A stretch of DNA of 64,000 nucleotides from Halorussus sp. MSC15.2 (GTDB lineage Archaea > Halobacteriota > Halobacteria > Halobacteriales > Haladaptataceae), in NCBI RefSeq assembly GCF_010747475.1, contig NZ_VSLZ01000005.1, positions 124,001 through 188,000 of the forward strand, in the 5' to 3' direction. The notes under the pieces are model-generated. The model was not told the DNA's origin. It searched no databases and was given only the letters and a program-made list of their open reading frames with translations. Positions 1 through 64,000 of this stretch are shown here, one piece after another. The position numbers and the translations under genes are program-made. The first letter of the stretch is position 1, and each line of letters starts with the position of its first letter.

Positions 1-434
1 TGAGCGCCGCCGAGTCCGACGCCGGAGCGGACGGGGAGTCGCTCACGGTACTGGAGTTCGCCTTCGGGTCCCAGCGCTACTGTATGCGAATCGAGCGGGT
101 CGTCGAAATCGTCCGAAAAGGGTCGGTCACGCCGCTGCCGAACACCCCGCCGCACGTCGAGGGCGTCATGGACCTGCGCGGCGAAACCACCAGACTCGTC
201 GACCCGACGCGACTGTTGGACGTCGACGAAGACGGGGCGAAGGAGATGGTCTTGGTACTCGAGAGCGGCGACGAGGGGCCGGTCGGATGGCTCGTTGGTG
301 ATGTGCACCGCGTGCGGCGTGTGACCACTGACGACCTCGACGAGACAGTCGGAAGCGGTCAGATAAAGGGCGTGTTCACCGACGGTGACCACGTCGTCTG
401 GATAGACCCCGACGACGCGCTCTCGTCGCGGTGA
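1..434 (+). CDS. cheW: CheW-like chemotaxis adaptor (5' end just outside window)
   Basis: CheW couples chemoreceptors (MCPs) to the histidine kinase CheA at the cytoplasmic face of the membrane. The reading frame is open from base 3 and starts AGC GCC GCC; the window begins TG, so an A one base upstream would make ATG, and probably only one base is missing. The frame then gives the classic CheW opening (LTVLEFAFGSQRYCMRIERV), followed by an RGET-type turn (VMDLRGETTRLVDPTRLL) and the C-terminal beta-barrel half. About 144 residues is normal for a stand-alone CheW. The acidic N-terminal linker is haloarchaeal. The rest of the chemotaxis cluster would lie to the left. Family assignment is secure; exact start is inferred. 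Confidence 0.88.
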   Translation, partial: SAAESDAGADGESLTVLEFAFGSQRYCMRIERVVEIVRKGSVTPLPNTPPHVEGVMDLRGETTRLVDPTRLLDVDEDGAKEMVLVLESGDEGPVGWLVGDVHRVRRVTTDDLDETVGSGQIKGVFTDGDHVVWIDPDDALSSR

Positions 435-533
435 CTATCGGTCCCGCGACTCCCTCGTTTCGATAGCCGCCGAGTCGAAGACCGGCGTCGCGGCGTCCGG
501 AAGAATCTCGTTCTCGTTGCGGGGGTCGCGACG

Positions 534-1319
534 TTAGCTCCGGAGGCGGCCACCGTCCACGGGGACGGCCGCGCCGTTGACGAAACTCGCGCGTTCGCTG
601 GAGAGGAAGACCACGGTATCGCCGAGTTCGCGCGGGTCGCCCACGCGGTCGAGCGGGATGTCGTCGGCCCACGCGGCCAGTCCCTCGTCGTAGGTGTCGT
701 ACTCGCCGCGTTCGACCGCGGCCTCGACGAGTTCCTGAATCCGGGGCGTCTCGTGCGCGCCGGGGAGGACCGCGTTGACCCGAATGTCGGGTGCGAACTC
801 GCGGGCCTGCGTCTTCATCAGCCCGATGACGCCGCGCCGGACCGCGTTCGAGAGGACCAGTCCGTCGATGGCCTCCCGGACGCTGGTCGAGGTGACGTTG
901 ACGATAGTCCCAGCGTCGCTCTCGGCGAGGTGCGGGTGGGCGGCCTTGGTCAACCAGACCGCGCTCATCACCAGCAGGTCGTAGGCCTCGTACCAGTCGC
1001 GCTCGGTCGTGTCGAGGAACGGCCCGCTGGGCGGGCCGCCCGCCGAGGTGACGACGTGGTCCAGACCGCCGAACTCGGAGACGGTGGCATCGACCAGTGC
1101 CTCGATTTCGTCGGGGTCGGTGATGTCGGTCTGGACCGCCACCACGTCGCCGTCGCCCGCGGCGTCGATTTCCTCCTTGGCGTCCTCCAACTGCTCCTCG
1201 CCGCGGGCGCAGATGGCGACGTTCGCGCCTTCGGCCGCGAGCGCCTTCGCGGAGGCCCGACCGAGACCGCTCGAACTCGCCGTTACCAGTGCCGAGTTAC
1301 CGTCTAATCCGAGGTCCAT
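534..1319 (-). CDS. SDR-family oxidoreductase lacking the canonical YxxxK
   Basis: This is a 261-residue classical-length short-chain dehydrogenase/reductase. The Rossmann cofactor loop TASSSGLG lies at residues 13-20, an NAG-like TSAGG at 91-95, a catalytic-region Ser in NVTSTS, and the C-terminal NGAAVPVDGG typical of FabG-like SDRs. I chose the ATG at 1319 rather than an upstream in-frame one at 1367, because family members start a few residues before the Rossmann strand. The usual Tyr-x-x-x-Lys is replaced by Ser157-x-x-x-Arg161 in LSNAVRRG, at the right spacing. So normal hydride-transfer chemistry is doubtful, although the nucleotide fold is intact. A divergent SDR subgroup with an LSN...R signature exists, to my knowledge; substrate unknown. 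Confidence 0.85.
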   Translation of the reverse strand: MDLGLDGNSALVTASSSGLGRASAKALAAEGANVAICARGEEQLEDAKEEIDAAGDGDVVAVQTDITDPDEIEALVDATVSEFGGLDHVVTSAGGPPSGPFLDTTERDWYEAYDLLVMSAVWLTKAAHPHLAESDAGTIVNVTSTSVREAIDGLVLSNAVRRGVIGLMKTQAREFAPDIRVNAVLPGAHETPRIQELVEAAVERGEYDTYDEGLAAWADDIPLDRVGDPRELGDTVVFLSSERASFVNGAAVPVDGGRLRS

Positions 1320-1426
1320 GTCCGGTGGTTCGGAGGCCGCGGTAAAAGGTCTCAGGGTGGCGGCCATTCGTTCGGGGAGGAGAACACGTCACTGCAGGCT
1401 CCTCGGCGACGCTCTCGTGACCGTCG

Positions 1427-1966
1427 TTACGCGTCGATGCGGTCGGTCGTTTCGCCGTGCGGGCGACCGTATCGGGCCGCGAGTTCGTCCAGTTCGGCGG
1501 CGTAGCGCGCGTCGAGGCGCTGGACCTCTCGGCGGCCCTCGTCGGTGAGTACCCAGTCGGTCACGCGGGCGTCGTCAGACGTTCGGGCGTAGGCCGCCGG
1601 GTCGTCGGCCACGCCGTCGGCGTCGAGCGGTCCCAAGTCGAATCGGGAGTCGCGCAGTTCCGACGCCGCGAGGTCCTCGACGCGCCGGACGAGTCCTTTC
1701 TCGGCGAGTTGCGAGAAGGTCCGCCGTATCGTCGACTTCCGGACGGTCGCGCCGGCGGCCCCTTTCGGACCGATGTTGGCGTAGTCGCCGCGTTCGATGA
1801 CCCCTGCCACGTCGTCCAGCACGCCGCTGACGGTCGTCGGCGCGGAACGGTCGGCGTCCTCGCCCGTCATGTGGTGGAGGATGGTGCGCTCGACGTGACC
1901 GCTCGTCAGCAACGCCTCGTCGCCGGGCGGTTCCGCTGCATCGGTGGTTTCCGTGTCGTTTTCCAT
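1427..1966 (-). CDS. Winged-helix DNA-binding protein, haloarchaeal
   Basis: This 179-residue acidic protein has an N-terminal low-complexity lead and then a winged-helix-like core (roughly residues 20-100). The core includes STIRRTFSQLAEKGLVRRVED, the usual recognition-helix plus wing pattern, and TDEGRREVQRL near the C terminus as in PadR/MarR-like proteins. No ligand-binding or metal motif is seen. A TATA-like element on the minus strand (about 1990-1997) lies 27 bases upstream of the ATG, implying a leaderless mRNA. GTTAC-containing palindromes sit in and beside this promoter and suggest autoregulation. The protein recurs as a hypothetical or helix-turn-helix protein in haloarchaea; its target is unknown. 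Confidence 0.7.
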   Translation of the reverse strand: MENDTETTDAAEPPGDEALLTSGHVERTILHHMTGEDADRSAPTTVSGVLDDVAGVIERGDYANIGPKGAAGATVRKSTIRRTFSQLAEKGLVRRVEDLAASELRDSRFDLGPLDADGVADDPAAYARTSDDARVTDWVLTDEGRREVQRLDARYAAELDELAARYGRPHGETTDRIDA

Positions 1967-1973
1967 ACTAAAT

Positions 1974-2017
1974 GTTACGCAGTTGCGTTACATTAAGCGT
2001 TGGGGACGTTACGTAAC
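1974..2017 (-). promoter_or_regulatory. Promoter with GTTAC-type palindromes, likely autoregulatory operator
   Basis: Upstream of the winged-helix gene, three GTTAC/GTAAC elements occur within 44 bases. They are GTTACGC at 1974-1980, GCGTTAC at 1985-1991 and the perfect palindrome GTTACGTAAC at 2008-2017. The TATA-like element CTTAATG (minus strand) falls between them. Site density around a single promoter of a DNA-binding protein suggests self-regulation. The assignment of protein to site is inference. Confidence 0.5.
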
Positions 2018-2111
2018 CGGTCACACGGTGAACGGCGGGCGAGAAACAGGGGGCGGGACCGACCGCTGGAGGGTTACGGAACAGCGCTACAGGCGCAGGA
2101 CGGACTGCCTC

Positions 2112-2594
2112 TCACGCCTCTCGGTTCACTTCCCGCGACTTTCGGACCGTCACCCTCCCGTCCGTCGTCACGCCGATGAGCAAGTCCTCGTGGACTTCGC
2201 GACCCTCCACGGCGTTCCCGGCCTCGTCGCTCACGCGCTTCATCAGTTCCGGCGCGGCGTGGTTGACCTTGACGCCCGCCTCGTCGCAGGCGTCGTAGAC
2301 CCGCGACGGGACGTCGTAGAGGTCGGTACCCGCCGACACGACCACGCGGACGGGGGCCTGTAACGCCTCGGCGAAGGCGACCGTCTCGCTCGCCTTTCTG
2401 ACGTTCTCGCGGGCGCTGGCCTCGACGCTGGAGACGTTGGCTCGGGAAGTGCCCAGCGACTCGGCGATGGTCGCCTGCGCGACCCCGCGTTCGCGCAGGG
2501 CCAGCACCTCGGCCTGTCGGCGGGTCAGGACGCTGGTCTCGGCGTCGAACCCCGCGCGGTCGAGTATCTCGTCCACGTCGTACTCCTCGCTCAC
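2112..2594 (-). CDS. Tfx family DNA-binding transcriptional regulator
   Basis: This 160-residue protein has the Tfx layout. The N-terminal helix-turn-helix is LTRRQAEVLALRERGVAQAT, continuing to IAESLGTSRANVSSVEASARENVRKA (about residues 23-67). A C-terminal Tfx domain follows, with VVVSAGTDLYDVPSRVYDACDEAGVKV and the terminal region ending in RKSREVNREA. Tfx was described in Methanothermobacter as an activator binding near the formylmethanofuran dehydrogenase promoter; haloarchaeal homologues have other, mostly unknown targets. The ATG at 2594 is the first in frame and gives the standard length. The gene stands alone between a winged-helix gene and a TRAM protein gene. Confidence 0.88.
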   Translation of the reverse strand: MSEEYDVDEILDRAGFDAETSVLTRRQAEVLALRERGVAQATIAESLGTSRANVSSVEASARENVRKASETVAFAEALQAPVRVVVSAGTDLYDVPSRVYDACDEAGVKVNHAAPELMKRVSDEAGNAVEGREVHEDLLIGVTTDGRVTVRKSREVNREA

Positions 2595-2776
2595 GGCCGA
2601 CCACCTCGGGTCGCGGGCCGACTCTCGGCGCGGCGTTCGGTCATACCACTATCTACGCGCTCGTCAGGAAAAAACCCGCGACGACCGACGCCGAAACCGC
2701 GACGAACCGCGATACCCGCAGAGAAGAACGCTGTTGGGACTGTCCATCCCGCCGCGACTGACCGACCGACCGGACG

Positions 2777-3265
2777 TTAGCTCCCCCAGAAGTTGTCGCG
2801 GCTGCCGAGCTGGGGTCGCGACGGCCCGTCGTCGGCGTCGTCGGCGTCGCCGTCGTCGGCGTCGCTCTCGTCCGTCTCGTCGGTTTCCTCGACGGATTCA
2901 GCGTCCGCGTCGGTCGTTCCGTCCTCGTCGCCCATCGGCAGGCGTTCGAGTTCCTCACCTTGGGCGTGATTGCCGTGGACGTTCGTTATCTTCACCTTCG
3001 CGCGAGCGTCTGGCAAGACGCCGTCTACCATGACGATGAACCCGTCGTCGGTCCGGCCGACGCCAGCGCCGCTCTCGTGGATGTCCTCCACGTCCACGAC
3101 GACCTCCTCGCCGGGTTGGACTGGCGCGGTCTTGAGTTCGGAAATCGGCTGGCTGTAGTGCTGACACCACTCGGCCCCGCCGCGGTCGCCGTAGTGTTGG
3201 CAACCCATTCCTGCGATGCGTTCCTGAAAACTCGGGCACTCTTCGGCGAGTGGACAGTCCGGCAT
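2777..3265 (-). CDS. TRAM domain-containing protein with N-terminal Cys cluster
   Basis: This 162-residue protein has three parts. Residues 1-35 form a Cys-rich segment (C4, C10, C22, C34: CPLAEECPSF and GCQHYGDRGGAEWC) that could bind a metal. Residues about 48-112 form a TRAM domain with VQPGEEVVVDVEDIHESG, the GxGVGR turn and VMVDGVLPDARAKVKITNV. The tail is Asp/Glu-rich. TRAM domains bind RNA and occur in tRNA-modifying enzymes and in small archaeal RNA-chaperone-like proteins. The C-terminal Ser-Arg-Asp-Asn-Phe-Trp region is unusual after the acidic linker. A TATA-like AAGGTTTAGG lies about 27 bases upstream. RNA binding is family knowledge; the specific role is unknown. Confidence 0.86.
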   Translation of the reverse strand: MPDCPLAEECPSFQERIAGMGCQHYGDRGGAEWCQHYSQPISELKTAPVQPGEEVVVDVEDIHESGAGVGRTDDGFIVMVDGVLPDARAKVKITNVHGNHAQGEELERLPMGDEDGTTDADAESVEETDETDESDADDGDADDADDGPSRPQLGSRDNFWGS

Positions 3266-3367
3266 GGATGTGGGTACTTGCCGGGCTACCTAAACCTTTA
3301 CGTACCGGCCCAACCTTTTACCGGGTCTTTGGAAGCGACACGACCGAAACCGAGGAAGAGCGAAGCC

Positions 3368-3391
3368 CCTCCGGCGGTTAGACCGCTGAGG
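3368..3391 (-). terminator. Stem-loop downstream of the 59-codon gene
   Basis: An imperfect hairpin CCTCcGGCGGT-TAG-ACCGCtGAGG lies 64 bases past the stop of the small minus-strand gene at 3455 and upstream of the TRAM gene. It has a GCGGT/ACCGC core and outer CCTC/GAGG pairs. No T-run follows, so it may be an RNA stability element or chance rather than a true terminator. Confidence 0.25.
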
Positions 3392-3454
3392 CGGCTATCT
3401 GTACTACGAACGGGTCCATCGCGCTCGAAGGGGGTTACTGCTCTAGAGACGGGA

Positions 3455-3634
3455 CTACTCCCCGGCCACGAGGAACGTCTTGCCGCCCTTGCGTTCGAGG
3501 TAGACGTCGCCCACGTCGGCTAGCCACTCGCCGACGTACTCGTTCACGCGGTCGGTCTCGACCCCCGACACGTCGAGAATCGTCCTATCGTCGGCGTCGG
3601 CCGTGCGTTCCGCGCGAGCGAACTCGGGTATCAT
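3455..3634 (-). CDS. Small conserved-looking hypothetical protein (59 aa)
   Basis: A 60-codon frame begins MIPEFARAERTADADDRTIL and ends LERKGGKTFLVAGE. It has haloarchaeal acidic composition, third-position GC bias and no membrane segment. The pattern DVSGVETDRVNEYVGEWLAD predicts a short helix followed by the strand VGDVYLERKGGKTFLVA. I do not recognise the family. It fills the space between the TRAM gene and the DUF6684 gene, in the same orientation, and codon use matches its neighbours, which argues for a real gene despite its size. Confidence 0.6.
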   Translation of the reverse strand: MIPEFARAERTADADDRTILDVSGVETDRVNEYVGEWLADVGDVYLERKGGKTFLVAGE

Positions 3635-3789
3635 ACCAGAGACGTATCACGGACGGAGTATCAAGGTGAGCCACCCGGAGTGAAAGTGAAACTAATGGAC
3701 GGGAGCGACGTGGGCCGCGATTCCGCACGACGAGACCCATCGCAGTGGGACCGTTCGTCAGTCGGCCGAGCAGTTCCTCGGACGCTCGT

Positions 3790-3999
3790 TCAGATGTAGT
3801 GGGCGGCGACGTACGTGAGCAGGGCGAGTCCGACGAACGGGATGACGTGCAACATGAGGGCGGTCACCTGAATGAGGAAGTCCGGCGGATACGGCGACGT
3901 GAGGAGGAACAGGAAGACGAAGAACGCGATGATGACCATCGGGATGATGTTCACCGAGATGTCCAGCAACTTCTCGCGGTCGAAGACGGAGTCGGCCAT
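3790..3999 (-). CDS. Small two-helix membrane protein, DUF6684-like
   Basis: This is a 69-residue protein starting MADSVFDREKLLDISVNIIP. It has two hydrophobic helices (about residues 16-36 and 46-66) joined by a TSPYPPDFLIQV loop. I associate this layout with the haloarchaeal DUF6684 family, which often sits near respiratory oxidase genes; that name is from memory. The ATG at 3999 is preferred over an upstream ATG because a good Shine-Dalgarno sequence (AGGAGG) ends about eight bases before it. The zinc-ribbon gene at 4071-4466 is immediately upstream, suggesting co-transcription. Function is unknown. Confidence 0.75.
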   Translation of the reverse strand: MADSVFDREKLLDISVNIIPMVIIAFFVFLFLLTSPYPPDFLIQVTALMLHVIPFVGLALLTYVAAHYI

Positions 4000-4070
4000 T
4001 GTGCCTCCTAGGGAGGTCACGGAGCGGTATAACGGCAGTGGCCCCGCGGGCGCGATTCGACTCCGCAACC

Positions 4071-4466
4071 TCACTCGTAGAGTAACTGTTCGGCCTGTGT
4101 CCGTCGCCGGTCGGGGTCGAAAGTCGGATCGATTTCGGGGTCGGCGGCCAACCGGTCCAACACCAGTAGGGGGTCGGTCCCCCCGCGCTCGACGCGCTCC
4201 AGCAGGTCCGCAATCTCGCTCCGATAGAGCGCCAGCGAGTCGAGGAGACCGACCGCGAGTGCCATCGCCACCCCGGCGTCGCCACCGGGGAACGCATCAC
4301 TGACGGCCGAGAAATCGGGGTCGTCCTGCGTGGCGGCGTCGGTCGGGTCGAGACGCAGACAGTGAGTGCAGAGCGTCGCGGACGCGCTCTGCTCGGGAAG
4401 TGACTCCCGGAGGTCTTCCGGAACGCCGAACGTCACTCGCTCGCTTCCGCAGTCTGGACAGGTCAT
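4071..4466 (-). CDS. Zinc-ribbon hypothetical protein, DUF6276-like
   Basis: A 131-residue protein opens with MTCPDCGSERVTFGVPEDLR. It carries a second CxxC (LCTHCLRLDP) at residues 33-36, so four cysteines (3, 6, 33, 36) can form one zinc ribbon. The rest is predicted helical (GVAMALAVGLLDSLALYRSE, then LLERVERGGTDPLLVLDRLA) and ends with an acidic/basic mix. This matches a haloarchaea-only family that I remember as DUF6276. No enzymatic motif is present. It precedes the small membrane gene by 71 bases on the same strand. Likely a cytosolic protein or nucleic-acid binder, but that is inference. Confidence 0.75.
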   Translation of the reverse strand: MTCPDCGSERVTFGVPEDLRESLPEQSASATLCTHCLRLDPTDAATQDDPDFSAVSDAFPGGDAGVAMALAVGLLDSLALYRSEIADLLERVERGGTDPLLVLDRLAADPEIDPTFDPDRRRTQAEQLLYE

Positions 4467-4599
4467 ACCGTAGCATGTTCGCGGGCGGTGAAAAACGTCC
4501 GTGACGCGACGAAGTCGTCGTCGGCACGCAGTGACTTCCTCGTGAACGAGTGAAACGAGGCGAACGGGAGAGGTGAGCGAGTGAGAGAGACGTTCGTCG

Positions 4600-5298
4600 T
4601 CAGTCGTCTGCGGTGACGACTTCCTCTTCCGCGGCGGCCTCGGCGGCGGCCGCGGCGCGTTCCTCCTTCTCCTCTTCTTCCTTCTTGGCCTTGATTTTCT
4701 TCAGACGGAAGATTTCCTCGCGCTCCTGCTCTTCGAGTTTCTGCTCGATGTACTCCTGATTCTCCTTGAGTTCCGGCAGTAGCTTGAACTCCAGCGCGTT
4801 CACGCGGCGCTTGGTCGTCTCGATTTCGGTCAGCATCTTCTTCATCGCCGTCTCGACTTCGGCGGCCAGGATGATGCTCTCCAGCAGTTCCTCGTAGGCC
4901 TCGGCGGCCTCGTCGATGCGAGCGCTGGTTCCGAGAACGCCGTAGCCGCGCTCGTCGAGACCCTTGCGAACCTTGCTGGACTCGATTTGGGGCACGACGA
5001 CGCCCATGATGTTCTTGGACTCGGTGGTGATTTCGGGGTGCTCTTGGAGTGCGGCCGCCGCCCCGCGGACCGCCACGTCGCCCTCCATCGCGCGAGCCAT
5101 GTTAATCTTCTGCTGGGCGAGTTCGTAGTTCTCCTCGAGACCCGAGCGCACGTCCTGCGCCTGGTCGAGGATGTCCATGAACTCCATGATGAGACCGTCA
5201 CGCTTCTTCTCCAGCGTGTCGTGGCCCCGCTCGGAGAGTTCGATGCGGTCCTCTATCTGCATCAAATTCTTCCGAGTGGGCTTGACGTCCTTGGCCAT
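4600..5298 (-). CDS. atpD: A-type ATP synthase subunit D
   Basis: Subunit D is the central rotor stalk that couples c-ring rotation to the A3B3 catalytic head of the archaeal ATP synthase. The 232-residue sequence starts [20 protein letters not shown], the highly conserved N terminus (T-x-x-N/E-L-x-x-L/I), and has the two long antiparallel coiled coils (residues 5-75 and 120-205) expected of the family. The C-terminal Ala/Glu-rich tail is haloarchaeal. In other haloarchaea atpD directly follows atpB. Here a 7-kb secreted-protein gene separates them, so atpD needs its own promoter, and a TATA-like element is present at about 5325-5340. Confidence 0.96.
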
Positions 5299-5324
5299 CT
5301 TAGGGGGAGTTTGTGGCTCGAAGG

Positions 5325-5340
5325 GGTTAACCTTTTACAG
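5325..5340 (-). promoter_or_regulatory. Promoter of atpD
   Basis: On the minus strand CTGTAAAAGGTTAACC places an AT-rich TATA/BRE-like element 27-42 bases upstream of the atpD start. This is consistent with separate transcription of atpD now that it is detached from the main ATP synthase operon. Inferred from position and composition only. Confidence 0.45.
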
Positions 5341-5461
5341 TCGGCGCTGACTGGGTGGGGCCGGAACTCGTGAGATACTCATATGTTTACGCCACCCCCT
5401 ATTCGAGAAATAAAGAGGCGGACTGAATCAGTTTACTGGCTCGAAGTTTGCGAAGGTTGGT

Positions 5462-8400
5462 CTACTTCTCGTCGTCGTGAATCTCGTTGACTTCGGTCTG
5501 GTTGAGCGCTCGGTCGTAATATCGGACTTCGTCGATGCTGCCGACGAAGTCGCGGTCCTCGTGATTGACATGGGTCCCGATGTAGAACCCTTTGTCCGTC
5601 GCCGTATTGAGGTTTGTAGACTGCGACCAACCGTTAGTTACACTGGCAACGTTACCGTCGACGTAGAGTGTAGTGTCGCGAAGTGTATTTCCGTTTAGTA
5701 CAATTACGACGTGGTGCCACCTCCCGTCGTTGAGGTTTGTGTTCCAAACGCGGTTACCACCGTTCACTGCGAAACGAGTATTGCCGTTCGTGTTGATACG
5801 GAGGTTGAACGCGTCTCCGTCAGACGGGTTATTTTTGCCCTGTGACACCATGAGTTGTCTATCGTTCGAATACGAGGTCTTGACCCAGAGGGAGATAGCG
5901 CGATTTTCACTTCCGGACACACTGTCGAAGTTGGTCGTCACTTTATCGCTACCACTATGGAACTCGTAAGCGCTTTTTTCGACACCGGCGACGCCGAGCG
6001 TTGGGTTATTACGGACAGTTCCGTCGTGCGGGCCAACTGCGTCGTATGCAGTCGAACCGCTTGTTTCGTCGAGCTTCCAGTGGCTGACAAGTCCATCAGT
6101 CACCACTTCCTGTTTTCTTACAGTAATTCCCACAGTATCAGTAGCAACTGCACCGTTTGCGTCCGTGACGCGAACAGTTGCCTCGTACGTCCCACTGTCC
6201 GAATACACGTGATTTACCGTCGCACCAGTCGCGTCTATCGTCCCGTCACCGTCGAAGTCCCACTCGTAGGTCAGCGAGTCTCCGTCGGGGTCCGAGGAGT
6301 TCGACGCGTCGAACGTCACCGTCTCGCTCACGTTCACCGTCGTCGCCGACGCCGCCGCGTCGGCCACCGGCGCGTGGTTCACCGCGAGACTCCAGCTTTC
6401 GGTGTCAGACTTCCCGTAGCTGTCGGTGACGGTGAGCGTCACCGAGTAGTTCCCGCCGGACCCGTAGGTGTGAGTGACGTCGGCCCCGGTCGCGGTCGTT
6501 CCGTCGCCGAACTCCCACTGGTAAGTCAGCGAATCGTTAGTGTTCGGGTCGCTCGAAGCTGATGCATCGAACTGGACGGTCTCGTCGGGATTGGGTTCGG
6601 TCGGAGTGACGTTGGCCGACGCAGTCGGCGCGTCGTCCACGGTGATGGTACCGGTCGCCGTGTCGGATTCGCCGAACCTGTCAGTAACTCGGAGTTCGAC
6701 CGGATACTCACCAGCCGTGTCGTACCGATGGACCACCGAACTGTTCGAGTCCATCGCAGTCGCGCCGTCACCGAACGTCCAATCGTACGTTAGCGAGTCG
6801 CCGTCGTTGGGGTCCGACGAACTACTACCGTCGAGTTTGACTGCCTCCGAGGTGTTCAGCACGGTCCGGTTGGCTATCAGATAGGCCGCAGGCGGACTGT
6901 TCACCGTGACCGTCACCGAGTCGGTGGCGGTCAGTCCCTGCTCACCCTCGACCGTGACCGAAACGTCGTACCTTCCGGCGGACTCGTAGGTATGGTTGAC
7001 CGTTGCGTCGAGCGCGGTTGTCAGGTCGCCGAGCTTCCACTCGTAGGACGTAACGTTACCGTCGGGGTCGGTGGCGTTCGCCTCGAACGTGTGTTCGACG
7101 TCCTCTGTAACGTTACCGGGGTCGCGTATCTGAACCGATGGCGGATACGTGACGACGACGGACTGAGTGGTCGTGTTTGTCACACCGTCGTCATCAGTGA
7201 CCCGAAGCGTGACGTTCGCCGTGCCGGTCTGGTTGAACTCGGTCGAGATGGACTCGCCAGTCGCTTCGTAGTCGCCATCAGTATCGAGGTCCCACTCGTG
7301 AGTGACGACGTTACCGTCGACGTCGAAGGCGTCGGTCGCACTCAGCGTCACCGACCGATTGACAGCGACTACGGACTGGTCGATAACCGGTGTCGGTCCG
7401 CGGTTCGTGACGTTGACGGTGTGGGTAGCGGTCGCCGTCCCGTTGGCGTCGTCGGTCACGCGTACCGTGACGTCGTGCGGTCCGTCGTCGCTGAAGGTCG
7501 GGTGAATCGTACGACCGGACTGCTCGAATGTCCCATCGTCGTCTACGTCCCAGTCGTAACTGACGACCGTTCCGTCGGGGTCGCTCGCGTGGACAACTTC
7601 GACAGTCGCGGTCTCGTACGTCCGGGTGCTATCGGTGCCATTCACGGTGACACTCGGCGGAGCGTTCACTTCGACGACTTTCCGAACGACGACGGTCTCG
7701 TTGTGGTCGTTAGTACCGCGCATCCGGACCGTCTTCGTTCCGTTCGTCGAGAACGACCGAGTAGCGTTCCAACCCGTCGTCTCGTAGACACCGTCGTCGT
7801 CGAGGTCCCACTCGACTCGCTTGATGTGGTCGCGATAGCCTTCGACGGTGGAGGCGTCGAACGTAACGCTCTGACCGACGGTCGGGGTCGACGGCGTCGC
7901 GTTGACGAACATCGGCGTCGCCCGCGTGAGGTTGATGTGCCTGAGATGGGCCGTTCCGTTACCGTGGAATTCGACGATAATCTCGGTGTTAGCCCAAAGC
8001 CTCGGCGGGACGAGCGCACTGAGTGTGACGTTCTCGTCGGCAGTCAGGTTGATAGACGCAATCTTGACTCGGGGGAAGTTCCGCGTATCTGCCCAGATTG
8101 TCACCACGGTATCGCCGTCGATACCACCGACGGTGGCGTTGACCTTTTGCCAGCCGTCAATCCCGCTGCCTGTTTGCGTCCCACCACTGGAGTTGAGCGT
8201 GATGTTCCCCGGGCCAGTGCTGATACCGTCCTCGGTGACGTTCGTCCGGTCGATTCCCGTTCCGTTTCCGTCGGGGAACGAGCTGAAGTTGTCCGTCGTA
8301 TCGTTGACCGTAAAGACGGTCGAATCCCAGTTACTCTTCCGCCCAGCGAGGTCGACGGCACGTCCGCGGAGTTCGTAGGTACCGGGACCTGCCTCGAAGG

Positions 8401-8575
8401 GCAAGAGACCGAGATTCTCGGTGTTGTTAATCTGCTGCCAGTCGGTCCAGTTCCCGTCCTCGTTGGCGTCGTGGTACTGGTACTCGACGTACCGGACGCG
8501 TTCATCTACCAGCGTACGGACGAGCGGCGACCGTTCGCTTCCGACGGACGAAACCGAAATTTCGGGGGCGGTTAC
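5462..8575 (-). CDS. Giant secreted PKD/LamG protein, C-terminal part (frame 3 of 3)
   Basis: About 1,037 codons are open from VTAPEISV (about 8575) to the stop at 5462. The nearest in-frame start-like codon is a TTG at 8404, so this is a continuation rather than an independent gene. The order is a bacterial Ig/YXWD-like linker (RYVEYQYHDANEDGNWTDW), a carbohydrate-binding-like stretch, then seven PKD repeats with cores VEWDLDDDG, YDWDVDDDG, HEWDLDTDG, YEWKLGD, YDWTFGDG, YQWEFGDG and YEWDFDGDG. A C-terminal LamG/concanavalin-like domain follows (SHWKLDETSGSTAYDAVGPH ... SIDEVRYYDRALNQTEVNEI). PKD and LamG domains mediate protein or glycan contacts outside the cell. The last frame of a gene starting at 12530. 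Confidence 0.8.
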   Translation of the reverse strand, partial: VTAPEISVSSVGSERSPLVRTLVDERVRYVEYQYHDANEDGNWTDWQQINNTENLGLLPFEAGPGTYELRGRAVDLAGRKSNWDSTVFTVNDTTDNFSSFPDGNGTGIDRTNVTEDGISTGPGNITLNSSGGTQTGSGIDGWQKVNATVGGIDGDTVVTIWADTRNFPRVKIASINLTADENVTLSALVPPRLWANTEIIVEFHGNGTAHLRHINLTRATPMFVNATPSTPTVGQSVTFDASTVEGYRDHIKRVEWDLDDDGVYETTGWNATRSFSTNGTKTVRMRGTNDHNETVVVRKVVEVNAPPSVTVNGTDSTRTYETATVEVVHASDPDGTVVSYDWDVDDDGTFEQSGRTIHPTFSDDGPHDVTVRVTDDANGTATATHTVNVTNRGPTPVIDQSVVAVNRSVTLSATDAFDVDGNVVTHEWDLDTDGDYEATGESISTEFNQTGTANVTLRVTDDDGVTNTTTQSVVVTYPPSVQIRDPGNVTEDVEHTFEANATDPDGNVTSYEWKLGDLTTALDATVNHTYESAGRYDVSVTVEGEQGLTATDSVTVTVNSPPAAYLIANRTVLNTSEAVKLDGSSSSDPNDGDSLTYDWTFGDGATAMDSNSSVVHRYDTAGEYPVELRVTDRFGESDTATGTITVDDAPTASANVTPTEPNPDETVQFDASASSDPNTNDSLTYQWEFGDGTTATGADVTHTYGSGGNYSVTLTVTDSYGKSDTESWSLAVNHAPVADAAASATTVNVSETVTFDASNSSDPDGDSLTYEWDFDGDGTIDATGATVNHVYSDSGTYEATVRVTDANGAVATDTVGITVRKQEVVTDGLVSHWKLDETSGSTAYDAVGPHDGTVRNNPTLGVAGVEKSAYEFHSGSDKVTTNFDSVSGSENRAISLWVKTSYSNDRQLMVSQGKNNPSDGDAFNLRINTNGNTRFAVNGGNRVWNTNLNDGRWHHVVIVLNGNTLRDTTLYVDGNVASVTNGWSQSTNLNTATDKGFYIGTHVNHEDRDFVGSIDEVRYYDRALNQTEVNEIHDDEK

Positions 8576-9660
8576 GTCGTCTTGAGCGTGACGATGCGCT
8601 CGGTTCGGTAGCCCTTCGGGTCACGGACGACCATCTGGAGGTCGTGGTACCCCTCCGATAGCGAGAGGTGCTGGTAGATGTACCCCTCGTTGCCGACGCT
8701 TCGCCACGACGACCAGTCCGACGTTCCGGTGTCGTTGGAGATGCGATACTTGTACTCCAACTCGTTCGGGTCGGTCCCGACGTCCCACGTGTGCCACCGC
8801 AGCGAAGCCGACTCGTCGGCGCTCACGCGAACGGTCTTGCCGTGGCGTAGCTCCTGTGCCGCGGGTGCGTCGTCCAAGGTGAGTTCGGGACGTTGGGCGT
8901 CGCGACCCTGCCGGTCGACAACTTCGACCGCGGTGCCACCGTCACTGCCAGTCGTACCCGGCAGTTCGGTCGTGGCCGTCATCTGATACATCCCGACCGT
9001 AATGTTGGACCGAACGACGAGGTAGTACGTGTCCTTCGTCGCGTCCAACGTCAGTTTCTGCGTCGTCGTGGAACCGGGGTCCTCGACGTCGTGCAGTTGC
9101 GTCCCGGCGAGATCCGTAATGTTCTCCGGCCGTTCCTGCGTCAGGACCGCGTCGAACCGCGTCAAGTTTTCGGCGTTCGACTTCTGGTTCGGACGGTTAA
9201 GACGAACCGTCAGTTTGCGCTGGTCGGGAATCTCGGCGTCGTCGTCCATGTCGATTCGGTAGACGGTGTAGTCCTCGAAACCGTCTATCGAGTCGTAGAC
9301 GACCGAATCGCCGTATCGGTCGGCGGTCGGATACAGTTGCTCGGGCGTGAACAACCGACCCAGTATCTCGCCGAGACCCTGCGAGGAGGTCTTACGGGAC
9401 GTGAGATAGTCGTTCCACCGGGCACCGAGCGCGTCCTGCGTCGAGTACTGGACGGTCCATCCGTTCGTCGGCATATCCTTGGTACCGCCGAGTGTCTCCG
9501 GATACCCGTCGAGTGCCTTGGTCGTCGCAGTGTAGTCGGTCCGGAGCGAGTTCCGGAGGATACCGAGTATCTGGCGAGTCACTTCGTAGGACTGGAGGTC
9601 CTCCTCGCCCACGAGGTCGTGGACGACGCTCTGGTGGGTCTCGTCGGCGTACGCCGGAAC
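8572..9660 (-). CDS. Giant secreted PKD/LamG protein, middle part (frame 2 of 3)
   Basis: This segment of about 362 codons reads VPAYADETHQSVVHDLVGEE onward and stops at TAA 8572-8574 after IVTLKTT. The first start-like codon is an internal GTG at 9612, with coherent protein before it, so it has no proper start of its own. It contains long helices and an extracellular beta-rich region with QKLTLDATKDTYYLVVRSNI, similar to pre-peptidase C-terminal-like modules. A fibronectin/Ig-like region with SASLRWHTWDVGTDPNELEY follows. Sense resumes one base back at both ends: the upstream frame at about 9661 and the downstream frame at about 8575. Both joins therefore need a -1 shift or one missing base. 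Confidence 0.72.
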   Translation of the reverse strand, partial: VPAYADETHQSVVHDLVGEEDLQSYEVTRQILGILRNSLRTDYTATTKALDGYPETLGGTKDMPTNGWTVQYSTQDALGARWNDYLTSRKTSSQGLGEILGRLFTPEQLYPTADRYGDSVVYDSIDGFEDYTVYRIDMDDDAEIPDQRKLTVRLNRPNQKSNAENLTRFDAVLTQERPENITDLAGTQLHDVEDPGSTTTQKLTLDATKDTYYLVVRSNITVGMYQMTATTELPGTTGSDGGTAVEVVDRQGRDAQRPELTLDDAPAAQELRHGKTVRVSADESASLRWHTWDVGTDPNELEYKYRISNDTGTSDWSSWRSVGNEGYIYQHLSLSEGYHDLQMVVRDPKGYRTERIVTLKTT

Positions 9661-12530
9661 GATTGGTACGTCTCGTTGAGCAGGACCTTGCGCTCTTCGA
9701 GGAGTTCGTTCACGCGGGCGGTGTCGTTGGCCGCTCGCGCCGCCTCCAGTTCGTCGGAGTTCTCCGACAGCGCGCGTAGGTTCTCGTGAAGTCGGGTGTA
9801 GTTCCGCGAGTTGTAACCGGGGTCGTCGAGGTGGCGTGCGACGGCGTGGCTCTGCGCTCCGCGGATGAAGTACGAACCGCTAGAGATGGCATTCTCTAGC
9901 GTCTGTGCGCGGGAGAACGTCGATAGAAGGTTCGAATACGATTTTTTCGCCGTCCTCGATAGCTCGTACGGAGGTATCGAGAGGATACCTTCACTCGTTT
10001 TTGCAAAGGACATGCCCTTCCGTTGAAGCGGGTTCTTGTCCTCGACGTTGTACGTGTGGTACGTGAGGCCCTCTATGCGGCTTTCCAACTCGTCACGTAC
10101 GTTCTTGGCGGTCCTGTTCGCGTACTGCCGTTCTTTCTGCTTCCAGTAACTCGCGTTCAGCGAGCGGTTGTGCATCTCTGCGTAGATGCCGCCCGAGTCG
10201 ATGGCGACGCTGAGGTTGGTCGCTTCCGTGGTCGCGTCGCTCTCGACCGATTCGTAGGCAACCGTACTGGACCACGTGTCGGCTTTGTCGCGTCCGGACT
10301 CGTTCCGGTCGTACTCGTCGTCGTCCCAGAGGACGACGCGGACGTTACGCCGGTCGGCCGACGACTCCAGTTGACGCGAACTCAGAACGACGGTCTCGTT
10401 GCTCTCGTTCCGCGGGGTAACGCCGAGAATCCGATGGCGTTCACCGTCCACGTAGACCTCGTAGTAGGGGTCGCCCCCGCTCCCGTGGTCCAAGCGGAGA
10501 CTCGTGTTCGCCTCGATTTCGAGCGCGAAGTCCGAGAGGTTGCCGTCGCCGTTACGGTCGATGCGATTGATGAACTCGACGGACTCGATGGCGGTGGGCG
10601 CTTGGTGGAGTCCGTCTTCGGTCGCAACCGCGAACCGACCGACACCGGGCGAGTCGGCGACGAAGGTGAACGTGGAGTCGTTCACGGCCACCAATGCGGT
10701 CGGAAGACGGGACCACGAGTCGTTGACGTATCGGTACAGACCCAGTTCGTCGGGGTCCTCCGAGAACGCGCTGGAGTTCACCGAGAATCGGAACCGGGCG
10801 TTCTCGACCGCTTCAGAGGTCGGTGACGCGCCAGAGAGACGGAAGTGGCTCAGACCGGTGACGTTCGAATCGTTCGCCCCCACCGCCGGTACCGAGACGT
10901 TCCGGGTCTGGACGAGGGTCGCGTTCGTATGGGCATCGGCCGCGAACGTCAAGTTCAGTCGAGAGAGTCGCGTTCCGGTCGTCTCGGCCAGTTCGGTTTC
11001 GGGGATGTCGGCGGTCAGTCTCCCACCACTGTCGACCGTCGGGGCGGTAATCGATATCTCGTTCGGCCCGACGCGGGTCACGGTCGCCTCGACGGTGCCG
11101 GAAACGGAGGCGTCGATATCCAAGCTCCCGCTACGAGTCGTAGCGTCGTTGAGAGTCACGGAAACCGAGTACACGTCGTCCGTGTCGGGGTTGATTACGC
11201 CCGCGTATCGCACCACGATAGTGTCGTTCGCCTGTAGGGTGTGGGTAGCGTTGAATGCGACTCGGAGGGTGCTGTTCTCCACGGCAGTCACTGCGTCGAT
11301 GGCATCAGTGGCGTTCAGTCCAACGTCGATGTCGCCGTCGCCGTCACGGTCGATACCCGCGGTCACGTCTCGAAGGCTCACGTTCTGCACGTCGGCACTC
11401 TCGTTCGGGTACTGCACCTCGACACTATCGAGGGCGTTCCCCGCCTCGGTGGAGTTCTCGCCGACTACGTAAGTCACTTCGTGGGTCGTCCGTGCGCTCG
11501 TCGTCTCGTCGAGCGACTCGATGAGCGTCGTCGTCTCGTCGTCGCTACTGGTCCGGTTCGTCGCCGGATACGCGCTCACACCGACCGTGGGATTCGCAGC
11601 GATAACAGACCCGTTCGCATCTCGAACGGGGCCAACGGACCCGTCGAGGGTTGCGTATCGGAGTTGCCCGTCGGTACCGAAGTGGATGATTTCGGGACTC
11701 GCATCGCCGACCCAGTCGAATCCAGCCAGCGTCGAAGCCGAGGCGGACGTGTAGTCAGATTTCACGACGGTCGTTTCGCCGGATGCACCGACGAGAAGGA
11801 GGTCGTCGCCCTCGGAGAGGACGGGAACCCGTGCGACACCGTCACCGTCGAAATCCGTGGGCGAACCGACACTTCCGTTCTCGTTCACGTCGTAATAGCC
11901 CGTACTCCGCACCTGACCGTCGTCGAAGTACTTGATACCGCGAGACTCACCGAGGAAAACGATGTCCTCGTCCCCATCACCGTCGAAACTGGCGACTCCG
12001 AGGACGGCGGAAACAGGAACGTCGAGAACACGCTGTGGCGTAGCACCTACTTCCGCACGGTAAATTTCGTCTCCGGCACTGGCGTTGGCGTACAGTACGC
12101 CGACGCGACCGTTTCCGTCCCAATCACCCACTCCGAGAAGTGTCGTAGTGCTGGTCACGTCCGTCGCCAGTTGCTGGCGCTCGCCGCCGCCATCTACGAT
12201 TTCCACGGTTTCGTTCGCTACGTACGGAAGTTCTATCCGATTGTCGGCATCGAAGTCGGCCATCGTTCCGAGCGCGGTCCCGGAAGCGTTCACCGAATCG
12301 GTCGTCTGATTCTCGTCGACGAACGTAAAATGGCCATCGTTGGCAACCGCGAGCGACTGATTCTGCAATATCGGTCCCGTGTTCCCGATAGCACTCGCTA
12401 GCGGTTTCGGTGAGCTATCATCTACACGTGACGGAGCGAACGCGTCGTTCGCCATCGCAGGCGTTCCGACAGCCGAGATTAGCAGAATTATCGCGAACAA
12501 TACGGCGATTCCGTCGTCGATATGACTCAT
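9579..12530 (-). CDS. Giant secreted PKD/LamG protein, N-terminal part (frame 1 of 3)
   Basis: The gene starts with an ATG at 12530 and a Sec signal peptide (AVLFAIILLISAVGTPAMA, residues about 9-27). Residues about 75-310 carry five FG-GAP/VCBS-like calcium-loop repeats (DFDADNR, DWDGNGR, SFDGDGDED, DFDGDGV, DWVGD). Later comes a region like the PGF-pre-PGF domain (ARFRFSVNSSAF ... LGLYRYVNDSWSRLPT ... FVADSPGVGRFAVATE). A helical Asn/Arg-rich segment follows. Meaningful sequence ends at about 9661 (LLNETYQS); the remaining 27 codons are out-of-frame and Arg/Thr/Ser-rich. With two bases restored the full product would be about 2,356 residues. It is probably cell-surface associated. Confidence 0.8.
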   Translation of the reverse strand: MSHIDDGIAVLFAIILLISAVGTPAMANDAFAPSRVDDSSPKPLASAIGNTGPILQNQSLAVANDGHFTFVDENQTTDSVNASGTALGTMADFDADNRIELPYVANETVEIVDGGGERQQLATDVTSTTTLLGVGDWDGNGRVGVLYANASAGDEIYRAEVGATPQRVLDVPVSAVLGVASFDGDGDEDIVFLGESRGIKYFDDGQVRSTGYYDVNENGSVGSPTDFDGDGVARVPVLSEGDDLLLVGASGETTVVKSDYTSASASTLAGFDWVGDASPEIIHFGTDGQLRYATLDGSVGPVRDANGSVIAANPTVGVSAYPATNRTSSDDETTTLIESLDETTSARTTHEVTYVVGENSTEAGNALDSVEVQYPNESADVQNVSLRDVTAGIDRDGDGDIDVGLNATDAIDAVTAVENSTLRVAFNATHTLQANDTIVVRYAGVINPDTDDVYSVSVTLNDATTRSGSLDIDASVSGTVEATVTRVGPNEISITAPTVDSGGRLTADIPETELAETTGTRLSRLNLTFAADAHTNATLVQTRNVSVPAVGANDSNVTGLSHFRLSGASPTSEAVENARFRFSVNSSAFSEDPDELGLYRYVNDSWSRLPTALVAVNDSTFTFVADSPGVGRFAVATEDGLHQAPTAIESVEFINRIDRNGDGNLSDFALEIEANTSLRLDHGSGGDPYYEVYVDGERHRILGVTPRNESNETVVLSSRQLESSADRRNVRVVLWDDDEYDRNESGRDKADTWSSTVAYESVESDATTEATNLSVAIDSGGIYAEMHNRSLNASYWKQKERQYANRTAKNVRDELESRIEGLTYHTYNVEDKNPLQRKGMSFAKTSEGILSIPPYELSRTAKKSYSNLLSTFSRAQTLENAISSGSYFIRGAQSHAVARHLDDPGYNSRNYTRLHENLRALSENSDELEAARAANDTARVNELLEERKVLLNETYQSFRRTPTRPTRASSTTSWARRTSSPTK

Positions 12531-12550
12531 TAAATATGAGAACTAGAAGA

Positions 12551-12580
12551 CATTGTATATATTCTTCGGATATAAGATAC
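12551..12580 (-). promoter_or_regulatory. AT-rich promoter of the giant surface-protein gene
   Basis: Two TATA-like elements on the minus strand stand out in this AT-rich stretch. TATATA at about 12555-12561 is about 27 bases before the ATG at 12530, as expected for leaderless haloarchaeal transcripts, and TTATAT is at 12570-12575. The whole 12535-12625 interval has far lower GC than the flanking ATP synthase genes. Confidence 0.55.
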
Positions 12581-12647
12581 ATCCTGGTAAAATACATGTA
12601 ATTGAATTTAAAATAGGCTGAGAACCGTCAACAGAAAGGGGGAGCGG

Positions 12648-14072
12648 TTAGTCCGCAGCGACTTCTTCGGCTTCTTCGTCCGCGTCTTCGGGGTAGTACT
12701 TCTCGATGAGTTCCTCGTCGATGCGGTTGAGCGCCTCCTTGGGGAGCATCCCGAGGAGGTCCCAACCGAGGTCGAGCGTCTCCTCGATGTCGCGGTTCGT
12801 GTCGAAGCCTTGGTCGACGAACTCCGTCTCGAACCGGTCGGCGAAGTCGAGGTACTTGTTGTCGCGCTCCGAGAGCGCCTCGCGGCCGACGATGTTCACG
12901 AGGTCGCGCAGGTCTTCACCCTCCGCGTACGCGGCGTACATCTGGTCGGAGACGTCGCCGTGGTCCTCACGGGTCAGCCCCTCGCCGATACCGTCGTCCA
13001 TCAGGCGCGAGAGGCTCGGCAGGACGTTGATAGGCGGGACGACGCCCTGCGAGTTGAGGTCGCGGTCGATGTAAATCTGGCCCTCGGTGATGTATCCGGT
13101 GAGGTCCGGAATCGGGTGGGTGTCGTCGTCGCCGGGCATCGTGAGGATGGGAATCTGGGTGACAGACCCCTCGCGGCCCTCGATACGACCCGCGCGCTCG
13201 TAGAGCTGGGCGAGGTCGGTGTACATGTACCCGGGGTAGCCACGGCGGCCCGGCACCTCTTCGCGGGCCGCACCGATTTCGCGCAGGGCCTCACAGTAGT
13301 TGGTCATGTCCGTCAGGATGACGAGCACGTGGTAGCCCTTGTCGAACGCGAGGTACTCCGCAGTCGTCAGCGCGAGGCGCGGCGTGACCGTCCGTTCGAC
13401 CGCGGGGTCGTCCGCGAGGTTCATGAAGACGACCGAGCGTTCGAGCGCGCCCGTCCGCTCGAAGTCCTCCATGAACTCGTTGGCCTCTTCGGCCGTGATT
13501 CCCATCGCGCCGAACACCACTGCGAACTCGGAGCCTTCGTCGTCCTCGCCCGCTTCTTCCTCTTCCGGCACGGTCGCCTGTCGCGCAATCTGGAGCGCGA
13601 GTTCGTTGTGCGGAAGCCCGGACCCGGAGAAGATGGGGAGCTTCTGGCCCCGGACCAGCGTGTTCATGCCGTCGATGGCGGAGACGCCGGTCTGGATGAA
13701 CTCCTCGGGATACTCCCGGGCGGTCGGGTTGATGGCCGCGCCGACGATGTCGCGTCGGTCGTCCGGGACGATTTCCGGGCCGCCGTCGATGGGGTTGCCG
13801 GAACCGTCGAGGACCCGACCGAGGAGGTCCTCGGTGACGGGCATCTTCATCGTCTCGCCGAGGAATCGGACCGAACTCTTCGTGTCGATACCTTCGGTCC
13901 CCTCGAACACCTGAATCGAGACGAGTCCGTCGCTCGATTCGAGGACCTGTCCGCGCTTGGTGTCGCCGTTCGGCGTCTCGATTTCGACTATCTCGTCGTA
14001 CCCGATGGGTTCGTCTACCTCCGCGAACACCAGCGGACCGCTAATCTCCGTGATTGTTTGGTACTCTTTCAT
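12648..14072 (-). CDS. atpB: A-type ATP synthase subunit B
   Basis: Subunit B is the non-catalytic nucleotide-binding subunit of the A3B3 head. The 474-residue length is standard. Features are the N-terminal barrel ([20 protein letters not shown]), the degenerate P-loop region [20 protein letters not shown] (about residues 150-170), the conserved [20 protein letters not shown] and the arginine-finger region [13 protein letters not shown]. The ATG at 14072 begins three bases after the end of atpA, showing tight coupling. It is the last gene of the H-I-K-E-C-F-A-B series here. Downstream, 117 AT-rich bases lead to the giant gene instead of atpD. Confidence 0.97.
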
Positions 14073-14075
14073 GGT

Positions 14076-15842
14076 TTAGTAGAGGTCTCGGAGCTGTTCT
14101 TTGATGTCGTCTTCGAGGTCGGCGACGAACTCGTCGGCCTCGTCGTCGGGAGTCGTCGCGATGCGGTTCAGCCGCGGTGCGGCGTCGATGTCCGTAATCT
14201 CGTCCACCGGAACGCCGGCGTCGAGCGCGTCGAACGCCTCGTCGTTGTACGTCCGGATTGCACCCATGATGAGGTAGGACTTCTCCGGCGGACAGTTGGT
14301 GTCCACGTCGTGGAGCGCGTTCTGCTGGAGGAACGCCTCGCGGATGTACCGCGCGACGTCGAGCGTGAGCTGCTGGTCCTCCGGCAGGGCGTCCTTACCG
14401 ACGAGCTGGACAATCTCCTGCAGTTCGTCCTCCTCGTCGAGCACGTCCACGGCCCACTGGCGCTGCTCGGGCCAGTCCTCGGCGACGTTGTCCTCGAACC
14501 ACGGGTCGAGCTGTTCCTTGTACAGCGAGTACGACTCGTTCCAGTTAATCGAGGGGAAGTGACGGCGCTCGGCGAGGTCCGCGTCGAGTGCCCAGAAGGT
14601 CTTGACGATACGCAGGGTGTTCTGGGTGACGGGTTCCGAGAAGTCGCCGCCCGGCGGCGAGACTGCGCCGACCACGGTCACCGAGCCTTCGGTGTCGTTG
14701 ATGTTGTCGAAGTAACCGGCGCGCTCGTAGAACTCCGAGAGGCGCGCGGCGAGGTAGGCGGGGTAGCCCTCTTCGCCGGGCATCTCTTCGAGGCGCGACG
14801 AAATCTCGCGCATCGCCTCGGCCCACCGCGAGGTGGAGTCGGCCATCAGCGCCACGTCGTACCCCATGTCGCGGTAGAACTCCGCGATAGTGATGCCCGT
14901 GTACACGCAGGATTCGCGCGCCGCGACGGGCATGTTCGACGTGTTGGCGATGAGGCAGGTTCGGGACATCAGCGGCTTCCCGGTGACGGGGTCTTCGAGG
15001 TTCGGGAAGTCGTCGATGACTTCGGTCATCTCGTTACCGCGCTCACCACAGCCGATGTAAACGACGATGTCGGCGTCTGCCCACTTCGCAAGCTGCTGCT
15101 GGGTGACGGTCTTCCCGGAGCCGAACGGACCCGGAATCGCCGCAGTGCCACCTTTCGCCAGCGGGAAGAGACCGTCCTGCACGCGCTGCCCCGTGACGAG
15201 CGGGGTTCGGGGCGTCTTCTTGTCGGCGGCAGGTCGGGCCTCGCGGACCGGCCACTCCTGACGCATCGAGATTTCTTCGCCGGTGTCGAGTTCGACGATG
15301 GTCTCCTCGACGTTGTGGTCGCCGCTCTCGACGGTGACGACTTCGCCGCCCTCGGAGTCGGGCGGGACCATCACTTTGTGGTCGATGCTCTCGGTCTCGG
15401 GCACGATGCCGAGGATGTCGCCGGGTTCGACGTGGTCGCCGGGTGCGACCTCGGGCGTGAACTCCCACGTCTTTTCGAGGTCGATACCGGGGGCGTCCAC
15501 ACCGCGGTCGAGGAACGCGCCCATCTTCTCTTCGAGCACCGTCAGCGGGCGCTGAACGCCGTCGTAGATGGAGTCCAGCATGCCGGGACCGAGGTCCACG
15601 GACAGGGGTTCGCCGGTGTTCTCGACCGGTTCGCCCGGTGCGACGTTCGAGGTCTCCTCGTAGACCTGAATCGTCGTCAGGTTCCCTTCGATTTCGATGA
15701 CCTCACCCATCAGCCCTTCCTCGCCGACGTACACCACGTCGTTCATCCGGGCGTCGAGGTCAGTGGCGGTCACGACCGGTCCACTTACGCTCTCGATGAC
15801 GCCGTCCTCTCGAACGGTGTCGGATTCAGTTGCTTGGCTCAT
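14076..15842 (-). CDS. atpA: A-type ATP synthase catalytic subunit A
   Basis: This is the catalytic subunit that makes or hydrolyses ATP. It has 588 residues with the Walker A P-loop [17 protein letters not shown] (about 236-252), the archaeal non-homologous insert region (residues about 115-190, ending in [20 protein letters not shown]), Walker B-like [20 protein letters not shown] and the EGYPAYL motif. No intein interrupts the P-loop, although inteins do occur at this site in some archaea. The start overlaps the stop of atpF by four bases (ATGA), and atpB follows after three bases, so translation of F, A and B is coupled. Confidence 0.98.
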
Positions 15843-16180
15843 TCGTTGTCACCTTGTTCGTCTTCGTCCATAAGGTCGATTCCGATTGCACGCTTGATTT
15901 TGTCGCGCAGTCCGCCGCTCCCCGCGCCGCCGCCGATGGAGACCATCGTCGGTTCGACGCTCGTCTCGACCTCCTGTCGGACCTGCCGGGACAGGTAGTC
16001 GAGGTCCTCGTCGTGCATCACGACGATGCCGACGTCGTCGTCGTCGAGAACGCGAGTCACCGCATCGTCGAGTTCCGACTGCTTGTCGTCGTCCGGGACG
16101 TTCTCGAACTTCCGGACGCCAGCGAGACGGAACCCCGTAGTGAACTCGGGACTGCCGACGACTGCGATTTCCTGGCTCAT
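15839..16180 (-). CDS. atpF: A-type ATP synthase subunit F
   Basis: Subunit F is a small Rossmann-like protein bound to the central stalk. The 113-residue protein begins [20 protein letters not shown], with the characteristic VVGSxxFxxGFRLAGV pattern, and [15 protein letters not shown] in the middle. I set the start at 16180 rather than at an upstream in-frame ATG (16300): the preceding 40 residues are Arg/Gly-rich shadow sequence of atpC, and the 16180 ATG overlaps the atpC stop by four bases (ATGA). Its own stop overlaps the atpA start in the same way. Confidence 0.95.
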
Positions 16181-17238
16181 AGCATCACCAGTTCGTTTTC
16201 TATCTCGTCCTCGCTCAGTCCGGCCTCGCGGCCGCGAGCGATGGCACGGATGTTGTCCACTTCGCGCTCCTTCGCCAGCACGTAGGCCAGTACCGGACAA
16301 ATCGACAGCGGGAAGACGTGCGAGAGGTGGTCCGAGTACTCCAAGAGTGCAGCATCTAGAGCGTGCTCGAAACCGATGAGGCTGTCGGCTCGCTCCAGTT
16401 CGTCGAGCGCCGCCGAGAGGTCGTCGCCGTACGTGCTGTCACGGATGAACGTGACGAGTTCGCCCACGTCGGCCGAGAGCTGAGAGAGTTCCGACGCGCG
16501 GAACAGCTCTCCGCCCTCGATAAAGTAGTCGGCGGGGTCGAGGTCCGCACCGCTTCGCGCGATTCGGAGCGCGTTGCGTGCGTTCCGGAAGTCGATTTCG
16601 GCCTGCAGGAACTCGACGTACAACTGGGTCGCACGGTTGTCCGTCTGGGTCACTCCGCCGATGAGACCTTCGTAGTACGTGCGGTCGACCGCGTTCTCCA
16701 GGGGAATCAGCACGCCGGTCTCCTCGTAGTCGGCGTACGCGTCGGCCAGCGCATCGCCGTAGCGCGTACGGTCGAGCATCTCCACGACGTCCTCGATGGA
16801 ACCGGCTTCGGTGAGCCGGTCGAGGAACCGCCGGTCGAGTTCACCCGCGTAAATCAGGTCCTCCTCGATAGCTTCGCTGTCGGAGTCGGAGTAGATACCC
16901 CGAATAACCGTCTTGATGTTCCACGCGTCGAACTTCCGGAGGTATCGAGCGATGAACTCGTACAACTGACCGTCCGCCCACCGGAGCAGGTCGTTGAAGT
17001 GCTTGCCGAGGTTGCGATTGAGCGCGTGTTCGATGAGGTCTACGCCGCTGTACTTGGAGCCGAGCGCGTTGACTTCGGTTTCGTACTCGGTCTCCTCCAT
17101 GTAACGAGCGATTTCACCGGGACCCATCCGAACGAGTTTCCGGTAGTCCTCGTCGTCGAACAGCGCCGCTCGCCGGGCCTGTACCCGAGCAGTGACGTAT
17201 TCGTAGTTCGAGGTTCCGTTCTTCTTTTCTACGCTCAT
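16177..17238 (-). CDS. atpC: A-type ATP synthase subunit C
   Basis: Subunit C is the funnel-shaped adaptor between the membrane c-ring and the central stalk (V-ATPase subunit d/AC39 family). The 353 residues contain three similar all-helical repeats. Conserved pieces include NYEYVTARVQARRAALFDDE at the N terminus, HFNDLLRWADGQLYEFIARY, FDAWNIKTVIRGIYSD and the C-terminal ICPVLAYVLAKEREVDNIRA IARG motif. Start and stop both overlap their neighbours by four bases, so it is fully embedded in the operon. Length and motifs are normal. Confidence 0.96.
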   Translation of the reverse strand: MSVEKKNGTSNYEYVTARVQARRAALFDDEDYRKLVRMGPGEIARYMEETEYETEVNALGSKYSGVDLIEHALNRNLGKHFNDLLRWADGQLYEFIARYLRKFDAWNIKTVIRGIYSDSDSEAIEEDLIYAGELDRRFLDRLTEAGSIEDVVEMLDRTRYGDALADAYADYEETGVLIPLENAVDRTYYEGLIGGVTQTDNRATQLYVEFLQAEIDFRNARNALRIARSGADLDPADYFIEGGELFRASELSQLSADVGELVTFIRDSTYGDDLSAALDELERADSLIGFEHALDAALLEYSDHLSHVFPLSICPVLAYVLAKEREVDNIRAIARGREAGLSEDEIENELVML

Positions 17239-17816
17239 TGCTCGAAGAGACGTTTACTGATGTCCTGAAGGTTGTCCTCCCAGACGTCCTCCAGCACCGA
17301 ATCGAACGTGTTGTTCACGCGCAGTCGAGACTGCTCGCTCTCGACCACGACGCCGCCGAGGCAGTCGTACTCTCCGGCGTACTCGTAGCCGTCGTAATCG
17401 GTCACGATGTCGGTGAGCAACTCGTCGTCTCCGGGCTTGCCGTAAACGTGGACGGTGTCGCCCTCGTCGAACTCCTCGCTGGCAGCGTCCAGCAGTTCCC
17501 GGGTCAGTTCTTCGCGTTCGTCGCCTTCGAGGGTAGCGATACGGTCTTCGACCGTCGCTCGAACGTCCTGCAGCACGTCACGTCGGGCTTCGAGGCGCTT
17601 CTGCTTGGCTTCCAGTTTGGCGCTGGAGAGCTTCTGCTCGCGCTCTTGGGCGATTGTCTGCTCGGTTTCCCGTTCTTGCTCCGCGAGAATCTCCTCGGCA
17701 TCGCTCTCGGCCTCGGAGACGATTTCGTCTGCGCGCTCATCGCCTTCCGAACGAATCTCCTTCGCGCGCTCGCGGGCTTCGTTTCGAATATCCTCAACTA
17801 CCGTGTCCAAGCTCAT
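17235..17816 (-). CDS. atpE: A-type ATP synthase subunit E
   Basis: Subunit E forms, with subunit H, the peripheral stalk that holds the head static. The 193-residue protein has a long N-terminal coiled coil rich in Glu/Arg/Ala (residues 1-95: VVEDIRNEARERAKEIRSEG, then AEEILAEQERETEQTIAQER). A globular C-terminal domain contains VHVYGKPGDDELL, YDCLGGVVVESEQSRLRVNN and FDSVLEDVWED, the conserved GGVV-E motif of the family. Its stop overlaps the atpC start by four bases, and it begins 25 bases after the stop of atpK. Confidence 0.96.
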   Translation of the reverse strand: MSLDTVVEDIRNEARERAKEIRSEGDERADEIVSEAESDAEEILAEQERETEQTIAQEREQKLSSAKLEAKQKRLEARRDVLQDVRATVEDRIATLEGDEREELTRELLDAASEEFDEGDTVHVYGKPGDDELLTDIVTDYDGYEYAGEYDCLGGVVVESEQSRLRVNNTFDSVLEDVWEDNLQDISKRLFEQ

Positions 17817-17841
17817 TGATGAAGAGGGAAAGGGGGTGCGT

Positions 17842-18111
17842 TTAACCGACGAAGAACGTGACCAGCGCCAGAATAACGAGCGTCTCGGGAAGGACCGTCA
17901 TGATGAGGCCCGTACCGAAGAGACTCTCGTCCTCCGCGATGGCACCGATGGCCGCGCTACCGATACCGCGCTCGGCGTATCCAGCACCGATGGCCGCGAG
18001 ACCGACGGCGAGGGCGGCCATACCGTTTTTGGTGATGGTCGGGCCGGCAGCGGCACCGGTTTCCTGTGCAAGCAATACCGCGTCGACGAATGCAGGTGCA
18101 ATTTCGAGCAT
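17842..18111 (-). CDS. atpK: A-type ATP synthase proteolipid subunit K (c subunit)
   Basis: Subunit K builds the ion-translocating rotor ring. The 89-residue protein has two transmembrane helices: residues about 29-48 (NGMAALAVGLAAIGAGYAER), then a polar GSAAIGAIAEDESLFG loop, then residues about 66-88. The ion-binding carboxylate is Glu76 in the second helix (MTVLPETLVILALVTF). I chose the ATG at 18111 because it gives the usual size and is preceded by AGGAG. A single hairpin means one carboxylate per protomer. It appears to have its own promoter (TATA at 18171-18177) after a T-rich terminator at the end of atpI. Confidence 0.94.
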   Translation of the reverse strand: MLEIAPAFVDAVLLAQETGAAAGPTITKNGMAALAVGLAAIGAGYAERGIGSAAIGAIAEDESLFGTGLIMTVLPETLVILALVTFFVG

Positions 18112-18170
18112 AGTTTCTGCTTCTCCTGTGGCTCTCGTAACCGGACAGTCGTATTTCCCGCTACAGGAGT

Positions 18171-18177
18171 CATAAAG
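18171..18177 (-). promoter_or_regulatory. Internal ATP synthase promoter before atpK
   Basis: The minus-strand AAGCTTTATGAC gives a TATA-like TTTATG about 60 bases before the atpK start, in the 190-base gap between atpI and atpK. With an expected start site near 18147 the mRNA would have a leader of about 35 bases carrying the AGGAG ribosome-binding site. Separate expression would let the c-ring be made in excess of the single a-type subunit. Inferred. Confidence 0.45.
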
Positions 18178-18283
18178 CTTCCCAAAAGAGTTCGACACCG
18201 ACGCCGTTTCGAGCGGCTCAAGCCGAGGTTTATGGTACCGATTGCCAATGAATATTAGCCAAAACAGAGGTCGCCGTCGAATC

Positions 18284-18298
18284 GAAAAAGAGGAAAAC
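18284..18298 (-). terminator. T-rich terminator after atpI
   Basis: Directly after the atpI stop codon the minus strand reads TTTTCCTCTTTTTC (the complement of 18284-18297), a U-rich tract of the kind that suffices for archaeal termination. It separates atpH-atpI from atpK onward, although read-through is likely. Confidence 0.45.
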
Positions 18299-18302
18299 GC
18301 GG

Positions 18303-20473
18303 TCAGTCCTGAGTCGTGTAGTTCCGGTCGTAGCCGAACGGCTCGTACTCCTCGCCGCCGCCCTCGTAGAACTTGCCGAAGAACTCGACGTACTCGAGGC
18401 GCACCGCCTGTAGACCGGCACTGGTAATACCGAGCGCCAGCACGAGGAGGTGCCCGAAGACGAGGACGAGTAAGCCGACGAACAGGCCGACGATACCGGA
18501 GTGAACCAGTCCGCCGAACATGTGGCTCGTCACCTCGTGACCGTGGTACATCGTTCCGACCTCGGGCATGTGGCCGATGCCGAAGTGCCACTCGGCGTGG
18601 CTACCGTGGCCCGTAACGAAGACGCCGAAGAACAGGAGATTGACCACGAAGGCCATCCCCGCCTTGGCGAGCAGCACGGCCGCGATTCGGGTGTACGAGA
18701 GCGCGTCCGACAGGACGCTCAGGCTCTCCAGCGCGCCGATGAGGATACCGGGACCGCCGAAGTGCCGGACTTCACCCGCGATGTAGAGGACCAGTCCGAG
18801 TCCTCCGAGCGCCAGACCGAGCGTGCCAACCTGCGGCGAGAAGCCGCTGAACCCGAGCGAGAACGGCTCGCCGGCGAAGATGGTGAACAGGAAGTTGGGC
18901 TTCTGGTTGCGGGCCTGCGTGCTGAGAATCCACGTCCAGACACCCGCGAACAGCAGGACCCACGAACCGCTCTCCAGAACGGCGTCGACGGGGTCGTGGT
19001 TCAGCTCCTCGACGAAGCCGAACAGGTAGCCGACCGTCATGTGGAGGAGTCCCGCGAGTATCGAGACGACCAGCCACGTCAGCGCGTAGTCGGCGTTGAC
19101 CGGCTGGAGACCCTTCTTAATCGGCGGGTGACCGCCCCAGACGACATCTCCGAGCATGTGCAGGCCGAAGATTTCGCCGTACAGGACGCCGAACAGCGCC
19201 GTGAAGCCGCCCGCCCACAGCGCGATGCCGCCGAGACTCTTGATTGCGTCGTTGTCGAAGCTACTGAACAGCCAGAAACCGATGCCCATGTACAGGAGTC
19301 CGTATCCGAGGTCCCCAATCATGAACCCGAAGAACAGCGGGAACGTCAGGAACAGGACGACCGTCGGGTCGAACTCGAAGTACTTCGGCCGGTTGATGGT
19401 CTCGACCAGCAGTTCGAACGGCTTGAACGCGCCGGGGTTGTCCTGCACGACCGGCGGTTGGTCGTCGTCCATCGTCGTGCCGCCGTCCGCGGCAACCTCG
19501 TTCGCGTCGGGGTCTTCCGGACCGTGGGCCTCGTGGGCGTCGTACGAGGCGCGTTCGAGTTCGTCTACTTCGACGTGGTCGCCGACGGTGTCGCCCAGCG
19601 CGCTCGCCAACTCGGTGTAACGCTTGGACGGAATCCAGCCTTCGGCGACGAAAGCGTTCTCGGTGGTTGCGAAGTTGAGCGGCGCTTCGGCCTTCTGCAC
19701 GTCGATGCTCAGCTTCTCCTCGGCCGCGAGCAGGAAGCCCGCGGTGTCGAGTTTGACGTTTTCGAGTTCGTTCTCGACGTCGTCGAGTTCGGACTCGAGT
19801 TGCTGGCGCTCGTGTTCGAGTTCCTCGGCGTAGTCACCGGGGCTTCCCTCGGCATCGGGGATTTCCAGCGCCGCGAAGTCGACGCCGACCAGCGCCTCGT
19901 CGAGGGCGTCTTCGTCGGCGGCGTCCGCGGGGTACGCGAAGACGGCGACGGTGCCGTCGGCGGTGAACGTCTCGAACTCGCGGATGCTGTCCGCGGTTTC
20001 GAGCGTGTCGTGAATCTCGTCGGCGTCGCCCTCACCGACTGCGACCTGTAGCGTCTGGTACCCCGACAGCAGGTCGAGGTCGATACCGAGGTCGGCGAAC
20101 GGCTTCACCGAGTCGAGTCGCTCCTCCACGTCGCGGAGGTCCTCGTCGAGTTCGCTGCGTCGGTCTTCGAGTTGGTTGACCTCCGACCGGACGGATTCGA
20201 GTTCGTCTTCGAGTGCTTCGTCGGTGACGATGCGACTCGTCCGGCGTCCTCCTCGTCGATGTCGAGAATGCTCTCGAGCGAACGGATAGTGACGAGTTTC
20301 TCGGACGCCTCGTCGGCCCCCTCGACGGGGTCGCCCGGTTCGAAGCCCTCCCACGAACCGTCGTAGTCCGAGAGGTGGACCAGATTTAGCTCGTGGATGG
20401 TCTCGATGACGTCGTCCATGACGGCCCGCGAACCCGTCACGGACACCTTGCTCATTCGTTCAGGTCTGAGCAT
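18303..20473 (-). CDS. atpI: A-type ATP synthase subunit I (a subunit), one frameshift
   Basis: Subunit I provides the stator half-channels for ion flow. The N-terminal cytoplasmic part starts MLRPERMSKVSVTGSRAVMD, a conserved haloarchaeal start, and reads normally to IDEEDAGR at about 20240. Then the sense frame moves back one base and continues RIVTDEALEDELESV into the coiled coil and about seven or eight membrane helices (for example FFGFMIGDLGYGLLYMGIGF, the core with LSYTRIAAVLLAKAGMAFVV, and VFGHLLVLALGITSAGLQAV with the channel region near the C terminus). The restored protein would be about 723 residues, normal for the family. One base is missing near 20232-20245. In an essential gene this points to a sequence error or a very recent lesion. 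Confidence 0.9.
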
Positions 20474-20792
20474 GCACCGCCTCCTCGAAGAGGTCTACCA
20501 CGTAGTCAGTTACTTCCTCCTCGTTCTCGCGCGCCCGCGATTCGAGTGCCTCACGCTCTTGCTCGCCCTCGGCGAGAATCTCTTCGCGCTCGGCCTCGAT
20601 TTCCTCGCGAGCCTCGGCGAGACGGTCGTCGTGAAGCTCGGACGCCTCCGCCTCGGCTTCACGGCGGATTTGCTCCGCCTCTTCCCGAGCGTCGGAGATG
20701 CGCTGTTCGCGCTCCTCCTCGGCCTCGGCGACGATGTCGTCGGCCTCTTGCTCGGCCTCCTTGATTCGTTCGAGAACCTCTGGCCTCGGCAT
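20460..20792 (-). CDS. atpH: A-type ATP synthase subunit H (peripheral stalk)
   Basis: This is a 110-residue, almost entirely coiled-coil protein (MPRPEVLERIKEAEQEADDI and onward, with long Glu/Arg/Ala heptads) ending in EEEVTDYVVDLFEEAV. It pairs with subunit E in the peripheral stalk. The ATG at 20792 is chosen over an upstream one because MPRPEVLxxIKxAE is the conserved N terminus and a TATA element lies 28-37 bases upstream. Its 3' end overlaps the atpI start by 14 bases, so the two are translationally linked. It is the first gene of the operon. Confidence 0.93.
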   Translation of the reverse strand: MPRPEVLERIKEAEQEADDIVAEAEEEREQRISDAREEAEQIRREAEAEASELHDDRLAEAREEIEAEREEILAEGEQEREALESRARENEEEVTDYVVDLFEEAVHAQT

Positions 20793-20819
20793 ACTAATCA
20801 CGCGAAAGTTGCAGAACCG

Positions 20820-20830
20820 CGTATATACTA
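20820..20830 (-). promoter_or_regulatory. Main ATP synthase operon promoter
   Basis: AGTATATACG on the minus strand is a strong TATA box about 28-35 bases upstream of the atpH ATG. That gives a leaderless or near-leaderless transcript. It is the only good promoter-like element between atpH and the divergent methyltransferase gene on that strand. Confidence 0.6.
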
Positions 20831-20978
20831 CTTGCGAACTCTCCCCCACGTCACATCAACTGAGATATGTTGACACAGGACCATCACGGTCTCTATCGGA
20901 GGAAACCGGCCTGCGAGCGAAGGACCCCGCGACGGGAATAGCAGGATTATTTGGCCAGCGGTCCGAACTGTCGGGGTA

Positions 20979-21605
20979 ATGGGTATCCTCGAAGACAAGA
21001 GTCGCGCTCGACTCTTCTACAAGTACCTCTCGAAGGTGTACGACACCGTCAACCCGTTCATCTGGAACGAACAGATGCGCGACGAGGCGCTGGCGATGCT
21101 GGACATTCAGGAGGGCGACCGGGTGTTGGACGTCGGTTGCGGGACCGGGTTCGCCACGGAAGGACTCCTCGAACACACCCAGAACGTCCACGGACTCGAC
21201 CAGAGCGTCCACCAACTGGAGAAGGCGTGGGCCAAACTCGGCAAGCACGACCCCGTGAGTTTCTACCGGGGTGACGCCGAGCGACTGCCGTTCGAGGACG
21301 ACTCCTTCGACGTCGTGTGGTCGTCGGGGTCCATCGAGTACTGGCCCGACCCGGTCGCCACGCTCCGGGACATGCGCCGAGTCGTCAAGCCCGGCGGGCA
21401 GGTCCTCGTGGTCGGTCCGAACAACCCGAAATCGACAGTCATGCAGAAGGTCGCGAACGCCATCATGCTGTTCTACGACCGCGAGGAGGCCGACCGGATG
21501 TTCCGCGAAGCGGGATACGTGGACGTCGAACACCGCGAGATGGGTCCAACCTACGACCCCGACGTCGCTATCACGACCGTCGCGCGCGACCCGGAAGACG
21601 AGTAG
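20979..21605 (+). CDS. SAM methyltransferase, plant VTE3 (MPBQ/MSBQ)-like
   Basis: This is a class I methyltransferase of 208 residues. SAM motif I is VLDVGCGTGF (about residues 49-58) and motif II lies near DAERLPFEDDSFDVVWSSGS. Beyond the common fold, several blocks resemble the chloroplast 2-methyl-6-phytylbenzoquinol methyltransferase VTE3: FYKYLSKVYDTVNPFIWNEQ, MRDEAL, LDQSVHQLEKA and SGSIEYWPDP. The archaeal affinity of VTE3 has been noted in the literature on tocopherol synthesis. A role in haloarchaeal quinone (menaquinone-type) ring methylation is therefore plausible, but other substrates cannot be excluded. The hydrophobic C-terminal helix of VTE3 is absent. It diverges from the ATP synthase operon. 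Confidence 0.85.
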   Translation: MGILEDKSRARLFYKYLSKVYDTVNPFIWNEQMRDEALAMLDIQEGDRVLDVGCGTGFATEGLLEHTQNVHGLDQSVHQLEKAWAKLGKHDPVSFYRGDAERLPFEDDSFDVVWSSGSIEYWPDPVATLRDMRRVVKPGGQVLVVGPNNPKSTVMQKVANAIMLFYDREEADRMFREAGYVDVEHREMGPTYDPDVAITTVARDPEDE

Positions 21606-21648
21606 CAGTTTTGGCTACCGGCCGTCTTCGGTGCGAAACCCCCGATGC

Positions 21649-22110
21649 TCACGCCGTCGCCGCGACTTCTGCGACGACGGACGCGTTCACCGAGAACGTG
21701 ACGACGACCGAGGACCCCGACGATAGCGACGGGTCGTTCGTTTCCGCGAGTCGGACGCTCGCTGGTTCGCCCGCCGACCACTTCGGGTCCGCCGCGCTGT
21801 TGAACGGTCCGGTCGGTCCCGGACGGAACCCCGTCGCCGAGAAGAACGGAATCGGTGGCTGAGTGTCGAGAGCAGTGTCGTCGATTCGAATCCCGACCGT
21901 CAGGTCGCGTACGTCGAGTACGTCTCCTCCGCGGTGGAGGAACGTCAGTCGGTTCGCGTCGGCGTCGATTCGGAGGTCGATTACGGCGCTCGGAGCGTCC
22001 GACGGTATGGTCGTTCCGAACGCGAGGCTGCCGACGGTGCCCGCGAGCGCGACCGTAACGACGAGTAGGAGGACGATACCGAGAGCTGGGGAGGTGGCGC
22101 GTCCCGACAC
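21649..22110 (-). CDS. Archaeal type IV pilin-like protein (Pilin_N/DUF1628)
   Basis: A 153-residue protein begins MSGRATSPALGIVLLLVVTV. This is a short basic leader, then the class III signal-peptide pattern, in which prepilin peptidase PibD would cut before the hydrophobic stretch that forms the pilus core. The rest is a beta-rich head (VIDLRIDADANRLTFLHRGG, DVLDVRDLTVGIRIDD), typical of the archaeal Pilin_N/DUF1628 family. No other pilus genes (PilB/PilC-like) are in the window, so it is an orphan pilin that may join pili assembled elsewhere or act in adhesion. Confidence 0.85.
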   Translation of the reverse strand: MSGRATSPALGIVLLLVVTVALAGTVGSLAFGTTIPSDAPSAVIDLRIDADANRLTFLHRGGDVLDVRDLTVGIRIDDTALDTQPPIPFFSATGFRPGPTGPFNSAADPKWSAGEPASVRLAETNDPSLSSGSSVVVTFSVNASVVAEVAATA

Positions 22111-22304
22111 GGGGAGGGTTCGTTCCGGCTTCGGCCTTCAATCTTCGGCCGTGACGGACGTTTCGCCTTCGACCGCCCGGGCGGAAGGCTGGTACGACGC
22201 TACAGAGAGTCGTGTCGAGCGAAGAGAAGACGGATTCGGAAGGTCTGGAGATACGTTCGTAACGATGGGAGCCGTTTCAGACGAAGAGAGACGAACGGGT
22301 TGGC

Positions 22305-23570
22305 CTACGACGATTCGACCGGGGCGGCCGTCACGTTGACCGTCGTGAAGTCGTAAGTCGCACTCACGCGGGAAGGTTCGGCCGGACCGAGCGTCCAGAG
22401 GACACCGTCGGAGTTGGTCCGTCCGACGGGGTCGCCAGCGACCGTTACGTCGCCCTGAACGGGTGCGCCCGTGGCGTTGGTGAGTTTCACGCGGAGCGGT
22501 CCACCGGCGAACGTGCGATTGACCGTCAGGGTGACGTTCTCCGAGGTGTTGCTTACCGACGGTCCCGTCGGGAGGGGCGTTTCGCCGTTCAGTCGTTTGT
22601 GCTGCATCTCCCGGAAGACCGACTCCGTACCGCCGTCGTAGTACACGACGAGTTTGCCGTGTGTGTGCGTCATTTGCATCCGATAGATGTTGTTAGTGCC
22701 GTACAGTGCGTTCGTCGCGGTACTTTTCCGATTTTCGAAGGCCCAACGGTATTGGTTTATGATGTCTTTTCGCGCAGACCCCAAAGTAGAGTCGCCGGAG
22801 GCGGCGGGATTACGCCGGTCGTGGCGGACGATTTCACGAACGTACTTCCCGTTTACGATGGTGGAGAGTACTATTCCGTTCGTTCCGGTACCCACGTACA
22901 CTCTGATGGGCGGTTCTTCACCTCGAATCGCCGCCGTAATTCGGTTTCGGACCGGGCCTTCAAGCGACACGAGTTTCCCTCGCAGTGTGTGCGCCTCGGT
23001 CTGCATTTCGAACCTCGGAACGGAGTTCGCACGAGTCCGCATTTCAGTTATCAGTTTCCGGATGTCGGCCACTTCTGCGTCGATGCTGGCCAGCGTGCGG
23101 ACGTATTCGCTCTTCGAGATGGTCCCGTTCGAGAACGCCTGCGTCGCCTGTTGTTCGTTTGCCTTCAACGAGATGATTCGGTTCTCGATGCGATATCGGA
23201 ACCGATTCAGGGCCTGTTTCTTCTTCTCGACACTGTCGGTCGCCTGTAGTTGCTGGCCAAGCGACTTCACAGTGAGTTCCGTCCGGAACTCGCCGCGGTC
23301 CATCGTGAGCGAACTACCGAGTGCGAGCGACGGGGAGTCGAACGCGGTACGCGCCGGGGCGGTCCCGAGCGTCATGACGTTAGTCGTGTTTTCGCCACCG
23401 ACGGGCTGTACGGTGTCGCTCCCTGTCTGTTCAGATACGGCACTCTCGGGGGAAGTGAATGGGGAGGTGTTCGGGGCGGACGCTGGCGTGGTCGGGGCCG
23501 TCGCCTGTACCGCGACTGCTCCGGGGGAGAGCGCGAGCAGTAATGCCAGCATAACGGGGGTGAATCGCAT
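22305..23570 (-). CDS. Secreted coiled-coil protein, DUF7096-like
   Basis: A Sec signal peptide (MRFTPVMLALLLALSPGAVAV) is followed by a Thr/Pro/Ser-rich linker, a helical region (residues about 95-190: QALNRFRYRIENRIISLKAN, YVRTLASIDAEVADIRKLIT) and a beta-rich domain. The C-terminal beta-sandwich contains VQGDVTVAGDPVGRTNSDGV. I set the start at the ATG 23570, directly before the signal peptide; an alternative start is at 23597. I associate this family with the haloarchaeal domain DUF7096, from memory. It diverges from the membrane-anchored HTH gene at 23725 with 154 bases between starts, so the two may share regulation. No enzymatic motif is visible. Confidence 0.72.
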   Translation of the reverse strand: MRFTPVMLALLLALSPGAVAVQATAPTTPASAPNTSPFTSPESAVSEQTGSDTVQPVGGENTTNVMTLGTAPARTAFDSPSLALGSSLTMDRGEFRTELTVKSLGQQLQATDSVEKKKQALNRFRYRIENRIISLKANEQQATQAFSNGTISKSEYVRTLASIDAEVADIRKLITEMRTRANSVPRFEMQTEAHTLRGKLVSLEGPVRNRITAAIRGEEPPIRVYVGTGTNGIVLSTIVNGKYVREIVRHDRRNPAASGDSTLGSARKDIINQYRWAFENRKSTATNALYGTNNIYRMQMTHTHGKLVVYYDGGTESVFREMQHKRLNGETPLPTGPSVSNTSENVTLTVNRTFAGGPLRVKLTNATGAPVQGDVTVAGDPVGRTNSDGVLWTLGPAEPSRVSATYDFTTVNVTAAPVESS

Positions 23571-23724
23571 ACGTACGCCTACTCGAAGGCCCATCATTAA
23601 ATTATTCCCGGAACTATGAAACGCCGGACGAGATTTCGAGAACGGACGAGACGTTTTACGGAGCGTTCTGACGTTTTATCTACGGATGGAAAGTATTTTC
23701 TTGTCGGCGCATTCACGCGACTGT

Positions 23725-24882
23725 ATGCGGTCACTCGCCGCCCTCCTCGTCGTCCTCCTCGTCGTCAGTTCCGTCGCGGGAGTCGGAGCGAGTCGCTCGG
23801 CCGAGGACCGAGCGGTCGCTCCGCACACCTCCTCGGAGTCCGCGTCAGCCCTCAGCGCGACCAACGCCACGCAAGCGAACACGACGGTCAACGACACGAC
23901 CGAGATGTACGTCTCCCTCCGAGAGAACGGAGACGCTCGATGGACCGTCACGCAGCGTTACGTCCTCCACGACGACCAAGAGGCCGAATCGTTCCGTCAG
24001 CTCGCGAAGAAGTACGAGAACGGGGACACGAACGTCGGTCCCACGAGAGCGACGTTCCAGCGCGTGGTCGAGCGCGTGAACGCCGACTCAGACCGCCGGA
24101 TGGAACTCCAGCGCGTCAGTCGGTCGGCGCAGGTCCGTAACAACGAAACCGTGGGCATCGTCTCGCTGTCGTTCACGTGGACGAACTTCACGCAGGTAAG
24201 CGAGAGTCAAATCGCCCTCGGCGACGCGTTCTGGATTGGGTCGGAGACGTGGCTCCCGGCGTTGAGCGAGGACCAGACGCTGGTGATATCGGTCCCCGAC
24301 AACTACTACATCTCCGGAGCGAGTCCGTCCGGTGGCGTCATCTCCAACGGGACCGTCCTTCGGTACGAAGGTCCCCAACAATTCCAACGCGGCGACTTCA
24401 GGGTGACCTACTCGCCGAAGAGTACGGAGAACTCGACGATTCCACCGTGGTTCCCGGACATCTCCAGCACGTGGGGACTGCTCGTCGTGTTCCTCTTGTT
24501 CGGTGGCGGCTTCGGGGCGTACGCGCTGTCACAGCGTCGCGGCGCTGACCCCGAACCGGTCGCGGACACCGACGACAGGACGCAGTCGCCGCCGACCGTC
24601 TCGGCCACCGCCGACGACGGGGACGAACCGTCGTCCGAGTCCCACGAAGACGAAGGGCCGTCTATGGAACTGTTGAGCGACGAAGAGCGCGTTCTTCACC
24701 TGCTGGAGGAGAACGACGGCCGGATGAAGCAGGGCCAGATAGTCACCGAGACCAATTGGTCGAACGCGAAGGTCTCTCAGTTACTCTCGAAGATGGACGA
24801 GAACGACGACGTGGACAAACTCCGAATCGGCCGAGAGAACCTCATCACGCTCCCCGACGAAGACGTTGCCGACGTGGAGTAA
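23725..24882 (+). CDS. Membrane-anchored protein with extracellular domain and cytoplasmic winged helix
   Basis: The 385-residue product has a signal peptide (MRSLAALLVVLLVVSSVAGV), an extracellular beta-rich domain (residues about 60-245, with EMYVSLRENGDARWTVTQRY and QIALGDAFWIGSETWLP), and one transmembrane helix (WGLLVVFLLFGGGFGAYAL, about 252-270). An acidic linker and a C-terminal cytoplasmic winged helix follow (ERVLHLLEENDGRMKQGQIV, then TNWSNAKVSQLLSKMDENDD). The layout suggests a one-component surface sensor that binds DNA while tethered; I recall the domains as DUF7345 and DUF7343. The start at 23725 is preferred over 23686 because it begins the signal peptide. AAAGTATTTTC 25-35 bases upstream can serve as TATA. 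Confidence 0.82.
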   Translation: MRSLAALLVVLLVVSSVAGVGASRSAEDRAVAPHTSSESASALSATNATQANTTVNDTTEMYVSLRENGDARWTVTQRYVLHDDQEAESFRQLAKKYENGDTNVGPTRATFQRVVERVNADSDRRMELQRVSRSAQVRNNETVGIVSLSFTWTNFTQVSESQIALGDAFWIGSETWLPALSEDQTLVISVPDNYYISGASPSGGVISNGTVLRYEGPQQFQRGDFRVTYSPKSTENSTIPPWFPDISSTWGLLVVFLLFGGGFGAYALSQRRGADPEPVADTDDRTQSPPTVSATADDGDEPSSESHEDEGPSMELLSDEERVLHLLEENDGRMKQGQIVTETNWSNAKVSQLLSKMDENDDVDKLRIGRENLITLPDEDVADVE

Positions 24883-25021
24883 CTCCGGCGGACGAAGACT
24901 GTACAGGTGGCCGAAGACCGTACAGTCGGGAAACGACACTGGCGAGGTACGAGTCGGAAACGCGTGACCCGGTGTCGCGCGTTTCGTAAACGTTTACCCC
25001 TGCGCCGGAGACGTATTTATT

Positions 25022-25813
25022 ATGAAGGTCCTGGTGACTGTGAAGGAGGTCGCCGAAGTCGCTGACGACTTCGAGATAGAGGGGACCGAGGTAGACGAGC
25101 GCTACCTCGAGTACGACCTGAACGAGTGGGACGACTACGCCGTCGAGGAGGCCGTCCAGTTGAAGGAGGACGGCCCGGCCGACGAGGTCGTGACCGTTAC
25201 CATCGGTCCCGAGCGGTCCGAGGAGACCATCCGGATGGCGTTGGCGAAGGGAGCGGACCGCGCGGTCCGCGTCTGGGACGACGCGCTGGAAGACGTTGAC
25301 CTGCTCGACGTGGAGACCAAGACGAACCTGCTGAAGGCCGTCGTGGAGGAGGAAGACCCCGACCTCGTGCTGACCGGCGTCCAGTCGGGCGACGACACGT
25401 TCGGTGCGACCGGCGTCTCGCTGGCCGACGAAATCGGTTTCCAGTGGGGCGCGGTCGTCAACGCGCTCGACTTCGACGCCGACGAGGGCGTCGCGCACGT
25501 CCACCGCGAACTGGAGGGCGGCGTCGAGGAACTCACCGACATCGACGTACCCGCGGTACTGACGATTCAGACGGGTATCAACGAACCGCGCTACGCCAGT
25601 CTGCGCGGCATTCGGCAGGCCCAGAGCAAGGAAATCGCACCGAAGAGCCTCGACGATATCGGTCTCGACGCCGACGCGATAGAGAGCGACCTCACGCTGA
25701 CTTCGATGTACGAACCCGAGAGCGAGAGCGACGCCGAGATATTCGAAGGTGACGCCAGCGAGACGGCCGGGAAGCTTGCCGAAGTCCTCCGCGAGAAGGG
25801 GGTGGCAGAATGA
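25022..25813 (+). CDS. etfB: Electron transfer flavoprotein beta subunit
   Basis: EtfB is the AMP/FAD-holding smaller subunit of the heterodimer that accepts electrons from acyl-CoA and other dehydrogenases and passes them to the quinone pool. The 263-residue sequence has MKVLVTVKEVAEVADDFEIE, DLNEWDDYAVEEAVQLKE, the nucleotide-binding TIGPERSEETIRMALAKGAD, DLVLTGVQSGDDTFGATG and the adenine-side motif EPRYASLRGIRQAQSKEI. Translation couples to etfA by a four-base ATGA overlap. ETF-quinone oxidoreductase and ferredoxin-like partners (FixC/FixX) are not adjacent on either side. TATTTATT just before the start serves as promoter. Confidence 0.95.
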   Translation: MKVLVTVKEVAEVADDFEIEGTEVDERYLEYDLNEWDDYAVEEAVQLKEDGPADEVVTVTIGPERSEETIRMALAKGADRAVRVWDDALEDVDLLDVETKTNLLKAVVEEEDPDLVLTGVQSGDDTFGATGVSLADEIGFQWGAVVNALDFDADEGVAHVHRELEGGVEELTDIDVPAVLTIQTGINEPRYASLRGIRQAQSKEIAPKSLDDIGLDADAIESDLTLTSMYEPESESDAEIFEGDASETAGKLAEVLREKGVAE

Positions 25814-26763
25814 GTCCCGACGTTCTCGCCGTCGCCGAACACCGCCGCGGCGAACTCCGCGACGTGAGCTACGAACTGCTGACCGCCGGACGACAGCTCG
25901 CCGACGCGACCGGCGGCGACCTCCACGTCGCCGTAATCGGTGGCGACACCGAGTCGTTCGCCGAGGAACTCGACCGGGAGGGCGTGGACGCCATCCACAC
26001 CGTCTCGGAGGGCGAGGAGTTCAACCACGACGTGTACGTGCAGGCGGTCGAGGCGCTCCACGGCGAACTCGACCCGCAGGTCGTGCTGATGCCCAACAGC
26101 GTCAACGGACTCGACTACGCGCCCGCGGTGGCCAACCGGCTCGACCTCCCGCTGGCGACCGACGCCGTGGACTTCGAGTACGACGACGGCCTGACCGTGA
26201 CCCGCGAGATGTACGGGTCAAAGGTCGAGACGACCGTGGAGGTCGGGGGCGACCAGTACGCCGTCACCATCCGGGGCGCGGAGTGGCCCGGCGCGGAGGG
26301 CGTCGGAGATGCCGATGTCGCGGAGTTCGACGCCGACATCGACACCGACACCGGTTCGACCGTCACCGGCTTCGAAGAAGTCGGCGGCGGCGACGTGGAC
26401 ATCAGTGAGGCCGACTTCATCGTCTCCATCGGTCGCGGTATCGAGGAGGAGGACAACCTCCCGCTCATCGAGGACCTCGTGGAGGCCACCGACGCGACGC
26501 TGGCCTCCTCGCGACCCATCGTGGACAGCGGTTGGCTCCCCAAGAACCGGCAGGTCGGTCAGTCCGGGAAGGTCGTGACGCCGGACGTCTACCTCGCCAT
26601 CGGTATCTCCGGCGCGGTCCAGCACGTCGCCGGGATGAAGGGCAGCGACACCATCATCGCAGTCAACACCGACCCGAACGCGCCCATCTTCGACATCGCC
26701 GACTACGGTATCGTCGGCGACCTGTTCGACGTCGTGCCGGAACTCATCGAAGAGTTCGAGTAG
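25810..26763 (+). CDS. etfA: Electron transfer flavoprotein alpha subunit
   Basis: EtfA carries the catalytic FAD. The 317 residues show the N-terminal ETF domain (VLAVAEHRRGELRDVSYELL) and the diagnostic C-terminal FAD domain: ATLASSRPIVDSGWLPKNRQ, VGQSGKVVTPDVYLAIGISG, AVQHVAGMKGSDTIIAVNTD, PNAPIFDIADYGIVGDL. All FAD contacts expected for the family appear intact. It overlaps etfB by four bases. A T-rich stretch downstream (26773-26793) probably ends the two-gene transcript. Confidence 0.96.
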   Translation: MSPDVLAVAEHRRGELRDVSYELLTAGRQLADATGGDLHVAVIGGDTESFAEELDREGVDAIHTVSEGEEFNHDVYVQAVEALHGELDPQVVLMPNSVNGLDYAPAVANRLDLPLATDAVDFEYDDGLTVTREMYGSKVETTVEVGGDQYAVTIRGAEWPGAEGVGDADVAEFDADIDTDTGSTVTGFEEVGGGDVDISEADFIVSIGRGIEEEDNLPLIEDLVEATDATLASSRPIVDSGWLPKNRQVGQSGKVVTPDVYLAIGISGAVQHVAGMKGSDTIIAVNTDPNAPIFDIADYGIVGDLFDVVPELIEEFE

Positions 26764-26772
26764 ACTCCTACG

Positions 26773-26793
26773 GTCTTTTCAACGCGGCTTTTT
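26773..26793 (+). terminator. T-rich terminator of etfBA
   Basis: Two T-runs (TCTTTTC and CTTTTTGG) occur 10-30 bases past the etfA stop codon. U-rich tracts of this type end archaeal transcripts. Confidence 0.4.
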
Positions 26794-26865
26794 GGCGCGC
26801 CACGGAAGAGGTAGCGGAGTATCGCCTCGTCACGTATTTGTCGTGTCAGGTTCGAGTATGGCCCG

Positions 26866-28158
26866 ATGGTCTCTCCCGAGTCCCGGCGGGCGCTGGCGGT
26901 CGCAGTTCTGGGCGTCTTGGTGCTCGCCGGTAGTCTCGCCCTCCTCGCGACGTCACTGTCGGCCAGCACGGTCGGGAGTCAGACGACTTCGACACCGGCG
27001 ACTGCCGTCGGTCCCGAGGTTGCGGCGCTCCACGACGCGGGGGTGACCGGCGAGAACGTGACCGTCGGCGTCGTGGACGTGACCGGATTCGACACCGACG
27101 CGACCGCACTCGACGGCAGAGTCGTGGACGCGAGGGCGTTCGGTTCCGACGGGACGGTGCGCAACGACGGTCGAAACGCCCACGGGACCGCGGCGGCCGA
27201 GACGGTCGCCCGCGTCGCGCCCGACGCCGACCTCTATCTGACCACGTTCGACTCCCCCGACGGGTTCCGACGAGCGGTCGAATGGCTGGTCGCCGAGGAG
27301 GTAGACGTCGTGGTCGCCCCGGTGTCGTTCTACGGGATGCCCGGCGACGGCACGTCGCCCGTCGCCGACGTCGCCGAGCGAGCGACCGACGAGGGAGTCG
27401 TTTTCGTCTCGCCGACGGGCAACCTCGCTCGGAGTCACTGGACCGGCCGGTACCGCGGCGTCGAGAACGGCACACTCACCTTCGGCGATAACGCGCGGAA
27501 CTACGTCCGGGGAGACGGACGGGACGTGGCAGTCTGGCTGTCGTGGGACGACGCCCACCGCGAGCAGGACTACACCGCCGAACTCCACTGGACCGACGGC
27601 AGTCGAAGCAGACTGGTCGCGCGCTCGTCGCCGTATCCCGGCGACGGGGTGCCGAACGAGCGAATCGTCGCCCGCGTCCGGTCGGGAACGTACTACGTCA
27701 CGGTCCGCGGACCGGCGAACGCGACGGGGGCACGCCTCGAACTCTCCTCGCCGACGCACGACTTCCAGCACGTTCGGTCCGCTGGGAGTCTCGTCGCGCC
27801 CGCGAGCGCCCCGTCGGTCGTCACGGTCGGGGCGTACGACGCTACCGCCCGCCGGGTCGAACCGTTCAGTTCGCGCGGGCCGACGCCCGACGGGCGCGAC
27901 GGAGTGGACCTCGTCGCCCCCAGCCATCCCGACGCGACCGACACCGAGGGTTTCGTCGGCTCCTCGGCCGCCGCCACGTACGCCGGCGGCGTCGCCGCGC
28001 TGGTCGTCGACGAGCGACCCGACCTCGCCCCGCGGGCGGTCGAGCGACGACTCGAGACGACCGCGGTCGATGCGGGGCGACCCGGCGCGGACCCCGTCAC
28101 GGGCTACGGGCGACTCCGCCCCGTCCGAGCGGTCGGCGCGCGAAACGCGACGGGTTAA
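26866..28158 (+). CDS. Subtilisin-like (S8) serine protease, exported
   Basis: This is a 430-residue protein with an N-terminal hydrophobic signal/anchor (ALAVAVLGVLVLAGSLALLA, residues 9-28). The catalytic triad of the S8 fold is recognisable: Asp71 in VTVGVVDVTGFD, His106 in NAHGTAAAE and Ser367 in GFVGSSAAATYAGG. The oxyanion Asn186 is in SPTGN. The GTSMAxP signature is degenerate (GSSAAAT, lacking the Pro), and a domain of about 100 residues resembling a pre-peptidase C-terminal module (VAVWLSWDDAHREQDYTAEL ... GTYYVTVRGPANATGARLEL) is inserted between His and Ser. Target unknown. The next genes encode a membrane ArsR-type regulator and a surface glycoprotein-like protein. Confidence 0.87.
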   Translation: MVSPESRRALAVAVLGVLVLAGSLALLATSLSASTVGSQTTSTPATAVGPEVAALHDAGVTGENVTVGVVDVTGFDTDATALDGRVVDARAFGSDGTVRNDGRNAHGTAAAETVARVAPDADLYLTTFDSPDGFRRAVEWLVAEEVDVVVAPVSFYGMPGDGTSPVADVAERATDEGVVFVSPTGNLARSHWTGRYRGVENGTLTFGDNARNYVRGDGRDVAVWLSWDDAHREQDYTAELHWTDGSRSRLVARSSPYPGDGVPNERIVARVRSGTYYVTVRGPANATGARLELSSPTHDFQHVRSAGSLVAPASAPSVVTVGAYDATARRVEPFSSRGPTPDGRDGVDLVAPSHPDATDTEGFVGSSAAATYAGGVAALVVDERPDLAPRAVERRLETTAVDAGRPGADPVTGYGRLRPVRAVGARNATG

Positions 28159-28229
28159 ACCCGGATTTAAGCTATGGACAGGTCTTAGTGGCCGCTTTAC
28201 GGAGACTTCGACAACGACGGGATGGCAAC

Positions 28230-28844
28230 ATGTCGGGACTCATCGAACGATTGCAAGACGGGACCGCGAGCGGCGACGAGCAGTTGCGCGTCCTCGACGT
28301 CGGGGGCGAGGAGACCGACGACGTGCTCGACGCCCTCGGACCCGACACTCGCCGGGAGGTGTACCGGACCCTGTTCGAGTCGCCGGGCACGCCCTCCGAA
28401 CTCGCCGAGCGCGTCGATACCTCGGTCCAGAACCTCCACTATCACCTCTCGACGCTGGAGGAGGCAGGACTGATAGCGCCGGTCGATACCCGCTACTCCG
28501 AGAAGGGCAACGAGATGACGGTGTACGCGCCCGCCACCGACCCCCTCGTGCTGGTCGGCGACAGCGACGTCCGACCGCAGGTCCGCCACTCGCTGGCCGA
28601 CGTCGTCGGAGGTCTCGGCATCCTCGGGGCCGCCAGCCTGCTGGTCCAGTGGGGCGTCGAGCGACTCGCCAGTCCGGCGGTCGGTCGGGGGAACGTGGTG
28701 GGACCGGCGAGTCCGACCGCCGACCCGACCACGGCGCGCGAGACGCTGGCGTGGGTCGTGTTCGACCTCGCGGAACCGGGCGTCGTCTTCTTCTGCGGTT
28801 GTCTGGTCGTCGTCGCCGTCGCGGCGTTCGTACTGAACCGGTAG
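28230..28844 (+). CDS. ArsR-type winged-helix regulator with membrane C terminus
   Basis: The start is the ATG at 28230 (MSGLIERLQDGTASGDEQLR); sequence upstream in the frame is shadow of the protease gene. Residues about 35-95 form an ArsR-like winged helix (DVLDALGPDTRREVYRTLFE, PSELAERVDTSVQNLHYHLS TLEEAGLI). Two transmembrane helices follow: LADVVGGLGILGAASLLVQW at about 118-137, and EPGVVFFCGCLVVVAVAAFV near the end. So the DNA-binding domain is tethered to the inner face of the membrane. It lies 71 bases after the protease stop, and a TATA-like GGATTTAAGC at about 28160 precedes it. Regulation of envelope genes is a reasonable inference. Confidence 0.84.
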   Translation: MSGLIERLQDGTASGDEQLRVLDVGGEETDDVLDALGPDTRREVYRTLFESPGTPSELAERVDTSVQNLHYHLSTLEEAGLIAPVDTRYSEKGNEMTVYAPATDPLVLVGDSDVRPQVRHSLADVVGGLGILGAASLLVQWGVERLASPAVGRGNVVGPASPTADPTTARETLAWVVFDLAEPGVVFFCGCLVVVAVAAFVLNR

Positions 28845-28879
28845 CGAAAACTGGGGTTGGGCGTGGGCGACCGACCGGG

Positions 28880-29974
28880 TCAGTTCCGGAAGAGACCGAG
28901 GACGACGCCGATGCCGACGACCGCCAGCACGCCGCCGGCAGCTATCATCCCGACGCCGCCGAGGAACGGGTTCCCGGAGCCGCCAGTCTCGGACGCGTCC
29001 GCGTCGTCGCCCGCGACGGTTCCGAGCGTCGTCGGAGTAGTACTCGCGGACGCGCCGTCTCGACCGTCCGACTCGGTCGCCTCCTCGAAGACGACGACGG
29101 TCCCCACGGCCGCTACATCACCGCTGGCGTTCGGTCCGGCGAACAGTCTCACGTCGTACGAAGCGGGAGCGAGCGGCGAGTCGAGGGAAGTCTCGGCGCT
29201 CGTCTCGACAATGCGAGTCCCGCCGTCGTCCACGACGCCGAGCGTGGGCGCGTCGGTTCCCGCACGATTGGTGTGAAACAGCACTGTCGCGTGCCCGTCG
29301 CCGTCTCGGTCGGTGACGGTCCCGTTGACGACGTAGTTGACCTCCGGACCGCCGATTGAGATTGTGACGGTTTCGGCGCCCCCGAACAGCATTTTTATCG
29401 AGGCGGTTCGGTTCTGGCTCACTTCCGTAATGGCCTGTACGGCGGGTCCGTCGCTGGGGGCCATACGATTCCCGCCGTCCGAGTCCGTCCCGCCCGTTTC
29501 GCAACCGCCGGAACACGTCACCCGTCCGGGGGCCTCCGCCAGCACGGTCTCGTCCCGGTAGACCCTGATTTCGACGTCCTGTTCGCCCACGCCGCTCATG
29601 TCGAAGGTCGCGTCGAACGTCCCGCGGTCCGTGACCGTGGTCTGCTGGGACTTCAGGAACGTCTCTCCTTCGACGTTGAGGTGGAGTTCGGTTCCGGGTT
29701 CCAGACTCGTCTCTCCGCGAATCGTCTGATTCGGCGCGACGTCGAGGACCACTTCTCCGCCGTCGGTGACGATGGTGGTCCCGTTTCCATCGACCGGTCC
29801 GGTCGCTTCAGGCATCGGCGCGGTCGACGCGGCGTCTGGGACTGCGCCGGAGGAGAGTCGCTCCGCAGGCGGCAAGGCCGAGATAGTTCCCGACCCCACC
29901 GCGACGGTGCCGGACGTGGCTACGAGGAGCGAGACCACGGCGGCGGTCAGCAATCGCGCGCTTCGGCCCGTCAT
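28880..29974 (-). CDS. BGTF-type cell-surface protein with C-terminal membrane anchor
   Basis: The 364-residue protein has a signal peptide (LLTAAVVSLLVATSGTVAVG). Residues about 80-160 form a domain like the BGTF/S-layer-associated repeat (QTIRGETSLEPGTELHLNVE, TDRGTFDATFDMSGVGEQDV, ending near CSGGCETGGTD, whose cysteines could pair). A second beta domain (SIKMLFGGAETVTISIGGPE ... VNGTVTDRDGDGHATVLFH) and a Thr/Asp/Ser linker follow, then a C-terminal helix (GVGMIAAGGVLAVVGIGVVL) with a short basic-ended tail. Such domains occur in haloarchaeal surface glycoproteins. It is convergent with the membrane ArsR gene, 35 bases apart. Confidence 0.78.
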   Translation of the reverse strand: MTGRSARLLTAAVVSLLVATSGTVAVGSGTISALPPAERLSSGAVPDAASTAPMPEATGPVDGNGTTIVTDGGEVVLDVAPNQTIRGETSLEPGTELHLNVEGETFLKSQQTTVTDRGTFDATFDMSGVGEQDVEIRVYRDETVLAEAPGRVTCSGGCETGGTDSDGGNRMAPSDGPAVQAITEVSQNRTASIKMLFGGAETVTISIGGPEVNYVVNGTVTDRDGDGHATVLFHTNRAGTDAPTLGVVDDGGTRIVETSAETSLDSPLAPASYDVRLFAGPNASGDVAAVGTVVVFEEATESDGRDGASASTTPTTLGTVAGDDADASETGGSGNPFLGGVGMIAAGGVLAVVGIGVVLGLFRN

Positions 29975-30196
29975 CGGTTCACCTCCGTCGGCCCGAGACG
30001 TGGCGTTCCGGAGGGCGGTCCGTCGTCGGTCGTCAGGTCAGTCGGGGACATACGCGTCGATAGACGAACCGGACCGAAAAAGCTGTCACGTTACCTTAAT
30101 TTGGGATTTAACCCACGGCCACGGACGAGTCCGAAGACCGTTCAGGTCCCACCAACTTCGTCACGTACTTGTTCTGCCGGTCCTGATTCCCGGCCA

Positions 30197-31039
30197 ATGG
30201 ATTACCCCGAGTCCCGGAGGGCACTGGTCGAGGAGCGCCTCGAAGTCGTCCTCGACCGCGTCGAACCGACGGAACTCGCCGAGGAGGTCCGCCACGTCGC
30301 GCTGTCGGGGGGCAAGCGCGTCCGGCCGACCGTCACGGTGTTGTCGTGCGAGGCCGCCGGGGGTCAAGCCGACGACGCCGTGGACTTCGCTGTCGGGGTC
30401 GAACTCGTCCACGACGCCTCGCTCGTCATCGACGACATCATCGACCGCTCGGACACGCGACGCGGGAGCGCGAGCGCGTGGGCGGAGTACGGTTACTCTC
30501 CGGCTATCGTCGCCAGCGACGGACTCATCGGCGAAGCCTTCGAACTGTTCTCGCCCGACCCCCGAGCCATGGAGGCCGTCGCGGACGCGATGGTCGAACT
30601 CGGCGAGGGCGAGGCGACGGAGCTGGTCGCTCGACCCACGAACCGAGCGGAGTACATGGAACTGGCACGCCGGAAGACGGGAGCGCTGTTCCGCGCCGCG
30701 GCCGAGTTGGGCGCTATCGCGGCCGACGCCGACCCTGCCACCGTCGAGGCGTTCGGCGAGTACGCCGAGAAGGTCGGCGTGGCGTTCCAGATTCGCGACG
30801 ACGTCCTCGACACCACCGCAGACGCCGACGACCTCGGCAAGCCCACCGGCCACGACGCCGAGATGGGTCGCCCGTCTATCGTCCGCGTGACCGACTTGGA
30901 CGCCGACGAGGCGGCCGCGCTGGCCCATCAGAAATCCGAGGAGGCGCTGGCCGCGCTCGACCGTGCGGCCACGCCCGACCTCACCGCGACCGACTACCTC
31001 CGTGACCTCGCGGGGTTCGTCGTGACTCGCGAGCGCTGA
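30197..31039 (+). CDS. Polyprenyl diphosphate synthase (short-chain, GGPP-type)
   Basis: This family condenses allylic diphosphates with isopentenyl diphosphate, supplying geranylgeranyl chains for archaeal lipids and longer quinone tails. The 280-residue product (start ATG 30197, MDYPESRRALVEERLEVVLD) has the SGGKRVRP substrate motif (about 37-44), first aspartate-rich motif DDIIDRSDTRRG (79-90) and second motif FQIRDDVLDTTADDLG-like (198-212). Both metal-binding clusters are intact. It is shorter than the usual 290-350 residues and contains a lone GEGEATEL where many have DL-type helix residues. A separate second paralogue elsewhere is likely. It diverges from the BGTF gene. Confidence 0.9.
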   Translation: MDYPESRRALVEERLEVVLDRVEPTELAEEVRHVALSGGKRVRPTVTVLSCEAAGGQADDAVDFAVGVELVHDASLVIDDIIDRSDTRRGSASAWAEYGYSPAIVASDGLIGEAFELFSPDPRAMEAVADAMVELGEGEATELVARPTNRAEYMELARRKTGALFRAAAELGAIAADADPATVEAFGEYAEKVGVAFQIRDDVLDTTADADDLGKPTGHDAEMGRPSIVRVTDLDADEAAALAHQKSEEALAALDRAATPDLTATDYLRDLAGFVVTRER

Positions 31040-31116
31040 TTCCGTCTGAGAACGGGTCGCCTCACGACGGTCGGTCCGTGATTGTTCCTGCCGAAATAGC
31101 GGCCAGAGAGTCACCG

Positions 31117-32208
31117 CTAGCTCGGTTCGACTCGACCCGACTGCCGTGATTCGGCGATAGCGAACGCGAGCGTGCTCGTCAGTCCGAGCAGGGTCCCGGC
31201 GGTCAGCATCACCGCGAGGTAGGTCAGCGGAACCTCGTCGAGGAAGAAGGCGCTCACGGCGTGCAACACGACGGCGATGGCGAGGACGTAGAACGGCGCG
31301 TTGAGGTAGCGCCACCGGAAGCGGTCGGCCAGATACTCGTCGGTAATCTGGCCGAGACTCGTCGTGACTCCCGCGGCGGTGAACCACGTCACGGCCCCGT
31401 TGACGAGCGCCGCCAGCACTTTGAGCGGACTCATCGGACCGTTGGTCGTCGTCTCGACCGCCTTCAGCGTCTCGGCACCGCGGACGCCGCCGATGACCAG
31501 CAGGGCGGCCGCGACGACGTACGTGATGAGCGTGACCCGACCGGCGTAGAGGCTGTTTCTGGCCTTCTCGGCCGCGCGGTCGAGGACGCGCTCGACGCCG
31601 AGTCCCCGTCCGAGGACGTAGAGACCCAGCAGCCCCGAGGTGACGCCGAACACGGCCGCGCCGGGGAGACCGAACATGTCCGAGAGGATGGCCAGCGGAT
31701 AGATGAGCAGCAGGATGCCCAGCGGGACGAGGATGGTCCCGCGGGTCTCGGGGTCGTCCAACACCTGCTTGATGGTGTAGTACATCGATTCGAGGTCCTG
31801 CGCCTGCCGGACGACCACGCGGCGCACGCCGTCGATGGGCACCCGCGAACGAATGACCGGAATCACGCTCTCGTCCTGCGCGCCGTCGGTGACGATGACC
31901 GCCTGAATCTCCTCGCTGGTCGAGAGACTGGCGAGTACCTCGTCCACCTCGTCGCCGACCGCTCGATTCGCGGCGATGTCGCCGCCGTCGGTGCCGGTGA
32001 CGACCGCGACTTCGACGGTCTCGTCCTCGATTCGGTCCGCGAGGTGGACGCCCTCGAACATGACGTTCACGTCGCTGTCCTCGGGGTCAGCGGTCGCTAA
32101 CGACACCGCGGCGGCTTCGACGTTGTCGCGGCCGATGACCGGCGTGTCGAAGTCGGTCTTGCGACCGAGGTCGTCGTCGAGGTCCACACACAGGACCAGC
32201 AGCATCAT
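31117..32208 (-). CDS. DUF373 family membrane protein
   Basis: This 363-residue protein has an N-terminal soluble domain with an alpha/beta nucleotide-fold look (MLLVLCVDLDDDLGRKT at the start, VAVVTGTDGGDIAANRAVGDE, IQAVIVTDGAQDESVIPVIR). At least seven hydrophobic helices follow from residue about 157 (ILVPLGILLLIYPLAILSDM onward). The acidic DLDDDLGRK motif is diagnostic of the archaeal DUF373 family (COG2237). Function is unknown, although a membrane-bound Asp-rich catalytic domain is suggested. It diverges from the glycosyltransferase gene, with a 210-base AT-rich gap between the starts. Confidence 0.9.
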   Translation of the reverse strand: MMLLVLCVDLDDDLGRKTDFDTPVIGRDNVEAAAVSLATADPEDSDVNVMFEGVHLADRIEDETVEVAVVTGTDGGDIAANRAVGDEVDEVLASLSTSEEIQAVIVTDGAQDESVIPVIRSRVPIDGVRRVVVRQAQDLESMYYTIKQVLDDPETRGTILVPLGILLLIYPLAILSDMFGLPGAAVFGVTSGLLGLYVLGRGLGVERVLDRAAEKARNSLYAGRVTLITYVVAAALLVIGGVRGAETLKAVETTTNGPMSPLKVLAALVNGAVTWFTAAGVTTSLGQITDEYLADRFRWRYLNAPFYVLAIAVVLHAVSAFFLDEVPLTYLAVMLTAGTLLGLTSTLAFAIAESRQSGRVEPS

Positions 32209-32418
32209 TCGGGGCTATGCGTCCGGGGTTTATCTCTTTTCGGGGACGGTCTCCGGGAGTCGGAACTCGGCGTCGGGTCCGGCGGTGACGCCGGTCGATA
32301 CCGTGGGAAAAGCTATCATCAGCCGAGTCCGACCGTGACGGACGCATCCAGCGACGAGCAAACAGAAAGTTAATATGCCGACAGTTTGAGGTTGGGTTTA
32401 ACAGGTTTTCGCTCAGCA

Positions 32419-33960
32419 ATGCCCCACACAATCGCAGTCGCCCACTATCCGGAAGGTGCTGGTCACGCGACGCGCATGCTGGCCATCGCGAACGCAATCC
32501 GGGACAGCGGTGCCGAAGTGCTGATGGCTGGCGGCGGCGCTGGCACCGAGTTCGTGTCGCTCAACGGGTACGACGAGTTCGAACCGACGACCGTCGATTA
32601 CATCGACACCTATCAGGGCGGGTCGCTCGGGAAGGTCCTGACGCAAAGCGTCCCTGCGAGCGCTCGCCGGGTGGCCGAGTACGTGGACTGGCTCGACGAG
32701 ACGGAACCGGACGCGCTGGTCACGGACGACATGTTCGCCGCGATAGCCGCCTCCCGGACGGACGTACCGCTCTACGTCCTGAAACACGACGTTCCGGGGC
32801 TGTACCGCGACCCCGTCGAGCGGAGCGGGGCACGGTTCCACACCGTCTTCCAGTCGGCGGTGACCCGAGAGTTCTTCTACCCGGCCGTCTGGCCGCCCGC
32901 CGACATCGACCCCGACGGCGCGACGCGGATTCCGCCGGTCTCGCTGGAGGGCGACGACAGCGTACGAGACGCCGCCGACGTGGTGCTCGTGCCAAGCCAC
33001 TACTCGGATTTCGACGGCGTCGCGGCGCGACTCGAACGCCGGGGTCACGACGTGCTGAACGTCGGCGGTGACGACTGGGAACCCGTCGCGTCGCTACTTC
33101 CACACATCAGGGACGCAGACGTGGTCGTCTGCTCGGGCTACTCCACCATCATGGACGCCGCAGTCGCCGGAACGCCCTGCGTCGTCTCCCCCGAGACCGA
33201 CGAACAGGAGGCCGTCGCCGAGCAGTTGAGTGGGGCCGACGTCGAGGGATTCACCGTGGCCGACGACCCCCTCGACGTGCTGGACGCGGTGGAGTCGCCG
33301 CCCGCGGCGACCCCCTCGGACAACGGGGCCGACGTCGTCGCCGAGACGGTGGTCGAGGACCTCCGAGCGGAGTCGGCCGACGAGTCGTCCGCGTCGACCG
33401 AGGAACCGTCCGCATCGACCGACGACGGGCGGTCGGCGAACCGCGGACGCACGCCCGCGTTCGACGCCGGAAGCGGACTGTCGGTCGCCGTCCGGGCGCT
33501 GCTCGGCGTCGGCCTGTCGATGCGGAACGCCCGGTCCCGAATCGTCGGTCCGGCCGAACGCGCCGCGGCGGCCACGGTGAGCGCCGTTCTGCTGACGATA
33601 CTGGTCGCCCAGCAGGTGGCGGCGCGGGGGACGTACACGGCCATCGAACACTCGCTCCCCACGTACGCGGGCAGCGTCTCCGGACTCTTCGTCGTCGCCG
33701 GAGCGACGCTCGTCGGACTGGCGGCGCTGGGTGCGGCCCTCGACGCCGGTCTGGTGCCGTCGGTGTTACTCGCCAGCGCCCCGGTCGTGGGATGGGCGGT
33801 CAACCACTGGGCGACGCCGCTCGTTCCGCACTACGCGCCGACGTTCCCCGTCGAGATGGCGCTGCTCTACGGCGGTGCGTTCGGCCTCCTTGGCTATCTG
33901 CTCGGCGTCCGCGCCCGGAAACTGCGCGGTACCCCTAGTTCGATTCCCGAACACGGGTGA
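32419..33960 (+). CDS. Glycosyltransferase (GT-B) fused to a membrane domain
   Basis: The start MPHTIAVAHYPEGAGHATRM (ATG 32419, TATA-like GTTTAAC about 24 bases upstream) is the classic GT-B nucleotide-sugar transferase opening with a GxGHxxR motif. The donor-side region includes HIRDADVVVCSGYSTIMDAA and GTPCVVSPETDEQEAVAEQL (about residues 230-275), the Pro-rich donor-binding loop of MurG/GT28-like enzymes. After an acidic Ser-rich linker (about 310-360), the C terminus (about 375-500) holds four or five transmembrane helices (VSAVLLTILVAQQVAARGTY, SGLFVVAGATLVGLAALGAA, VLLASAPVVGWAVNHWATPL). A membrane lipid-linked or lipid acceptor is likely. The fused membrane module is uncommon. Confidence 0.84.
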   Translation: MPHTIAVAHYPEGAGHATRMLAIANAIRDSGAEVLMAGGGAGTEFVSLNGYDEFEPTTVDYIDTYQGGSLGKVLTQSVPASARRVAEYVDWLDETEPDALVTDDMFAAIAASRTDVPLYVLKHDVPGLYRDPVERSGARFHTVFQSAVTREFFYPAVWPPADIDPDGATRIPPVSLEGDDSVRDAADVVLVPSHYSDFDGVAARLERRGHDVLNVGGDDWEPVASLLPHIRDADVVVCSGYSTIMDAAVAGTPCVVSPETDEQEAVAEQLSGADVEGFTVADDPLDVLDAVESPPAATPSDNGADVVAETVVEDLRAESADESSASTEEPSASTDDGRSANRGRTPAFDAGSGLSVAVRALLGVGLSMRNARSRIVGPAERAAAATVSAVLLTILVAQQVAARGTYTAIEHSLPTYAGSVSGLFVVAGATLVGLAALGAALDAGLVPSVLLASAPVVGWAVNHWATPLVPHYAPTFPVEMALLYGGAFGLLGYLLGVRARKLRGTPSSIPEHG

Positions 33961-34024
33961 GTCCGGGCGTCCACCCTCGTTTCGCACGCTTTTTGAGTCT
34001 CGGCCCGTTATCCGTACCTAACGA

Positions 34025-35017
34025 ATGATTTCGAAGGGATGCGAACAGTGCGCCAAAGGAGGCAAGATGGTACTCTTCGTCTACGGGTACTGCGACCAGC
34101 GGGACTGTTTCTACTGCCCCCTCGGCGAGAACCGCAAGAACGTCACCGACGTGTACGCCAACGAGCGGAAGGTCGAGTCCGACGAGGACGTGATTCGGGA
34201 GGCCGAGCGCATGGACGCGCTGGGTACCTCCATCACCGGCGGTGAACCGCAGGAGGCCATGGAGAAGACGTGTCGGTACCTCTCGCTGCTGAAAGACGAG
34301 TTCGGCGAGGACCACCACACTCACCTCTACACCGGCATCACGGGCGGGCGCGAGAACATGCGCCGCCTCTCGGAGGCCGGACTCGACGAGATTCGGTTCC
34401 ACCCGCCGCTGGACCTCTGGGGCGACATGCACGGCACGGAGTGGGAGGAGATTCTGTACATCGCCCGCGAGGAGGGTCTGACCCCTGCCTTCGAGATTCC
34501 CGGCATCCGGGCCGAAGAGGAGTTCCTCGAATTCCTCGACGAGGGCGCGGCCGAGTTCTGCAACGTCAACGAGTTCGAGATGAGCGACGGCAACTTCCGC
34601 CGGATGCAGGAGGAAGGCTACGAACTGCAGGACGGCCACATGAGCGCCGTCGAAGGGTCGAAAGAGATTCTGGAGACGATGGGCGACCACGAGCGCGTCT
34701 ACTTCTGCACCTCCGTCTTCAAGGACGCCGCCCAGCACCGCAACCGGATGAAGCGCATGGCCCGGAACATCCGCCGGGAGTTCGACGACGTGACCGACGA
34801 CGGGACGCTGGTCTACGGAAAGACGTGGGAACCCGAGCGCCGCCTCGAAGAACTCGGCGTGCCCGAGGAGTTCTACACCGTCAAGTCCGACCACGTCGAG
34901 TTGGCGTGGTGGCTCCTCGAAGAGATGGTCGAGGAGGGCGACGTGGAGGAGGGCGAAATCGTCGAGCAGTACCCGACCGTGGACGGGCAGGTCGTCGAGC
35001 GGACGCCGCTGGCGTGA
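34025..35017 (+). CDS. Radical SAM protein (COG2108-like) with CX4CX2C cluster
   Basis: This 330-residue protein starts MISKGCEQCAKGGKMVLFVY. The cluster-binding motif GYCDQRDCFYCPLGE uses Cys23, Cys28 and Cys31, spaced CX4CX2C rather than the usual CX3CX2C. SITGGEPQEAMEKT (about 67-81) is the SAM-binding GGE motif. An extra N-terminal CxxC (Cys6, Cys9) could hold a further metal or cluster. Later parts (FEIPGIRAEEEFLEFLDEGA, CNVNEFEMSD) match what I remember of the archaeal family COG2108, related to pyruvate formate-lyase activases. Substrate unknown. It is a single gene with no obvious operon partner. Confidence 0.85.
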   Translation: MISKGCEQCAKGGKMVLFVYGYCDQRDCFYCPLGENRKNVTDVYANERKVESDEDVIREAERMDALGTSITGGEPQEAMEKTCRYLSLLKDEFGEDHHTHLYTGITGGRENMRRLSEAGLDEIRFHPPLDLWGDMHGTEWEEILYIAREEGLTPAFEIPGIRAEEEFLEFLDEGAAEFCNVNEFEMSDGNFRRMQEEGYELQDGHMSAVEGSKEILETMGDHERVYFCTSVFKDAAQHRNRMKRMARNIRREFDDVTDDGTLVYGKTWEPERRLEELGVPEEFYTVKSDHVELAWWLLEEMVEEGDVEEGEIVEQYPTVDGQVVERTPLA

Positions 35018-35060
35018 TTTCCTGCGGGCGAACGGCGTGAGCGAGTAGGTCGAACGACGA

Positions 35061-35080
35061 CTTTTGGTCCAGCTTTTGCC
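35061..35080. repeat. Haloarchaeal dispersed repeat-like motif
   Basis: CTTTTGGTCCAGCTTTTGCC is followed by GCGAGCG...GAGCGAAGCGAGT in the gap after the radical SAM gene. From memory, TTTTGGTCCA...TTTTGC plus gagcgaagcgag-type tails recurs in intergenic regions of many haloarchaeal genomes. Similar agcgag/gaacga-rich tails appear after atpD (4540-4600). Confidence 0.35.
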
Positions 35081-35242
35081 AGCGAGCGTACGAGCGAAGC
35101 GAGTGAACGAGGCGGAACGCCGAGTTATCTACGTTTCGAGGACAGTATTTCGTCGTTGAAGACGTAAACGGAACGCTCCGACGACTGTAACAGTACGAAC
35201 CGTCACCGGGTTGTTCACGTGGGTCGCCGAACCCGACAGACG

Positions 35243-35518
35243 ATGGTAACGAAACGAACGGCGATAGTCGTCGCGGTACTGTTCACGGCGATAGTCAGCG
35301 CGGGGTGTTTCGGACCGGGAGAGGACGCGGCGACGACGACGGAGGAGGGGACCGAGACCACGCCCGCCGAGACGGTCGAGGCCGGGGGCGACCCCACCGC
35401 CCAACCCGCGCAGACGCCCACAGTCTTCGGAACGACGACCGTGCAAGAGACAGCGAACGAGACAGAAACAGACGGAAACGCGACGGTCGAAACGACTACG
35501 GAGGCTGTCGAGGCGTGA
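35243..35518 (+). CDS. Small secreted lipoprotein
   Basis: A 91-residue protein starts MVTKRTAIVVAVLFTAIVSA and reaches a lipobox (VSAGC, Cys23) after a single hydrophobic helix, so it should be lipid-anchored on the outer face of the membrane. The mature part is Thr/Glu-rich low complexity (TTTEEGTETTPAETVEAGGD) with possible O- or N-glycosylation sites (ANET, GNAT) and no folded domain. I chose the ATG at 35243 because it directly precedes the basic N-region; a more upstream in-frame ATG is at 35219. Function unknown; this is the composition of a spacer or surface-coat lipoprotein. Confidence 0.7.
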   Translation: MVTKRTAIVVAVLFTAIVSAGCFGPGEDAATTTEEGTETTPAETVEAGGDPTAQPAQTPTVFGTTTVQETANETETDGNATVETTTEAVEA

Positions 35519-35565
35519 GACGCGAACGGTAAGCGTCGGTACGGAGTTGGATTCCGGTAAAGAGT

Positions 35566-36807
35566 TTAGACGCCGGTCGAGTACCGCAGAATCCCGGCGA
35601 CGCCGCCGAACGCGGACTGCAACTGCTCGCCCTTCTCGAAGTCGGTCGAGATGAACTTCGTCTCGGTGCCCCGCTGTTCGGCGATGGTCATTAGATACTC
35701 GATGGCGTCCTCGCGCTCCTGAACCTCGGCCTCGGCACCGTTCTCGCAGGTGTGGGTCGGCGTGTCCTCCCGGCGGTCGATGAACTCGAACTCCTCCTTG
35801 TCGCCGCAGTCGTAGACCACCACGTCTTTGCGGAGGTCCTCGGACAGCAGGAGACGGTCCACGGACCCCATCACGAGGTTCTGACGAGTCGGCTCGAACC
35901 CGTAGGTGGCCTTGTTGCCGTCGTGGAGTTGTTTGAAGAACTCCTCCATCTCGTTCTTGTCCTTCATCACCTCGGCGTCGGCGAGGGCGTCCTCGGCGCT
36001 GTCCACGAGGTCGTAGAGGCCCGACTCGTCGGTGTAAGCCACGTCGAACTTGCCGAGGACTTGGTCCTGAAGTTCGTGGTGGAGGTAGTCGCCGTCGAGG
36101 AACTCGTCTTTGGTCGGCGAGGGACCGCCGACGAGGACGCCGTCGAGTTCGCCCCGCTTGGGGACGAACAGGTCGTTGGCCATCTCGGCGACCTCCTGAT
36201 AGAAGTTGTCGATGGCTTCGAGGCGGAGGCGGGCGAAACGCTGGGCGGACTGACCACCTTTGCGCTGCTTGCCCGGCACCAGCGAGGAGGCCGACTTGAC
36301 GGGTTCGACGCGCTTGCCCTTCAGCCACCCGACGTTGGCCTCGCGCCGGTCGAGGACGATGAGACCGTAGAGACCCTTGTCGGCCAGCATGTGTTCCAGC
36401 GGTTCGGTCAGGAACGCCGAGTCGCAGTGATAGCGGAACGACTGGATGGGTTCGGGCGGGTCCTCCAGCACCTTCGTGACCATCTCGGTCCGACCGCCGC
36501 CGGAGTCGATGGCACCGCTGAAGATGACCAGTCCGTTGTCCGGCGGATAGACGTCGTAGTAGCGCAGGCGGTCCTTGATGGAAGTCAGCGCGTCCTGCAC
36601 GTTCGTCCGCGTCTGCTTCGACTTGATGTTAGAGGCTTCGCTGTGCTCCTGAGTGACGTGAGCGACCACGTCGCTGATTTGCTTGTCCGGCGGAATGTAG
36701 ATAGTAACGAGTTGAGTCCCGGACCCTTCGTAGTCCCTGAGGTCCTCGATGACCTTCTGGAACTCGTACTTTTTCCTGTCGGACTGCTCGCCTTCCTGCT
36801 CGCTCAT
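35566..36807 (-). CDS. prf1: Peptide chain release factor aRF1
   Basis: aRF1 recognises all three stop codons and triggers peptide release. All signature elements are present: NIKS at residues 60-63 (stop-codon recognition), YHCDSAF at 126-132 (the YxCxxxF motif) and GGQ at 184-186 in GKQRKGGQSAQRFARLR (peptidyl-tRNA hydrolysis). The C-terminal domain includes FGFEPTRQNLVMGSVDRLLL-type sequence and a CxxC-like zinc region (VVYDCGDKEEFEF, HTCENGAE). Length (413) is normal. It diverges from the MinD-like gene across a 195-base gap that holds a perfect 19-bp inverted repeat. Confidence 0.97.
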   Translation of the reverse strand: MSEQEGEQSDRKKYEFQKVIEDLRDYEGSGTQLVTIYIPPDKQISDVVAHVTQEHSEASNIKSKQTRTNVQDALTSIKDRLRYYDVYPPDNGLVIFSGAIDSGGGRTEMVTKVLEDPPEPIQSFRYHCDSAFLTEPLEHMLADKGLYGLIVLDRREANVGWLKGKRVEPVKSASSLVPGKQRKGGQSAQRFARLRLEAIDNFYQEVAEMANDLFVPKRGELDGVLVGGPSPTKDEFLDGDYLHHELQDQVLGKFDVAYTDESGLYDLVDSAEDALADAEVMKDKNEMEEFFKQLHDGNKATYGFEPTRQNLVMGSVDRLLLSEDLRKDVVVYDCGDKEEFEFIDRREDTPTHTCENGAEAEVQEREDAIEYLMTIAEQRGTETKFISTDFEKGEQLQSAFGGVAGILRYSTGV

Positions 36808-36856
36808 TACTTCGTTCTAGGCCCTCCAGAGGGTAAGTAACCTTTGACCTTACGGT

Positions 36857-36900
36857 CGCGCGCATGACGCTATCGCCCGGTCGATAGCGTCATGCGCGCG
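36857..36900. repeat. Perfect 19-bp inverted repeat in the prf1/minD divergent gap
   Basis: CGCGCGCATGACGCTATCG (36857-36875) is followed by a six-base loop CCCGGT and its exact reverse complement (36882-36900). The structure lies 50 bases upstream of prf1 and 103 bases upstream of minD, before the minD TATA box (TTTATATG, 36963-36970). It is far too long for chance at this site and could be a cruciform-forming operator or an unusual terminator. Confidence 0.8.
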
Positions 36901-37002
36901 GCAGACGATACCCCGGTTCGACCGGCGAACGCGCCCGGACGTGTCGCCTCCGACGGACTAAATTTATATGCGTGACACGGTTCGGTTGGGACAACGAGTA
37001 TC

Positions 37003-38733
37003 ATGTCCGGCACGGTATACGCGATAGCGAGCGGCAAAGGAGGTGTCGGCAAGACGACGACGGCCATCAATCTCGGCGCGATGCTGGCCGACCGGGACCA
37101 CTCGGTGGTCGTCGTGGACACCGACCTCGGGATGGCGAATCTCGCGGACTTCCTCGACTTCGAGATAGAGACGCCCACGCTCCACGAGGTGTTGGCGGGC
37201 GAGGCGGCCTTCGAGGACGCCATCTACCGAGCGCCCGGTGACATCGACGTGTTGCCGAGCGCGACGGACATCGAGGCGTTCGTCAAGTCCGACCCCGCCA
37301 ACCTAGAGGCGGTCGTCGCCGACCTCCGCGAGAAGTACGACTACGTCCTGCTCGACACCGGAGCGGGCGTGAGCTACGACACGCTCGTCCCGCTGGCGCT
37401 CGCGGACGCCGTGCTGCTGGTCGCCACGCCCGACGTGGCCTCGGTCCGGGACACGGCCAAGACAGGCGAACTCGCCGAGCGCGTCGAGAGCGAGGTCCGA
37501 GGCGCGGTCCTGACCCAGCGCAGTAGCGACATCCTCAACGCCGACGATGTGGAGGAGACCCTCGGGACGGACGTTCTTGCCGTCGTCCCGCAGGACGAAG
37601 CGGTCCCGATGGGCATCGACGCCGGGCGTCCGCTCGCCGCGTTCGCACCCAACGCGCCCGCCGGGCAGGCCTACCGCGAACTGGCGGCGGTGCTGACGGG
37701 CGACGCCGACCCCGACCCCGAACTGGACCTCGCCGACGAAGGCGACGGCGAGGACGACCACGAATCGGCCGACGAGGACGGCACGTCCGAACCGACCGAC
37801 GCGGACGACGAACTCGACGCAGACCCGTTCACCGGCGCGGAGTTAGCCGGAAACGTCCGCGACGCCATCGGCGAGGACGACGGGACGGAGAAACTCCTCG
37901 GCGGCGAACTGGCGAACGCGGCCGACGAGATTCGAGAGCAGACTGAGGCGGGGTCGGCGACGTCGCCGGACTCGGAGACCGAGCGCGGGAGGGAGACCCG
38001 CGCAGGCGAGAGCGGAGACGAGGACGCGAGCGCAGGCGAGGAGAACGACGGAGGCGGAACCGACAGCGCGAGCAAGGACGACCGCGCTGGCGAGGGCGGA
38101 AGCCGAGACGGAGACGCAAGCGGAGGCGAGGACGAGAGCGCGGCGTCGTTCGGCACGAACGAGGCCCGGAGCGTGGACGACCTCATCGACGAACACATCA
38201 GCGACGAGCGTCTCGCCGACTCGAACTCCCAGAGCGGAGACGCCGACCCGCTGGCACAGATGAGCGGCGACTCCTCGTCCGGCGGCGAGTCGGACACCGA
38301 CTTCCTCGACGAGGACGACGACCCGCTCGCGGCCGAGGAGAGCGACGACGCCGAGGACGAGGACGACCCCTTCGCCGCCGAGGACGACCCGCTGGCCGCG
38401 GGGTCGTCGGCCGACCGGGCGGAGTCACCGACCGCGGCGGACGCGTCCGAACCGAAGTCGAACGAGTCGGCGTCGGCCACCGCGACGCCTGAGGAACTGG
38501 ACGAGTCGGAATCCGGTCTCGGGGAGTCCGGCGGCCCGACGGCGGACGCGGTCCCGTTCGAGGAGAACGAACCTGCAGTCCCCGACGACCGCCGGGGCGA
38601 ACGCGAGACGGGCGAACCCCCGCAGGGAGACGGCGAGTCCGACGAACGTGTCTCGAAGGGAGATAGTTCCGAGGACGACGAATCGAAAGAGAGCGACGGC
38701 GTTCTGGGCCGTCTCGGGTCGCTGTTCAAGTAG
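37003..38733 (+). CDS. minD: MinD-like ATPase with long acidic C-terminal tail (MinD4-like)
   Basis: The N-terminal 240 residues are a MinD/ParA-type ATPase: deviant Walker A GKGGVGKTTTAINLG (about residues 10-24), VVVVDTDLGMANLADFL (switch I and Walker A' Asp) and DYVLLDTGAGVSYDTL (Walker B). Then about 330 residues of Asp/Glu/Ser-rich low-complexity sequence (repeats such as DDPLAAEESDD and DDPFAAEDDPLAAG) end in a short amphipathic helix, DGVLGRLGSLFK, that resembles a membrane-targeting sequence. This architecture resembles Haloferax MinD4, which oscillates and positions archaella and chemosensory arrays. Identity with MinD4 is inference. A good TATA box lies 33-40 bases upstream. Confidence 0.88.
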   Translation: MSGTVYAIASGKGGVGKTTTAINLGAMLADRDHSVVVVDTDLGMANLADFLDFEIETPTLHEVLAGEAAFEDAIYRAPGDIDVLPSATDIEAFVKSDPANLEAVVADLREKYDYVLLDTGAGVSYDTLVPLALADAVLLVATPDVASVRDTAKTGELAERVESEVRGAVLTQRSSDILNADDVEETLGTDVLAVVPQDEAVPMGIDAGRPLAAFAPNAPAGQAYRELAAVLTGDADPDPELDLADEGDGEDDHESADEDGTSEPTDADDELDADPFTGAELAGNVRDAIGEDDGTEKLLGGELANAADEIREQTEAGSATSPDSETERGRETRAGESGDEDASAGEENDGGGTDSASKDDRAGEGGSRDGDASGGEDESAASFGTNEARSVDDLIDEHISDERLADSNSQSGDADPLAQMSGDSSSGGESDTDFLDEDDDPLAAEESDDAEDEDDPFAAEDDPLAAGSSADRAESPTAADASEPKSNESASATATPEELDESESGLGESGGPTADAVPFEENEPAVPDDRRGERETGEPPQGDGESDERVSKGDSSEDDESKESDGVLGRLGSLFK

Positions 38734-38775
38734 CACCGCCAACTTCTAAGGAGCTTCGCGGTCGCACGTATCACC

Positions 38776-38910
38776 ATGGCAGACGATAGCTCGGTCTCGC
38801 TCTGGTGGGTCCTCCTGTTCGTGTTGCTGACGCTCGCAGTCGCCGCCGGGGCGGTCCTGTTCGTCGGCGGGAACCTCCTCGTCCCGCCGGAGTTCGTGGT
38901 GCCGGTCTGA
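38776..38910 (+). CDS. 44-residue single-pass membrane protein
   Basis: A short gene (MADDSSVSLWWVLLFVLLTL, then AVAAGAVLFVGGNLLVPPEF to the stop) encodes one strong transmembrane helix (residues about 9-31) with an acidic N terminus and a hydrophobic C-terminal tail. It starts 43 bases after the minD stop and ends exactly one base before the argS stop codon. The composition and position suggest a real gene in the same transcript as minD. No family is known to me; a membrane partner for the ATPase is speculative. Confidence 0.6.
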   Translation: MADDSSVSLWWVLLFVLLTLAVAAGAVLFVGGNLLVPPEFVVPV

Positions 38911-40683
38911 TTACATCGACCGGGGCGCGGCGACGCCCAGCACCTGCAGCGCGTTGCCGACCGCGTGCTTCGACGCCGCGACCAGTGCGAGGCGGGCGTC
39001 TCGCAGGTCGTCGTCCACGTCGTCGGCCAGCACCGGGCACTCGCGGTAGAACGTGTTGAACGTATCGGCGATTTCTCGGGTGTAGGTGGCGACTACGTGC
39101 GGTTCGAGGTCTTCCGCGGCCTCCTCGATGACCGCGGGGAAGCGCGCGACGACCGCCAGCAGTTCGCGCTCGGCCTCGGTCTCCAGCAGGGAGGCGTCGA
39201 AGCCCTCGGCGACCGGGGCGGTGCTAGCGGGGTCGATTCCGGCCTCTTCGAGAATCCCGCAACAGCGAGCGTGGACGTACTGGACGTAGGGCGCGCTCTG
39301 GGCCTCGAAGTCGAGCGCGCGGTCCCACTCGAAGGTGATGGCCTTCGTCGGTTGCTTGGAGACGATGTCGTACCGGACCGCGCCGATGCCGACCTGCTCG
39401 GCGATGCGCTCTACGTCCTCGTCGGTCAGGTCGTCGTCGCGGATGCGGTCGTCGAGTCGGGTCTCGACCTCCTCGCGGGCGCGGTCGATGGCCTCGTCGA
39501 GCAGGTCGTCGAGGTCGATTCCGGTGCCCGCGCGCGTGGACATCTTGCCCTCGGGGAGATTGACGTAGGAGTAGATGACCTGCCGGAGGTCGTCGGTGTC
39601 GTTGCCCAGCAGTTCGAGCGTCGCGTTCATCTGGCGGGCCTGTAGCTTGTGGTCCTCTCCGAGGACCGTCACGGCGCGGTCGTACTCGTCGAACTTCCAC
39701 TCGTGGTGGGCGAGGTCCCGGGTCGCGTAGAGCGTGGTGCCGTCCGACCGGAGGAACACGAAGTTCTTCTCGATGCCGAACTCCTCCAAGTCGAGTTGCC
39801 ACGCGTCTTCCTCGTAGACGGCCTCGTCGAGTTCCTTCAGGCGCGAGACCACGTCGTCGGCCGACCCGTCGCGGAGGAACCGGGTCTCCTTGACGAACTC
39901 GTCGAACTCGGCGGGCAGGCGGTCGAGCGTCTCGCGCATCCCGCCGAGGACGGTGTCCACGACCTCCTGCACGCGCTCGTAGGTCTCCTCGTCGCCGGAC
40001 TCCAGCCCCTGCATGATGGCCTGAATCTCGTCTTCGGCCTCCTCGACTTCGTCGGGGTCGCCCTCCTCCAAGAACTCGTTACCTATCCGGTAGTAGCGCA
40101 CGAGGTCGTAGTCGGCCTTGTCGCGCTCCGGGTCCGGCAGGTCGTCTTCCTCGAAGGTCTCGTAGGCCCACGTGAAGACGGCCATCTGGCGGCCCGCGTC
40201 GTTGACGTAGTAGTGGCGGTCCACGTCGTTGCCCGCGAACGCGAGGATGCGCGCCACGGCGTCGCCGACGATGGGGTTGCGCGCCCGCCCGACGTGGACC
40301 GGGCCGGTCGGGTTCGCGGAGGTGTGTTCGACCACGACCTCCTCGCCGGTCGGTTCGAGGCGGCCGAAGTCCTCGCGCTGGGCCGCCTCGGCGGTGCCCT
40401 CGTAGTAGGCGTCGCTCGGCGCGAAGTTGACGTACGGTCCCTGCGCGGCGGCGGCGGCGACGAGTTCTGACTCACTCGCGTCGATTGCGTCGGCGAGGTC
40501 GGCCGCGACCTTCGGCGGGGGTGCGCCGACTTCCCCGGCGAGTCGGAACGCCGCGCTGGAGGCCAGCACGGCGTCTACGCCCTCGGGCGGGTCCTCGACA
40601 CCGAGGTCGTCGGTCGGGAGGTCGAGCGTGTCGAGTGCGGAGGTCAGAAGCGCCTCCACGTCGTCCCGGAACTGGAGATACAT
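38911..40683 (-). CDS. argS: Arginyl-tRNA synthetase
   Basis: ArgS charges tRNA-Arg. The 590-residue class I synthetase starts [20 protein letters not shown]. It has the HIGH-equivalent region [20 protein letters not shown] (about residues 117-136) and a KMSKS-equivalent [13 protein letters not shown] near residue 380. The anticodon-binding DALR domain ([20 protein letters not shown] ... [13 protein letters not shown] ... [20 protein letters not shown]) completes it. The length is typical. The gene is convergent with, and directly abuts, the 44-residue membrane gene. Confidence 0.97.
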
Positions 40684-40776
40684 GTTACTCGTTGGTTTTC
40701 GACCGGCGGATAAATGGGTTTCTGAAGCGTGACAGTCGGTCCGCGCGGTCGGCCGGTCGGCACTCCGTTCCGTTCG

Positions 40777-42864
40777 TTACTCTCCGACGCCCTTCCGGGG
40801 CATCCCGGTCTCTCGGACGGCCCACCGAAGCGCATCGGCGAACCGGAGCGGCGAGTCGTAGCCGTCGGCGGAGTCGGCCGCGAGCGCCCGCGAGAGGACC
40901 GCGTCGAGTTCGTCGGGTCGGTCGGGGTCGGTCGCGGAGCCTCCGAGTAGGCCGGCGGCAAGCACCGCGAGACGGTCGCCGTCGGCGGTCTCCGGGTCGT
41001 CGTTCGGTTCCGTCGGCCGAACGGGTGACTCGGCGCGGCGCGCGGCAGCGAGTCGCCAACCGCTGACTCGAACCTCCCCGTCCGACAGCCAGAGGGTTCC
41101 GGGGCCGAGTGCGCCGTGCGTGACGCCGGCGCGGTGAGCGCGGTGAACCGTCTCGGCCGCATCGGCGAGCGCGTGGGCGAGGTCGGCAGTCGGCAGGTCC
41201 TCGGCGCGGTCGGCGAGGGATGCGTCTGCTGGGTCGGTGGCGACCCACGGCGACGGTTCGGTACCCCACGTACGGACGGCGAGGACGCCCCGAACGTCGA
41301 GGTCTGCCCACTTTTCGACGGCCGCCTCGAAGGCGTCGTCCGCTATCGCGTCGGGGGTGACTCGCGTCAGCGCGACGCGGTCGCCCGCCGGGTTCCGGGC
41401 CTCGAAGACCTCTGCGGAGTCGGACCCGGCGAGGCGGTCGCCGAGTTCGAAGTCCGCGATTTCGGTCGGGGTCGCCGAGTCGCCGCGGGCGTCGTAGTCG
41501 GGGTCGCGACGGCGATACGCTCGCGCGAGGACCGCCGCACCGACGAGACCGCCGACCGCGAGAGCGACGGGCGAGGTGGCGGTCCGGTAAGCGTCGTAGA
41601 GCGGCGTCGAATCGGGCGACGAGAGGGCGTAGATGGTGCCCGACCCGGTGACGAAGTAGACCCCGTCGTCGGTGACCTGCGGCAACCACCGCGAGCGGCC
41701 GGGATGGTCGAACCGCCACCGGAGACGGCCGCGTTTCGCGTCCAGTCCGTAGACGGCCTCCGCCTCACTGTCTACGACGACTGTCCCGTCGGTGACGCCG
41801 ACGACGGACGCTCGGGCGTCCGCGTCCGTCGAGAAGCGCCATCGTCCGGTTCCGTCGGCGGTCGAGACAGCGTGGACGCCGCCGCGCGTACCGAAGTACG
41901 CGGTCCGGTCGTCGATTCGGGGCCAACCGACAACCGGGCCGCCCGCGTCGTATCGCCAGCGTTCGGTCCCGCCGGCGGTCGAAATCGCGCGGAGTCGCCG
42001 ACCGTCGCCGAGGTACGCCGTGTCCTCCAGAACGACCCCGGGAAACCCCCTCTCGTCCGCGTCGGCGTCGAATCGCCACCGGAGCGCCCCGTCGTCGCAG
42101 TCGAACCCGTACAGTCGCCCGGTCTCGTAGCCCCACGCGAGCACGACGTCGTCGGTCACGCCGGCGACCGAAAACCGCGGCGTACCGTCGGCAGAGCGGT
42201 CGGCGTGCCAGCGGACGCTCCCGTCCGTGGCGGAGAGCGCGTACAGATGACCGTGCGTCGTCCCGGCATAGAGGGTGTCACCGTCGAGGTGGGGGTTGAA
42301 CCAGAGCGAGTCGTCCGGTCGGAATCGCCATCGCTCGTGTCCGTCCGACGCCGCGACCGCCGCGATACCGTCTTCGTGAACGAAGACCGTCTCGGGAGTC
42401 ACGAGCGAGACGTCCACGTATCTCTCGGCGACGCCGCTCTCGCCAGCGTACCGCCACCGGGTGTGACCGTCTTCGGCGTCGAGCGCCTGGATTCCCGCCC
42501 TGCCTTCGGCGTAGACCACGCCCGTTCCGGGGTGTATCTCGACCGGATGGTCCGCACCGTCCCTCGCTATCCGGCGACGCCACCGCTCGCGTCCGTCGGT
42601 CGAGAATCCGCGCACGCCGGTCTCGGTCGTGAGGTAGACCGCGTCGTCGGCCGCCGACCCGCGAAGTAACGGCTCCTCGGTCTCGGTATCGACGGACCAC
42701 TCGACTTCGGGCGTCGGCGCGAACGGATGGTCGGGCACGGCGTCGGTCGCGTTCCCGAGAGAGACGTTGCCGAGACTCGCCCGACGGTCCGTGACGACCG
42801 ACGGCGCGACGCCTCCCGGACCGGCGACCGTGAGAAACTCCCGTCTACTCGGCGACCAGTTCAT
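40777..42864 (-). CDS. Tat-exported PQQ beta-propeller fused to a membrane helix and a pseudokinase
   Basis: The 695-residue protein begins MNWSPSRREFLTVAG, a twin-arginine motif (SRREFL, residues 6-11). Residues about 55-415 hold nine or so PQQ/WD-like propeller blades (for example HTRWRYA, HERWRFR, SVRWHAD, ALRWRFD, TERWRYD, TGRWRFS, RLRWRFD). One transmembrane helix follows (SPVALAVGGLVGAAVLARAY, 431-450). Residues about 470-690 resemble a protein kinase with every catalytic residue lost: Thr500 for the beta-3 Lys, HGALGPGT (582-590) for HxDxKPxN with Ala585, and VSGW for DFG. Propeller outside and pseudokinase inside suggest a sensor or scaffold. Confidence 0.8.
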   Translation of the reverse strand: MNWSPSRREFLTVAGPGGVAPSVVTDRRASLGNVSLGNATDAVPDHPFAPTPEVEWSVDTETEEPLLRGSAADDAVYLTTETGVRGFSTDGRERWRRRIARDGADHPVEIHPGTGVVYAEGRAGIQALDAEDGHTRWRYAGESGVAERYVDVSLVTPETVFVHEDGIAAVAASDGHERWRFRPDDSLWFNPHLDGDTLYAGTTHGHLYALSATDGSVRWHADRSADGTPRFSVAGVTDDVVLAWGYETGRLYGFDCDDGALRWRFDADADERGFPGVVLEDTAYLGDGRRLRAISTAGGTERWRYDAGGPVVGWPRIDDRTAYFGTRGGVHAVSTADGTGRWRFSTDADARASVVGVTDGTVVVDSEAEAVYGLDAKRGRLRWRFDHPGRSRWLPQVTDDGVYFVTGSGTIYALSSPDSTPLYDAYRTATSPVALAVGGLVGAAVLARAYRRRDPDYDARGDSATPTEIADFELGDRLAGSDSAEVFEARNPAGDRVALTRVTPDAIADDAFEAAVEKWADLDVRGVLAVRTWGTEPSPWVATDPADASLADRAEDLPTADLAHALADAAETVHRAHRAGVTHGALGPGTLWLSDGEVRVSGWRLAAARRAESPVRPTEPNDDPETADGDRLAVLAAGLLGGSATDPDRPDELDAVLSRALAADSADGYDSPLRFADALRWAVRETGMPRKGVGE

Positions 42865-43028
42865 GGTCTCGTTCGTTCAGTCGTCTCAGCGTTTCCACAT
42901 GTATCTTTCTCCGGACGCTACCTGCGGACCGTCAGGTCTCACGCCTCGGCGCGGCGTACTCGACCGTCACGCGGGAACCAAGGCGCAACGCGAACGCGGA
43001 AGCGGAGAAAGAGCGTCGGCCGAGGTCG

Positions 43029-44591
43029 TCAGTCGGCGTCCGAACCGAAGACCTTCGGCATCGTGACCGTCGTGTGCTGGGACAGGCCGTAGGCGGCCGC
43101 GATGAGTGCGAAGACGCCCGCGGCGAGCAGCGGCGGCGGCGAGACGCCGTAGCCGCTGGCGAGGAACAGGCCGGTCGCCACGGTCCCGCAGAGGACGGCG
43201 TACGGAATCTGGGTGTTCACGTGGTCCACGTGGTCGGCCCCGGCGAACATCGACGACAGCACCGTCGTGTCGCTGATGGGCGAGCAGTGGTCGCCGAACA
43301 GCGACCCGGTGAGAATCGCGCCGATAGCGCCCGGGAGCGGTGCGCCGAGGTTGAACGCGAGGGGCACGGCCACGGGGAACATGATGCCCATCGTCCCCCA
43401 CGAAGTGCCGATACTGAACGAGATGATGGCCGCGGCGAGGAAGACGACCGCGGGGAGGAGTTCGGCGGTGATGACGCCCTCCGCCACCGAGACGACGTAG
43501 GGACCGACGCCGAGCGCCTCGCTGACCGACCCGATGGTCCACGCCAGCGAGAGGACGGCGACCGGGAACATCACCATCTTGAACCCCTCGAAGATGGAGT
43601 CGCTGATGTCTTCGAGTTCGACGCGAGCGTGACCGACGAGGATGGCCAACAGGAGGGCGCAGGCCGAGAAGACGCCCCAGAGGATGGCGTCGGCCGTCGC
43701 GGCGTCCTTCAGCGCTTCGACCGGCGCGACGCCCGGCCATCCGCCGGAGGTGAGGAGTCCGAGACCCGTGACGGTCACGAGCGCGACGATGGGGGCCGCG
43801 AAGTACCACCAGCGCGAATCGACGTGGTCGGGCGTGACGATGTCCTCCTCGCGGGTCTCCAGCAGCGGGTCGGCGTCGTCGCGGAGGACCTTCCCCGTCT
43901 CCTTCGCGCGCTTCTCCGCGCGCTTCATCGGGCCGAAGTTCCACCCGGTGATGACGACGATGAACACGAGCGCCACCGCGAGCAGACTGTAGAATCTGAA
44001 CGGGATGCTCTGGAGGAACACCACGAACGCGCTCCGTTCGATGCCGAGCGCCGAGAACTGCTCCTTGATGAGGCCGACCTCGAAGCCGACCCACGTCGAG
44101 ACGACGGCGACGCTGACGACCGGCGAGGTGGTGGAGTCGAGCAGGTACGCGAGTTTCTCGCGGCTGATGTCGAACTTGTCGGTGATGGGCCGCATCACGG
44201 ACCCGGTAATCATCGTACTCGCGTACGAGTCCACGAAGATGAGCATCCCGAGGATGCTCGTCCCGAGTTCCGCCTGTCGGCGGGTCCGAATCCCCGAGAT
44301 GATGCGGTCTGCGAGGGCCTTCATGCCCCCGGAGAGGAATATCATCCCGAGCATCGCGCCCGAGAGGAACGTGAACAACAGGAGTTTGCTGTTGAACGAT
44401 GCGGTGATGTTGTCGATGACCAACTGGAGGGAGTGGGCCGCCCCGACGACCGGATTCCACCCCATCAGGATGGTCGCACCTATCCAGATGCCCGCGAACA
44501 GCGAGAGCAACACCTGTCTGCTCACCAGCGTCAGCACGATGGCGAGGAGTGCCGGGAGCAGACTGATGATACCGTACGTTTCAGATGCCAT
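43029..44591 (-). CDS. Na+/H+ antiporter, NhaC family
   Basis: The 520-residue protein (start ATG 44591, MASETYGIISLLPALLAIVL) has about 12 hydrophobic helices and NhaC-type motifs: FVDSYASTMITGSVMRPITD, KLAYLLDSTTSPVVSVAVVS and FSIGTSWGTMGIMFPVAVPL. The signature GSLFGDHCSPISDTTVLSSM is the strongest family marker. It exchanges Na+ for H+ across the membrane, relevant to high-salt physiology and to the ion gradient used by the ATP synthase. Substrates could also be organic acids (malate/lactate exchangers belong to the same family). Upstream an in-frame extension to 44876 exists but is not hydrophobic and is rejected. Confidence 0.9.
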   Translation of the reverse strand: MASETYGIISLLPALLAIVLTLVSRQVLLSLFAGIWIGATILMGWNPVVGAAHSLQLVIDNITASFNSKLLLFTFLSGAMLGMIFLSGGMKALADRIISGIRTRRQAELGTSILGMLIFVDSYASTMITGSVMRPITDKFDISREKLAYLLDSTTSPVVSVAVVSTWVGFEVGLIKEQFSALGIERSAFVVFLQSIPFRFYSLLAVALVFIVVITGWNFGPMKRAEKRAKETGKVLRDDADPLLETREEDIVTPDHVDSRWWYFAAPIVALVTVTGLGLLTSGGWPGVAPVEALKDAATADAILWGVFSACALLLAILVGHARVELEDISDSIFEGFKMVMFPVAVLSLAWTIGSVSEALGVGPYVVSVAEGVITAELLPAVVFLAAAIISFSIGTSWGTMGIMFPVAVPLAFNLGAPLPGAIGAILTGSLFGDHCSPISDTTVLSSMFAGADHVDHVNTQIPYAVLCGTVATGLFLASGYGVSPPPLLAAGVFALIAAAYGLSQHTTVTMPKVFGSDAD

Positions 44592-44802
44592 TACGGTCGG
44601 GGACTTTTTAGAGCGGTGGGTTAAATCTTGTCCAATTATCCGGGCAGAAATAGTGTTATCTATCCACCATTTTCGTGTTTTCTGTAGTATAGTTCTAGTT
44701 CGAGGTGGGCCGCAAGACGTTCGAATCGGTCCCGAAGAGATGCGACCCGGCGGGACCACCGGAGGGAAGAACGTTTTAGCCTCGGCCCACATCCCTCTCA
44801 CA

Positions 44803-45831
44803 ATGAGCGAATCGGACACCGTCGAGGAGACCTCGACGAGCAATCGAGACTCCCAGAGTTCGGACGACGGTCCCAAACAGGTGGACTCCCCGGACTACCA
44901 CAGCGAGAACCACACCGCCGCCCAGACCTGCGGATGGACCGCCAACGCCCTGCGCGGAGAGGGCAAGTGCTACAAGAACATCTTCTACGGTATCGAGTCC
45001 CACAGGTGCATCCAGATGACGCCCGTGGTCAAGTGCAACGAGCGGTGCGTCTTCTGCTGGCGGGACCACGCCGGTCACGCCTACGAACTCGGGGACGTCG
45101 AGTGGGACGACCCGGAGGCGGTCGTGGACGCCAGCATCGACCTCCAGAAGAAACTCCTCTCGGGATTCGGCGGCAACGACGAGGTGCCCCGCGAGCGATT
45201 CGAGGAGAGCATGGAACCCCGCCACGTCGCAATCAGCCTCGACGGCGAACCGACGCTCTACCCCTATCTGCCCGAACTCATCGAGGCGTTCCACGACCGC
45301 GACATCACCACGTTCCTCGTGAGCAACGGGACCCGGCCCGAGGTCATCCGGGAGTGCGACCCGACGCAACTCTACGTCAGCGTGGACGCCCCCGAGCGCC
45401 ACACCTTCGACGAGGTGGTGAAGGCGATGGAGGACGACGCGTGGGAGAAGTTGGTCGAGACGATGGACGTGCTGGCCGAGAAAGACGAGACCCGGACCGT
45501 CCTCCGGACCACGCTGGTCGGCGGGGAGAACGTCCGCCACCCCGACTGGTACGCCGGGTTCTATCGACGCGCCGACCCCGACTTCGTGGAACTCAAGTCC
45601 TACATGCACGTCGGCGAGTCGCGTGACCGAGTGGCCAGAGAGTCGATGCTCGACCACGAGGACGTGATGGCGTTCGCCGAGCAGATTCAGGAGCACATGC
45701 CCGACCACGAGTACCTGAAGGAGGTGCCCGTCTCGCGGGTGGCCCTGCTGTCGAAGACCGACGACACGTGGGTGCCGAAGTTGAAGAAGGACAGCGATTT
45801 CTGGGCACGGGACGCCGTGAGCGGGGACTGA
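44803..45831 (+). CDS. taw1: tRNA 4-demethylwyosine synthase Taw1 (TYW1)
   Basis: Taw1 is a radical SAM enzyme that builds the tricyclic wyosine base at G37 of tRNA-Phe from pyruvate and N1-methylguanosine. The 342-residue protein has Cys43, Cys56 and Cys69 (TCGWTANAL, KCYKNIFYGIESHRCIQMTP) for the second iron-sulfur cluster. The radical SAM cluster Cys78-x3-Cys82-x2-Cys85 is in VKCNERCVFCWRDHAGHA. SLDGEPTLYPYLPELIEAFH is the SAM/GEP motif. The acidic N-terminal 30 residues are a haloarchaeal addition. I used the ATG at 44803, the first that precedes coherent protein sequence. It abuts the convergent winged-helix gene. Confidence 0.95.
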   Translation: MSESDTVEETSTSNRDSQSSDDGPKQVDSPDYHSENHTAAQTCGWTANALRGEGKCYKNIFYGIESHRCIQMTPVVKCNERCVFCWRDHAGHAYELGDVEWDDPEAVVDASIDLQKKLLSGFGGNDEVPRERFEESMEPRHVAISLDGEPTLYPYLPELIEAFHDRDITTFLVSNGTRPEVIRECDPTQLYVSVDAPERHTFDEVVKAMEDDAWEKLVETMDVLAEKDETRTVLRTTLVGGENVRHPDWYAGFYRRADPDFVELKSYMHVGESRDRVARESMLDHEDVMAFAEQIQEHMPDHEYLKEVPVSRVALLSKTDDTWVPKLKKDSDFWARDAVSGD

Positions 45832-46491
45832 TTAGGGTTCGGTAGTTTTCTTCTCGTCACGGTCCTTCGATTTCTTGATTAGGCGATACTGGTTCTGCGA
45901 GGTCGTAAAGTCGATTTCAGTTTGTTCGCCCTCTGCCTGATTAGCGACTTCATACAGTGCCTCCGCCATCTCCACCAACTCCGATATATTGTCACCGTCG
46001 TGTTTTTTGCTCCGGATATAGGTTTTTAGCGGCGAGCTATCGGATTCATCTCCCGAAAGGGCCTCGGAAACTGCTTTGGGGAGTTGCGGACGTGGTGCGT
46101 TCTCGTGACGCTCAATCTTCTCGGACTTTCGGGTATTTTTGTACAGTGCTCGGGCTACAGGGACACCTCGGAGGTAGTTGTACTCGTGGAGAACCTCCAC
46201 ACCGTGTTCGGTCAACCCGTAGAACTTCGAAGGAAGGTCCCGCTTGTTGTCGCTTGGTTCGTGGTGGTACACGTCTAGAATCCCTGCCTCGACGAGATTA
46301 TCGAGTTGGTCGCCGATAGCCGCCTTGCTCTTCGGAATCATATAATCTAACTCGTCGAGCGACGGGAGATGTTCCGGGTGGCCGAGGACGTACTGAACGA
46401 TGAGGTGGCGCGTCTCTTGCGAGAGGAGGTCGAAGATACGCCGTTGCTCCTCGAACGGCCCGGACTGATTAGCCGACGAGCTATCGCTCAT
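45832..46491 (-). CDS. Winged-helix regulator of the divergent pair
   Basis: The 219-residue protein (start ATG 46491, MSDSSSANQSGPFEEQRRIF) has a winged helix at residues about 15-105 (DLLSQETRHLIVQYVLGHPE, DELDYMIPKSKAAIGDQLDN, LVEAGILDVYHHEPSDNKRD, FYGLTEHGVEVLHEY). A basic/helical C-terminal region follows (YIRSKKHDGDNISELVEMAE, FTTSQNQYRLIKKSKDRDEK). Codon use and GC are visibly lower than in flanking core genes, suggesting a later acquisition together with the divergent gene. It faces 46607-47389 across 115 bases containing two CCAA...TTGG operator-like sites. TATA (TATTATTC) 24-31 bases upstream gives a leaderless transcript. Confidence 0.75.
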   Translation of the reverse strand: MSDSSSANQSGPFEEQRRIFDLLSQETRHLIVQYVLGHPEHLPSLDELDYMIPKSKAAIGDQLDNLVEAGILDVYHHEPSDNKRDLPSKFYGLTEHGVEVLHEYNYLRGVPVARALYKNTRKSEKIERHENAPRPQLPKAVSEALSGDESDSSPLKTYIRSKKHDGDNISELVEMAEALYEVANQAEGEQTEIDFTTSQNQYRLIKKSKDRDEKKTTEP

Positions 46492-46514
46492 GCAACACAC
46501 TTCGAAGGGATAGT

Positions 46515-46581
46515 GAATAATACTTTGGGTCAACCAATTTGGTTTTCCGTAAGATAGCCAAACTAGTTGGAAAAGTATAAA
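46515..46581. promoter_or_regulatory. Shared divergent promoter with two CCAA-TTGG palindromes
   Basis: CCAA-T-TTGG (46534-46542) and CCAA-ACTAG-TTGG (46558-46570) lie between the two divergent TATA boxes (minus strand TATTATTC at 46515-46522; plus strand TATAAA at 46576-46581). Each palindrome sits directly upstream of one TATA box, so a dimeric regulator could control both genes from one place. The winged-helix protein next door is the obvious candidate; that link is inferred. Confidence 0.6.
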
Positions 46582-46606
46582 CAGATGCGGTACGGGACTT
46601 AATCCG

Positions 46607-47389
46607 ATGGCGGACCCTTCGGTACCACCGAACACAGACGAAATCGAGGCCGCCGTAGACCAAGCCCTCCACGGCCTCGAACTAGAACCGCACGAGACTG
46701 CGGATATTCTCGGGTTCGCAAACGAGGAACTCCCGCACTTGCAGACGCCGGAAACGTCCTATTTCGTCCTCGGAAGCTACAAGAAACCGTACATCCGTCG
46801 TCTCCGGAGAGTCGAGAACGAACTCAACAAGCGACTGAGTGCGTACGCCTTCGTGATGGGTGACCTCCGAGAAATCGGACTCGACCGACTCCCCGAGTTC
46901 CGAATACGATTCCACTTGTTGGCGGCGTACGCGGACTACGTCGTCGGTGTGTATGAACAGGACGCCGGAGGTGAAGTGACGGAGTTAGGAAAGATTAGCG
47001 AGACACCCTACTTCGGCAAGTCGTACGTCCTTCCGCGAGACTACCGCTGGATGACCGGTGAGAACTTCGACGGGAAAGCAGATGTCGTCGCCGCCGCGAT
47101 GGACATCTACTACAACGACGACCTCACAGACGACGAGAAGGAGGAGAAACTGGGGTCCTTGGCCGCGGAAGCGCAGGAGCACGGAATCGACGTTACGAAG
47201 GAAAATCTCACTACCGCGGTCACCGAACGCGGAGACGACAACACCGTGTCGTACAGTTGGGTTCACCTCAACGAGTTTCGACTTTTCGAACTACACAATA
47301 GGTGTCAACCGTGGGTAGAGGAATCTGAACTACGCGATTCGGTGGACATCGTTCCTACCCCCGGTCGCCATCCTGAATGGGAAGAGTAG
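46607..47389 (+). CDS. Unknown protein with Rossmann/TIR-like N-terminal features
   Basis: I do not recognise this 260-residue protein with certainty. Residues about 50-130 show a strand-turn-helix order (YFVLGSYKKPYIRRLRRVEN ... YAFVMGDLREI ... AYADYVVGVYEQDAGGEVTE LGKI). With Asp110, Glu123 and Glu127 following D-x-VVGVY and GGEVTELG, this resembles nucleoside 2-deoxyribosyltransferase/TIR-like folds, where a Glu in the GGxxxE loop is catalytic. Residues 130-260 include PYFGKSYVLPRDYRWMTGEN and a helical region, ending WVEESELRDSVDIVPTPGRH. The gene is lower in GC than its surroundings and diverges from a winged-helix regulator. TATAAA lies 26-31 bases upstream. The fold guess is inference. 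Confidence 0.65.
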   Translation: MADPSVPPNTDEIEAAVDQALHGLELEPHETADILGFANEELPHLQTPETSYFVLGSYKKPYIRRLRRVENELNKRLSAYAFVMGDLREIGLDRLPEFRIRFHLLAAYADYVVGVYEQDAGGEVTELGKISETPYFGKSYVLPRDYRWMTGENFDGKADVVAAAMDIYYNDDLTDDEKEEKLGSLAAEAQEHGIDVTKENLTTAVTERGDDNTVSYSWVHLNEFRLFELHNRCQPWVEESELRDSVDIVPTPGRHPEWEE

Positions 47390-47408
47390 CTTCCCTCTCC
47401 GCTACGAA

Positions 47409-47774
47409 TCAGAGTCGCTCCAGTTCCTCCTCGGTCTCCTCGCTCTCGACGTTCCCCGTGTTCTTCGTCTCGGTCGGTTCGAAGAGCAGTACCTCGGCTT
47501 CCCCGTCGTCCGCGACCGGCCGGTGTTCGACGCCCGCCGGAACGACCAGCATCTCGCCCTCGTCGAGGGTCACGTCCTCGTCGTCTCGAAGTTCGATGCG
47601 CAGTCGCCCGTCCCGGACCAGAAAGAGTTCGTCGGCGTCGTCGTGGCGGTGCCAGACGAACTCGCCCTCCAACTTGGCGAGTTTGACCGCCTGTCCGTTG
47701 AGTTCGGCCGCGAGGCGGGGCGACCACGTCTCGTCGAACGAGTCGAAGCCAGCGTCGAGGTTCACCTTCTCCAT
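47409..47774 (-). CDS. Cupin domain protein
   Basis: A small single-domain cupin of 121 residues (start ATG 47774, MEKVNLDAGFDSFDETWSPR). Cupin motif 1 is present as FVWHRHDDADELFLVRDGRL (about residues 39-58; the H-x-H-x4-E ligand set suits a divalent metal). Motif 2 is present as MLVVPAGVEHRPVADDGEAE (His83 region). An acidic C-terminal tail follows. Such stand-alone cupins serve as small dioxygenases, isomerases or sugar-binding sensors; nothing here chooses between them. It is convergent with the preceding unknown gene and lies 80 bases upstream of the iron-type binding protein gene's stop. Confidence 0.88.
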   Translation of the reverse strand: MEKVNLDAGFDSFDETWSPRLAAELNGQAVKLAKLEGEFVWHRHDDADELFLVRDGRLRIELRDDEDVTLDEGEMLVVPAGVEHRPVADDGEAEVLLFEPTETKNTGNVESEETEEELERL

Positions 47775-47854
47775 GCTCGTGCAGTGGAGTCCCAATCGAG
47801 AAAGGCCTGTGGTCGCCGTCGAGCGTGGGCGCGCTGAACTCAGTGGTTGCGGTC

Positions 47855-49108
47855 CTAGTTTCCGGTTACGATGGACGCGACCTTCTCGCGGTCGAACAAC
47901 TGCTCACCCTCGGGAATCTCGGGATAGTGGTCGCCGTCTTCGTAGGTGGGCCACTCGCCGAACAGGTCGGGGTAGAGCTGTTTGGCGGTCATCTCTATCT
48001 GGAACAGGTTCATGATGGGACCCTGATACCGCATCCCGGAGGCGTACACGCGGTCGTTCTTCACCGCCGTGAGTTGGCTCCCGACCGGGTGGTCCTCCAG
48101 CGAGGCGCGCGTGTCGGCCATGCTGTAGTTCGGCGTCGCGCCCCAGAGGTGGAGAATCACGTCGGGGTCGGCCTCCAGCATGGTCTCGTAATCGACGGTC
48201 CCCCAGAGGTCGCTCCAGTCCTGTTCCGCGAACGCGTCGTTCGCGCCAAGCGGTCGGGTGTCGGCCAGCCAGTAGCCCGGCTTGTTGAGGTGGTACGTGT
48301 AGAACGACTCGCCGTCGCCCGCGAGCGTGGCGCGCACGGCCGTCGGTCGCTCGTCCTCCGGCGGGAGTCGCTCCTGAACGGAGGAGACGAGAGTATCGTG
48401 GACCGCGGCCAGCGCCTCGTAGCGCTCGCGCTCTCTGAACACCTCGGCGACCTTCCCGAAGAGTTGCCAGAGGTCGTAGTACTCGTAGTTCTGGTAGCCG
48501 TCCGGCGGCGAAGCCCGCGTTCCGCTGTAGAAGTTGCCGAACCACGGGGCGACCTGCGAGTCGATGTCCTCGGTGTCCGACTCGTCCCAGTTGTCCTGCG
48601 TCGAGACCCACGCGGGGTCGGCGAGGTGAACGTCGCTGTCGAGTTCGAAGAGGAGTTCCTTCGTGAGTCCACCGTTCAGCGGGTCCGAGAGTTCCTTCCA
48701 GTCGAACGAGACGCCGTCGAGGTGGTGGTAGTAGTGGTTCATCGTGGTCCCGGACATCTTCGGGACGTACACCGAGTTCACCGCGTCGCCGCGACCCAGC
48801 GCGACGGCCATGTCGGCGTACTGCGGGAACACCGTGAAGACGTTCTCGGGAACGGTATCGAACTCGACCGTCCCCACCGGCGACATCGATACCGAGTACG
48901 ACTCCGCGGCCGTCGTCGTCTCGGATTCCGACTCCGTCTGTCGCTGGGTTTCCGTCTCGGATTGCGTCTCTGTCTCGTCCGGGGACGACCCACCCTCGCC
49001 GGTACAACCGGCGAGCAACCCGCCGAGCGCGACGCTCGTTCCGGCCGCGATGAAGCGCCGCCGCGCCGAACTAACCTGCGAACAACCGACCTGCGAATCA
49101 CGAGCCAT
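47855..49108 (-). CDS. ABC-type substrate-binding lipoprotein (siderophore/cobalamin class)
   Basis: The 417-residue protein (start ATG 49108) carries a Tat-type signal with a lipobox: SSARRRFIAAGTSVALGGLL followed by AGC (Cys35). A Ser/Glu/Thr-rich spacer follows, then a periplasmic-binding-protein class III fold (TVEFDTVPENVFTVFPQYAD, DPDVILHLWGATPNYSMADT, GSQLTAVKNDRVYASGMRYQ), as in FepB/BtuF/FhuD proteins for Fe-siderophores or B12. The FPQYADMAVALGRGDAV segment is the helical hinge pattern of the class. No permease or ATPase is adjacent, so partners are encoded elsewhere. Two DtxR/Idr-like operators overlap the promoter and point to iron. Confidence 0.88.
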   Translation of the reverse strand: MARDSQVGCSQVSSARRRFIAAGTSVALGGLLAGCTGEGGSSPDETETQSETETQRQTESESETTTAAESYSVSMSPVGTVEFDTVPENVFTVFPQYADMAVALGRGDAVNSVYVPKMSGTTMNHYYHHLDGVSFDWKELSDPLNGGLTKELLFELDSDVHLADPAWVSTQDNWDESDTEDIDSQVAPWFGNFYSGTRASPPDGYQNYEYYDLWQLFGKVAEVFRERERYEALAAVHDTLVSSVQERLPPEDERPTAVRATLAGDGESFYTYHLNKPGYWLADTRPLGANDAFAEQDWSDLWGTVDYETMLEADPDVILHLWGATPNYSMADTRASLEDHPVGSQLTAVKNDRVYASGMRYQGPIMNLFQIEMTAKQLYPDLFGEWPTYEDGDHYPEIPEGEQLFDREKVASIVTGN

Positions 49109-49111
49109 GGT

Positions 49112-49163
49112 TTTTGGCTCACCTAAACCGTAATAGTGATTTCGGATTTTAGGCGGGCCTAAA
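49112..49163 (-). promoter_or_regulatory. Iron-responsive (DtxR/Idr-like) double operator
   Basis: A perfect 7-bp-arm palindrome TTTAGGC-GG-GCCTAAA lies at 49148-49163. A close copy TTTTGGCTCACCTAAA lies at 49112-49127 (on the minus strand TTTAGGTGAGCCAAAA), 36 bases away centre to centre. They flank the likely TATA element (TATTA about 49128-49132). TTAGG...CCTAA sites are typical for DtxR-family iron regulators of haloarchaea (Idr1/Idr2/SirR). So the binding-protein gene should be repressed by iron. Confidence 0.7.
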
Positions 49164-49289
49164 GGACGGCTATGTAGTCGGATGAGGACTTCGAACCGGC
49201 GTTCGTCGGCCGCGGGCGCTCGCCGTTCCAATTGTGGGAACCGTACCGCATCCGTTATCCTTAAATTGCGAGCGGCCGGAGTGACGACC

Positions 49290-49997
49290 ATGTCAGCGAC
49301 ACGGCCGCGCGCAGTCGGGTACGACGAACTCGCGGCGCTCAAACTTCTCGCACTCGACGGCGGACTGGACGGGGACGTCAAGGTCTCGTGTTCCGGTCTC
49401 GCGGACCGCCTCGACGCCTCCAACCAGACCGCCTCTCGGCGACTCCAGCAACTCGACGACGCCGGACTCGTGGAGCGCGAGATGGTCAGCGACGGCCAGT
49501 GGATTTCGATTACCGAGGACGGCAAGTGGGCGCTCAAGCGCGAGTACGAGGACTACCGGCGCATCTTCGAGACGCCCGCGGGCATCGACCTGACGGGCAC
49601 CGTCACCAGCGGGATGGGCGAGGGACGCCACTACATCTCCCTGCCGGGGTACATGGAGCAGTTCGAGGACCGACTGGGTTACGAACCGTTCCTCGGCACG
49701 CTCAACGTCGAACTCACCGACGAGAGCATCCGCGCTCGGTCGGCGATGGAGGCGCTGGAACCCGTCCACATCGATGGATGGGAGGACGACGACCGCACCT
49801 ACGGTCCGGCGGTCTGCTACCCCGCCGTGGTCGAGACCCAAGATGGCGAGGTGTACGAGCAGGCTCACACCATCGCTCCCGAGCGTACCCACCACGACGA
49901 GGACCAGTTAGAGGTCATCGCGCCCGAGAAACTCCGCGAGGAACTGGGACTCGAAGACGGCGACCACGTCACCGTCCACGTCGAGGAGACAGCATGA
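49290..49997 (+). CDS. rbkR: RbkR: CTP-dependent riboflavin kinase with HTH regulator domain
   Basis: Residues about 10-95 form a MarR-like winged helix ([60 protein letters not shown]). Residues about 110-235 are the archaeal CTP-dependent riboflavin kinase ([58 protein letters not shown]). The protein makes FMN and controls riboflavin genes in archaea, a published bifunctional arrangement. Start ATG 49290 is used because the upstream in-frame extension (from 49182) is Arg-rich shadow sequence, and CTTAAATT about 27 bases before it fits a promoter. It overlaps ribB by four bases. Confidence 0.94.
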
Positions 49998-50650
49998 AAC
50001 AGGCCGTCGTCGGCGTCGAGGCCGCGATAGAAGCCTTCCGCGAGGGGTCGCCGGTTCTCGTCCACGACGCCGCCGACCGCGAGGGCGAGACCGACCTCGT
50101 CTACCCGGCGGGCGCGGTCACCCCGGAGGCCGTCGCGCGGATGCGAAACGACGCCGGGGGACTCATCTGCGTCGCACTCTCGAACGAAGTGGCCGAGGCG
50201 TTCGGTCTCCCGTTCTTGGAGGAGGCGCTGGACCACCCCGCGAGCACGGACCACGACCTCGGCTACGACGAGCGGTCGTCGTTCTCGCTCCCGGTGAACC
50301 ACCGCGACACCTTCACGGGCATCACCGACGAGGACCGCGCGAAGACGATTACCGAACTCGCGGCGGCCGCGAGCGACCCCGACGCCACGGCGTTCGCCGA
50401 CGAGTTCCGCGCGCCGGGCCACGTCCACCTCCTTCGGGCCGCCCCGAACCTGCTGGCCGACCGCGAGGGCCACACCGAACTCGGCATCGCGCTGGCCGAG
50501 GCCGCGGGTCTAGCGCCGGCGGTCGTGGTCTGCGAGATGCTGGACGAGGAGACCGGCGGGGCGCTCGCGCCCGCGGACGCGAAGGCCTACGCCGAGCGCC
50601 ACGGACTCGCGTACGTGGAAGGCTCCGACATCATCGACCGACTCGGGTAG
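49994..50650 (+). CDS. ribB: 3,4-dihydroxy-2-butanone 4-phosphate synthase
   Basis: RibB converts ribulose 5-phosphate to the four-carbon unit for riboflavin. The 218-residue sequence contains the acid motif [20 protein letters not shown] (canonical D-R-E-x-E-x-D at about residues 26-35), the conserved [13 protein letters not shown], the substrate region [20 protein letters not shown] and, near the end, [32 protein letters not shown] and [14 protein letters not shown]. All catalytic acids appear present. It is an operon with rbkR by ATGA overlap, so synthesis of riboflavin and its conversion to FMN are expressed together. Confidence 0.94.
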
Positions 50651-50685
50651 CTTCCTCGGGTCACCGACTCTGGTAGATTCGACTC

Positions 50686-50997
50686 TTACTCTCGGTACTT
50701 GGGCGCGGACTCCGGACGGAGCGCTCGCTGGCGGCGAATCGAGTTGTTGCGCAGCAGCGCCCAGACGAGCAGCACGTCGACGACGAGCACGAGCGTAGCG
50801 ATGCTGACCGCCAACCGAGCGGGGTAGACGCTCGAAGCGCGGACCGCCGCCCCGGTGGTCGCGACGACCAGCACGAGGGCGGTTATCCACTCCGACGGTC
50901 GGACGTGCGAGGGGAGACCGAACACGCGCGGCGGCTTTCGAGGCCACCTATTTATCGGCGTCGAACGCCGGTCACGGACTATCGACTCAGCGGCCAC
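50686..50997 (-). CDS. Hypothetical two-helix membrane protein
   Basis: This 103-residue product has two hydrophobic helices (residues about 38-54, WITALVLVVATTGAAV, and about 63-83, LAVSIATLVLVVDVLLVWAL) and a basic C-terminal tail RRQRALRPESAPKYRE. The ATG at 50997 overlaps the DUF4383 stop by 11 bases. Start choice is uncertain, because the N-terminal part is Arg-rich and overlaps, but the C-terminal two helices look real. No family is recognised. It is convergent with ribB. Confidence 0.55.
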   Translation of the reverse strand: MAAESIVRDRRSTPINRWPRKPPRVFGLPSHVRPSEWITALVLVVATTGAAVRASSVYPARLAVSIATLVLVVDVLLVWALLRNNSIRRQRALRPESAPKYRE

Positions 50998-51427
50998 TTC
51001 GGTCGGCGACCTGTCCGGACTCGGCCGCGCTCCGCTCGCGGTCGGGGAGCGCGAACCCGACGCCGCCGAACGCGAGCGCCAGACCGACGTGAAGCCAGAG
51101 GTCCGCGAAGTCGGCGTTCAACAGTTGCGCGGCCACTTCGGGTGCGACGAGTTGGAAGATGACCAGCAGACCGTAGACGATACCCGCGGTCTTGTTGAAC
51201 TCGTCGGCGTACACGCCGTTCGCGTACAGACCAGCCACGATGGCCAGCGCCCCCGTCAGCAGGTGGAAGACGTTGTGGAACGGGTTGACGCCGAAGACGA
51301 GCAGTTGCCCGCCCGAGGCGAATCCGACGATACCCATGACGAGTAGTACGCCCCCGAGGACCACCGTCACGGAAATCTGGGTCCCGCCGGGGATTCGGTC
51401 GTCGTCGGCCAAATCTGAGTTCGCCAT
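50987..51427 (-). CDS. DUF4383 membrane protein
   Basis: A 146-residue protein with four hydrophobic helices: ISVTVVLGGVLLVMGIVGFA (residues about 18-37), VFHLLTGALAIVAGLYANGV, TAGIVYGLLVIFQLVAPEVA and LWLHVGLALAFGGVGFALPD. The loop VNPFHNVFHLLTGALAI (histidines followed by a Gly) is the mark of the DUF4383 family, small membrane proteins of unknown function. The N-terminal 15 residues are cytosolic and acidic. It overlaps the downstream hypothetical gene by 11 bases. Confidence 0.9.
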   Translation of the reverse strand: MANSDLADDDRIPGGTQISVTVVLGGVLLVMGIVGFASGGQLLVFGVNPFHNVFHLLTGALAIVAGLYANGVYADEFNKTAGIVYGLLVIFQLVAPEVAAQLLNADFADLWLHVGLALAFGGVGFALPDRERSAAESGQVADRSGR

Positions 51428-51560
51428 GCGCCCGATTCGCTTCGCGGCCTGAAGTGGCTTTTCGCCACGTCTCGGGTCGCTGGCGCTTCCGTTTCCGCCG
51501 ACTCAGCTCGGTATACGAGCGCGCGAAAAGGAAGTGCGAGGTACGAAGAGTGGTCGGCGG

Positions 51561-52445
51561 TCAGGAGTCGCCTTCGGTCCCGGCGACCATCCCGGCGACG
51601 TTGCCGACGTTCATCGCCACCGCCAGCACCGCCGCGATGACGAACACGATGAACGACGAGATGGCGTTCATCTTCGGTGCAGTCCCGTACTTTATCATCG
51701 AGTACATCGACGTGGTCAGCACGTCCATCGTCCCCTTCACGAAGTAGACGCGGATGAAGTCCTCGAACGACCGAATCCACGCGAACAGGAACCCCGCACC
51801 GATGGCGGGCGCGACGATAGGGAGCGTGATATCGCGGAACACCGTCATCGGGTCGGCCCCGAGGTCCCGCGCCGCCTCCTCCAGCGACTCGTCGAACGTG
51901 TAGAGCCGCGACGTGACCATCAGCAGGACGAACGGGAACCCGTAGACGCTGTGGGTCAGCACCACGGTCAGGAACCCGGGAGTCATCCCGAGCAGCGTCC
52001 GGAAGTAGATGAGCAGCGCGATGCCCATCACCACGCCCGGAATCACCATCGGCAGGATACCGAACGTCCGGTAGAGTTCCTTGAACGGGAAGTCGTACCG
52101 GGCCAGCGCGAAACTCGCCAGCACGCCGAGCACCGTGGCGATACACGCCGAGATGGTGGCTATCTGGATGCTGTTCCAGAGCGCGAACATCAGCGTCTCG
52201 TCCGCGAACGTCGCGGCGTAGTGGGCCAGCGTGAACCCTTCGAACGGGAAGAACGTGCTGGCGTTGACCGCGAACGAGAGGAACATCATCACGAGCAGCG
52301 GAATCCAGAGGAACACCAGCAGCGCGCCCGCGACCAACCAGAGGCTACGGTTCAGCAGCCACTCCTTGCGCTCGTGGTCCAGCAGGCGCGACGGCGACGT
52401 GGACTCTCTGGCGTCCTCGGTCGAGGTGCCGGTTTCGGTCGCCAT
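51561..52445 (-). CDS. ABC transporter permease, PotC-like
   Basis: This second permease of the polyamine-type transporter has about 294 residues (start ATG 52445; an upstream GTG at 52454 is possible). It has six or so transmembrane helices with ASFALARYDFPFKELYRTFG and the ABC-contact EAA loop DESLEEAARDLGADPMTVFR DITLPIVAPAIGAG. The first gene overlap is nil: the PotB-like gene stops two bases before it. With the PotB-like permease and binding protein it forms the minus-strand operon; the ATPase is divergent. Substrate inferred as a polyamine or related small molecule. Confidence 0.93.
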   Translation of the reverse strand: MATETGTSTEDARESTSPSRLLDHERKEWLLNRSLWLVAGALLVFLWIPLLVMMFLSFAVNASTFFPFEGFTLAHYAATFADETLMFALWNSIQIATISACIATVLGVLASFALARYDFPFKELYRTFGILPMVIPGVVMGIALLIYFRTLLGMTPGFLTVVLTHSVYGFPFVLLMVTSRLYTFDESLEEAARDLGADPMTVFRDITLPIVAPAIGAGFLFAWIRSFEDFIRVYFVKGTMDVLTTSMYSMIKYGTAPKMNAISSFIVFVIAAVLAVAMNVGNVAGMVAGTEGDS

Positions 52446-52446
52446 C

Positions 52447-53379
52447 TCAGGCACCTCCGAGGTCCTCGATGCTGACGTACCGGAACGAGAGCACGAACGC
52501 GACCACGATGCTCAGGACGATGAACATCGACGCCGCGCTCCCGAATCCGATGGCGTACAGCGAGTTGATTCGACTCTCGATGAGTTGGCCGACCATCAGC
52601 ACCTTCCCCTGACCGAGGAATCGCGGCGTGATGAACGCGCCCAGCGCGGGCACGAACACGAACAGACTCCCGCTTATCATACCGGGCAGGACGAGCGGGA
52701 GGATGACGTCCTTCAGCGCCTCGGACCGACTCGCACCGAGGTCCCGCGCGGCCTCGACCAACGAGAAGTCCAGCCCTTCGAGGCTGGCGTACAGCGACAG
52801 CAGCATGTACGGGAAGTACGCGTGGGTCAGGCCGACGACGATGGCCGGGATACCGTAGTTGAGCAGGCCAACCGGTTCGCTCGCCAGTCCGATACGCATC
52901 AGCGCGCTGTTGAGGACGCCGTTCTGCCCGAACATGAGGTACCACGAGTACGCCCGCACGAGGTACATCGTGAAGAACGGCAGTAACACGAGGAAGATGA
53001 CGACCTTGAACGTCGTGCCGCCGCGCCGCGCGAGCAGGTACGCCAGCGGGAACGCCAGCACCAGACAGAGGACCGTCGTCACCGCCGCGATGGCGTACGA
53101 CAGGAACAGCGACTTGAAGAACGAACTGTTCCAGAACGCGCCGTCGCCGGTCCCCAGTTGGGCGTAGTTGTCCAGCGTCGGTTGCCACACTATCTGGTAG
53201 GCGTCGTTGACGTTCAGGAAGCTAACCGTCACCATGAACGTGAGCGGTGCGAGCAGTAGCAGCGCCAGCCAGATTAGCCCCGGACCCGCGGTTATCGACA
53301 GTCGCGTTCCCGGTGACGAGAACGCACTGACGAACCGCTCACGGCGCGTCTCCGACCGACGAGGTGAGTCTACAGACAT
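52447..53379 (-). CDS. ABC transporter permease, PotB-like
   Basis: A 310-residue inner-membrane permease begins MSVDSPRRSETRRERFVSAF. It contains the membrane core (LSITAGPGLIWLALLLLAPL ... VVIFLVLLPFFTMYLVRAYS) and the EAA loop LVEAARDLGASRSEALKDVI LPLVLPGMISGS that docks with the ATPase. Order in the operon is binding protein, PotB-like, PotC-like, all on the minus strand; the ATPase (54720) diverges. The conserved spacing fits polyamine/opine-type importers of the POPT family. Confidence 0.93.
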   Translation of the reverse strand: MSVDSPRRSETRRERFVSAFSSPGTRLSITAGPGLIWLALLLLAPLTFMVTVSFLNVNDAYQIVWQPTLDNYAQLGTGDGAFWNSSFFKSLFLSYAIAAVTTVLCLVLAFPLAYLLARRGGTTFKVVIFLVLLPFFTMYLVRAYSWYLMFGQNGVLNSALMRIGLASEPVGLLNYGIPAIVVGLTHAYFPYMLLSLYASLEGLDFSLVEAARDLGASRSEALKDVILPLVLPGMISGSLFVFVPALGAFITPRFLGQGKVLMVGQLIESRINSLYAIGFGSAASMFIVLSIVVAFVLSFRYVSIEDLGGA

Positions 53380-53394
53380 AAGAGCCAGAGCCGA

Positions 53395-54540
53395 TTACGC
53401 GGTCTTGATTTCCTCCCACGCCTTAATCCAAGCATCCTCGTTCTCGACGGCCTTGAACGGAATCATCTCTTGGAGGCGCGAGGGGTCGACCGCACCGTAC
53501 ATCTCGTTCTCCTCGTCGCTGAGGTGGTTCTGGGTGTTGGGGTTGACGCTGGGCGAGTAGCCGACCTTCGCGAGTTTCGCGCCGAGTTCGGGAGCGATGA
53601 ACTCGTTGACGACCTTCCACGCCGTCTCCTTGTTCTGGGACTCCTTCGAGACGACGGCCGACTCGAACCACGCCAGCGACCCCTCCTTCGGGGCGGCCAT
53701 CTCGGGCCAGTCGTTGCCGTTGTCCCACATCTCGACGATTTCGTTCCGGCCGGACTGGCCGATGACGAAGTTACCCTGCTTGAGCGACTTGATGTAGGTC
53801 GGGTCGGCCGCGACGTAGCCCTGCAGCAGGGGCTTCTGGTCTATCATCGTCTGCTTGACCTCGGAAATCTGGTCCTCCGAGAGCGTAATCTTGTCACCCT
53901 CGAACGCGTCGCGGTGACCCAGATAGAGCGCCGCGGCGCTCATCGCCTTGAAGTGGTTGTCGTACATGACGATGTTGCCCTCGTACTCGTCGGAGAACAG
54001 TTTCGCGTAGGTGGGTTCGTGGTCGTCCACTTTCCGAGAGTCGTAGGAGTAGCCGTACCAACCGAACCGAATCGGGACGCCGTACATGTTCCCGCCGTCC
54101 GTGAACTGGTTGTCGGCGAATCCCTTGAACACGTCGTAGGTGTCGCTGTAGTTCGAGACCACGTCCTCGGGCACCGAGTCCACGAGACCGGCGTCCATCA
54201 TCTTCGGGACGTAGTTGTTGTTGGGAACCGCGATGTCGTACTGCGAGTTCTGACCCGAGTTCCACGACGAGAACATCTTCGACGAGGAGGTCGATTTCGT
54301 GAACTTGACCTCGACGTCGAGACGGCTCTCGATGTCCTTCTTGAGGTCGGCGTACTCCTCCCACGTCAGGATGTTGATGGTGGTCGTTCCGCCGCTCCCG
54401 CCGCCGAAGCCACCGACACACCCCGCAGTCAGGCCGAGGGCACCGGCGGCACCCGTCGCCTTGAGGAACGTCCGGCGGTCGTTACCGCGTCCGTTCGCCG
54501 TCTCCGATTCGTCGCCACTATCGTCCCAGCTCTTGGGCAT
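53395..54540 (-). CDS. Polyamine-type substrate-binding lipoprotein, PotD-like
   Basis: The 381-residue protein (start ATG 54540, MPKSWDDSGDESETANGRGN) has a Tat signal NDRRTFLKATGAAGALGLTA and lipobox AGC (Cys41). The mature part follows the PotD pattern (INILTWEEYADLKKDIESRL, VKFTKSTSSSKMFSSWNSGQ, YDIAVPNNNYVPKMMDAGLV, PIRFGWYGYSYDSRKVDD). The Tat route is usual for haloarchaeal binding proteins. It is the first gene of the operon with the two permeases. The 180-base gap to the divergent ATPase contains a dyad that may be the operator. Confidence 0.92.
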   Translation of the reverse strand: MPKSWDDSGDESETANGRGNDRRTFLKATGAAGALGLTAGCVGGFGGGSGGTTTINILTWEEYADLKKDIESRLDVEVKFTKSTSSSKMFSSWNSGQNSQYDIAVPNNNYVPKMMDAGLVDSVPEDVVSNYSDTYDVFKGFADNQFTDGGNMYGVPIRFGWYGYSYDSRKVDDHEPTYAKLFSDEYEGNIVMYDNHFKAMSAAALYLGHRDAFEGDKITLSEDQISEVKQTMIDQKPLLQGYVAADPTYIKSLKQGNFVIGQSGRNEIVEMWDNGNDWPEMAAPKEGSLAWFESAVVSKESQNKETAWKVVNEFIAPELGAKLAKVGYSPSVNPNTQNHLSDEENEMYGAVDPSRLQEMIPFKAVENEDAWIKAWEEIKTA

Positions 54541-54582
54541 GTCATGACACCTCAAAGAGCCGCGCCTTAGTTCTTACTCCAC

Positions 54583-54599
54583 GTAATCATATAGATTAC
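54583..54599. promoter_or_regulatory. GTAATC-N5-GATTAC dyad between PotD-like and PotA-like genes
   Basis: A perfect 6-bp-arm inverted repeat (GTAATC-ATATA-GATTAC) surrounds an AT-rich ATATA that can be the TATA element of the minus-strand binding-protein gene, 48-53 bases from its start. A bound protein would block the promoter. The regulator is unknown. Confidence 0.5.
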
Positions 54600-54719
54600 T
54601 GACAGTACGGCGGGTTTTTGAACCAAATAGCAAAATTCCACCGACCAGTTGTAGAGTATTTACGATGACTGCCGAGTGTTCCGAAACAGTTTATGCACAG
54701 TAGTGTGCTACGATGCCGT

Positions 54720-55793
54720 ATGACAACAGGTGTCGATGAGCTGATAGCCCTCGACGGCGTCCGCAAGGAGTTCGGCGACGTGACTGCCGTCGAAGAGGTC
54801 AATCTGTCGGTGAACGAGGGTGAGTTCTTCTCGCTGGTCGGACCGTCCGGTTGCGGCAAGACCACCACGCTCCGGATGATAAGCGGGTTCGAGACGCCGA
54901 CCAGAGGGTCGGTCCACATCGACGGCCGGGACATGGCGGGCGTGCCGCCGGACGCCCGGGACACCAACCTCGTCTTCCAGCACCATTCGCTGTTCCCGCA
55001 CATGTCCGTCGGCGATAACGTCGCCTACGGTCTGGAGAAGTCCGGCGTCGAGCAGTCCGAACGCGAGCGGTACGTCACGGAGTACCTCGAACTCGTGGAC
55101 CTCGACGGCTACGAGGACCGGAATCCCGACGACCTCTCGGGCGGTCAGCAACAGCGCGTCGCGCTGGCGCGGGCGCTCGTCAACGAACCCAGCGTCCTGC
55201 TGTTCGACGAACCGCTGTCGAGCCTCGACCGGAAACTCCGCAAGCAGATGCAGGTCGAGTTGCGCGAGATTCACGAGAAGACGCAGGGGGCGTTCTTCTA
55301 CGTCACCCACGACCAAGAGGTCGCCATGACCCTCTCGGACCGCCTCGCCGTGATGAACGAGGGACGCATCGAACAGGTCGGCACGCCCGAAGAGATATAC
55401 CGGGAACCCGCCAGCGAGTTCGTGGCGGACTTCATCGGAGATACCAACCTGCTCGACGGCCGCGCGACGAAAGAGAACGGTCGAACCACGGTCGAAGTCG
55501 GCGGCGAAGACGGCTTCTCGTTCACTCCCACTCAGAGCGTGGGCGACGGCGACGTGACCGTCTCCATCCGACCGGAGGACTTCCGACTCGCGGAGAACGG
55601 CGACGCGACCTTCGAGGCCGAAATCGTCGAACGGTACTTCCAAGGCGACCAGACCAACTACGTCGTGGACGCGGGTGCGGACGGTCTCTCGGACGTGCAG
55701 GTCGTCATGCAGGGTCGCGACAGTCCCGTTTCGCGGGGCGAGCGCGCGGGGTTCGCCGTCGCCGCGGATGCCCCGGTCGTCTTCGAGAAGTAG
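54720..55793 (+). CDS. ABC transporter ATPase, PotA-like
   Basis: This ATPase drives the importer. The 357-residue sequence has Walker A GPSGCGKTTTLRMIS, Q-loop FQHHSLFPHMSVGDNV, signature LSGGQQQRVALARAL, Walker B LLFDEPLSSLD and the switch His (YVTHDQEVAMTLSD). A C-terminal TOBE domain follows (residues about 265-357, VTVSIRPEDFRLAENGD). I use the ATG at 54720 (MTTGVDELIALDGV) because TTATGCAC lies 25-30 bases upstream. The gene is divergent from the permease operon, a split arrangement that lets the ATPase have its own promoter. Confidence 0.94.
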   Translation: MTTGVDELIALDGVRKEFGDVTAVEEVNLSVNEGEFFSLVGPSGCGKTTTLRMISGFETPTRGSVHIDGRDMAGVPPDARDTNLVFQHHSLFPHMSVGDNVAYGLEKSGVEQSERERYVTEYLELVDLDGYEDRNPDDLSGGQQQRVALARALVNEPSVLLFDEPLSSLDRKLRKQMQVELREIHEKTQGAFFYVTHDQEVAMTLSDRLAVMNEGRIEQVGTPEEIYREPASEFVADFIGDTNLLDGRATKENGRTTVEVGGEDGFSFTPTQSVGDGDVTVSIRPEDFRLAENGDATFEAEIVERYFQGDQTNYVVDAGADGLSDVQVVMQGRDSPVSRGERAGFAVAADAPVVFEK

Positions 55794-55915
55794 CGAGCGT
55801 CGCGTTCGCGGTCAGTACATCTCCGTTTTCGAGTACGAGTCACCGTCTCGACCCGAGTAATCGTCCGTGACGAACCGTGAACACTCTTAAAGGAGGCCTC
55901 CGAACGTCTGCACGT

Positions 55916-56851
55916 ATGAGCTTCGACGAGATGGACGTGGACACGATTTGGATGGACGGCGAGTTCGTCGATTGGGACGAGGCACAAATCCACGTCCTCA
56001 CGCACGGCCTGCACTACGGCAGCGGCGTGTTCGAGGGCGTCCGTTGTTACGACACCGAGAACGGACCGGCCATCTTCCGGTGGGACGAACACCTCGACCG
56101 ACTCTACGAGTCGTGCAAGCCCTACGACCTCGAAATCGACCACGACCCCGAGGAACTGACGGCGGCGACCAAGGAACTCATCCGCCGACAGGACCTTGCG
56201 TCGTGCTACGTCCGACCCATCGCGTTCTACGGGTACGGCAGTCTCGGCGTCAGCCCCGGCGACAACCCGACGCAGACCGCCATCGCGGCGTGGCCGTGGG
56301 GCGCGTACCTCGGCGACGAAGCGCTCGAAAACGGTGTCGAAGTGATGGTGTCGTCGTGGCGCAAGCACGCCTCCAGCCAGATTCCGACCAACGCCAAGAC
56401 CACGGGTCTCTACGTCAACAGCATGCTCGCGGGCGAGGAGGCCCGCCGGAACGGCTACGCCGAGGCAATCGTCCTCAACAAGGAGGGCAACGTCGCCGAG
56501 GGTCCGGGCGAGAACCTCTTCCTCGTCCGCGACGACGAGATATACACGCCCGGTCTCGCCGAGAGCATCCTCGACGGCATCACCCGCGATTCGGTCATCA
56601 CGCTGGCCGAGGACATGGGCTACGAGGTCCACGACGGCGCGACCATCTCGCGGGGCGAACTCAACACCGCCGACGAACTGTTCTTCACCGGGTCGGCCGC
56701 CGAAGTCACGCCCATCCGGCAGGTGGACAACGTCGAAATCGGAGACGGCGGTCGCGGTCCCGTCACCGAAGAGATTCAGTCGCGGTTCTTCGACGTGGTG
56801 AACCGCCGCACCGACGACTACGAAGAGTGGTTCGACTACGTCGAAACGTAA
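55916..56851 (+). CDS. ilvE: Branched-chain amino acid aminotransferase
   Basis: IlvE makes Leu, Ile and Val from their keto acids using pyridoxal phosphate. The 311-residue fold type IV protein starts MSFDEMDVDTIWMDGEFVDW and has LTHGLHYGSGVFEGVRCYDT, the conserved YVRPIAFYGYGSLGVSP, the PLP-lysine region PTNAKTTGLYVNSMLA (Lys at residue about 159), VAEGPGENLFLVRDDEIYTP and the family signature ELFFTGSAAEVTPIRQVDN. A TATA-like TCTTAAA lies about 30 bases upstream. It is convergent with the DUF502 gene. Confidence 0.95.
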   Translation: MSFDEMDVDTIWMDGEFVDWDEAQIHVLTHGLHYGSGVFEGVRCYDTENGPAIFRWDEHLDRLYESCKPYDLEIDHDPEELTAATKELIRRQDLASCYVRPIAFYGYGSLGVSPGDNPTQTAIAAWPWGAYLGDEALENGVEVMVSSWRKHASSQIPTNAKTTGLYVNSMLAGEEARRNGYAEAIVLNKEGNVAEGPGENLFLVRDDEIYTPGLAESILDGITRDSVITLAEDMGYEVHDGATISRGELNTADELFFTGSAAEVTPIRQVDNVEIGDGGRGPVTEEIQSRFFDVVNRRTDDYEEWFDYVET

Positions 56852-56881
56852 CGAAGCGACGCGATTCGTCGTAGAGTCAGT

Positions 56882-57490
56882 TCACTGGGGCGGCGGCGAC
56901 TGCGTCTCTTTCTCGTCCTCGACGTCGATGGGAATCCCGGCCTCGCTGGTCTCGCCGAATCCGGCGCTGAGGATGCGGGTCAACGCGTCTTCGACGCTCT
57001 CGTCGGTCTCTTGGAAGTCGCTGGGTTCGACTTCGACGACGAACCCGGTGGTGATGTTCGGTGCGGTCGGGAGGAAGAGGAGTTCGCGGCCGTCGTCGGT
57101 CGTCTTGCCCGTCTTGAACGCGGTCATCCGCATCCCCGACCACACCTCCACTTTGACCGGGGCCTGCAGGTCGGTCGAGTCCGAGAGCGCGGTCTCGGCC
57201 GCCATCTTCGAGGCGTTGTAGACGACGCGGAGACCGGGGACCCGATTCATCACGCCGTCGATGGCACCTTCGACGAGCGACCCGACCGCGGTCCGCATCA
57301 TGTATCCGACGCTGAGGACCAGCATCGAGAAGACGACGAGGACCGTCAGCACGCGCAGCGGGGGTTCGATGTCTTGGAGGATGGGAATCCCGGCGATGGC
57401 CAGATACAGGTACGCGATGATGTACGCCGACACCAAGAGGGGCAGGATGACGATGAGTCCACTTGCGACGTCGCGTTTCCACGAGGACAT
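56882..57490 (-). CDS. DUF502 membrane protein
   Basis: A 202-residue protein with two N-terminal membrane helices (SGLIVILPLLVSAYIIAYLY, residues about 10-29, and LRVLTVLVVFSMLVLSVGYM, about 45-64). A cytosolic or extracytoplasmic domain contains VPGLRVVYNASKMAAETALS, the diagnostic region of DUF502 (RxxYxxxKqv), then FLPTAPNITTGFVVEVEPSD and a C-terminal helix. DUF502 proteins occur in bacteria, archaea and plants (COV1-like), with poorly known roles in membrane or cell-shape processes. The Pro-rich tail is short. It is convergent with ilvE. Confidence 0.92.
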   Translation of the reverse strand: MSSWKRDVASGLIVILPLLVSAYIIAYLYLAIAGIPILQDIEPPLRVLTVLVVFSMLVLSVGYMMRTAVGSLVEGAIDGVMNRVPGLRVVYNASKMAAETALSDSTDLQAPVKVEVWSGMRMTAFKTGKTTDDGRELLFLPTAPNITTGFVVEVEPSDFQETDESVEDALTRILSAGFGETSEAGIPIDVEDEKETQSPPPQ

Positions 57491-57617
57491 TTATCGGGAG
57501 TATCCGACCGCAGGTCCATAAACTAGATGCTATCCGTCCGACGAAGACAACGGAATCGTGTCGGTTCGGGTCGCTATCGAAGCGTCCGACGCCGAGGGGC
57601 GGACACTCGGGTCCGTC

Positions 57618-58454
57618 CTACCGCCCGACGATAGCCCGGAGTGCGAACAGCAGATTCTCCTTGCGCTCCATCACGCGCCGGTAGAAGTACGACAGCCACT
57701 TGTCGCCGTAGGGGACGTACTGCCAGACCTCGTACTCCTCGGCGAGGTCGTACTGGGCGTCCTCGCGCACGCCCATCAGCATCTGAATCTCGAAGTCGGT
57801 GCCGTACTCCTCGTAGAGGTCCTCGGCGTAGGCTATCATCTCGGGGTCGTGGCTCCCGACCGCGATGCCGCCGTCGAAGTTGCGGAACATGTATTCGAGT
57901 TGGCGCTCGTACGCCGCGTTGACCGCCGACTTCTCCCTGTACGCGACGTCGGCGGGCGGGTCGTAGGCCCCTTTCACGAGTCGGACCTTGCCGGGGAGGT
58001 CCGCGAGGCGTTCGAGGTCCTCGTCGGTCCGCTTGAGGTTCGCCTGCACGCAGACGCCGACGCCGCCCTCGTGCTTCCGGGCGAGTTTCTCGTAGATGTC
58101 GAGGGTCGCGTCGGTCGTGTCGTGGTCCTCCATGTCTATCCAGACGAACACGCCGCGCTCGGCGGCGTAGTCGGCGATGCGTTCGACGTTCTCGTGGAAC
58201 ACCTCGGTCCCCACGTCGAGACCCACCTGCGAGGGCTTGACCGAGATGCAGGCCTCGACGTCCGCGCTCTCGATGTCCTCGACCATACGGAGGTACGCCT
58301 CGGCGTCCTCGTCGGCGGGTCGCCGCTCGTCGTAGTGTTCGCCGAGCAGGTTCAGGATGGCCTTCACGTTCCGGTCGTTCAACTGCCGCGCATGGTCGAG
58401 CGCCTCGGCAGGCGACTCCCCGGCGACGAACCGACTGGCGATAGGGGGTATCAT
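57618..58454 (-). CDS. Proline dehydrogenase
   Basis: This FAD enzyme oxidises proline to pyrroline-5-carboxylate and delivers electrons to the membrane quinones. The 278-residue sequence (start ATG 58454, MIPPIASRFVAGESPAEALD) includes HARQLNDRNVKAILNLLGEH and the substrate and FAD motifs: SVKPSQVGLDVG, VFVWIDMEDHDTTDATLDIY, VQANLKRTDEDLERLADLPG, KVRLVKGAYDPP, GSHDPEMIAYAED, QMLMGVREDAQ and YVPYGDKWLSYFYRRVMERK. It is a single-domain form without the P5C dehydrogenase partner. The upstream extension to 58478 (eight residues) is less conserved. It stands alone. Confidence 0.94.
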   Translation of the reverse strand: MIPPIASRFVAGESPAEALDHARQLNDRNVKAILNLLGEHYDERRPADEDAEAYLRMVEDIESADVEACISVKPSQVGLDVGTEVFHENVERIADYAAERGVFVWIDMEDHDTTDATLDIYEKLARKHEGGVGVCVQANLKRTDEDLERLADLPGKVRLVKGAYDPPADVAYREKSAVNAAYERQLEYMFRNFDGGIAVGSHDPEMIAYAEDLYEEYGTDFEIQMLMGVREDAQYDLAEEYEVWQYVPYGDKWLSYFYRRVMERKENLLFALRAIVGR

Positions 58455-58573
58455 GGTCGGGAGTTTGTACCCCCTCATCTTATAAAGTAGGCATCCGCGA
58501 TACGGTTCGAGAACAAGCAGGACGTCGTCCCTGCCAAAAATGAGCGCTCCGCTCGTCCGAATCGGGTCGACGG

Positions 58574-59236
58574 TCAGTTCTCGGCGTCGGTCGCGTTACC
58601 GTCCGTCTCGTTGCCGTCAGTCTGGTTACCGCCACCGCCCTGCTGGCCACCGCCACCATCTTGCACCGCCGAGAACTGGATGGTGAGGAGACCGAGTTCG
58701 TTCCCGCCTTCGTCGAGGGCCGCGTTCTCGTCCGCACCGACGAACGCCTCGTCTTGGACGCCCGCGTCGATACCGAACTCGCCGAAGTCCTCGGGTCCGA
58801 ACACGCCGAAGACGGGACTGGTCTGGTACGTCTGGCCCTGTTCGACGGCGACGTCGTTCGGGATGAACAGCAGGCCCCAGTTCTGGACGGCGAAGTTCCA
58901 CTCGACGACTCTGGTGTTCATGTTCCGGAAGATGGCCGGATTCTGGAACAGCAGTCCCTGATTCTCCTCGTTCAGGAAATTGTCCTGGTTCTCGTCGTAC
59001 ACCGGCGCCCAGGGGAGCGGCTTCGACCGGACCGTGAACTGTGCAGACGGGTAGTACTGGTCCTGGGGCATCAGTCCCCGTTTCTGGTTCCCACCGCCGT
59101 CCTGTTGGGCGGCGACGGTGCCTGTGCCGGACATTCCTAGCGCGAGTCCGCCCGACGCGAGTGCGCCCGACTTCATGAACGTTCTGCGCGACGATTCGCC
59201 CGTGAGTTCCTCGATGAGAGTGTCGTCTTCGGTCAT
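58574..59236 (-). CDS. Tat-exported protein of a tandem paralogous pair
   Basis: The 220-residue product has a twin-arginine signal SSRRTFMKSGALASGGLALG ending in AAQQDGG. The mature part has MPQDQYYPSAQFTVRSKPLP, FRNMNTRVVEWNFAVQNWGL, LFIPNDVAVEQGQTYQTSPV and LGLLTIQFSAVQDGG, then a Gly/Asn/Gln/Thr tail. I do not know its function. It shares ordered motifs with the next upstream gene (59280-59681), which points to duplication. No catalytic motif is visible; an extracellular beta-sandwich binding or coat protein is the best guess. Start ATG 59236 directly precedes the signal. Confidence 0.7.
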   Translation of the reverse strand: MTEDDTLIEELTGESSRRTFMKSGALASGGLALGMSGTGTVAAQQDGGGNQKRGLMPQDQYYPSAQFTVRSKPLPWAPVYDENQDNFLNEENQGLLFQNPAIFRNMNTRVVEWNFAVQNWGLLFIPNDVAVEQGQTYQTSPVFGVFGPEDFGEFGIDAGVQDEAFVGADENAALDEGGNELGLLTIQFSAVQDGGGGQQGGGGNQTDGNETDGNATDAEN

Positions 59237-59279
59237 TGTGTATCTCGTTGGTTCAGTGTTTATCGGACTGTACAAGCCG

Positions 59280-59681
59280 TCAGAACTCGTCCTCGGCCCG
59301 GACTGGCTCGAACGTGACGTTGATGAGGTTCGAGCGAGGCGTCTCGCCGCCGCCGTCACCGCCCCCGTCCTCGTTGATGTCCTCCCAATCGCCGCCCAGC
59401 CGGTAGAGGACGCCCTGCGAGACCTCGGCGTCCGCGTACGGGAAGAAGAACGCGAAGGTGTTCTTCGCGTTCGTGTACTGGATGAGGCGGTTGTTGAACT
59501 CGGTCAGGAACTGTCCTTCTCCGACTCCACCGGGGGTCGGGATGTTCTGCAGTTGGGTCGAGACGACGTGGAACTCTCCCTCCGGGAAGAATTGGTTCTG
59601 GAACATGTACGCCTCTCCACCTTCGATTCCCTGCAACGCTTCCTCGTTCGCCGTGATGTCGCTGTTCTCGTTGCCCATCAT
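59280..59681 (-). CDS. Paralogue of the Tat-exported neighbour, without signal peptide
   Basis: A 133-residue protein (MMGNENSDITANEEALQGIE; ATG 59678 is an alternative) shows the same order of motifs as the downstream gene: FQNQFFPEGEFHVVSTQLQN (like the PQDQYYPSAQF region), LTEFNNRLIQYTNAKNTFAF and FFPYADAEVSQGVLYRLGGD (like LFIPNDVAVEQG). It ends in LINVTFEPVRAEDEF (like LLTIQFSAVQDGG). No signal peptide or hydrophobic stretch is present, so it would stay cytosolic or leave by complex formation. Start codon and translation were checked; no in-frame upstream signal sequence exists. Function unknown. Confidence 0.65.
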   Translation of the reverse strand: MMGNENSDITANEEALQGIEGGEAYMFQNQFFPEGEFHVVSTQLQNIPTPGGVGEGQFLTEFNNRLIQYTNAKNTFAFFFPYADAEVSQGVLYRLGGDWEDINEDGGGDGGGETPRSNLINVTFEPVRAEDEF

Positions 59682-59895
59682 TGTTCTAGAGAGTAGGACT
59701 GTCCCGCGTCAGGACATCCGTACTACCCCATCCACCCGGTTAATATCGTCGGCCAATTACCGATTTAAGCCGGTCCTAGCCGGGTGTAACGCCGTTTTAC
59801 TTAAGATAGGGTAGCGGCAGTCACCGCCGCGCTCTGTCGGGGGATATCCTCCGGACACCGCGTTACCAACCGAGTTCCGCGCTCCCCGCGACCGC

Positions 59896-60402
59896 CTATT
59901 CGTAATAAAAGACGAGTGCGTGGGTACCGAGACCGAGCGCCAGCATGACGAGATTCCGGACGGGAGCGCCGAGCGGGACGGCCTCGATGCGAATTTTCCG
60001 ACGGAACACCGGCCAGAACGGACTCACGGGTTCCCTACCGGGAAGCAGGACGAGCACGTCGGCGACGACGTGGCTGGCGATGCCGAGGAACGCGCCGGTG
60101 GTCGCCCAGACGAACACGCGCCGCGTCGTGAGTCGCGACGACCGAGGCGGACCCGTCAGCGCGACGTAAACGAGGAACACCGCGGCGGTAATCGCACTGA
60201 CGGCGAGTCCACCGACGACGGCGAACAGGAACGTGTGGGTCACCCCGTGGTGGATTACCCCCGGAATATGCAAGTCGAGGTCGGGGAGCAGGGCCACGAA
60301 GAGGACGAACGTGGTGAACACCGTTCCGGATTTTCGACCGAGCAGGACCACGAACGGGACGGCGAACAGCAGCGCGACGCCGTAGTGACCGGTTGGATAC
60401 AT
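59896..60402 (-). CDS. Membrane metal-dependent hydrolase family protein (DUF457/YdjM-like)
   Basis: A 168-residue membrane protein starts MYPTGHYGVALLFAVPFVVL. It has the family metal ligands GHYG (His6), LPDLDLHIPG (Asp residues), HHGVTHTFLF (His-His ... His) and SHVVADVLVLLPG (His, Asp) on four or five membrane helices. These form a zinc-type site in a membrane phosphohydrolase-like family (DUF457). Members act on unknown lipids or in envelope turnover; YdjM in bacteria is LexA-controlled. It is transcribed from the promoter region next to 60459. Confidence 0.88.
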   Translation of the reverse strand: MYPTGHYGVALLFAVPFVVLLGRKSGTVFTTFVLFVALLPDLDLHIPGVIHHGVTHTFLFAVVGGLAVSAITAAVFLVYVALTGPPRSSRLTTRRVFVWATTGAFLGIASHVVADVLVLLPGREPVSPFWPVFRRKIRIEAVPLGAPVRNLVMLALGLGTHALVFYYE

Positions 60403-60458
60403 GGAACAACGCGTCGTGGCCGGGCTACGTCGTTGCCCTAATTAACTGTTATCGCGGG

Positions 60459-60686
60459 TCACGGGCGGCGCAGGAGGCCGAGGCGGTGGAACCCCCACGC
60501 TATCAGTCCGAATCCAGTGACGGCACCGAGCGCGAGGGCGACGTACGGGAGCCACCGTCCCGGAATCGGTCCCCGAACGGGGTCGAAAGCCAACTGCCAG
60601 AGGCAGTACGAGAGCAGAATCGACCCGACGAGCGGCGACATCGGTTCGAGTACGCGAATCACGACGGACGTACGAGACGGCCGCAC
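60459..60686 (-). CDS. Small two-helix membrane protein
   Basis: A 75-residue frame (an inner ATG at 60641 would give 60 residues beginning MSPLVGSILLSYCLWQLAFD) has two hydrophobic helices (about SPLVGSILLSYCLWQLAF and YVALALGAVTGFGLIAWGFH). It ends with a basic LLRRP. It resembles a small unknown haloarchaeal membrane protein. Start is uncertain. It sits between the DUF457 gene and the divergent carS gene, 68 bases from the carS start, so it may share that promoter region. Confidence 0.6.
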   Translation of the reverse strand: MRPSRTSVVIRVLEPMSPLVGSILLSYCLWQLAFDPVRGPIPGRWLPYVALALGAVTGFGLIAWGFHRLGLLRRP

Positions 60687-60753
60687 CTAAATCTCGTCGC
60701 CGAACGGGGGCGAACCTCCAGTTCTTAAGGGCCGCCGGTTCGCGTGTCGTCAC

Positions 60754-61299
60754 ATGGGCGTCTTCGATATCGTCGCGGTCGCGCTGTGGGCGATGTTGCC
60801 CGCCTACGTCCCGAACAACGCAGCGGTGCTGGCGGGCGGCGGGAGACCCATCGACGGCGGGCGAACGTGGAACGGGCGGCGACTGCTCGGCGACGGGAAG
60901 ACGTGGCGGGGCACCGCGGCCGGAATCGCCGCGGGCGCGGCGCTGGCGCTGGTCCTCAACGCCGTCGAACCGACCGTCTCGGACCTGCTCGGCGTCGGCC
61001 TGCCGACGTTCCCGCTCGCAGTGGTGGTCGCGCTCCCGGCGGGCGCGATGCTCGGCGACATCGCCGCCTCGTTCGTCAAGCGCCGGACCGGCCGCCAGCG
61101 CGGTGCGTCGTTCCCCGGCGTGGACCAACTCGACTTCGTGGCGTTCGCGTTCCTGCTCTCGTTTCTGGCCGCGCCGGACTGGTTCGGCGACGTGTTCACG
61201 CTCCCGGTGCTGGCGGTGGTCCTCGTCGTGACGCCGCTGCTGCATCTGGTGACGAACGCCATCGCCTACGCGCTCGGCCTGAAAGACGAACCGTGGTAA
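60754..61299 (+). CDS. carS: CDP-archaeol synthase
   Basis: CarS activates digeranylgeranylglycerol phosphate with CTP, the committed step to archaeal polar lipids. The 181-residue integral membrane protein has LPAYVPNNAAVLAGGGRPID, RTWNGRRLLGDGKTWRGTAA, ALPAGAMLGDIAASFVKRRT, GRQRGASFPGVDQLDFVAFA and four or five membrane helices. The GDGKTWRG and P-G-x-D-Q-x-D segments are the CDP-alcohol synthase signature. TTCTTAAGG about 30 bases upstream suits the promoter. The gene links to the polyprenyl synthase at 30197 as another lipid enzyme in the window. Confidence 0.94.
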   Translation: MGVFDIVAVALWAMLPAYVPNNAAVLAGGGRPIDGGRTWNGRRLLGDGKTWRGTAAGIAAGAALALVLNAVEPTVSDLLGVGLPTFPLAVVVALPAGAMLGDIAASFVKRRTGRQRGASFPGVDQLDFVAFAFLLSFLAAPDWFGDVFTLPVLAVVLVVTPLLHLVTNAIAYALGLKDEPW

Positions 61300-61394
61300 A
61301 CGACGTCTCAGTCACAGCAACTCTATTGTCGCAGAGATGTTCCGTTCTGAAAGAGCGGCAGGAGTGTTCGAGAGAGTGAGCCGAGTGCTCCGCT

Positions 61395-61805
61395 TCAGAG
61401 ACCGACCGAAAACGGCCACGACCCGCCGCTGATAGCCAGCAGGACCAGCGCCCCGCCGACGAGTGCGACGTTCTTCAGGAAGTCGGTCATCTCCTGCTGT
61501 TGCTGTTGGGGGTCCTCGACCGACCAGAAGTCGTGGAACAACGGCGTGGCGACCACGAGGAACGCGACGAGCGCGGCCGCGCCGACGAGCGGGAAGACTC
61601 CGAGGAGGATGGAGAGTCCGCCGCCGACGAGGAGAGCGCCCGAAGCGTACACCGAGAGGGTCGGTGCGGGTGCGCCCTTCGCCTCGGCGTACCCCGACAT
61701 CTGGTCCGCTTGCAGGAAGTGGTTCAGACCCATGAACGCGAGGACGCCGCCGAAGAGGACCCGACCGACGAGGAACGCGACGGAACTGACGGTTTCGACA
61801 GCCAT
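61395..61805 (-). CDS. DoxX family membrane protein
   Basis: This 136-residue protein has four transmembrane helices (SSVAFLVGRVLFGGVLAFMG, ASGALLVGGGLSILLGVFPL, VGAAALVAFLVVATPLFHDF, FLKNVALVGGALVLLAISGG) and the DoxX hallmark NHFLQADQMSGYAEAKGAPA followed by PLFHDFWSVEDP. DoxX relatives take part in thiosulfate or quinone-linked redox and in oxidative stress. The ATG at 61805 overlaps the stop of the tiny upstream frame (TGATG). It diverges from the HxlR regulator gene with a repeated AACCTACTT-type operator between, a common pairing. Confidence 0.92.
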   Translation of the reverse strand: MAVETVSSVAFLVGRVLFGGVLAFMGLNHFLQADQMSGYAEAKGAPAPTLSVYASGALLVGGGLSILLGVFPLVGAAALVAFLVVATPLFHDFWSVEDPQQQQQEMTDFLKNVALVGGALVLLAISGGSWPFSVGL

Positions 61806-61876
61806 CAGGCCGTCACCTCCGCGGAGGAAGTAGTCGTCGCGCGAGTCTGCACTGGAGCTTCGATAGTAGGTTTCAT
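61805..61876 (-). CDS. 23-codon leader frame coupled to doxX
   Basis: A short frame beginning MKPTIEAPVQTRATTTSSAE and ending VTA stops at TGA 61805-61807, sharing one base with the doxX start (TGATG). Its ATG (61874-61876) lies inside the first arm of the HxlR-type inverted repeat. This is the arrangement of a translationally coupled leader peptide or a small protein made with doxX. Too short for family assignment; it could instead be untranslated leader. Confidence 0.45.
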   Translation of the reverse strand: MKPTIEAPVQTRATTTSSAEVTA

Positions 61877-61907
61877 CACGTAACCTACTTCACATCGGAA
61901 CCTACTT
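61865..61907. promoter_or_regulatory. HxlR-type operator: AGTAGGTT/AACCTACT repeats
   Basis: AGTAGGTT (61865-61872) and AACCTACT (61882-61889) form an 8-bp-arm inverted repeat with a nine-base spacer. A further direct copy AACCTACTT lies at 61899-61907 (the first at 61882-61890), 17 bases apart. The cluster lies between the divergent doxX and hxlR genes. Repeated half-sites next to an HxlR-family gene are typical of autoregulated pairs. Confidence 0.6.
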
Positions 61908-61944
61908 GTGCGTTTGGCGATGATACAGTTAGTAGCTATCAGCC

Positions 61945-62304
61945 ATGTCGTCCATCCGTACCAAATCTGACAGTGTCGAGGAGAAGAACAGCGACGCGTG
62001 CCCGATGGTGGAGGCCATCGAGCAAATCGGTTCGCAGTGGCGACTCGTCGTACTCTCCGACCTGCACGGCGAAGGCGAGAAGCGGTTCAACGAACTCGAA
62101 CGCTCGACCGGCGCGAGTTCCCGGACGCTCTCGCGGGTCCTCGACGATTTGGAGGAGGCCGAACTCGTGAACCGCCGCGTCGAGGACAGGCCCATCGCCA
62201 CCTACTACAGTCTGACCGAGAAGAGCCGCGGTCTCTGCCCGGTCTTCGACGAACTCGAAGGCTGGGCCGACGAGTGGCTCGACGTCCCGCAGACCGACGA
62301 CTGA
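61945..62304 (+). CDS. HxlR family winged-helix regulator
   Basis: The 119-residue protein ([20 protein letters not shown]) has the HxlR arrangement. An N-terminal Cys (Cys19 in [20 protein letters not shown]), which in this family can sense oxidants or electrophiles, comes first. Then the winged helix [20 protein letters not shown] and [20 protein letters not shown], the wing [20 protein letters not shown] and a dimerisation helix follow. A second Cys is in [10 protein letters not shown]. Diverging from doxX, it is the likely repressor of it. Confidence 0.93.
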
Positions 62305-62374
62305 GTCGTCACCACCGCGCTCGCCCGACCCAAACGAAACTGCTTATCACTCCCGCCGCCCCGACTCTCCGACG

Positions 62375-62896
62375 ATGACGAACGAGGAACTCATCGCGGC
62401 GCTCCGGGACGCGGACGCGGTCAAGTACGGCGAGTTCGAACTCTCCCACGGCGGCACGAGCGACTACTACGTGGACAAGTACCTCTTCGAGACCGACCCC
62501 CACTGTCTCGAACTGATAGCTCGCGCGTTCGCCGAGCGGGTCGGCGAGAAGAAACTCGCGGGCGTCGCGCTCGGCGGGGTCCCGCTCGTCGCAGTCACCA
62601 GCGTCGAGACCGGCAACCCCTACGTCATCGCCCGGAAACAGCAGAAGGACTACGGCACGGCCAATCTCGTCGAGGGGCGACTGACCGAGGGCGAGGAGGT
62701 CGTCGTCCTCGAAGACATCGCGACGACCGGTCAGAGCGCCGCCGACGCCGTGGAGGCCCTTCGAGACGCGGGCGCGACGGTGAACCGCGTCCTCGTCGTG
62801 GTGGACCGCGAGGAGGGCGCGACCGAGAATCTCGCGGAGTACGACGTGGAACTCGAATCGCTGCTGACCGCGACCGAACTGCTCGACGCCGAATAG
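62375..62896 (+). CDS. pyrE: Orotate phosphoribosyltransferase
   Basis: PyrE converts orotate plus PRPP to OMP in pyrimidine synthesis. The 173-residue enzyme has [20 protein letters not shown] near the N terminus, [20 protein letters not shown] and [20 protein letters not shown] (substrate and catalytic Lys region). The PRPP motif [20 protein letters not shown] (about residues 109-128) is complete. A TATA-like CTTATC lies 27-33 bases before the start. The stop codon region is followed by a near-copy of the last 18 bases (62898-62915). gfcR, which has the same fold, lies 194 bases downstream. Confidence 0.95.
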
Positions 62897-63090
62897 ACTG
62901 CTCGACACCGAGTAGCCGCGTTCGCCCGTCACGCAGTAGTTGTGCCCGCTCGACACCGAACGACCGCGTTGGCGCTCGGTCGTCGCTCTCGATTGCACGA
63001 AGACGCACAACCACGATTACGCAGTCCTGCCGTGATTCTCCCGCCCGACTATCGTGTTATTCAAGTTCGTGGAATACATCGGACGGGGAT

Positions 63091-63807
63091 ATGAACCGCG
63101 CAGAGAAGGCGACCCTCCAATTGCAGGCGGTCGCCGTGCTACGGATGCTGAAGGAGACCCGGACCTACGACGAACTCGCCGAGGTGACGGGGCTTCCGGC
63201 GGGCGACCTGAACCGCTACGTCAACGGTCACGTCCTACCGAGCGTCGATAGGGCGCGAGACATCGTCGGCGGCGTCGGCCGGGACGAACTCGCCGCGGAA
63301 CTGGAGGCCCGAATTCGGGTGGACGAGGAAGGCTACGTGGACAACTCCGACGTGGTCTTCGACCAGTCGTTCCTCGACCTCGTTGCCCCCGTCGCCGCAG
63401 AGACGTTCGACTTCGAACGGCCCGACGTGGTGTTGACCGCTGCCACCGACGGCATCACCCTCGGCGCGGCGATGGCGGGGTACTTCGACGCCCGCGTCGC
63501 CTACGCCAAGAAGTCCAAGGAGACCGCGGTCGAGGAGTTCATCGAGTCGCGCCAGCGCCTTCAGTCGGGCATCGAACTTACGTACTACCTCCCGGCGTCC
63601 TCCATCGGTTCGGGAGAGACCGTGTTGGTCGTGGACGACCTCATCCGGTCGGGCGAGACTCAAGAACTACTGCTCGACATCGTGGACCGCGCGGACGCCC
63701 GCGTGGGTGGGGTTTTCGCCCTCATCGCGGCCGGAGACGAGGGACTGGACCGCGCGAAGGGTCGGACCGACGCCCCGGTCGGGGCGCTGACGACGTTCGA
63801 GGAGTAG
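63091..63807 (+). CDS. gfcR: GfcR: PRTase-like transcriptional regulator with N-terminal HTH
   Basis: The 238-residue protein has an N-terminal helix-turn-helix (VLRMLKETRTYDELAEVTGL PAGDLNRYVNGHVLPSVDRA, about residues 16-55). A phosphoribosyltransferase domain follows (DVVLTAATDGITLGAAMAGY; YYLPASSIGSGETVLVVDDL IRSGETQELL, a PRPP-loop-like region). It is the haloarchaeal regulator of sugar catabolism first described in Haloferax, related to orotate PRTases. The PRPP motif VVDDLIRSGET matches PyrE's [11 protein letters not shown] in position. In this family the ligand is a regulatory signal rather than substrate for an enzyme. It follows pyrE, so the two may have arisen by duplication. Confidence 0.93.
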   Translation: MNRAEKATLQLQAVAVLRMLKETRTYDELAEVTGLPAGDLNRYVNGHVLPSVDRARDIVGGVGRDELAAELEARIRVDEEGYVDNSDVVFDQSFLDLVAPVAAETFDFERPDVVLTAATDGITLGAAMAGYFDARVAYAKKSKETAVEEFIESRQRLQSGIELTYYLPASSIGSGETVLVVDDLIRSGETQELLLDIVDRADARVGGVFALIAAGDEGLDRAKGRTDAPVGALTTFEE

Positions 63808-63941
63808 TTACCGGTCGGACTCCGGGATTCAACCGAGGCGAGAGCGCGTTACTGAAATTGCAAGTAGTCGCTCGGACATCCTCTATTTATGCACGCCTAT
63901 GAGTTAATCTCGTTTTTCTCACGTCTACACCCGACAATTAA

Positions 63942-63988
63942 TGCACGATTGTGCACCTATGTAGAACTGCGATGGGAATACTTAAGTA
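63942..63988 (+). promoter_or_regulatory. Promoter region of the next gene, with TGCAC dyad
   Basis: TGCAC-GATT-GTGCA (63942-63955) is a perfect 5-bp-arm inverted repeat, and TACTTAAGTA (63979-63988) is a palindrome holding a TATA-like TTAAGTA. With the usual 27-base spacing, a start codon would come just beyond the right edge of the window. The flanking 63808-64000 is AT-rich and holds no gene that I can see. Confidence 0.4.
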
Positions 63989-64000
63989 CGCTTTCGAGAC

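Follow-up and report, generated by a model that had tools for sequence, protein, structure and literature searches.

Single-base indels in long-read assemblies can split genes and inflate the pseudogene count: in the work describing Kastor, such indels lay in short runs and were found via relatives, and correction lowered the pseudogene rate from 23.3 to 5.6% (PMC12007338). Systematic errors at short motifs were tied to DNA modification in the paper on Modpolish, where nanopore data carried them at modified pentamers, mostly as mismatches rather than indels, with the excess in Listeria at GCAGC and GCTGG; that paper also names CCGAC as an example of a user-specified motif (PMC10687267). The genome of Halorussus sp. 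MSC15.2 resembles both cases, as its assembly appears to drop single bases throughout, mostly in short runs and often at CCGAC/GTCGG, a pattern to be expected if modified, GC-rich DNA was assembled from long reads without correction. It differs from the Kastor case, in which errors fell mainly at homopolymers in bacteria, in that here, whatever the platform, losses dominate with a CCGAC/GTCGG bias, and from the Modpolish case in that the events are losses. Since the motif-linked errors in PMC10687267 are mostly mismatches, modification of CCGAC is put forward here as a suggestion and not as a result, and we infer both the sequencing platform and the base modification behind the losses.

The gene in question lies in a window of 64,000 nucleotides (the whole stretch of DNA that was analysed), and we consider it highly probable that both of its frame changes are single-base losses from sequencing or assembly in one intact gene between atpB and atpD, which would encode a secreted or surface protein of approximately 2,350 residues. 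Translation of the minus strand in all frames revealed one coherent protein split over frames A, B and C (Table 1). The initial annotation had described the same arrangement, with -1 changes near 9661 and 8575, and its reading was borne out by retranslation of the frames and by an end-to-end alignment with the homologue in a genome of the same genus (G005). Frame B is open from 9879 to 8575 (435 codons stop to stop) and frame C from 8620 to 5465 (1,052 codons, with the stop at 5462-5464), while the match of frame A to the intact gene stops near 9663. The N-terminus of A is hydrophobic and signal-peptide-like, as judged by eye without a predictor. Pfam placed seven PKD_4 stretches and one Laminin_G_3 domain in C, above the curated cut-off, in agreement with the seven PKD repeats and LamG domain proposed earlier, and a scan at E 1e-3 recovered no family in A or B. 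The PGF-pre-PGF-like module of the initial annotation gained a weak NCBIfam match in A (PGF_pre_PGF, TIGR04213; 30.1 bits vs a cut-off of 28), and its FG-GAP-like repeats were dropped, as neither Pfam nor NCBIfam confirmed them.

Table 1. Features of the reconstructed gene and its surroundings, in positions of the window.
Feature	Position	Strand	Description
atpD	4600..5298	-	downstream neighbour of the gene
Leader just upstream of atpD	5299..5342	-	about 44 bp nearly identical in this genome (G000), G004 and G005; DNA beyond differs
Frame C	5462..8578	-	seven PKD domains; LamG domain at the C-terminus
Join 2 (B to C)	8572..8590	-	-1 sense; contiguous in G005
Frame B	8575..9660	-	conserved region without a Pfam family; last ~110 residues modelled as an Ig/PKD/FnIII-like sandwich
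Join 1 (A to B)	9655..9670	-	-1 sense; contiguous in 7/7 homologues
Frame A	9582..12530	-	ATG at 12530, 983 aa; signal-peptide-like N-terminus, PGF-pre-PGF-like stretch
atpB	12648..14072	-	upstream neighbour of the gene
atpI	18303..20473	-	ATP synthase subunit I, frame-shifted near 20231-20240 (window 20225-20245)

We compared the three pieces with related genomes. Because A, B and C all align end to end with one ORF of G005 (60%, 66% and 64% identity, respectively), the chain is not a product of chance. The G005 homologue occupies the same locus with the same neighbours, forms a single ORF of 2,348 codons between stops (2,337 aa when counted from a start codon), and leaves 0 residues between the pieces at either join. 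Piece B had matches in only three of 99 genomes, namely its own, G005 (66% identity) and, weakly, G012, and a two-row profile of B extended these to eight of 392 genomes from the order, counting its own and G005; a search of the genome contigs with piece B found no relative. In all seven homologues of B, the end of A, B and C lay within one ORF of 2,246-4,031 aa, and the A-B join was contiguous to 0-1 residue. At the B-C join of the six homologues besides G005, the best match to C begins 145-234 residues past the match to B in the same ORF; the tail of B matches again inside this interval in four of these six, and in G340 an alternative alignment of C begins directly at the end of B. The initial annotation had named homologues that stop at the joins as the sign of separate genes, and none of the seven does so. 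Three separate genes would account for the length and openness of each frame, but join 1 interrupts a conserved stretch that runs unbroken through all seven homologues, and in B and C the first start codons (9612 and 8404, respectively) fall downstream of the joins, inside conserved sequence, which leaves this alternative extremely unlikely. Given that the A-B join is continuous in all seven homologues and that G005 lacks no residue at either join, A, B and C are, on sequence comparison, one gene and not three.

The reconstructed protein resembles other large haloarchaeal secreted PKD proteins (in G005, G340, G181, G212, G167, G333 and G330), in which the end of A, B and the PKD regions share one long ORF. 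It differs in its C-terminus, which carries LamG, whereas the three distant homologues scanned (among L121-L126) carry PQQ/BamB-like repeats together with 9-16 PKD stretches. None of the six distant homologues lies beside atpD, five being on another contig and one approximately 260 kb off.

The sequence at the joins bears on two further explanations. In favour of programmed -1 frameshifting, which would yield one protein from three frames, the frame changes are both -1 and successive frames overlap at each join; however, no slippery heptamer of the form X XXY YYZ was found at either join, the homologues are read in one frame, and two shifts would be needed in one gene, and we therefore hold this mechanism to be very improbable. 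Phase variation, among the options raised initially, commonly targets large surface proteins; here the switch would be slipped-strand mispairing. No tandem repeat was seen at the joins, though, and the sole run of at least four identical bases there is five C just downstream of join 2, so that slippage of this kind is scarcely credible. By comparison with G005, join 2 has a CCGAC/GTCGG context and join 1 is not at the motif; alignment does not fix the exact lesion at join 1.

A genuine, very recent pseudogene, in which two real single-base losses are too young to have been followed by further damage, is the main rival. A close relative (G004, ~94% DNA identity) is without a copy at the locus; loss is thus evidently tolerated, and the gene would be dispensable and could decay. 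Against decay, a search of the 7 kb gene for a further stop or frame change found none besides the two joins, and dN/dS relative to G005 was similar in all pieces (A 0.29, B 0.33, C 0.28; rough values at dS 0.8-1.1), so that all three look constrained and none relaxed, although a very recent gene loss would also show neither relaxed constraint nor further lesions. Moreover, decay of one gene leaves the losses of the same kind in atpI, in the same window, and in many other genes unexplained. We regard a recent pseudogene as unlikely. Among the three options of the initial annotation, missing bases are the best supported, phase variation is set aside and decay is not favoured.

To place the two breaks in the context of the assembly, contig C5 (255 kb) and a 120-kb part of contig C7 were compared to syntenic sequence of G004. 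A total of 322 kb aligned, at ~94% DNA identity in most blocks, with 663 indels of all sizes. Clean-flanked single-base losses numbered 59 in this genome vs 29 in G004, and those within predicted genes numbered 23 vs 5 (P = 5e-4; the gene census used a simple ORF chooser that kept some antisense ORFs). When the genes of G005 were set against contig C5, five frame-changing joins were detected in five genes among 67 matched, vs none among 62 for G004; of the two breaks studied here, one appears in this list. Comparisons made in the reverse direction list joins as well, many of which reflect antisense ORFs or are the above breaks met from the opposite side. With the measured rate, 7.07 kb should hold 0.6 events, and the probability of two or more is 0.13; two breaks in so long a gene thus need no special cause.

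The coding losses were unevenly distributed over sequence contexts. Ten of the 23 fell at CCGAC/GTCGG with base runs allowed for, against a baseline of 5.9% of coding bases (P = 3e-7), while 13 lay outside the motif and 18 were within runs of two or more identical bases. As the motif was first noticed on contig C5, contig C7 served as an independent test, and C7 alone gave four of eight losses at the motif (P = 7e-4). Strict motif overlap held for nine of 23 losses overall and three of eight on C7; when noncoding losses are counted as well, 11 of the 59 clean losses here strictly overlap the motif, vs 0 of 29 in G004. This concentration is a possible sign that the motif is modified, and the bias thus hints at DNA modification. 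A search for N6/N4 methyltransferases returned two matches in this genome vs seven in G004 and singled out no enzyme for CCGAC.

The 23 coding losses are spread over 21 predicted G004 genes (counted by eye); 17 of these 21 were scanned and 14 have a family match. The families hit include V-type ATP synthase subunit I, MutS, an MscS-type channel, a MATE transporter, an aldehyde dehydrogenase and an ABC permease. The two parts of atpI are in one frame in 7/7 relatives, but not here, and annotators would put a false start downstream. A match to orc1/cdc6 among the broken genes was set aside, as its G004 counterpart also seems to be divided between two ORFs. Both atpI and mutS are conserved and probably essential, and a living archaeon in which the genes listed here are truly broken seems unlikely. 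Taken together, the intact homologues, the excess of single-base losses, their motif bias and the similar breaks in atpI and mutS lead us to read the two frame changes as errors of sequencing or assembly. This reading clears a false pseudogene. By extrapolation, the assembly may contain approximately 300 further false frame breaks, and loss of function read from it, including that of ATP synthase and mismatch repair, should therefore be distrusted.

PKD and LamG domains are common in proteins that serve in adhesion or carbohydrate binding outside the cell. The restored product would begin with a signal-peptide-like N-terminus, followed by the PGF-pre-PGF-like stretch, a conserved region with an Ig-like end, the seven PKD domains and LamG, and judging from these domain names it probably attaches to carbohydrate or other extracellular surfaces. 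AlphaFold2 models of piece B had a mean pLDDT of 42 with a two-row alignment and of 65 with eight rows, the latter being good only at approximately residues 119-362; the N-terminal part of B is helical in the model. Structural comparison with VIA-align 2 matched B residues 253-362 to Ig, PKD and macroglobulin-like domains (Z 9-10), including an archaeal PKD domain (4xed; Z 9.4, rmsd 2.7, 92 residues aligned) and 3prx_A (Z 9.8, 96 aligned). A Foldseek search of the PDB with the whole model of B was not usable (TM 0.17-0.23 among the first 50 rows). The Ig/PKD-like sandwich predicted for B is a common fold and names no function. With this sandwich making up the final 110 residues of B, the protein would consist of many sandwich domains in a row, preceded by a region that is modelled less well.

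The atp operon of haloarchaea has been described with atpD apart from its other genes: in Nab. magadii atpD is unlinked from atpHIKECFAB (PMC3403918), and in Hqr. walsbyi it was reported as its own, monocistronic transcription unit (PMC5496347). The present locus is similar in this respect; the passages concerned mention neither variable cargo nor a secreted protein in the atpB-atpD interval, and in the literature searched on the haloarchaeal atp operon and rhodopsin no title or abstract opening describes such cargo. The place of the gene between these two neighbours was absent from the initial annotation. The surrounding genes are those of the A-type ATP synthase, with atpI, E, C, A and B upstream and atpD downstream. 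At the same place in G004, 1.5 kb separates the matches to atpB and atpD and holds, on the opposite strand, an ORF of RimK-like ATP-grasp type.

We surveyed this interval across the genomes. A match to atpD was present in 98 of 99 (own included), and atpB and atpD were close and on the same strand in 91. The gap between them was below 310 bp in 48 of these, 400-600 bp in 5 and at least 900 bp in 38, the last class reaching 9.8 kb and occurring in 11 of 17 families; these counts come from related genomes, which are not independent. The control gap between atpA and atpB did not exceed 23 bp in 92 of 95 pairs, and partial matches were involved in the remaining three. We examined the 43 gaps above 400 bp (40 besides those of G000, G004 and G005), with cargo families taken from scans that included 53 of the predicted cargo ORFs. 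Cargo included ABC-transporter genes, EamA-type transporters, AMP-binding enzymes, a lanthionine-synthetase-like protein (G008) and a 1,416-aa PKD protein (G002).

A bacteriorhodopsin-like gene was found in six gaps (G009, G012, G033, G046, G058 and G082), with Pfam confirming all six tested, and some of these gaps also held BAT-type regulators and lycopene-cyclase-like genes. The rhodopsin-bearing gaps (L081, L060, L077, L083, L087 and L089) come from six genomes in four families.

From its conserved leader, atpD likely has a promoter of its own, and insertions upstream would therefore be tolerated without cutting off subunit D. We see an evenly balanced case for regarding the atpB-atpD gap as a recurrent site of gene gain and replacement, at which such a promoter lets genes settle, the cargo of rhodopsin, BAT-like regulator and lycopene-cyclase-like genes is functionally tied to ATP synthesis, and the secreted giant is one cargo among others. 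If it holds up, the cargo site would show gene gain within an essential operon in a form that lends itself to testing.

Elsewhere in the window, a search against Rfam returned no match. ARAGORN called a 97-base tRNA-Thr at 717-813 on the plus strand, opposite a Pfam-supported short-chain dehydrogenase gene (534-1367), and this call is probably a false positive.

Follow-up and report, generated by a model that had tools for sequence, protein, structure and literature searches.

IRE1 and PERK are catalytic kinases in which the sensor has lost the form of a complete propeller, and their export is into the ER rather than by the Tat pathway. A PQQ propeller is held to be the ancestor of the luminal domain of IRE1 (PMC3797127). 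Other known systems combine similar parts differently: AfsK of Streptomyces joins a PQQ propeller to a kinase that is N-terminal and active, while in the actinobacterial ActPs1 pseudokinases, many of which are without helix G, a dead N-terminal kinase is followed by a C-terminal PQQ_2 domain (PMC12599244). MviN (Rv3910) and EssB/YukC are membrane pseudokinases that work by recruitment (PMC12599244); they have no PQQ propeller and differ in topology and genes. Here, we describe a gene of Halorussus sp. MSC15.2, found in a window of 64,000 nucleotides (the whole stretch of DNA analysed), whose product is predicted to share with IRE1 and PERK an exported N-terminal sensor related to PQQ propellers, one membrane helix and a C-terminal cytoplasmic kinase fold, but in which the beta-3 lysine, the alpha-C glutamate, the HRD aspartate and the DFG aspartate of an active Hanks-type kinase are all replaced. 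The likeness is one of domain order, not a demonstrated common origin of the fusion, and the protein resembles ActPs1 in joining a dead kinase to a PQQ domain, with the order reversed so that the propeller is N-terminal. The original prediction of a new type of receptor or scaffold was too strong, since this arrangement is already known with active kinases in IRE1 and PERK, and ActPs1 carries the two domains in reverse. Its companion statement, that the usual fusion has an active, N-terminal kinase, was incomplete, since haloarchaeal proteins such as that of the Halomicrobium sp. LC1Hm plasmid (L063) also carry an N-terminal PQQ propeller and a C-terminal kinase, although in that protein no Tat signal or helix was found and the catalytic motif, HCDLSPEN, is intact. 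No paper on haloarchaeal pseudokinase receptors appeared in the literature searched, outside which most subscription journals lie.

The gene is an open reading frame of 695 codons that occupies exactly positions 40777-42864 of the window, as first proposed, and it lies on the minus strand, which had been left unstated. Its Tat signal region (residues 1-30; 42775-42864, minus strand, like all features of the gene given below) holds the twin-arginine motif SPSRREFL at residues 4-11, and an RRx[FLM][LIVF] motif near the start is present in all 33 homologues that were aligned. The signal is followed by an eight-bladed PQQ-type beta-propeller (residues 48-420; 41605-42723), a single membrane helix recognized by its hydrophobicity (residues about 429-447; 41524-41580) with the basic sequence RAYRRR directly after it, and a kinase-fold domain (residues 471-690; 40795-41454). 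The 33 homologues are all from Haladaptataceae, the family of the window's Halorussus, and the order first described, twin-arginine motif, propeller, one helix and kinase-like domain, recurs in every one; the motif, the single helix and the arrangement are therefore not products of chance.

The propeller is the only part of the protein that Pfam detects in the window copy (PQQ_2, E=4e-36). Eight G-x3-W blade motifs are spaced regularly, about 40 residues apart, with tryptophans at 95, 137, 179, 219, 263, 303, 342 and 383, and Cake/BamB structures are matched. Of the relatives that have names, BamB is one of the closest, yet the TIGR03300 model reaches 109 of 285 bits, under its curated cut-off, and identity as BamB was rejected; the NCBIfam AfsK profile likewise matches the propeller part at 88 of 1300 bits, far under cut-off. 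A PQQ-dependent quinoprotein dehydrogenase was also considered and rejected, as such an enzyme requires a disulfide of adjacent cysteines where this protein has one cysteine in its whole length (Cys256), and dehydrogenase models score far under cut-off. Because the single cysteine rules out a paired-cysteine cofactor site, the propeller is read as a binding domain rather than an enzyme.

The sidedness of the protein is predicted from its signal and from the charges that flank the helix. The N-terminal twin arginine of all 33 homologues is that of a Tat substrate, so that export is predicted from sequence, and lysine and arginine residues within 12 positions of the helix number 105 after it versus 27 before it across the family, the inner side being the more positive in 29 of the 33. 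This bias would place the propeller outside the cell and the kinase-fold domain inside. The proposal of a Tat-exported propeller outside and a dead kinase inside is thus well supported as a predicted topology.

At least one such protein was counted from match tables in 26 of 28 Haladaptataceae genomes, and the family falls into two subfamilies, type A, to which the window copy belongs and which is linked to argS, and its sister, type B. In most type A loci examined, the gene adjoins argS, usually 80-200 bp upstream; in the window, argS is the downstream neighbour on the same strand (38911-40683, minus strand; NCBIfam argS). Just upstream of it, an AT-rich stretch on the minus strand, AAACCCATTTATCC (40705-40725), resembles an archaeal TATA region, by which argS may have its own promoter; a promoter scan found none, its models being of bacterial type with archaeal promoters outside their coverage. 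One genome (G074) has a tandem pair of type A genes upstream of argS (L049:6492-11371), and at some loci an NhaC-like antiporter adjoins the type A gene. In six of nine type B loci, phnD-phnC-phnE-like genes precede the type B gene on the same strand (L041, 6369-9218; L055, L056, L057, L059 and L061), and in three of nine a PHO4-family permease follows it (L056, L061 and L062). At curated NCBIfam cut-offs PhnE and PhnC pass and PhnD falls below, while the nearest NCBIfam name for the PHO4 gene is sulfate permease, also below cut-off. Two irregular copies were seen: the type B copy of the window's own genome (C1; L041, about 3953-6306, minus strand) lacks one base that its closest relative has, a deletion inside the pseudokinase domain that splits the frame and may be a sequencing error or a pseudogene, and a copy in a metagenome-assembled genome (L011:6001-7027) is without most of the propeller and without the helix, which may reflect a deletion or an assembly fault. 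A search of genome contigs gave one relative, viral contigs gave none and plasmid searches gave mainly propeller matches.

These neighbourhoods bear on what the protein does. A type B gene beside transporter genes is placed as a sensor might be, and we count this in favour of a receptor. The same protein could instead be a constitutive membrane assembly scaffold, with a propeller like BamB and an inner pseudokinase like EssB/YukC that together hold a membrane or secretion complex, and the kinship of the propeller to BamB, its having no known ligand site and the precedent of EssB/YukC, a pseudokinase that spans the membrane and recruits the machinery of secretion (PMC12599244), all speak for it. 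Against it, no conserved secretion or assembly genes are adjacent, the neighbours being argS, in part an antiporter, or the transporters of type B, and we consider the scaffold unlikely. The phrase 'receptor or scaffold' of the original prediction holds as the best-supported guess.

The inner domain of the window copy has no Pfam match, and when searched as a single sequence it gives faint similarity to kinases (PknI, 0.002; the PERK entry 4yzy, 0.013). A profile was built from the 33 homologous domains, with one protein that has an intact catalytic motif (L038) left out, so that no intact kinase was in the set. Against solved structures, this profile matched Mycobacterium tuberculosis PknB at 4.3e-35 over profile positions 5-229 and nearly the whole length of PknB, and it retrieved 1,099 distinct sequences at E<=0.01; by this profile similarity the domain has the two-lobed Hanks-type fold. 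AlphaFold models were not used as evidence because of their low confidence (pLDDT 42 for the pseudokinase from a two-row alignment and 35 for the whole protein from a single sequence), and a Foldseek search with the low-confidence model, in which kinases ranked first at TM-scores of about 0.2-0.4, was disregarded. Weak PADLOC matches (PD-T4-6 and PglW) most likely arise from the shared kinase fold rather than from a role in defence.

Alignment columns place the substitutions that had been named where they were expected: the beta-3 lysine is T500 (41365-41367), HGALGPGT (583-590; 41095-41118) replaces HRDLKPxN with the catalytic aspartate as A585, and the DFG site reads VSGWR (600-604; 41053-41067), its Mg-binding aspartate being G602. 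Further losses lie beyond those first named, since the alpha-C glutamate is A515 (41320-41322), T590 stands in place of the Mg-binding asparagine and the glycine loop has degenerated, so that closer alignment of the window copy gives no intact catalytic set (T500, A515, A585, T590 and G602). The tryptophan at the DFG phenylalanine site is not itself the mark of a dead kinase, as haloarchaeal kinases with an intact catalytic aspartate also show DW there. Across the 33 homologues, the HRD aspartate is retained once and the alpha-C glutamate never, while the beta-3 lysine persists in eight, the DFG-site aspartate in 17 and the Mg-binding asparagine in seven, and one homologue (L021) reads HED at the catalytic site. 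This partial retention is what would favour a domain that still binds nucleotide or carries out an unusual catalysis, and the protein might then be an atypical enzyme. We regard this as quite improbable, because the window copy has lost lysine, glutamate, HRD aspartate, asparagine and DFG aspartate together, the glutamate is lost in all 33 and the losses are common to the family.

Loss of catalysis might otherwise mark a relic in decay, left from a receptor kinase whose inner domain has become functionless. The gene does diverge fast (whole-gene dN/dS about 0.43-0.50 versus 0.15-0.21 for argS), and the frameshifted type B copy in the same genome and the truncated L011 copy would fit decay. The pseudokinase domain, however, has a dN/dS of 0.32-0.45 against three relatives, indicating purifying selection rather than decay; frames are full length in most relatives, and residues outside the catalytic set are invariant in all 33 homologues. 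These lineage-specific positions are W519 in alpha-C and D677, R680 and W681, the last three within a family-specific C-terminal motif, DALRW (677-681; 40822-40836). A relic is thus very improbable.

The reading that we prefer, and think somewhat probable, is a receptor-like pseudokinase, in which a Tat-exported propeller is joined by a single helix to a cytoplasmic kinase-fold domain that acts by docking without catalysis. The Tat pathway would carry the folded propeller across the membrane to its outer face, and the helix would stop transfer and keep the C-terminal domain in the cytoplasm. What the propeller binds outside may be a ligand, a protein of the cell surface or part of a transporter, and this binding would alter the state, spacing or oligomerization of the inner domain, which we infer to offer a docking or allosteric surface, probably around the invariant W519 and the C-terminal D-x-x-R-W. 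On this account the inner domain would signal by binding a partner rather than by phosphorylation, which we consider probable. Three further haloarchaeal families have proteins with a Tat signal, a sensor, a helix and a C-terminal pseudokinase (L109, L110, L097, L098, L094 and L095). One of these proteins (L094:4670-6697) has a non-PQQ ectodomain and is close to a PQQ version, which suggests that the outer domain is swappable.

The kinase complement of the host lineage gives this reading its context. In the window's own genome, PF00069 has four matches at E<=0.01: a HEAT-repeat pseudokinase (HGALRPGAV), a UbiB/ABC1-type protein, a RIO-type protein and a small protein reading HGDLRGEN, the last three being atypical by our reading. 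Across the 28 Haladaptataceae genomes, the best PF00069 match reaches 53 bits, and none of the 20 matches at E<=1e-10, the matches whose motifs were read, is an intact ordinary-type kinase, all 20 being without the HRD aspartate and reading HGAL, HGGL, HGSL or HTRI. As the own genome also has no FHA-domain match, it seems unlikely that ordinary kinases relay a phosphorylation signal here. The HEAT-repeat pseudokinase is cytoplasmic and is found across Haladaptataceae (L106:1173-3512, L107, L112 and L132-L148), with relatives in family f13. In a quick kinase tree, types A and B group with f13 proteins (SH-aLRT 97) and the HEAT-repeat pseudokinases lie near active kinases (98), which makes repeated loss of catalysis probable, subject to where the tree is rooted. 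In other haloarchaea, many kinase and pseudokinase genes are clustered (G051:C1:1466-1498 kb, G214:C42:50-77 kb, G059:C2, G103:C1, G172:C1 and G122:C6).

If the receptor reading is true, the window protein would be an archaeal receptor in the order of IRE1 and PERK with a kinase domain unable to phosphorylate. More tentatively, Haladaptataceae might be without any catalytic ordinary-type kinase and conduct membrane signalling on dead kinases alone, with two subfamilies of Tat-exported receptor pseudokinases, of which one is linked to the uptake of phosphonate/phosphate, and a cytoplasmic HEAT-repeat pseudokinase, all docking without phosphotransfer. The family seems to keep the ordinary kinase fold in dead form only, and would in that case offer a clean natural case of what the kinase fold does without catalysis.
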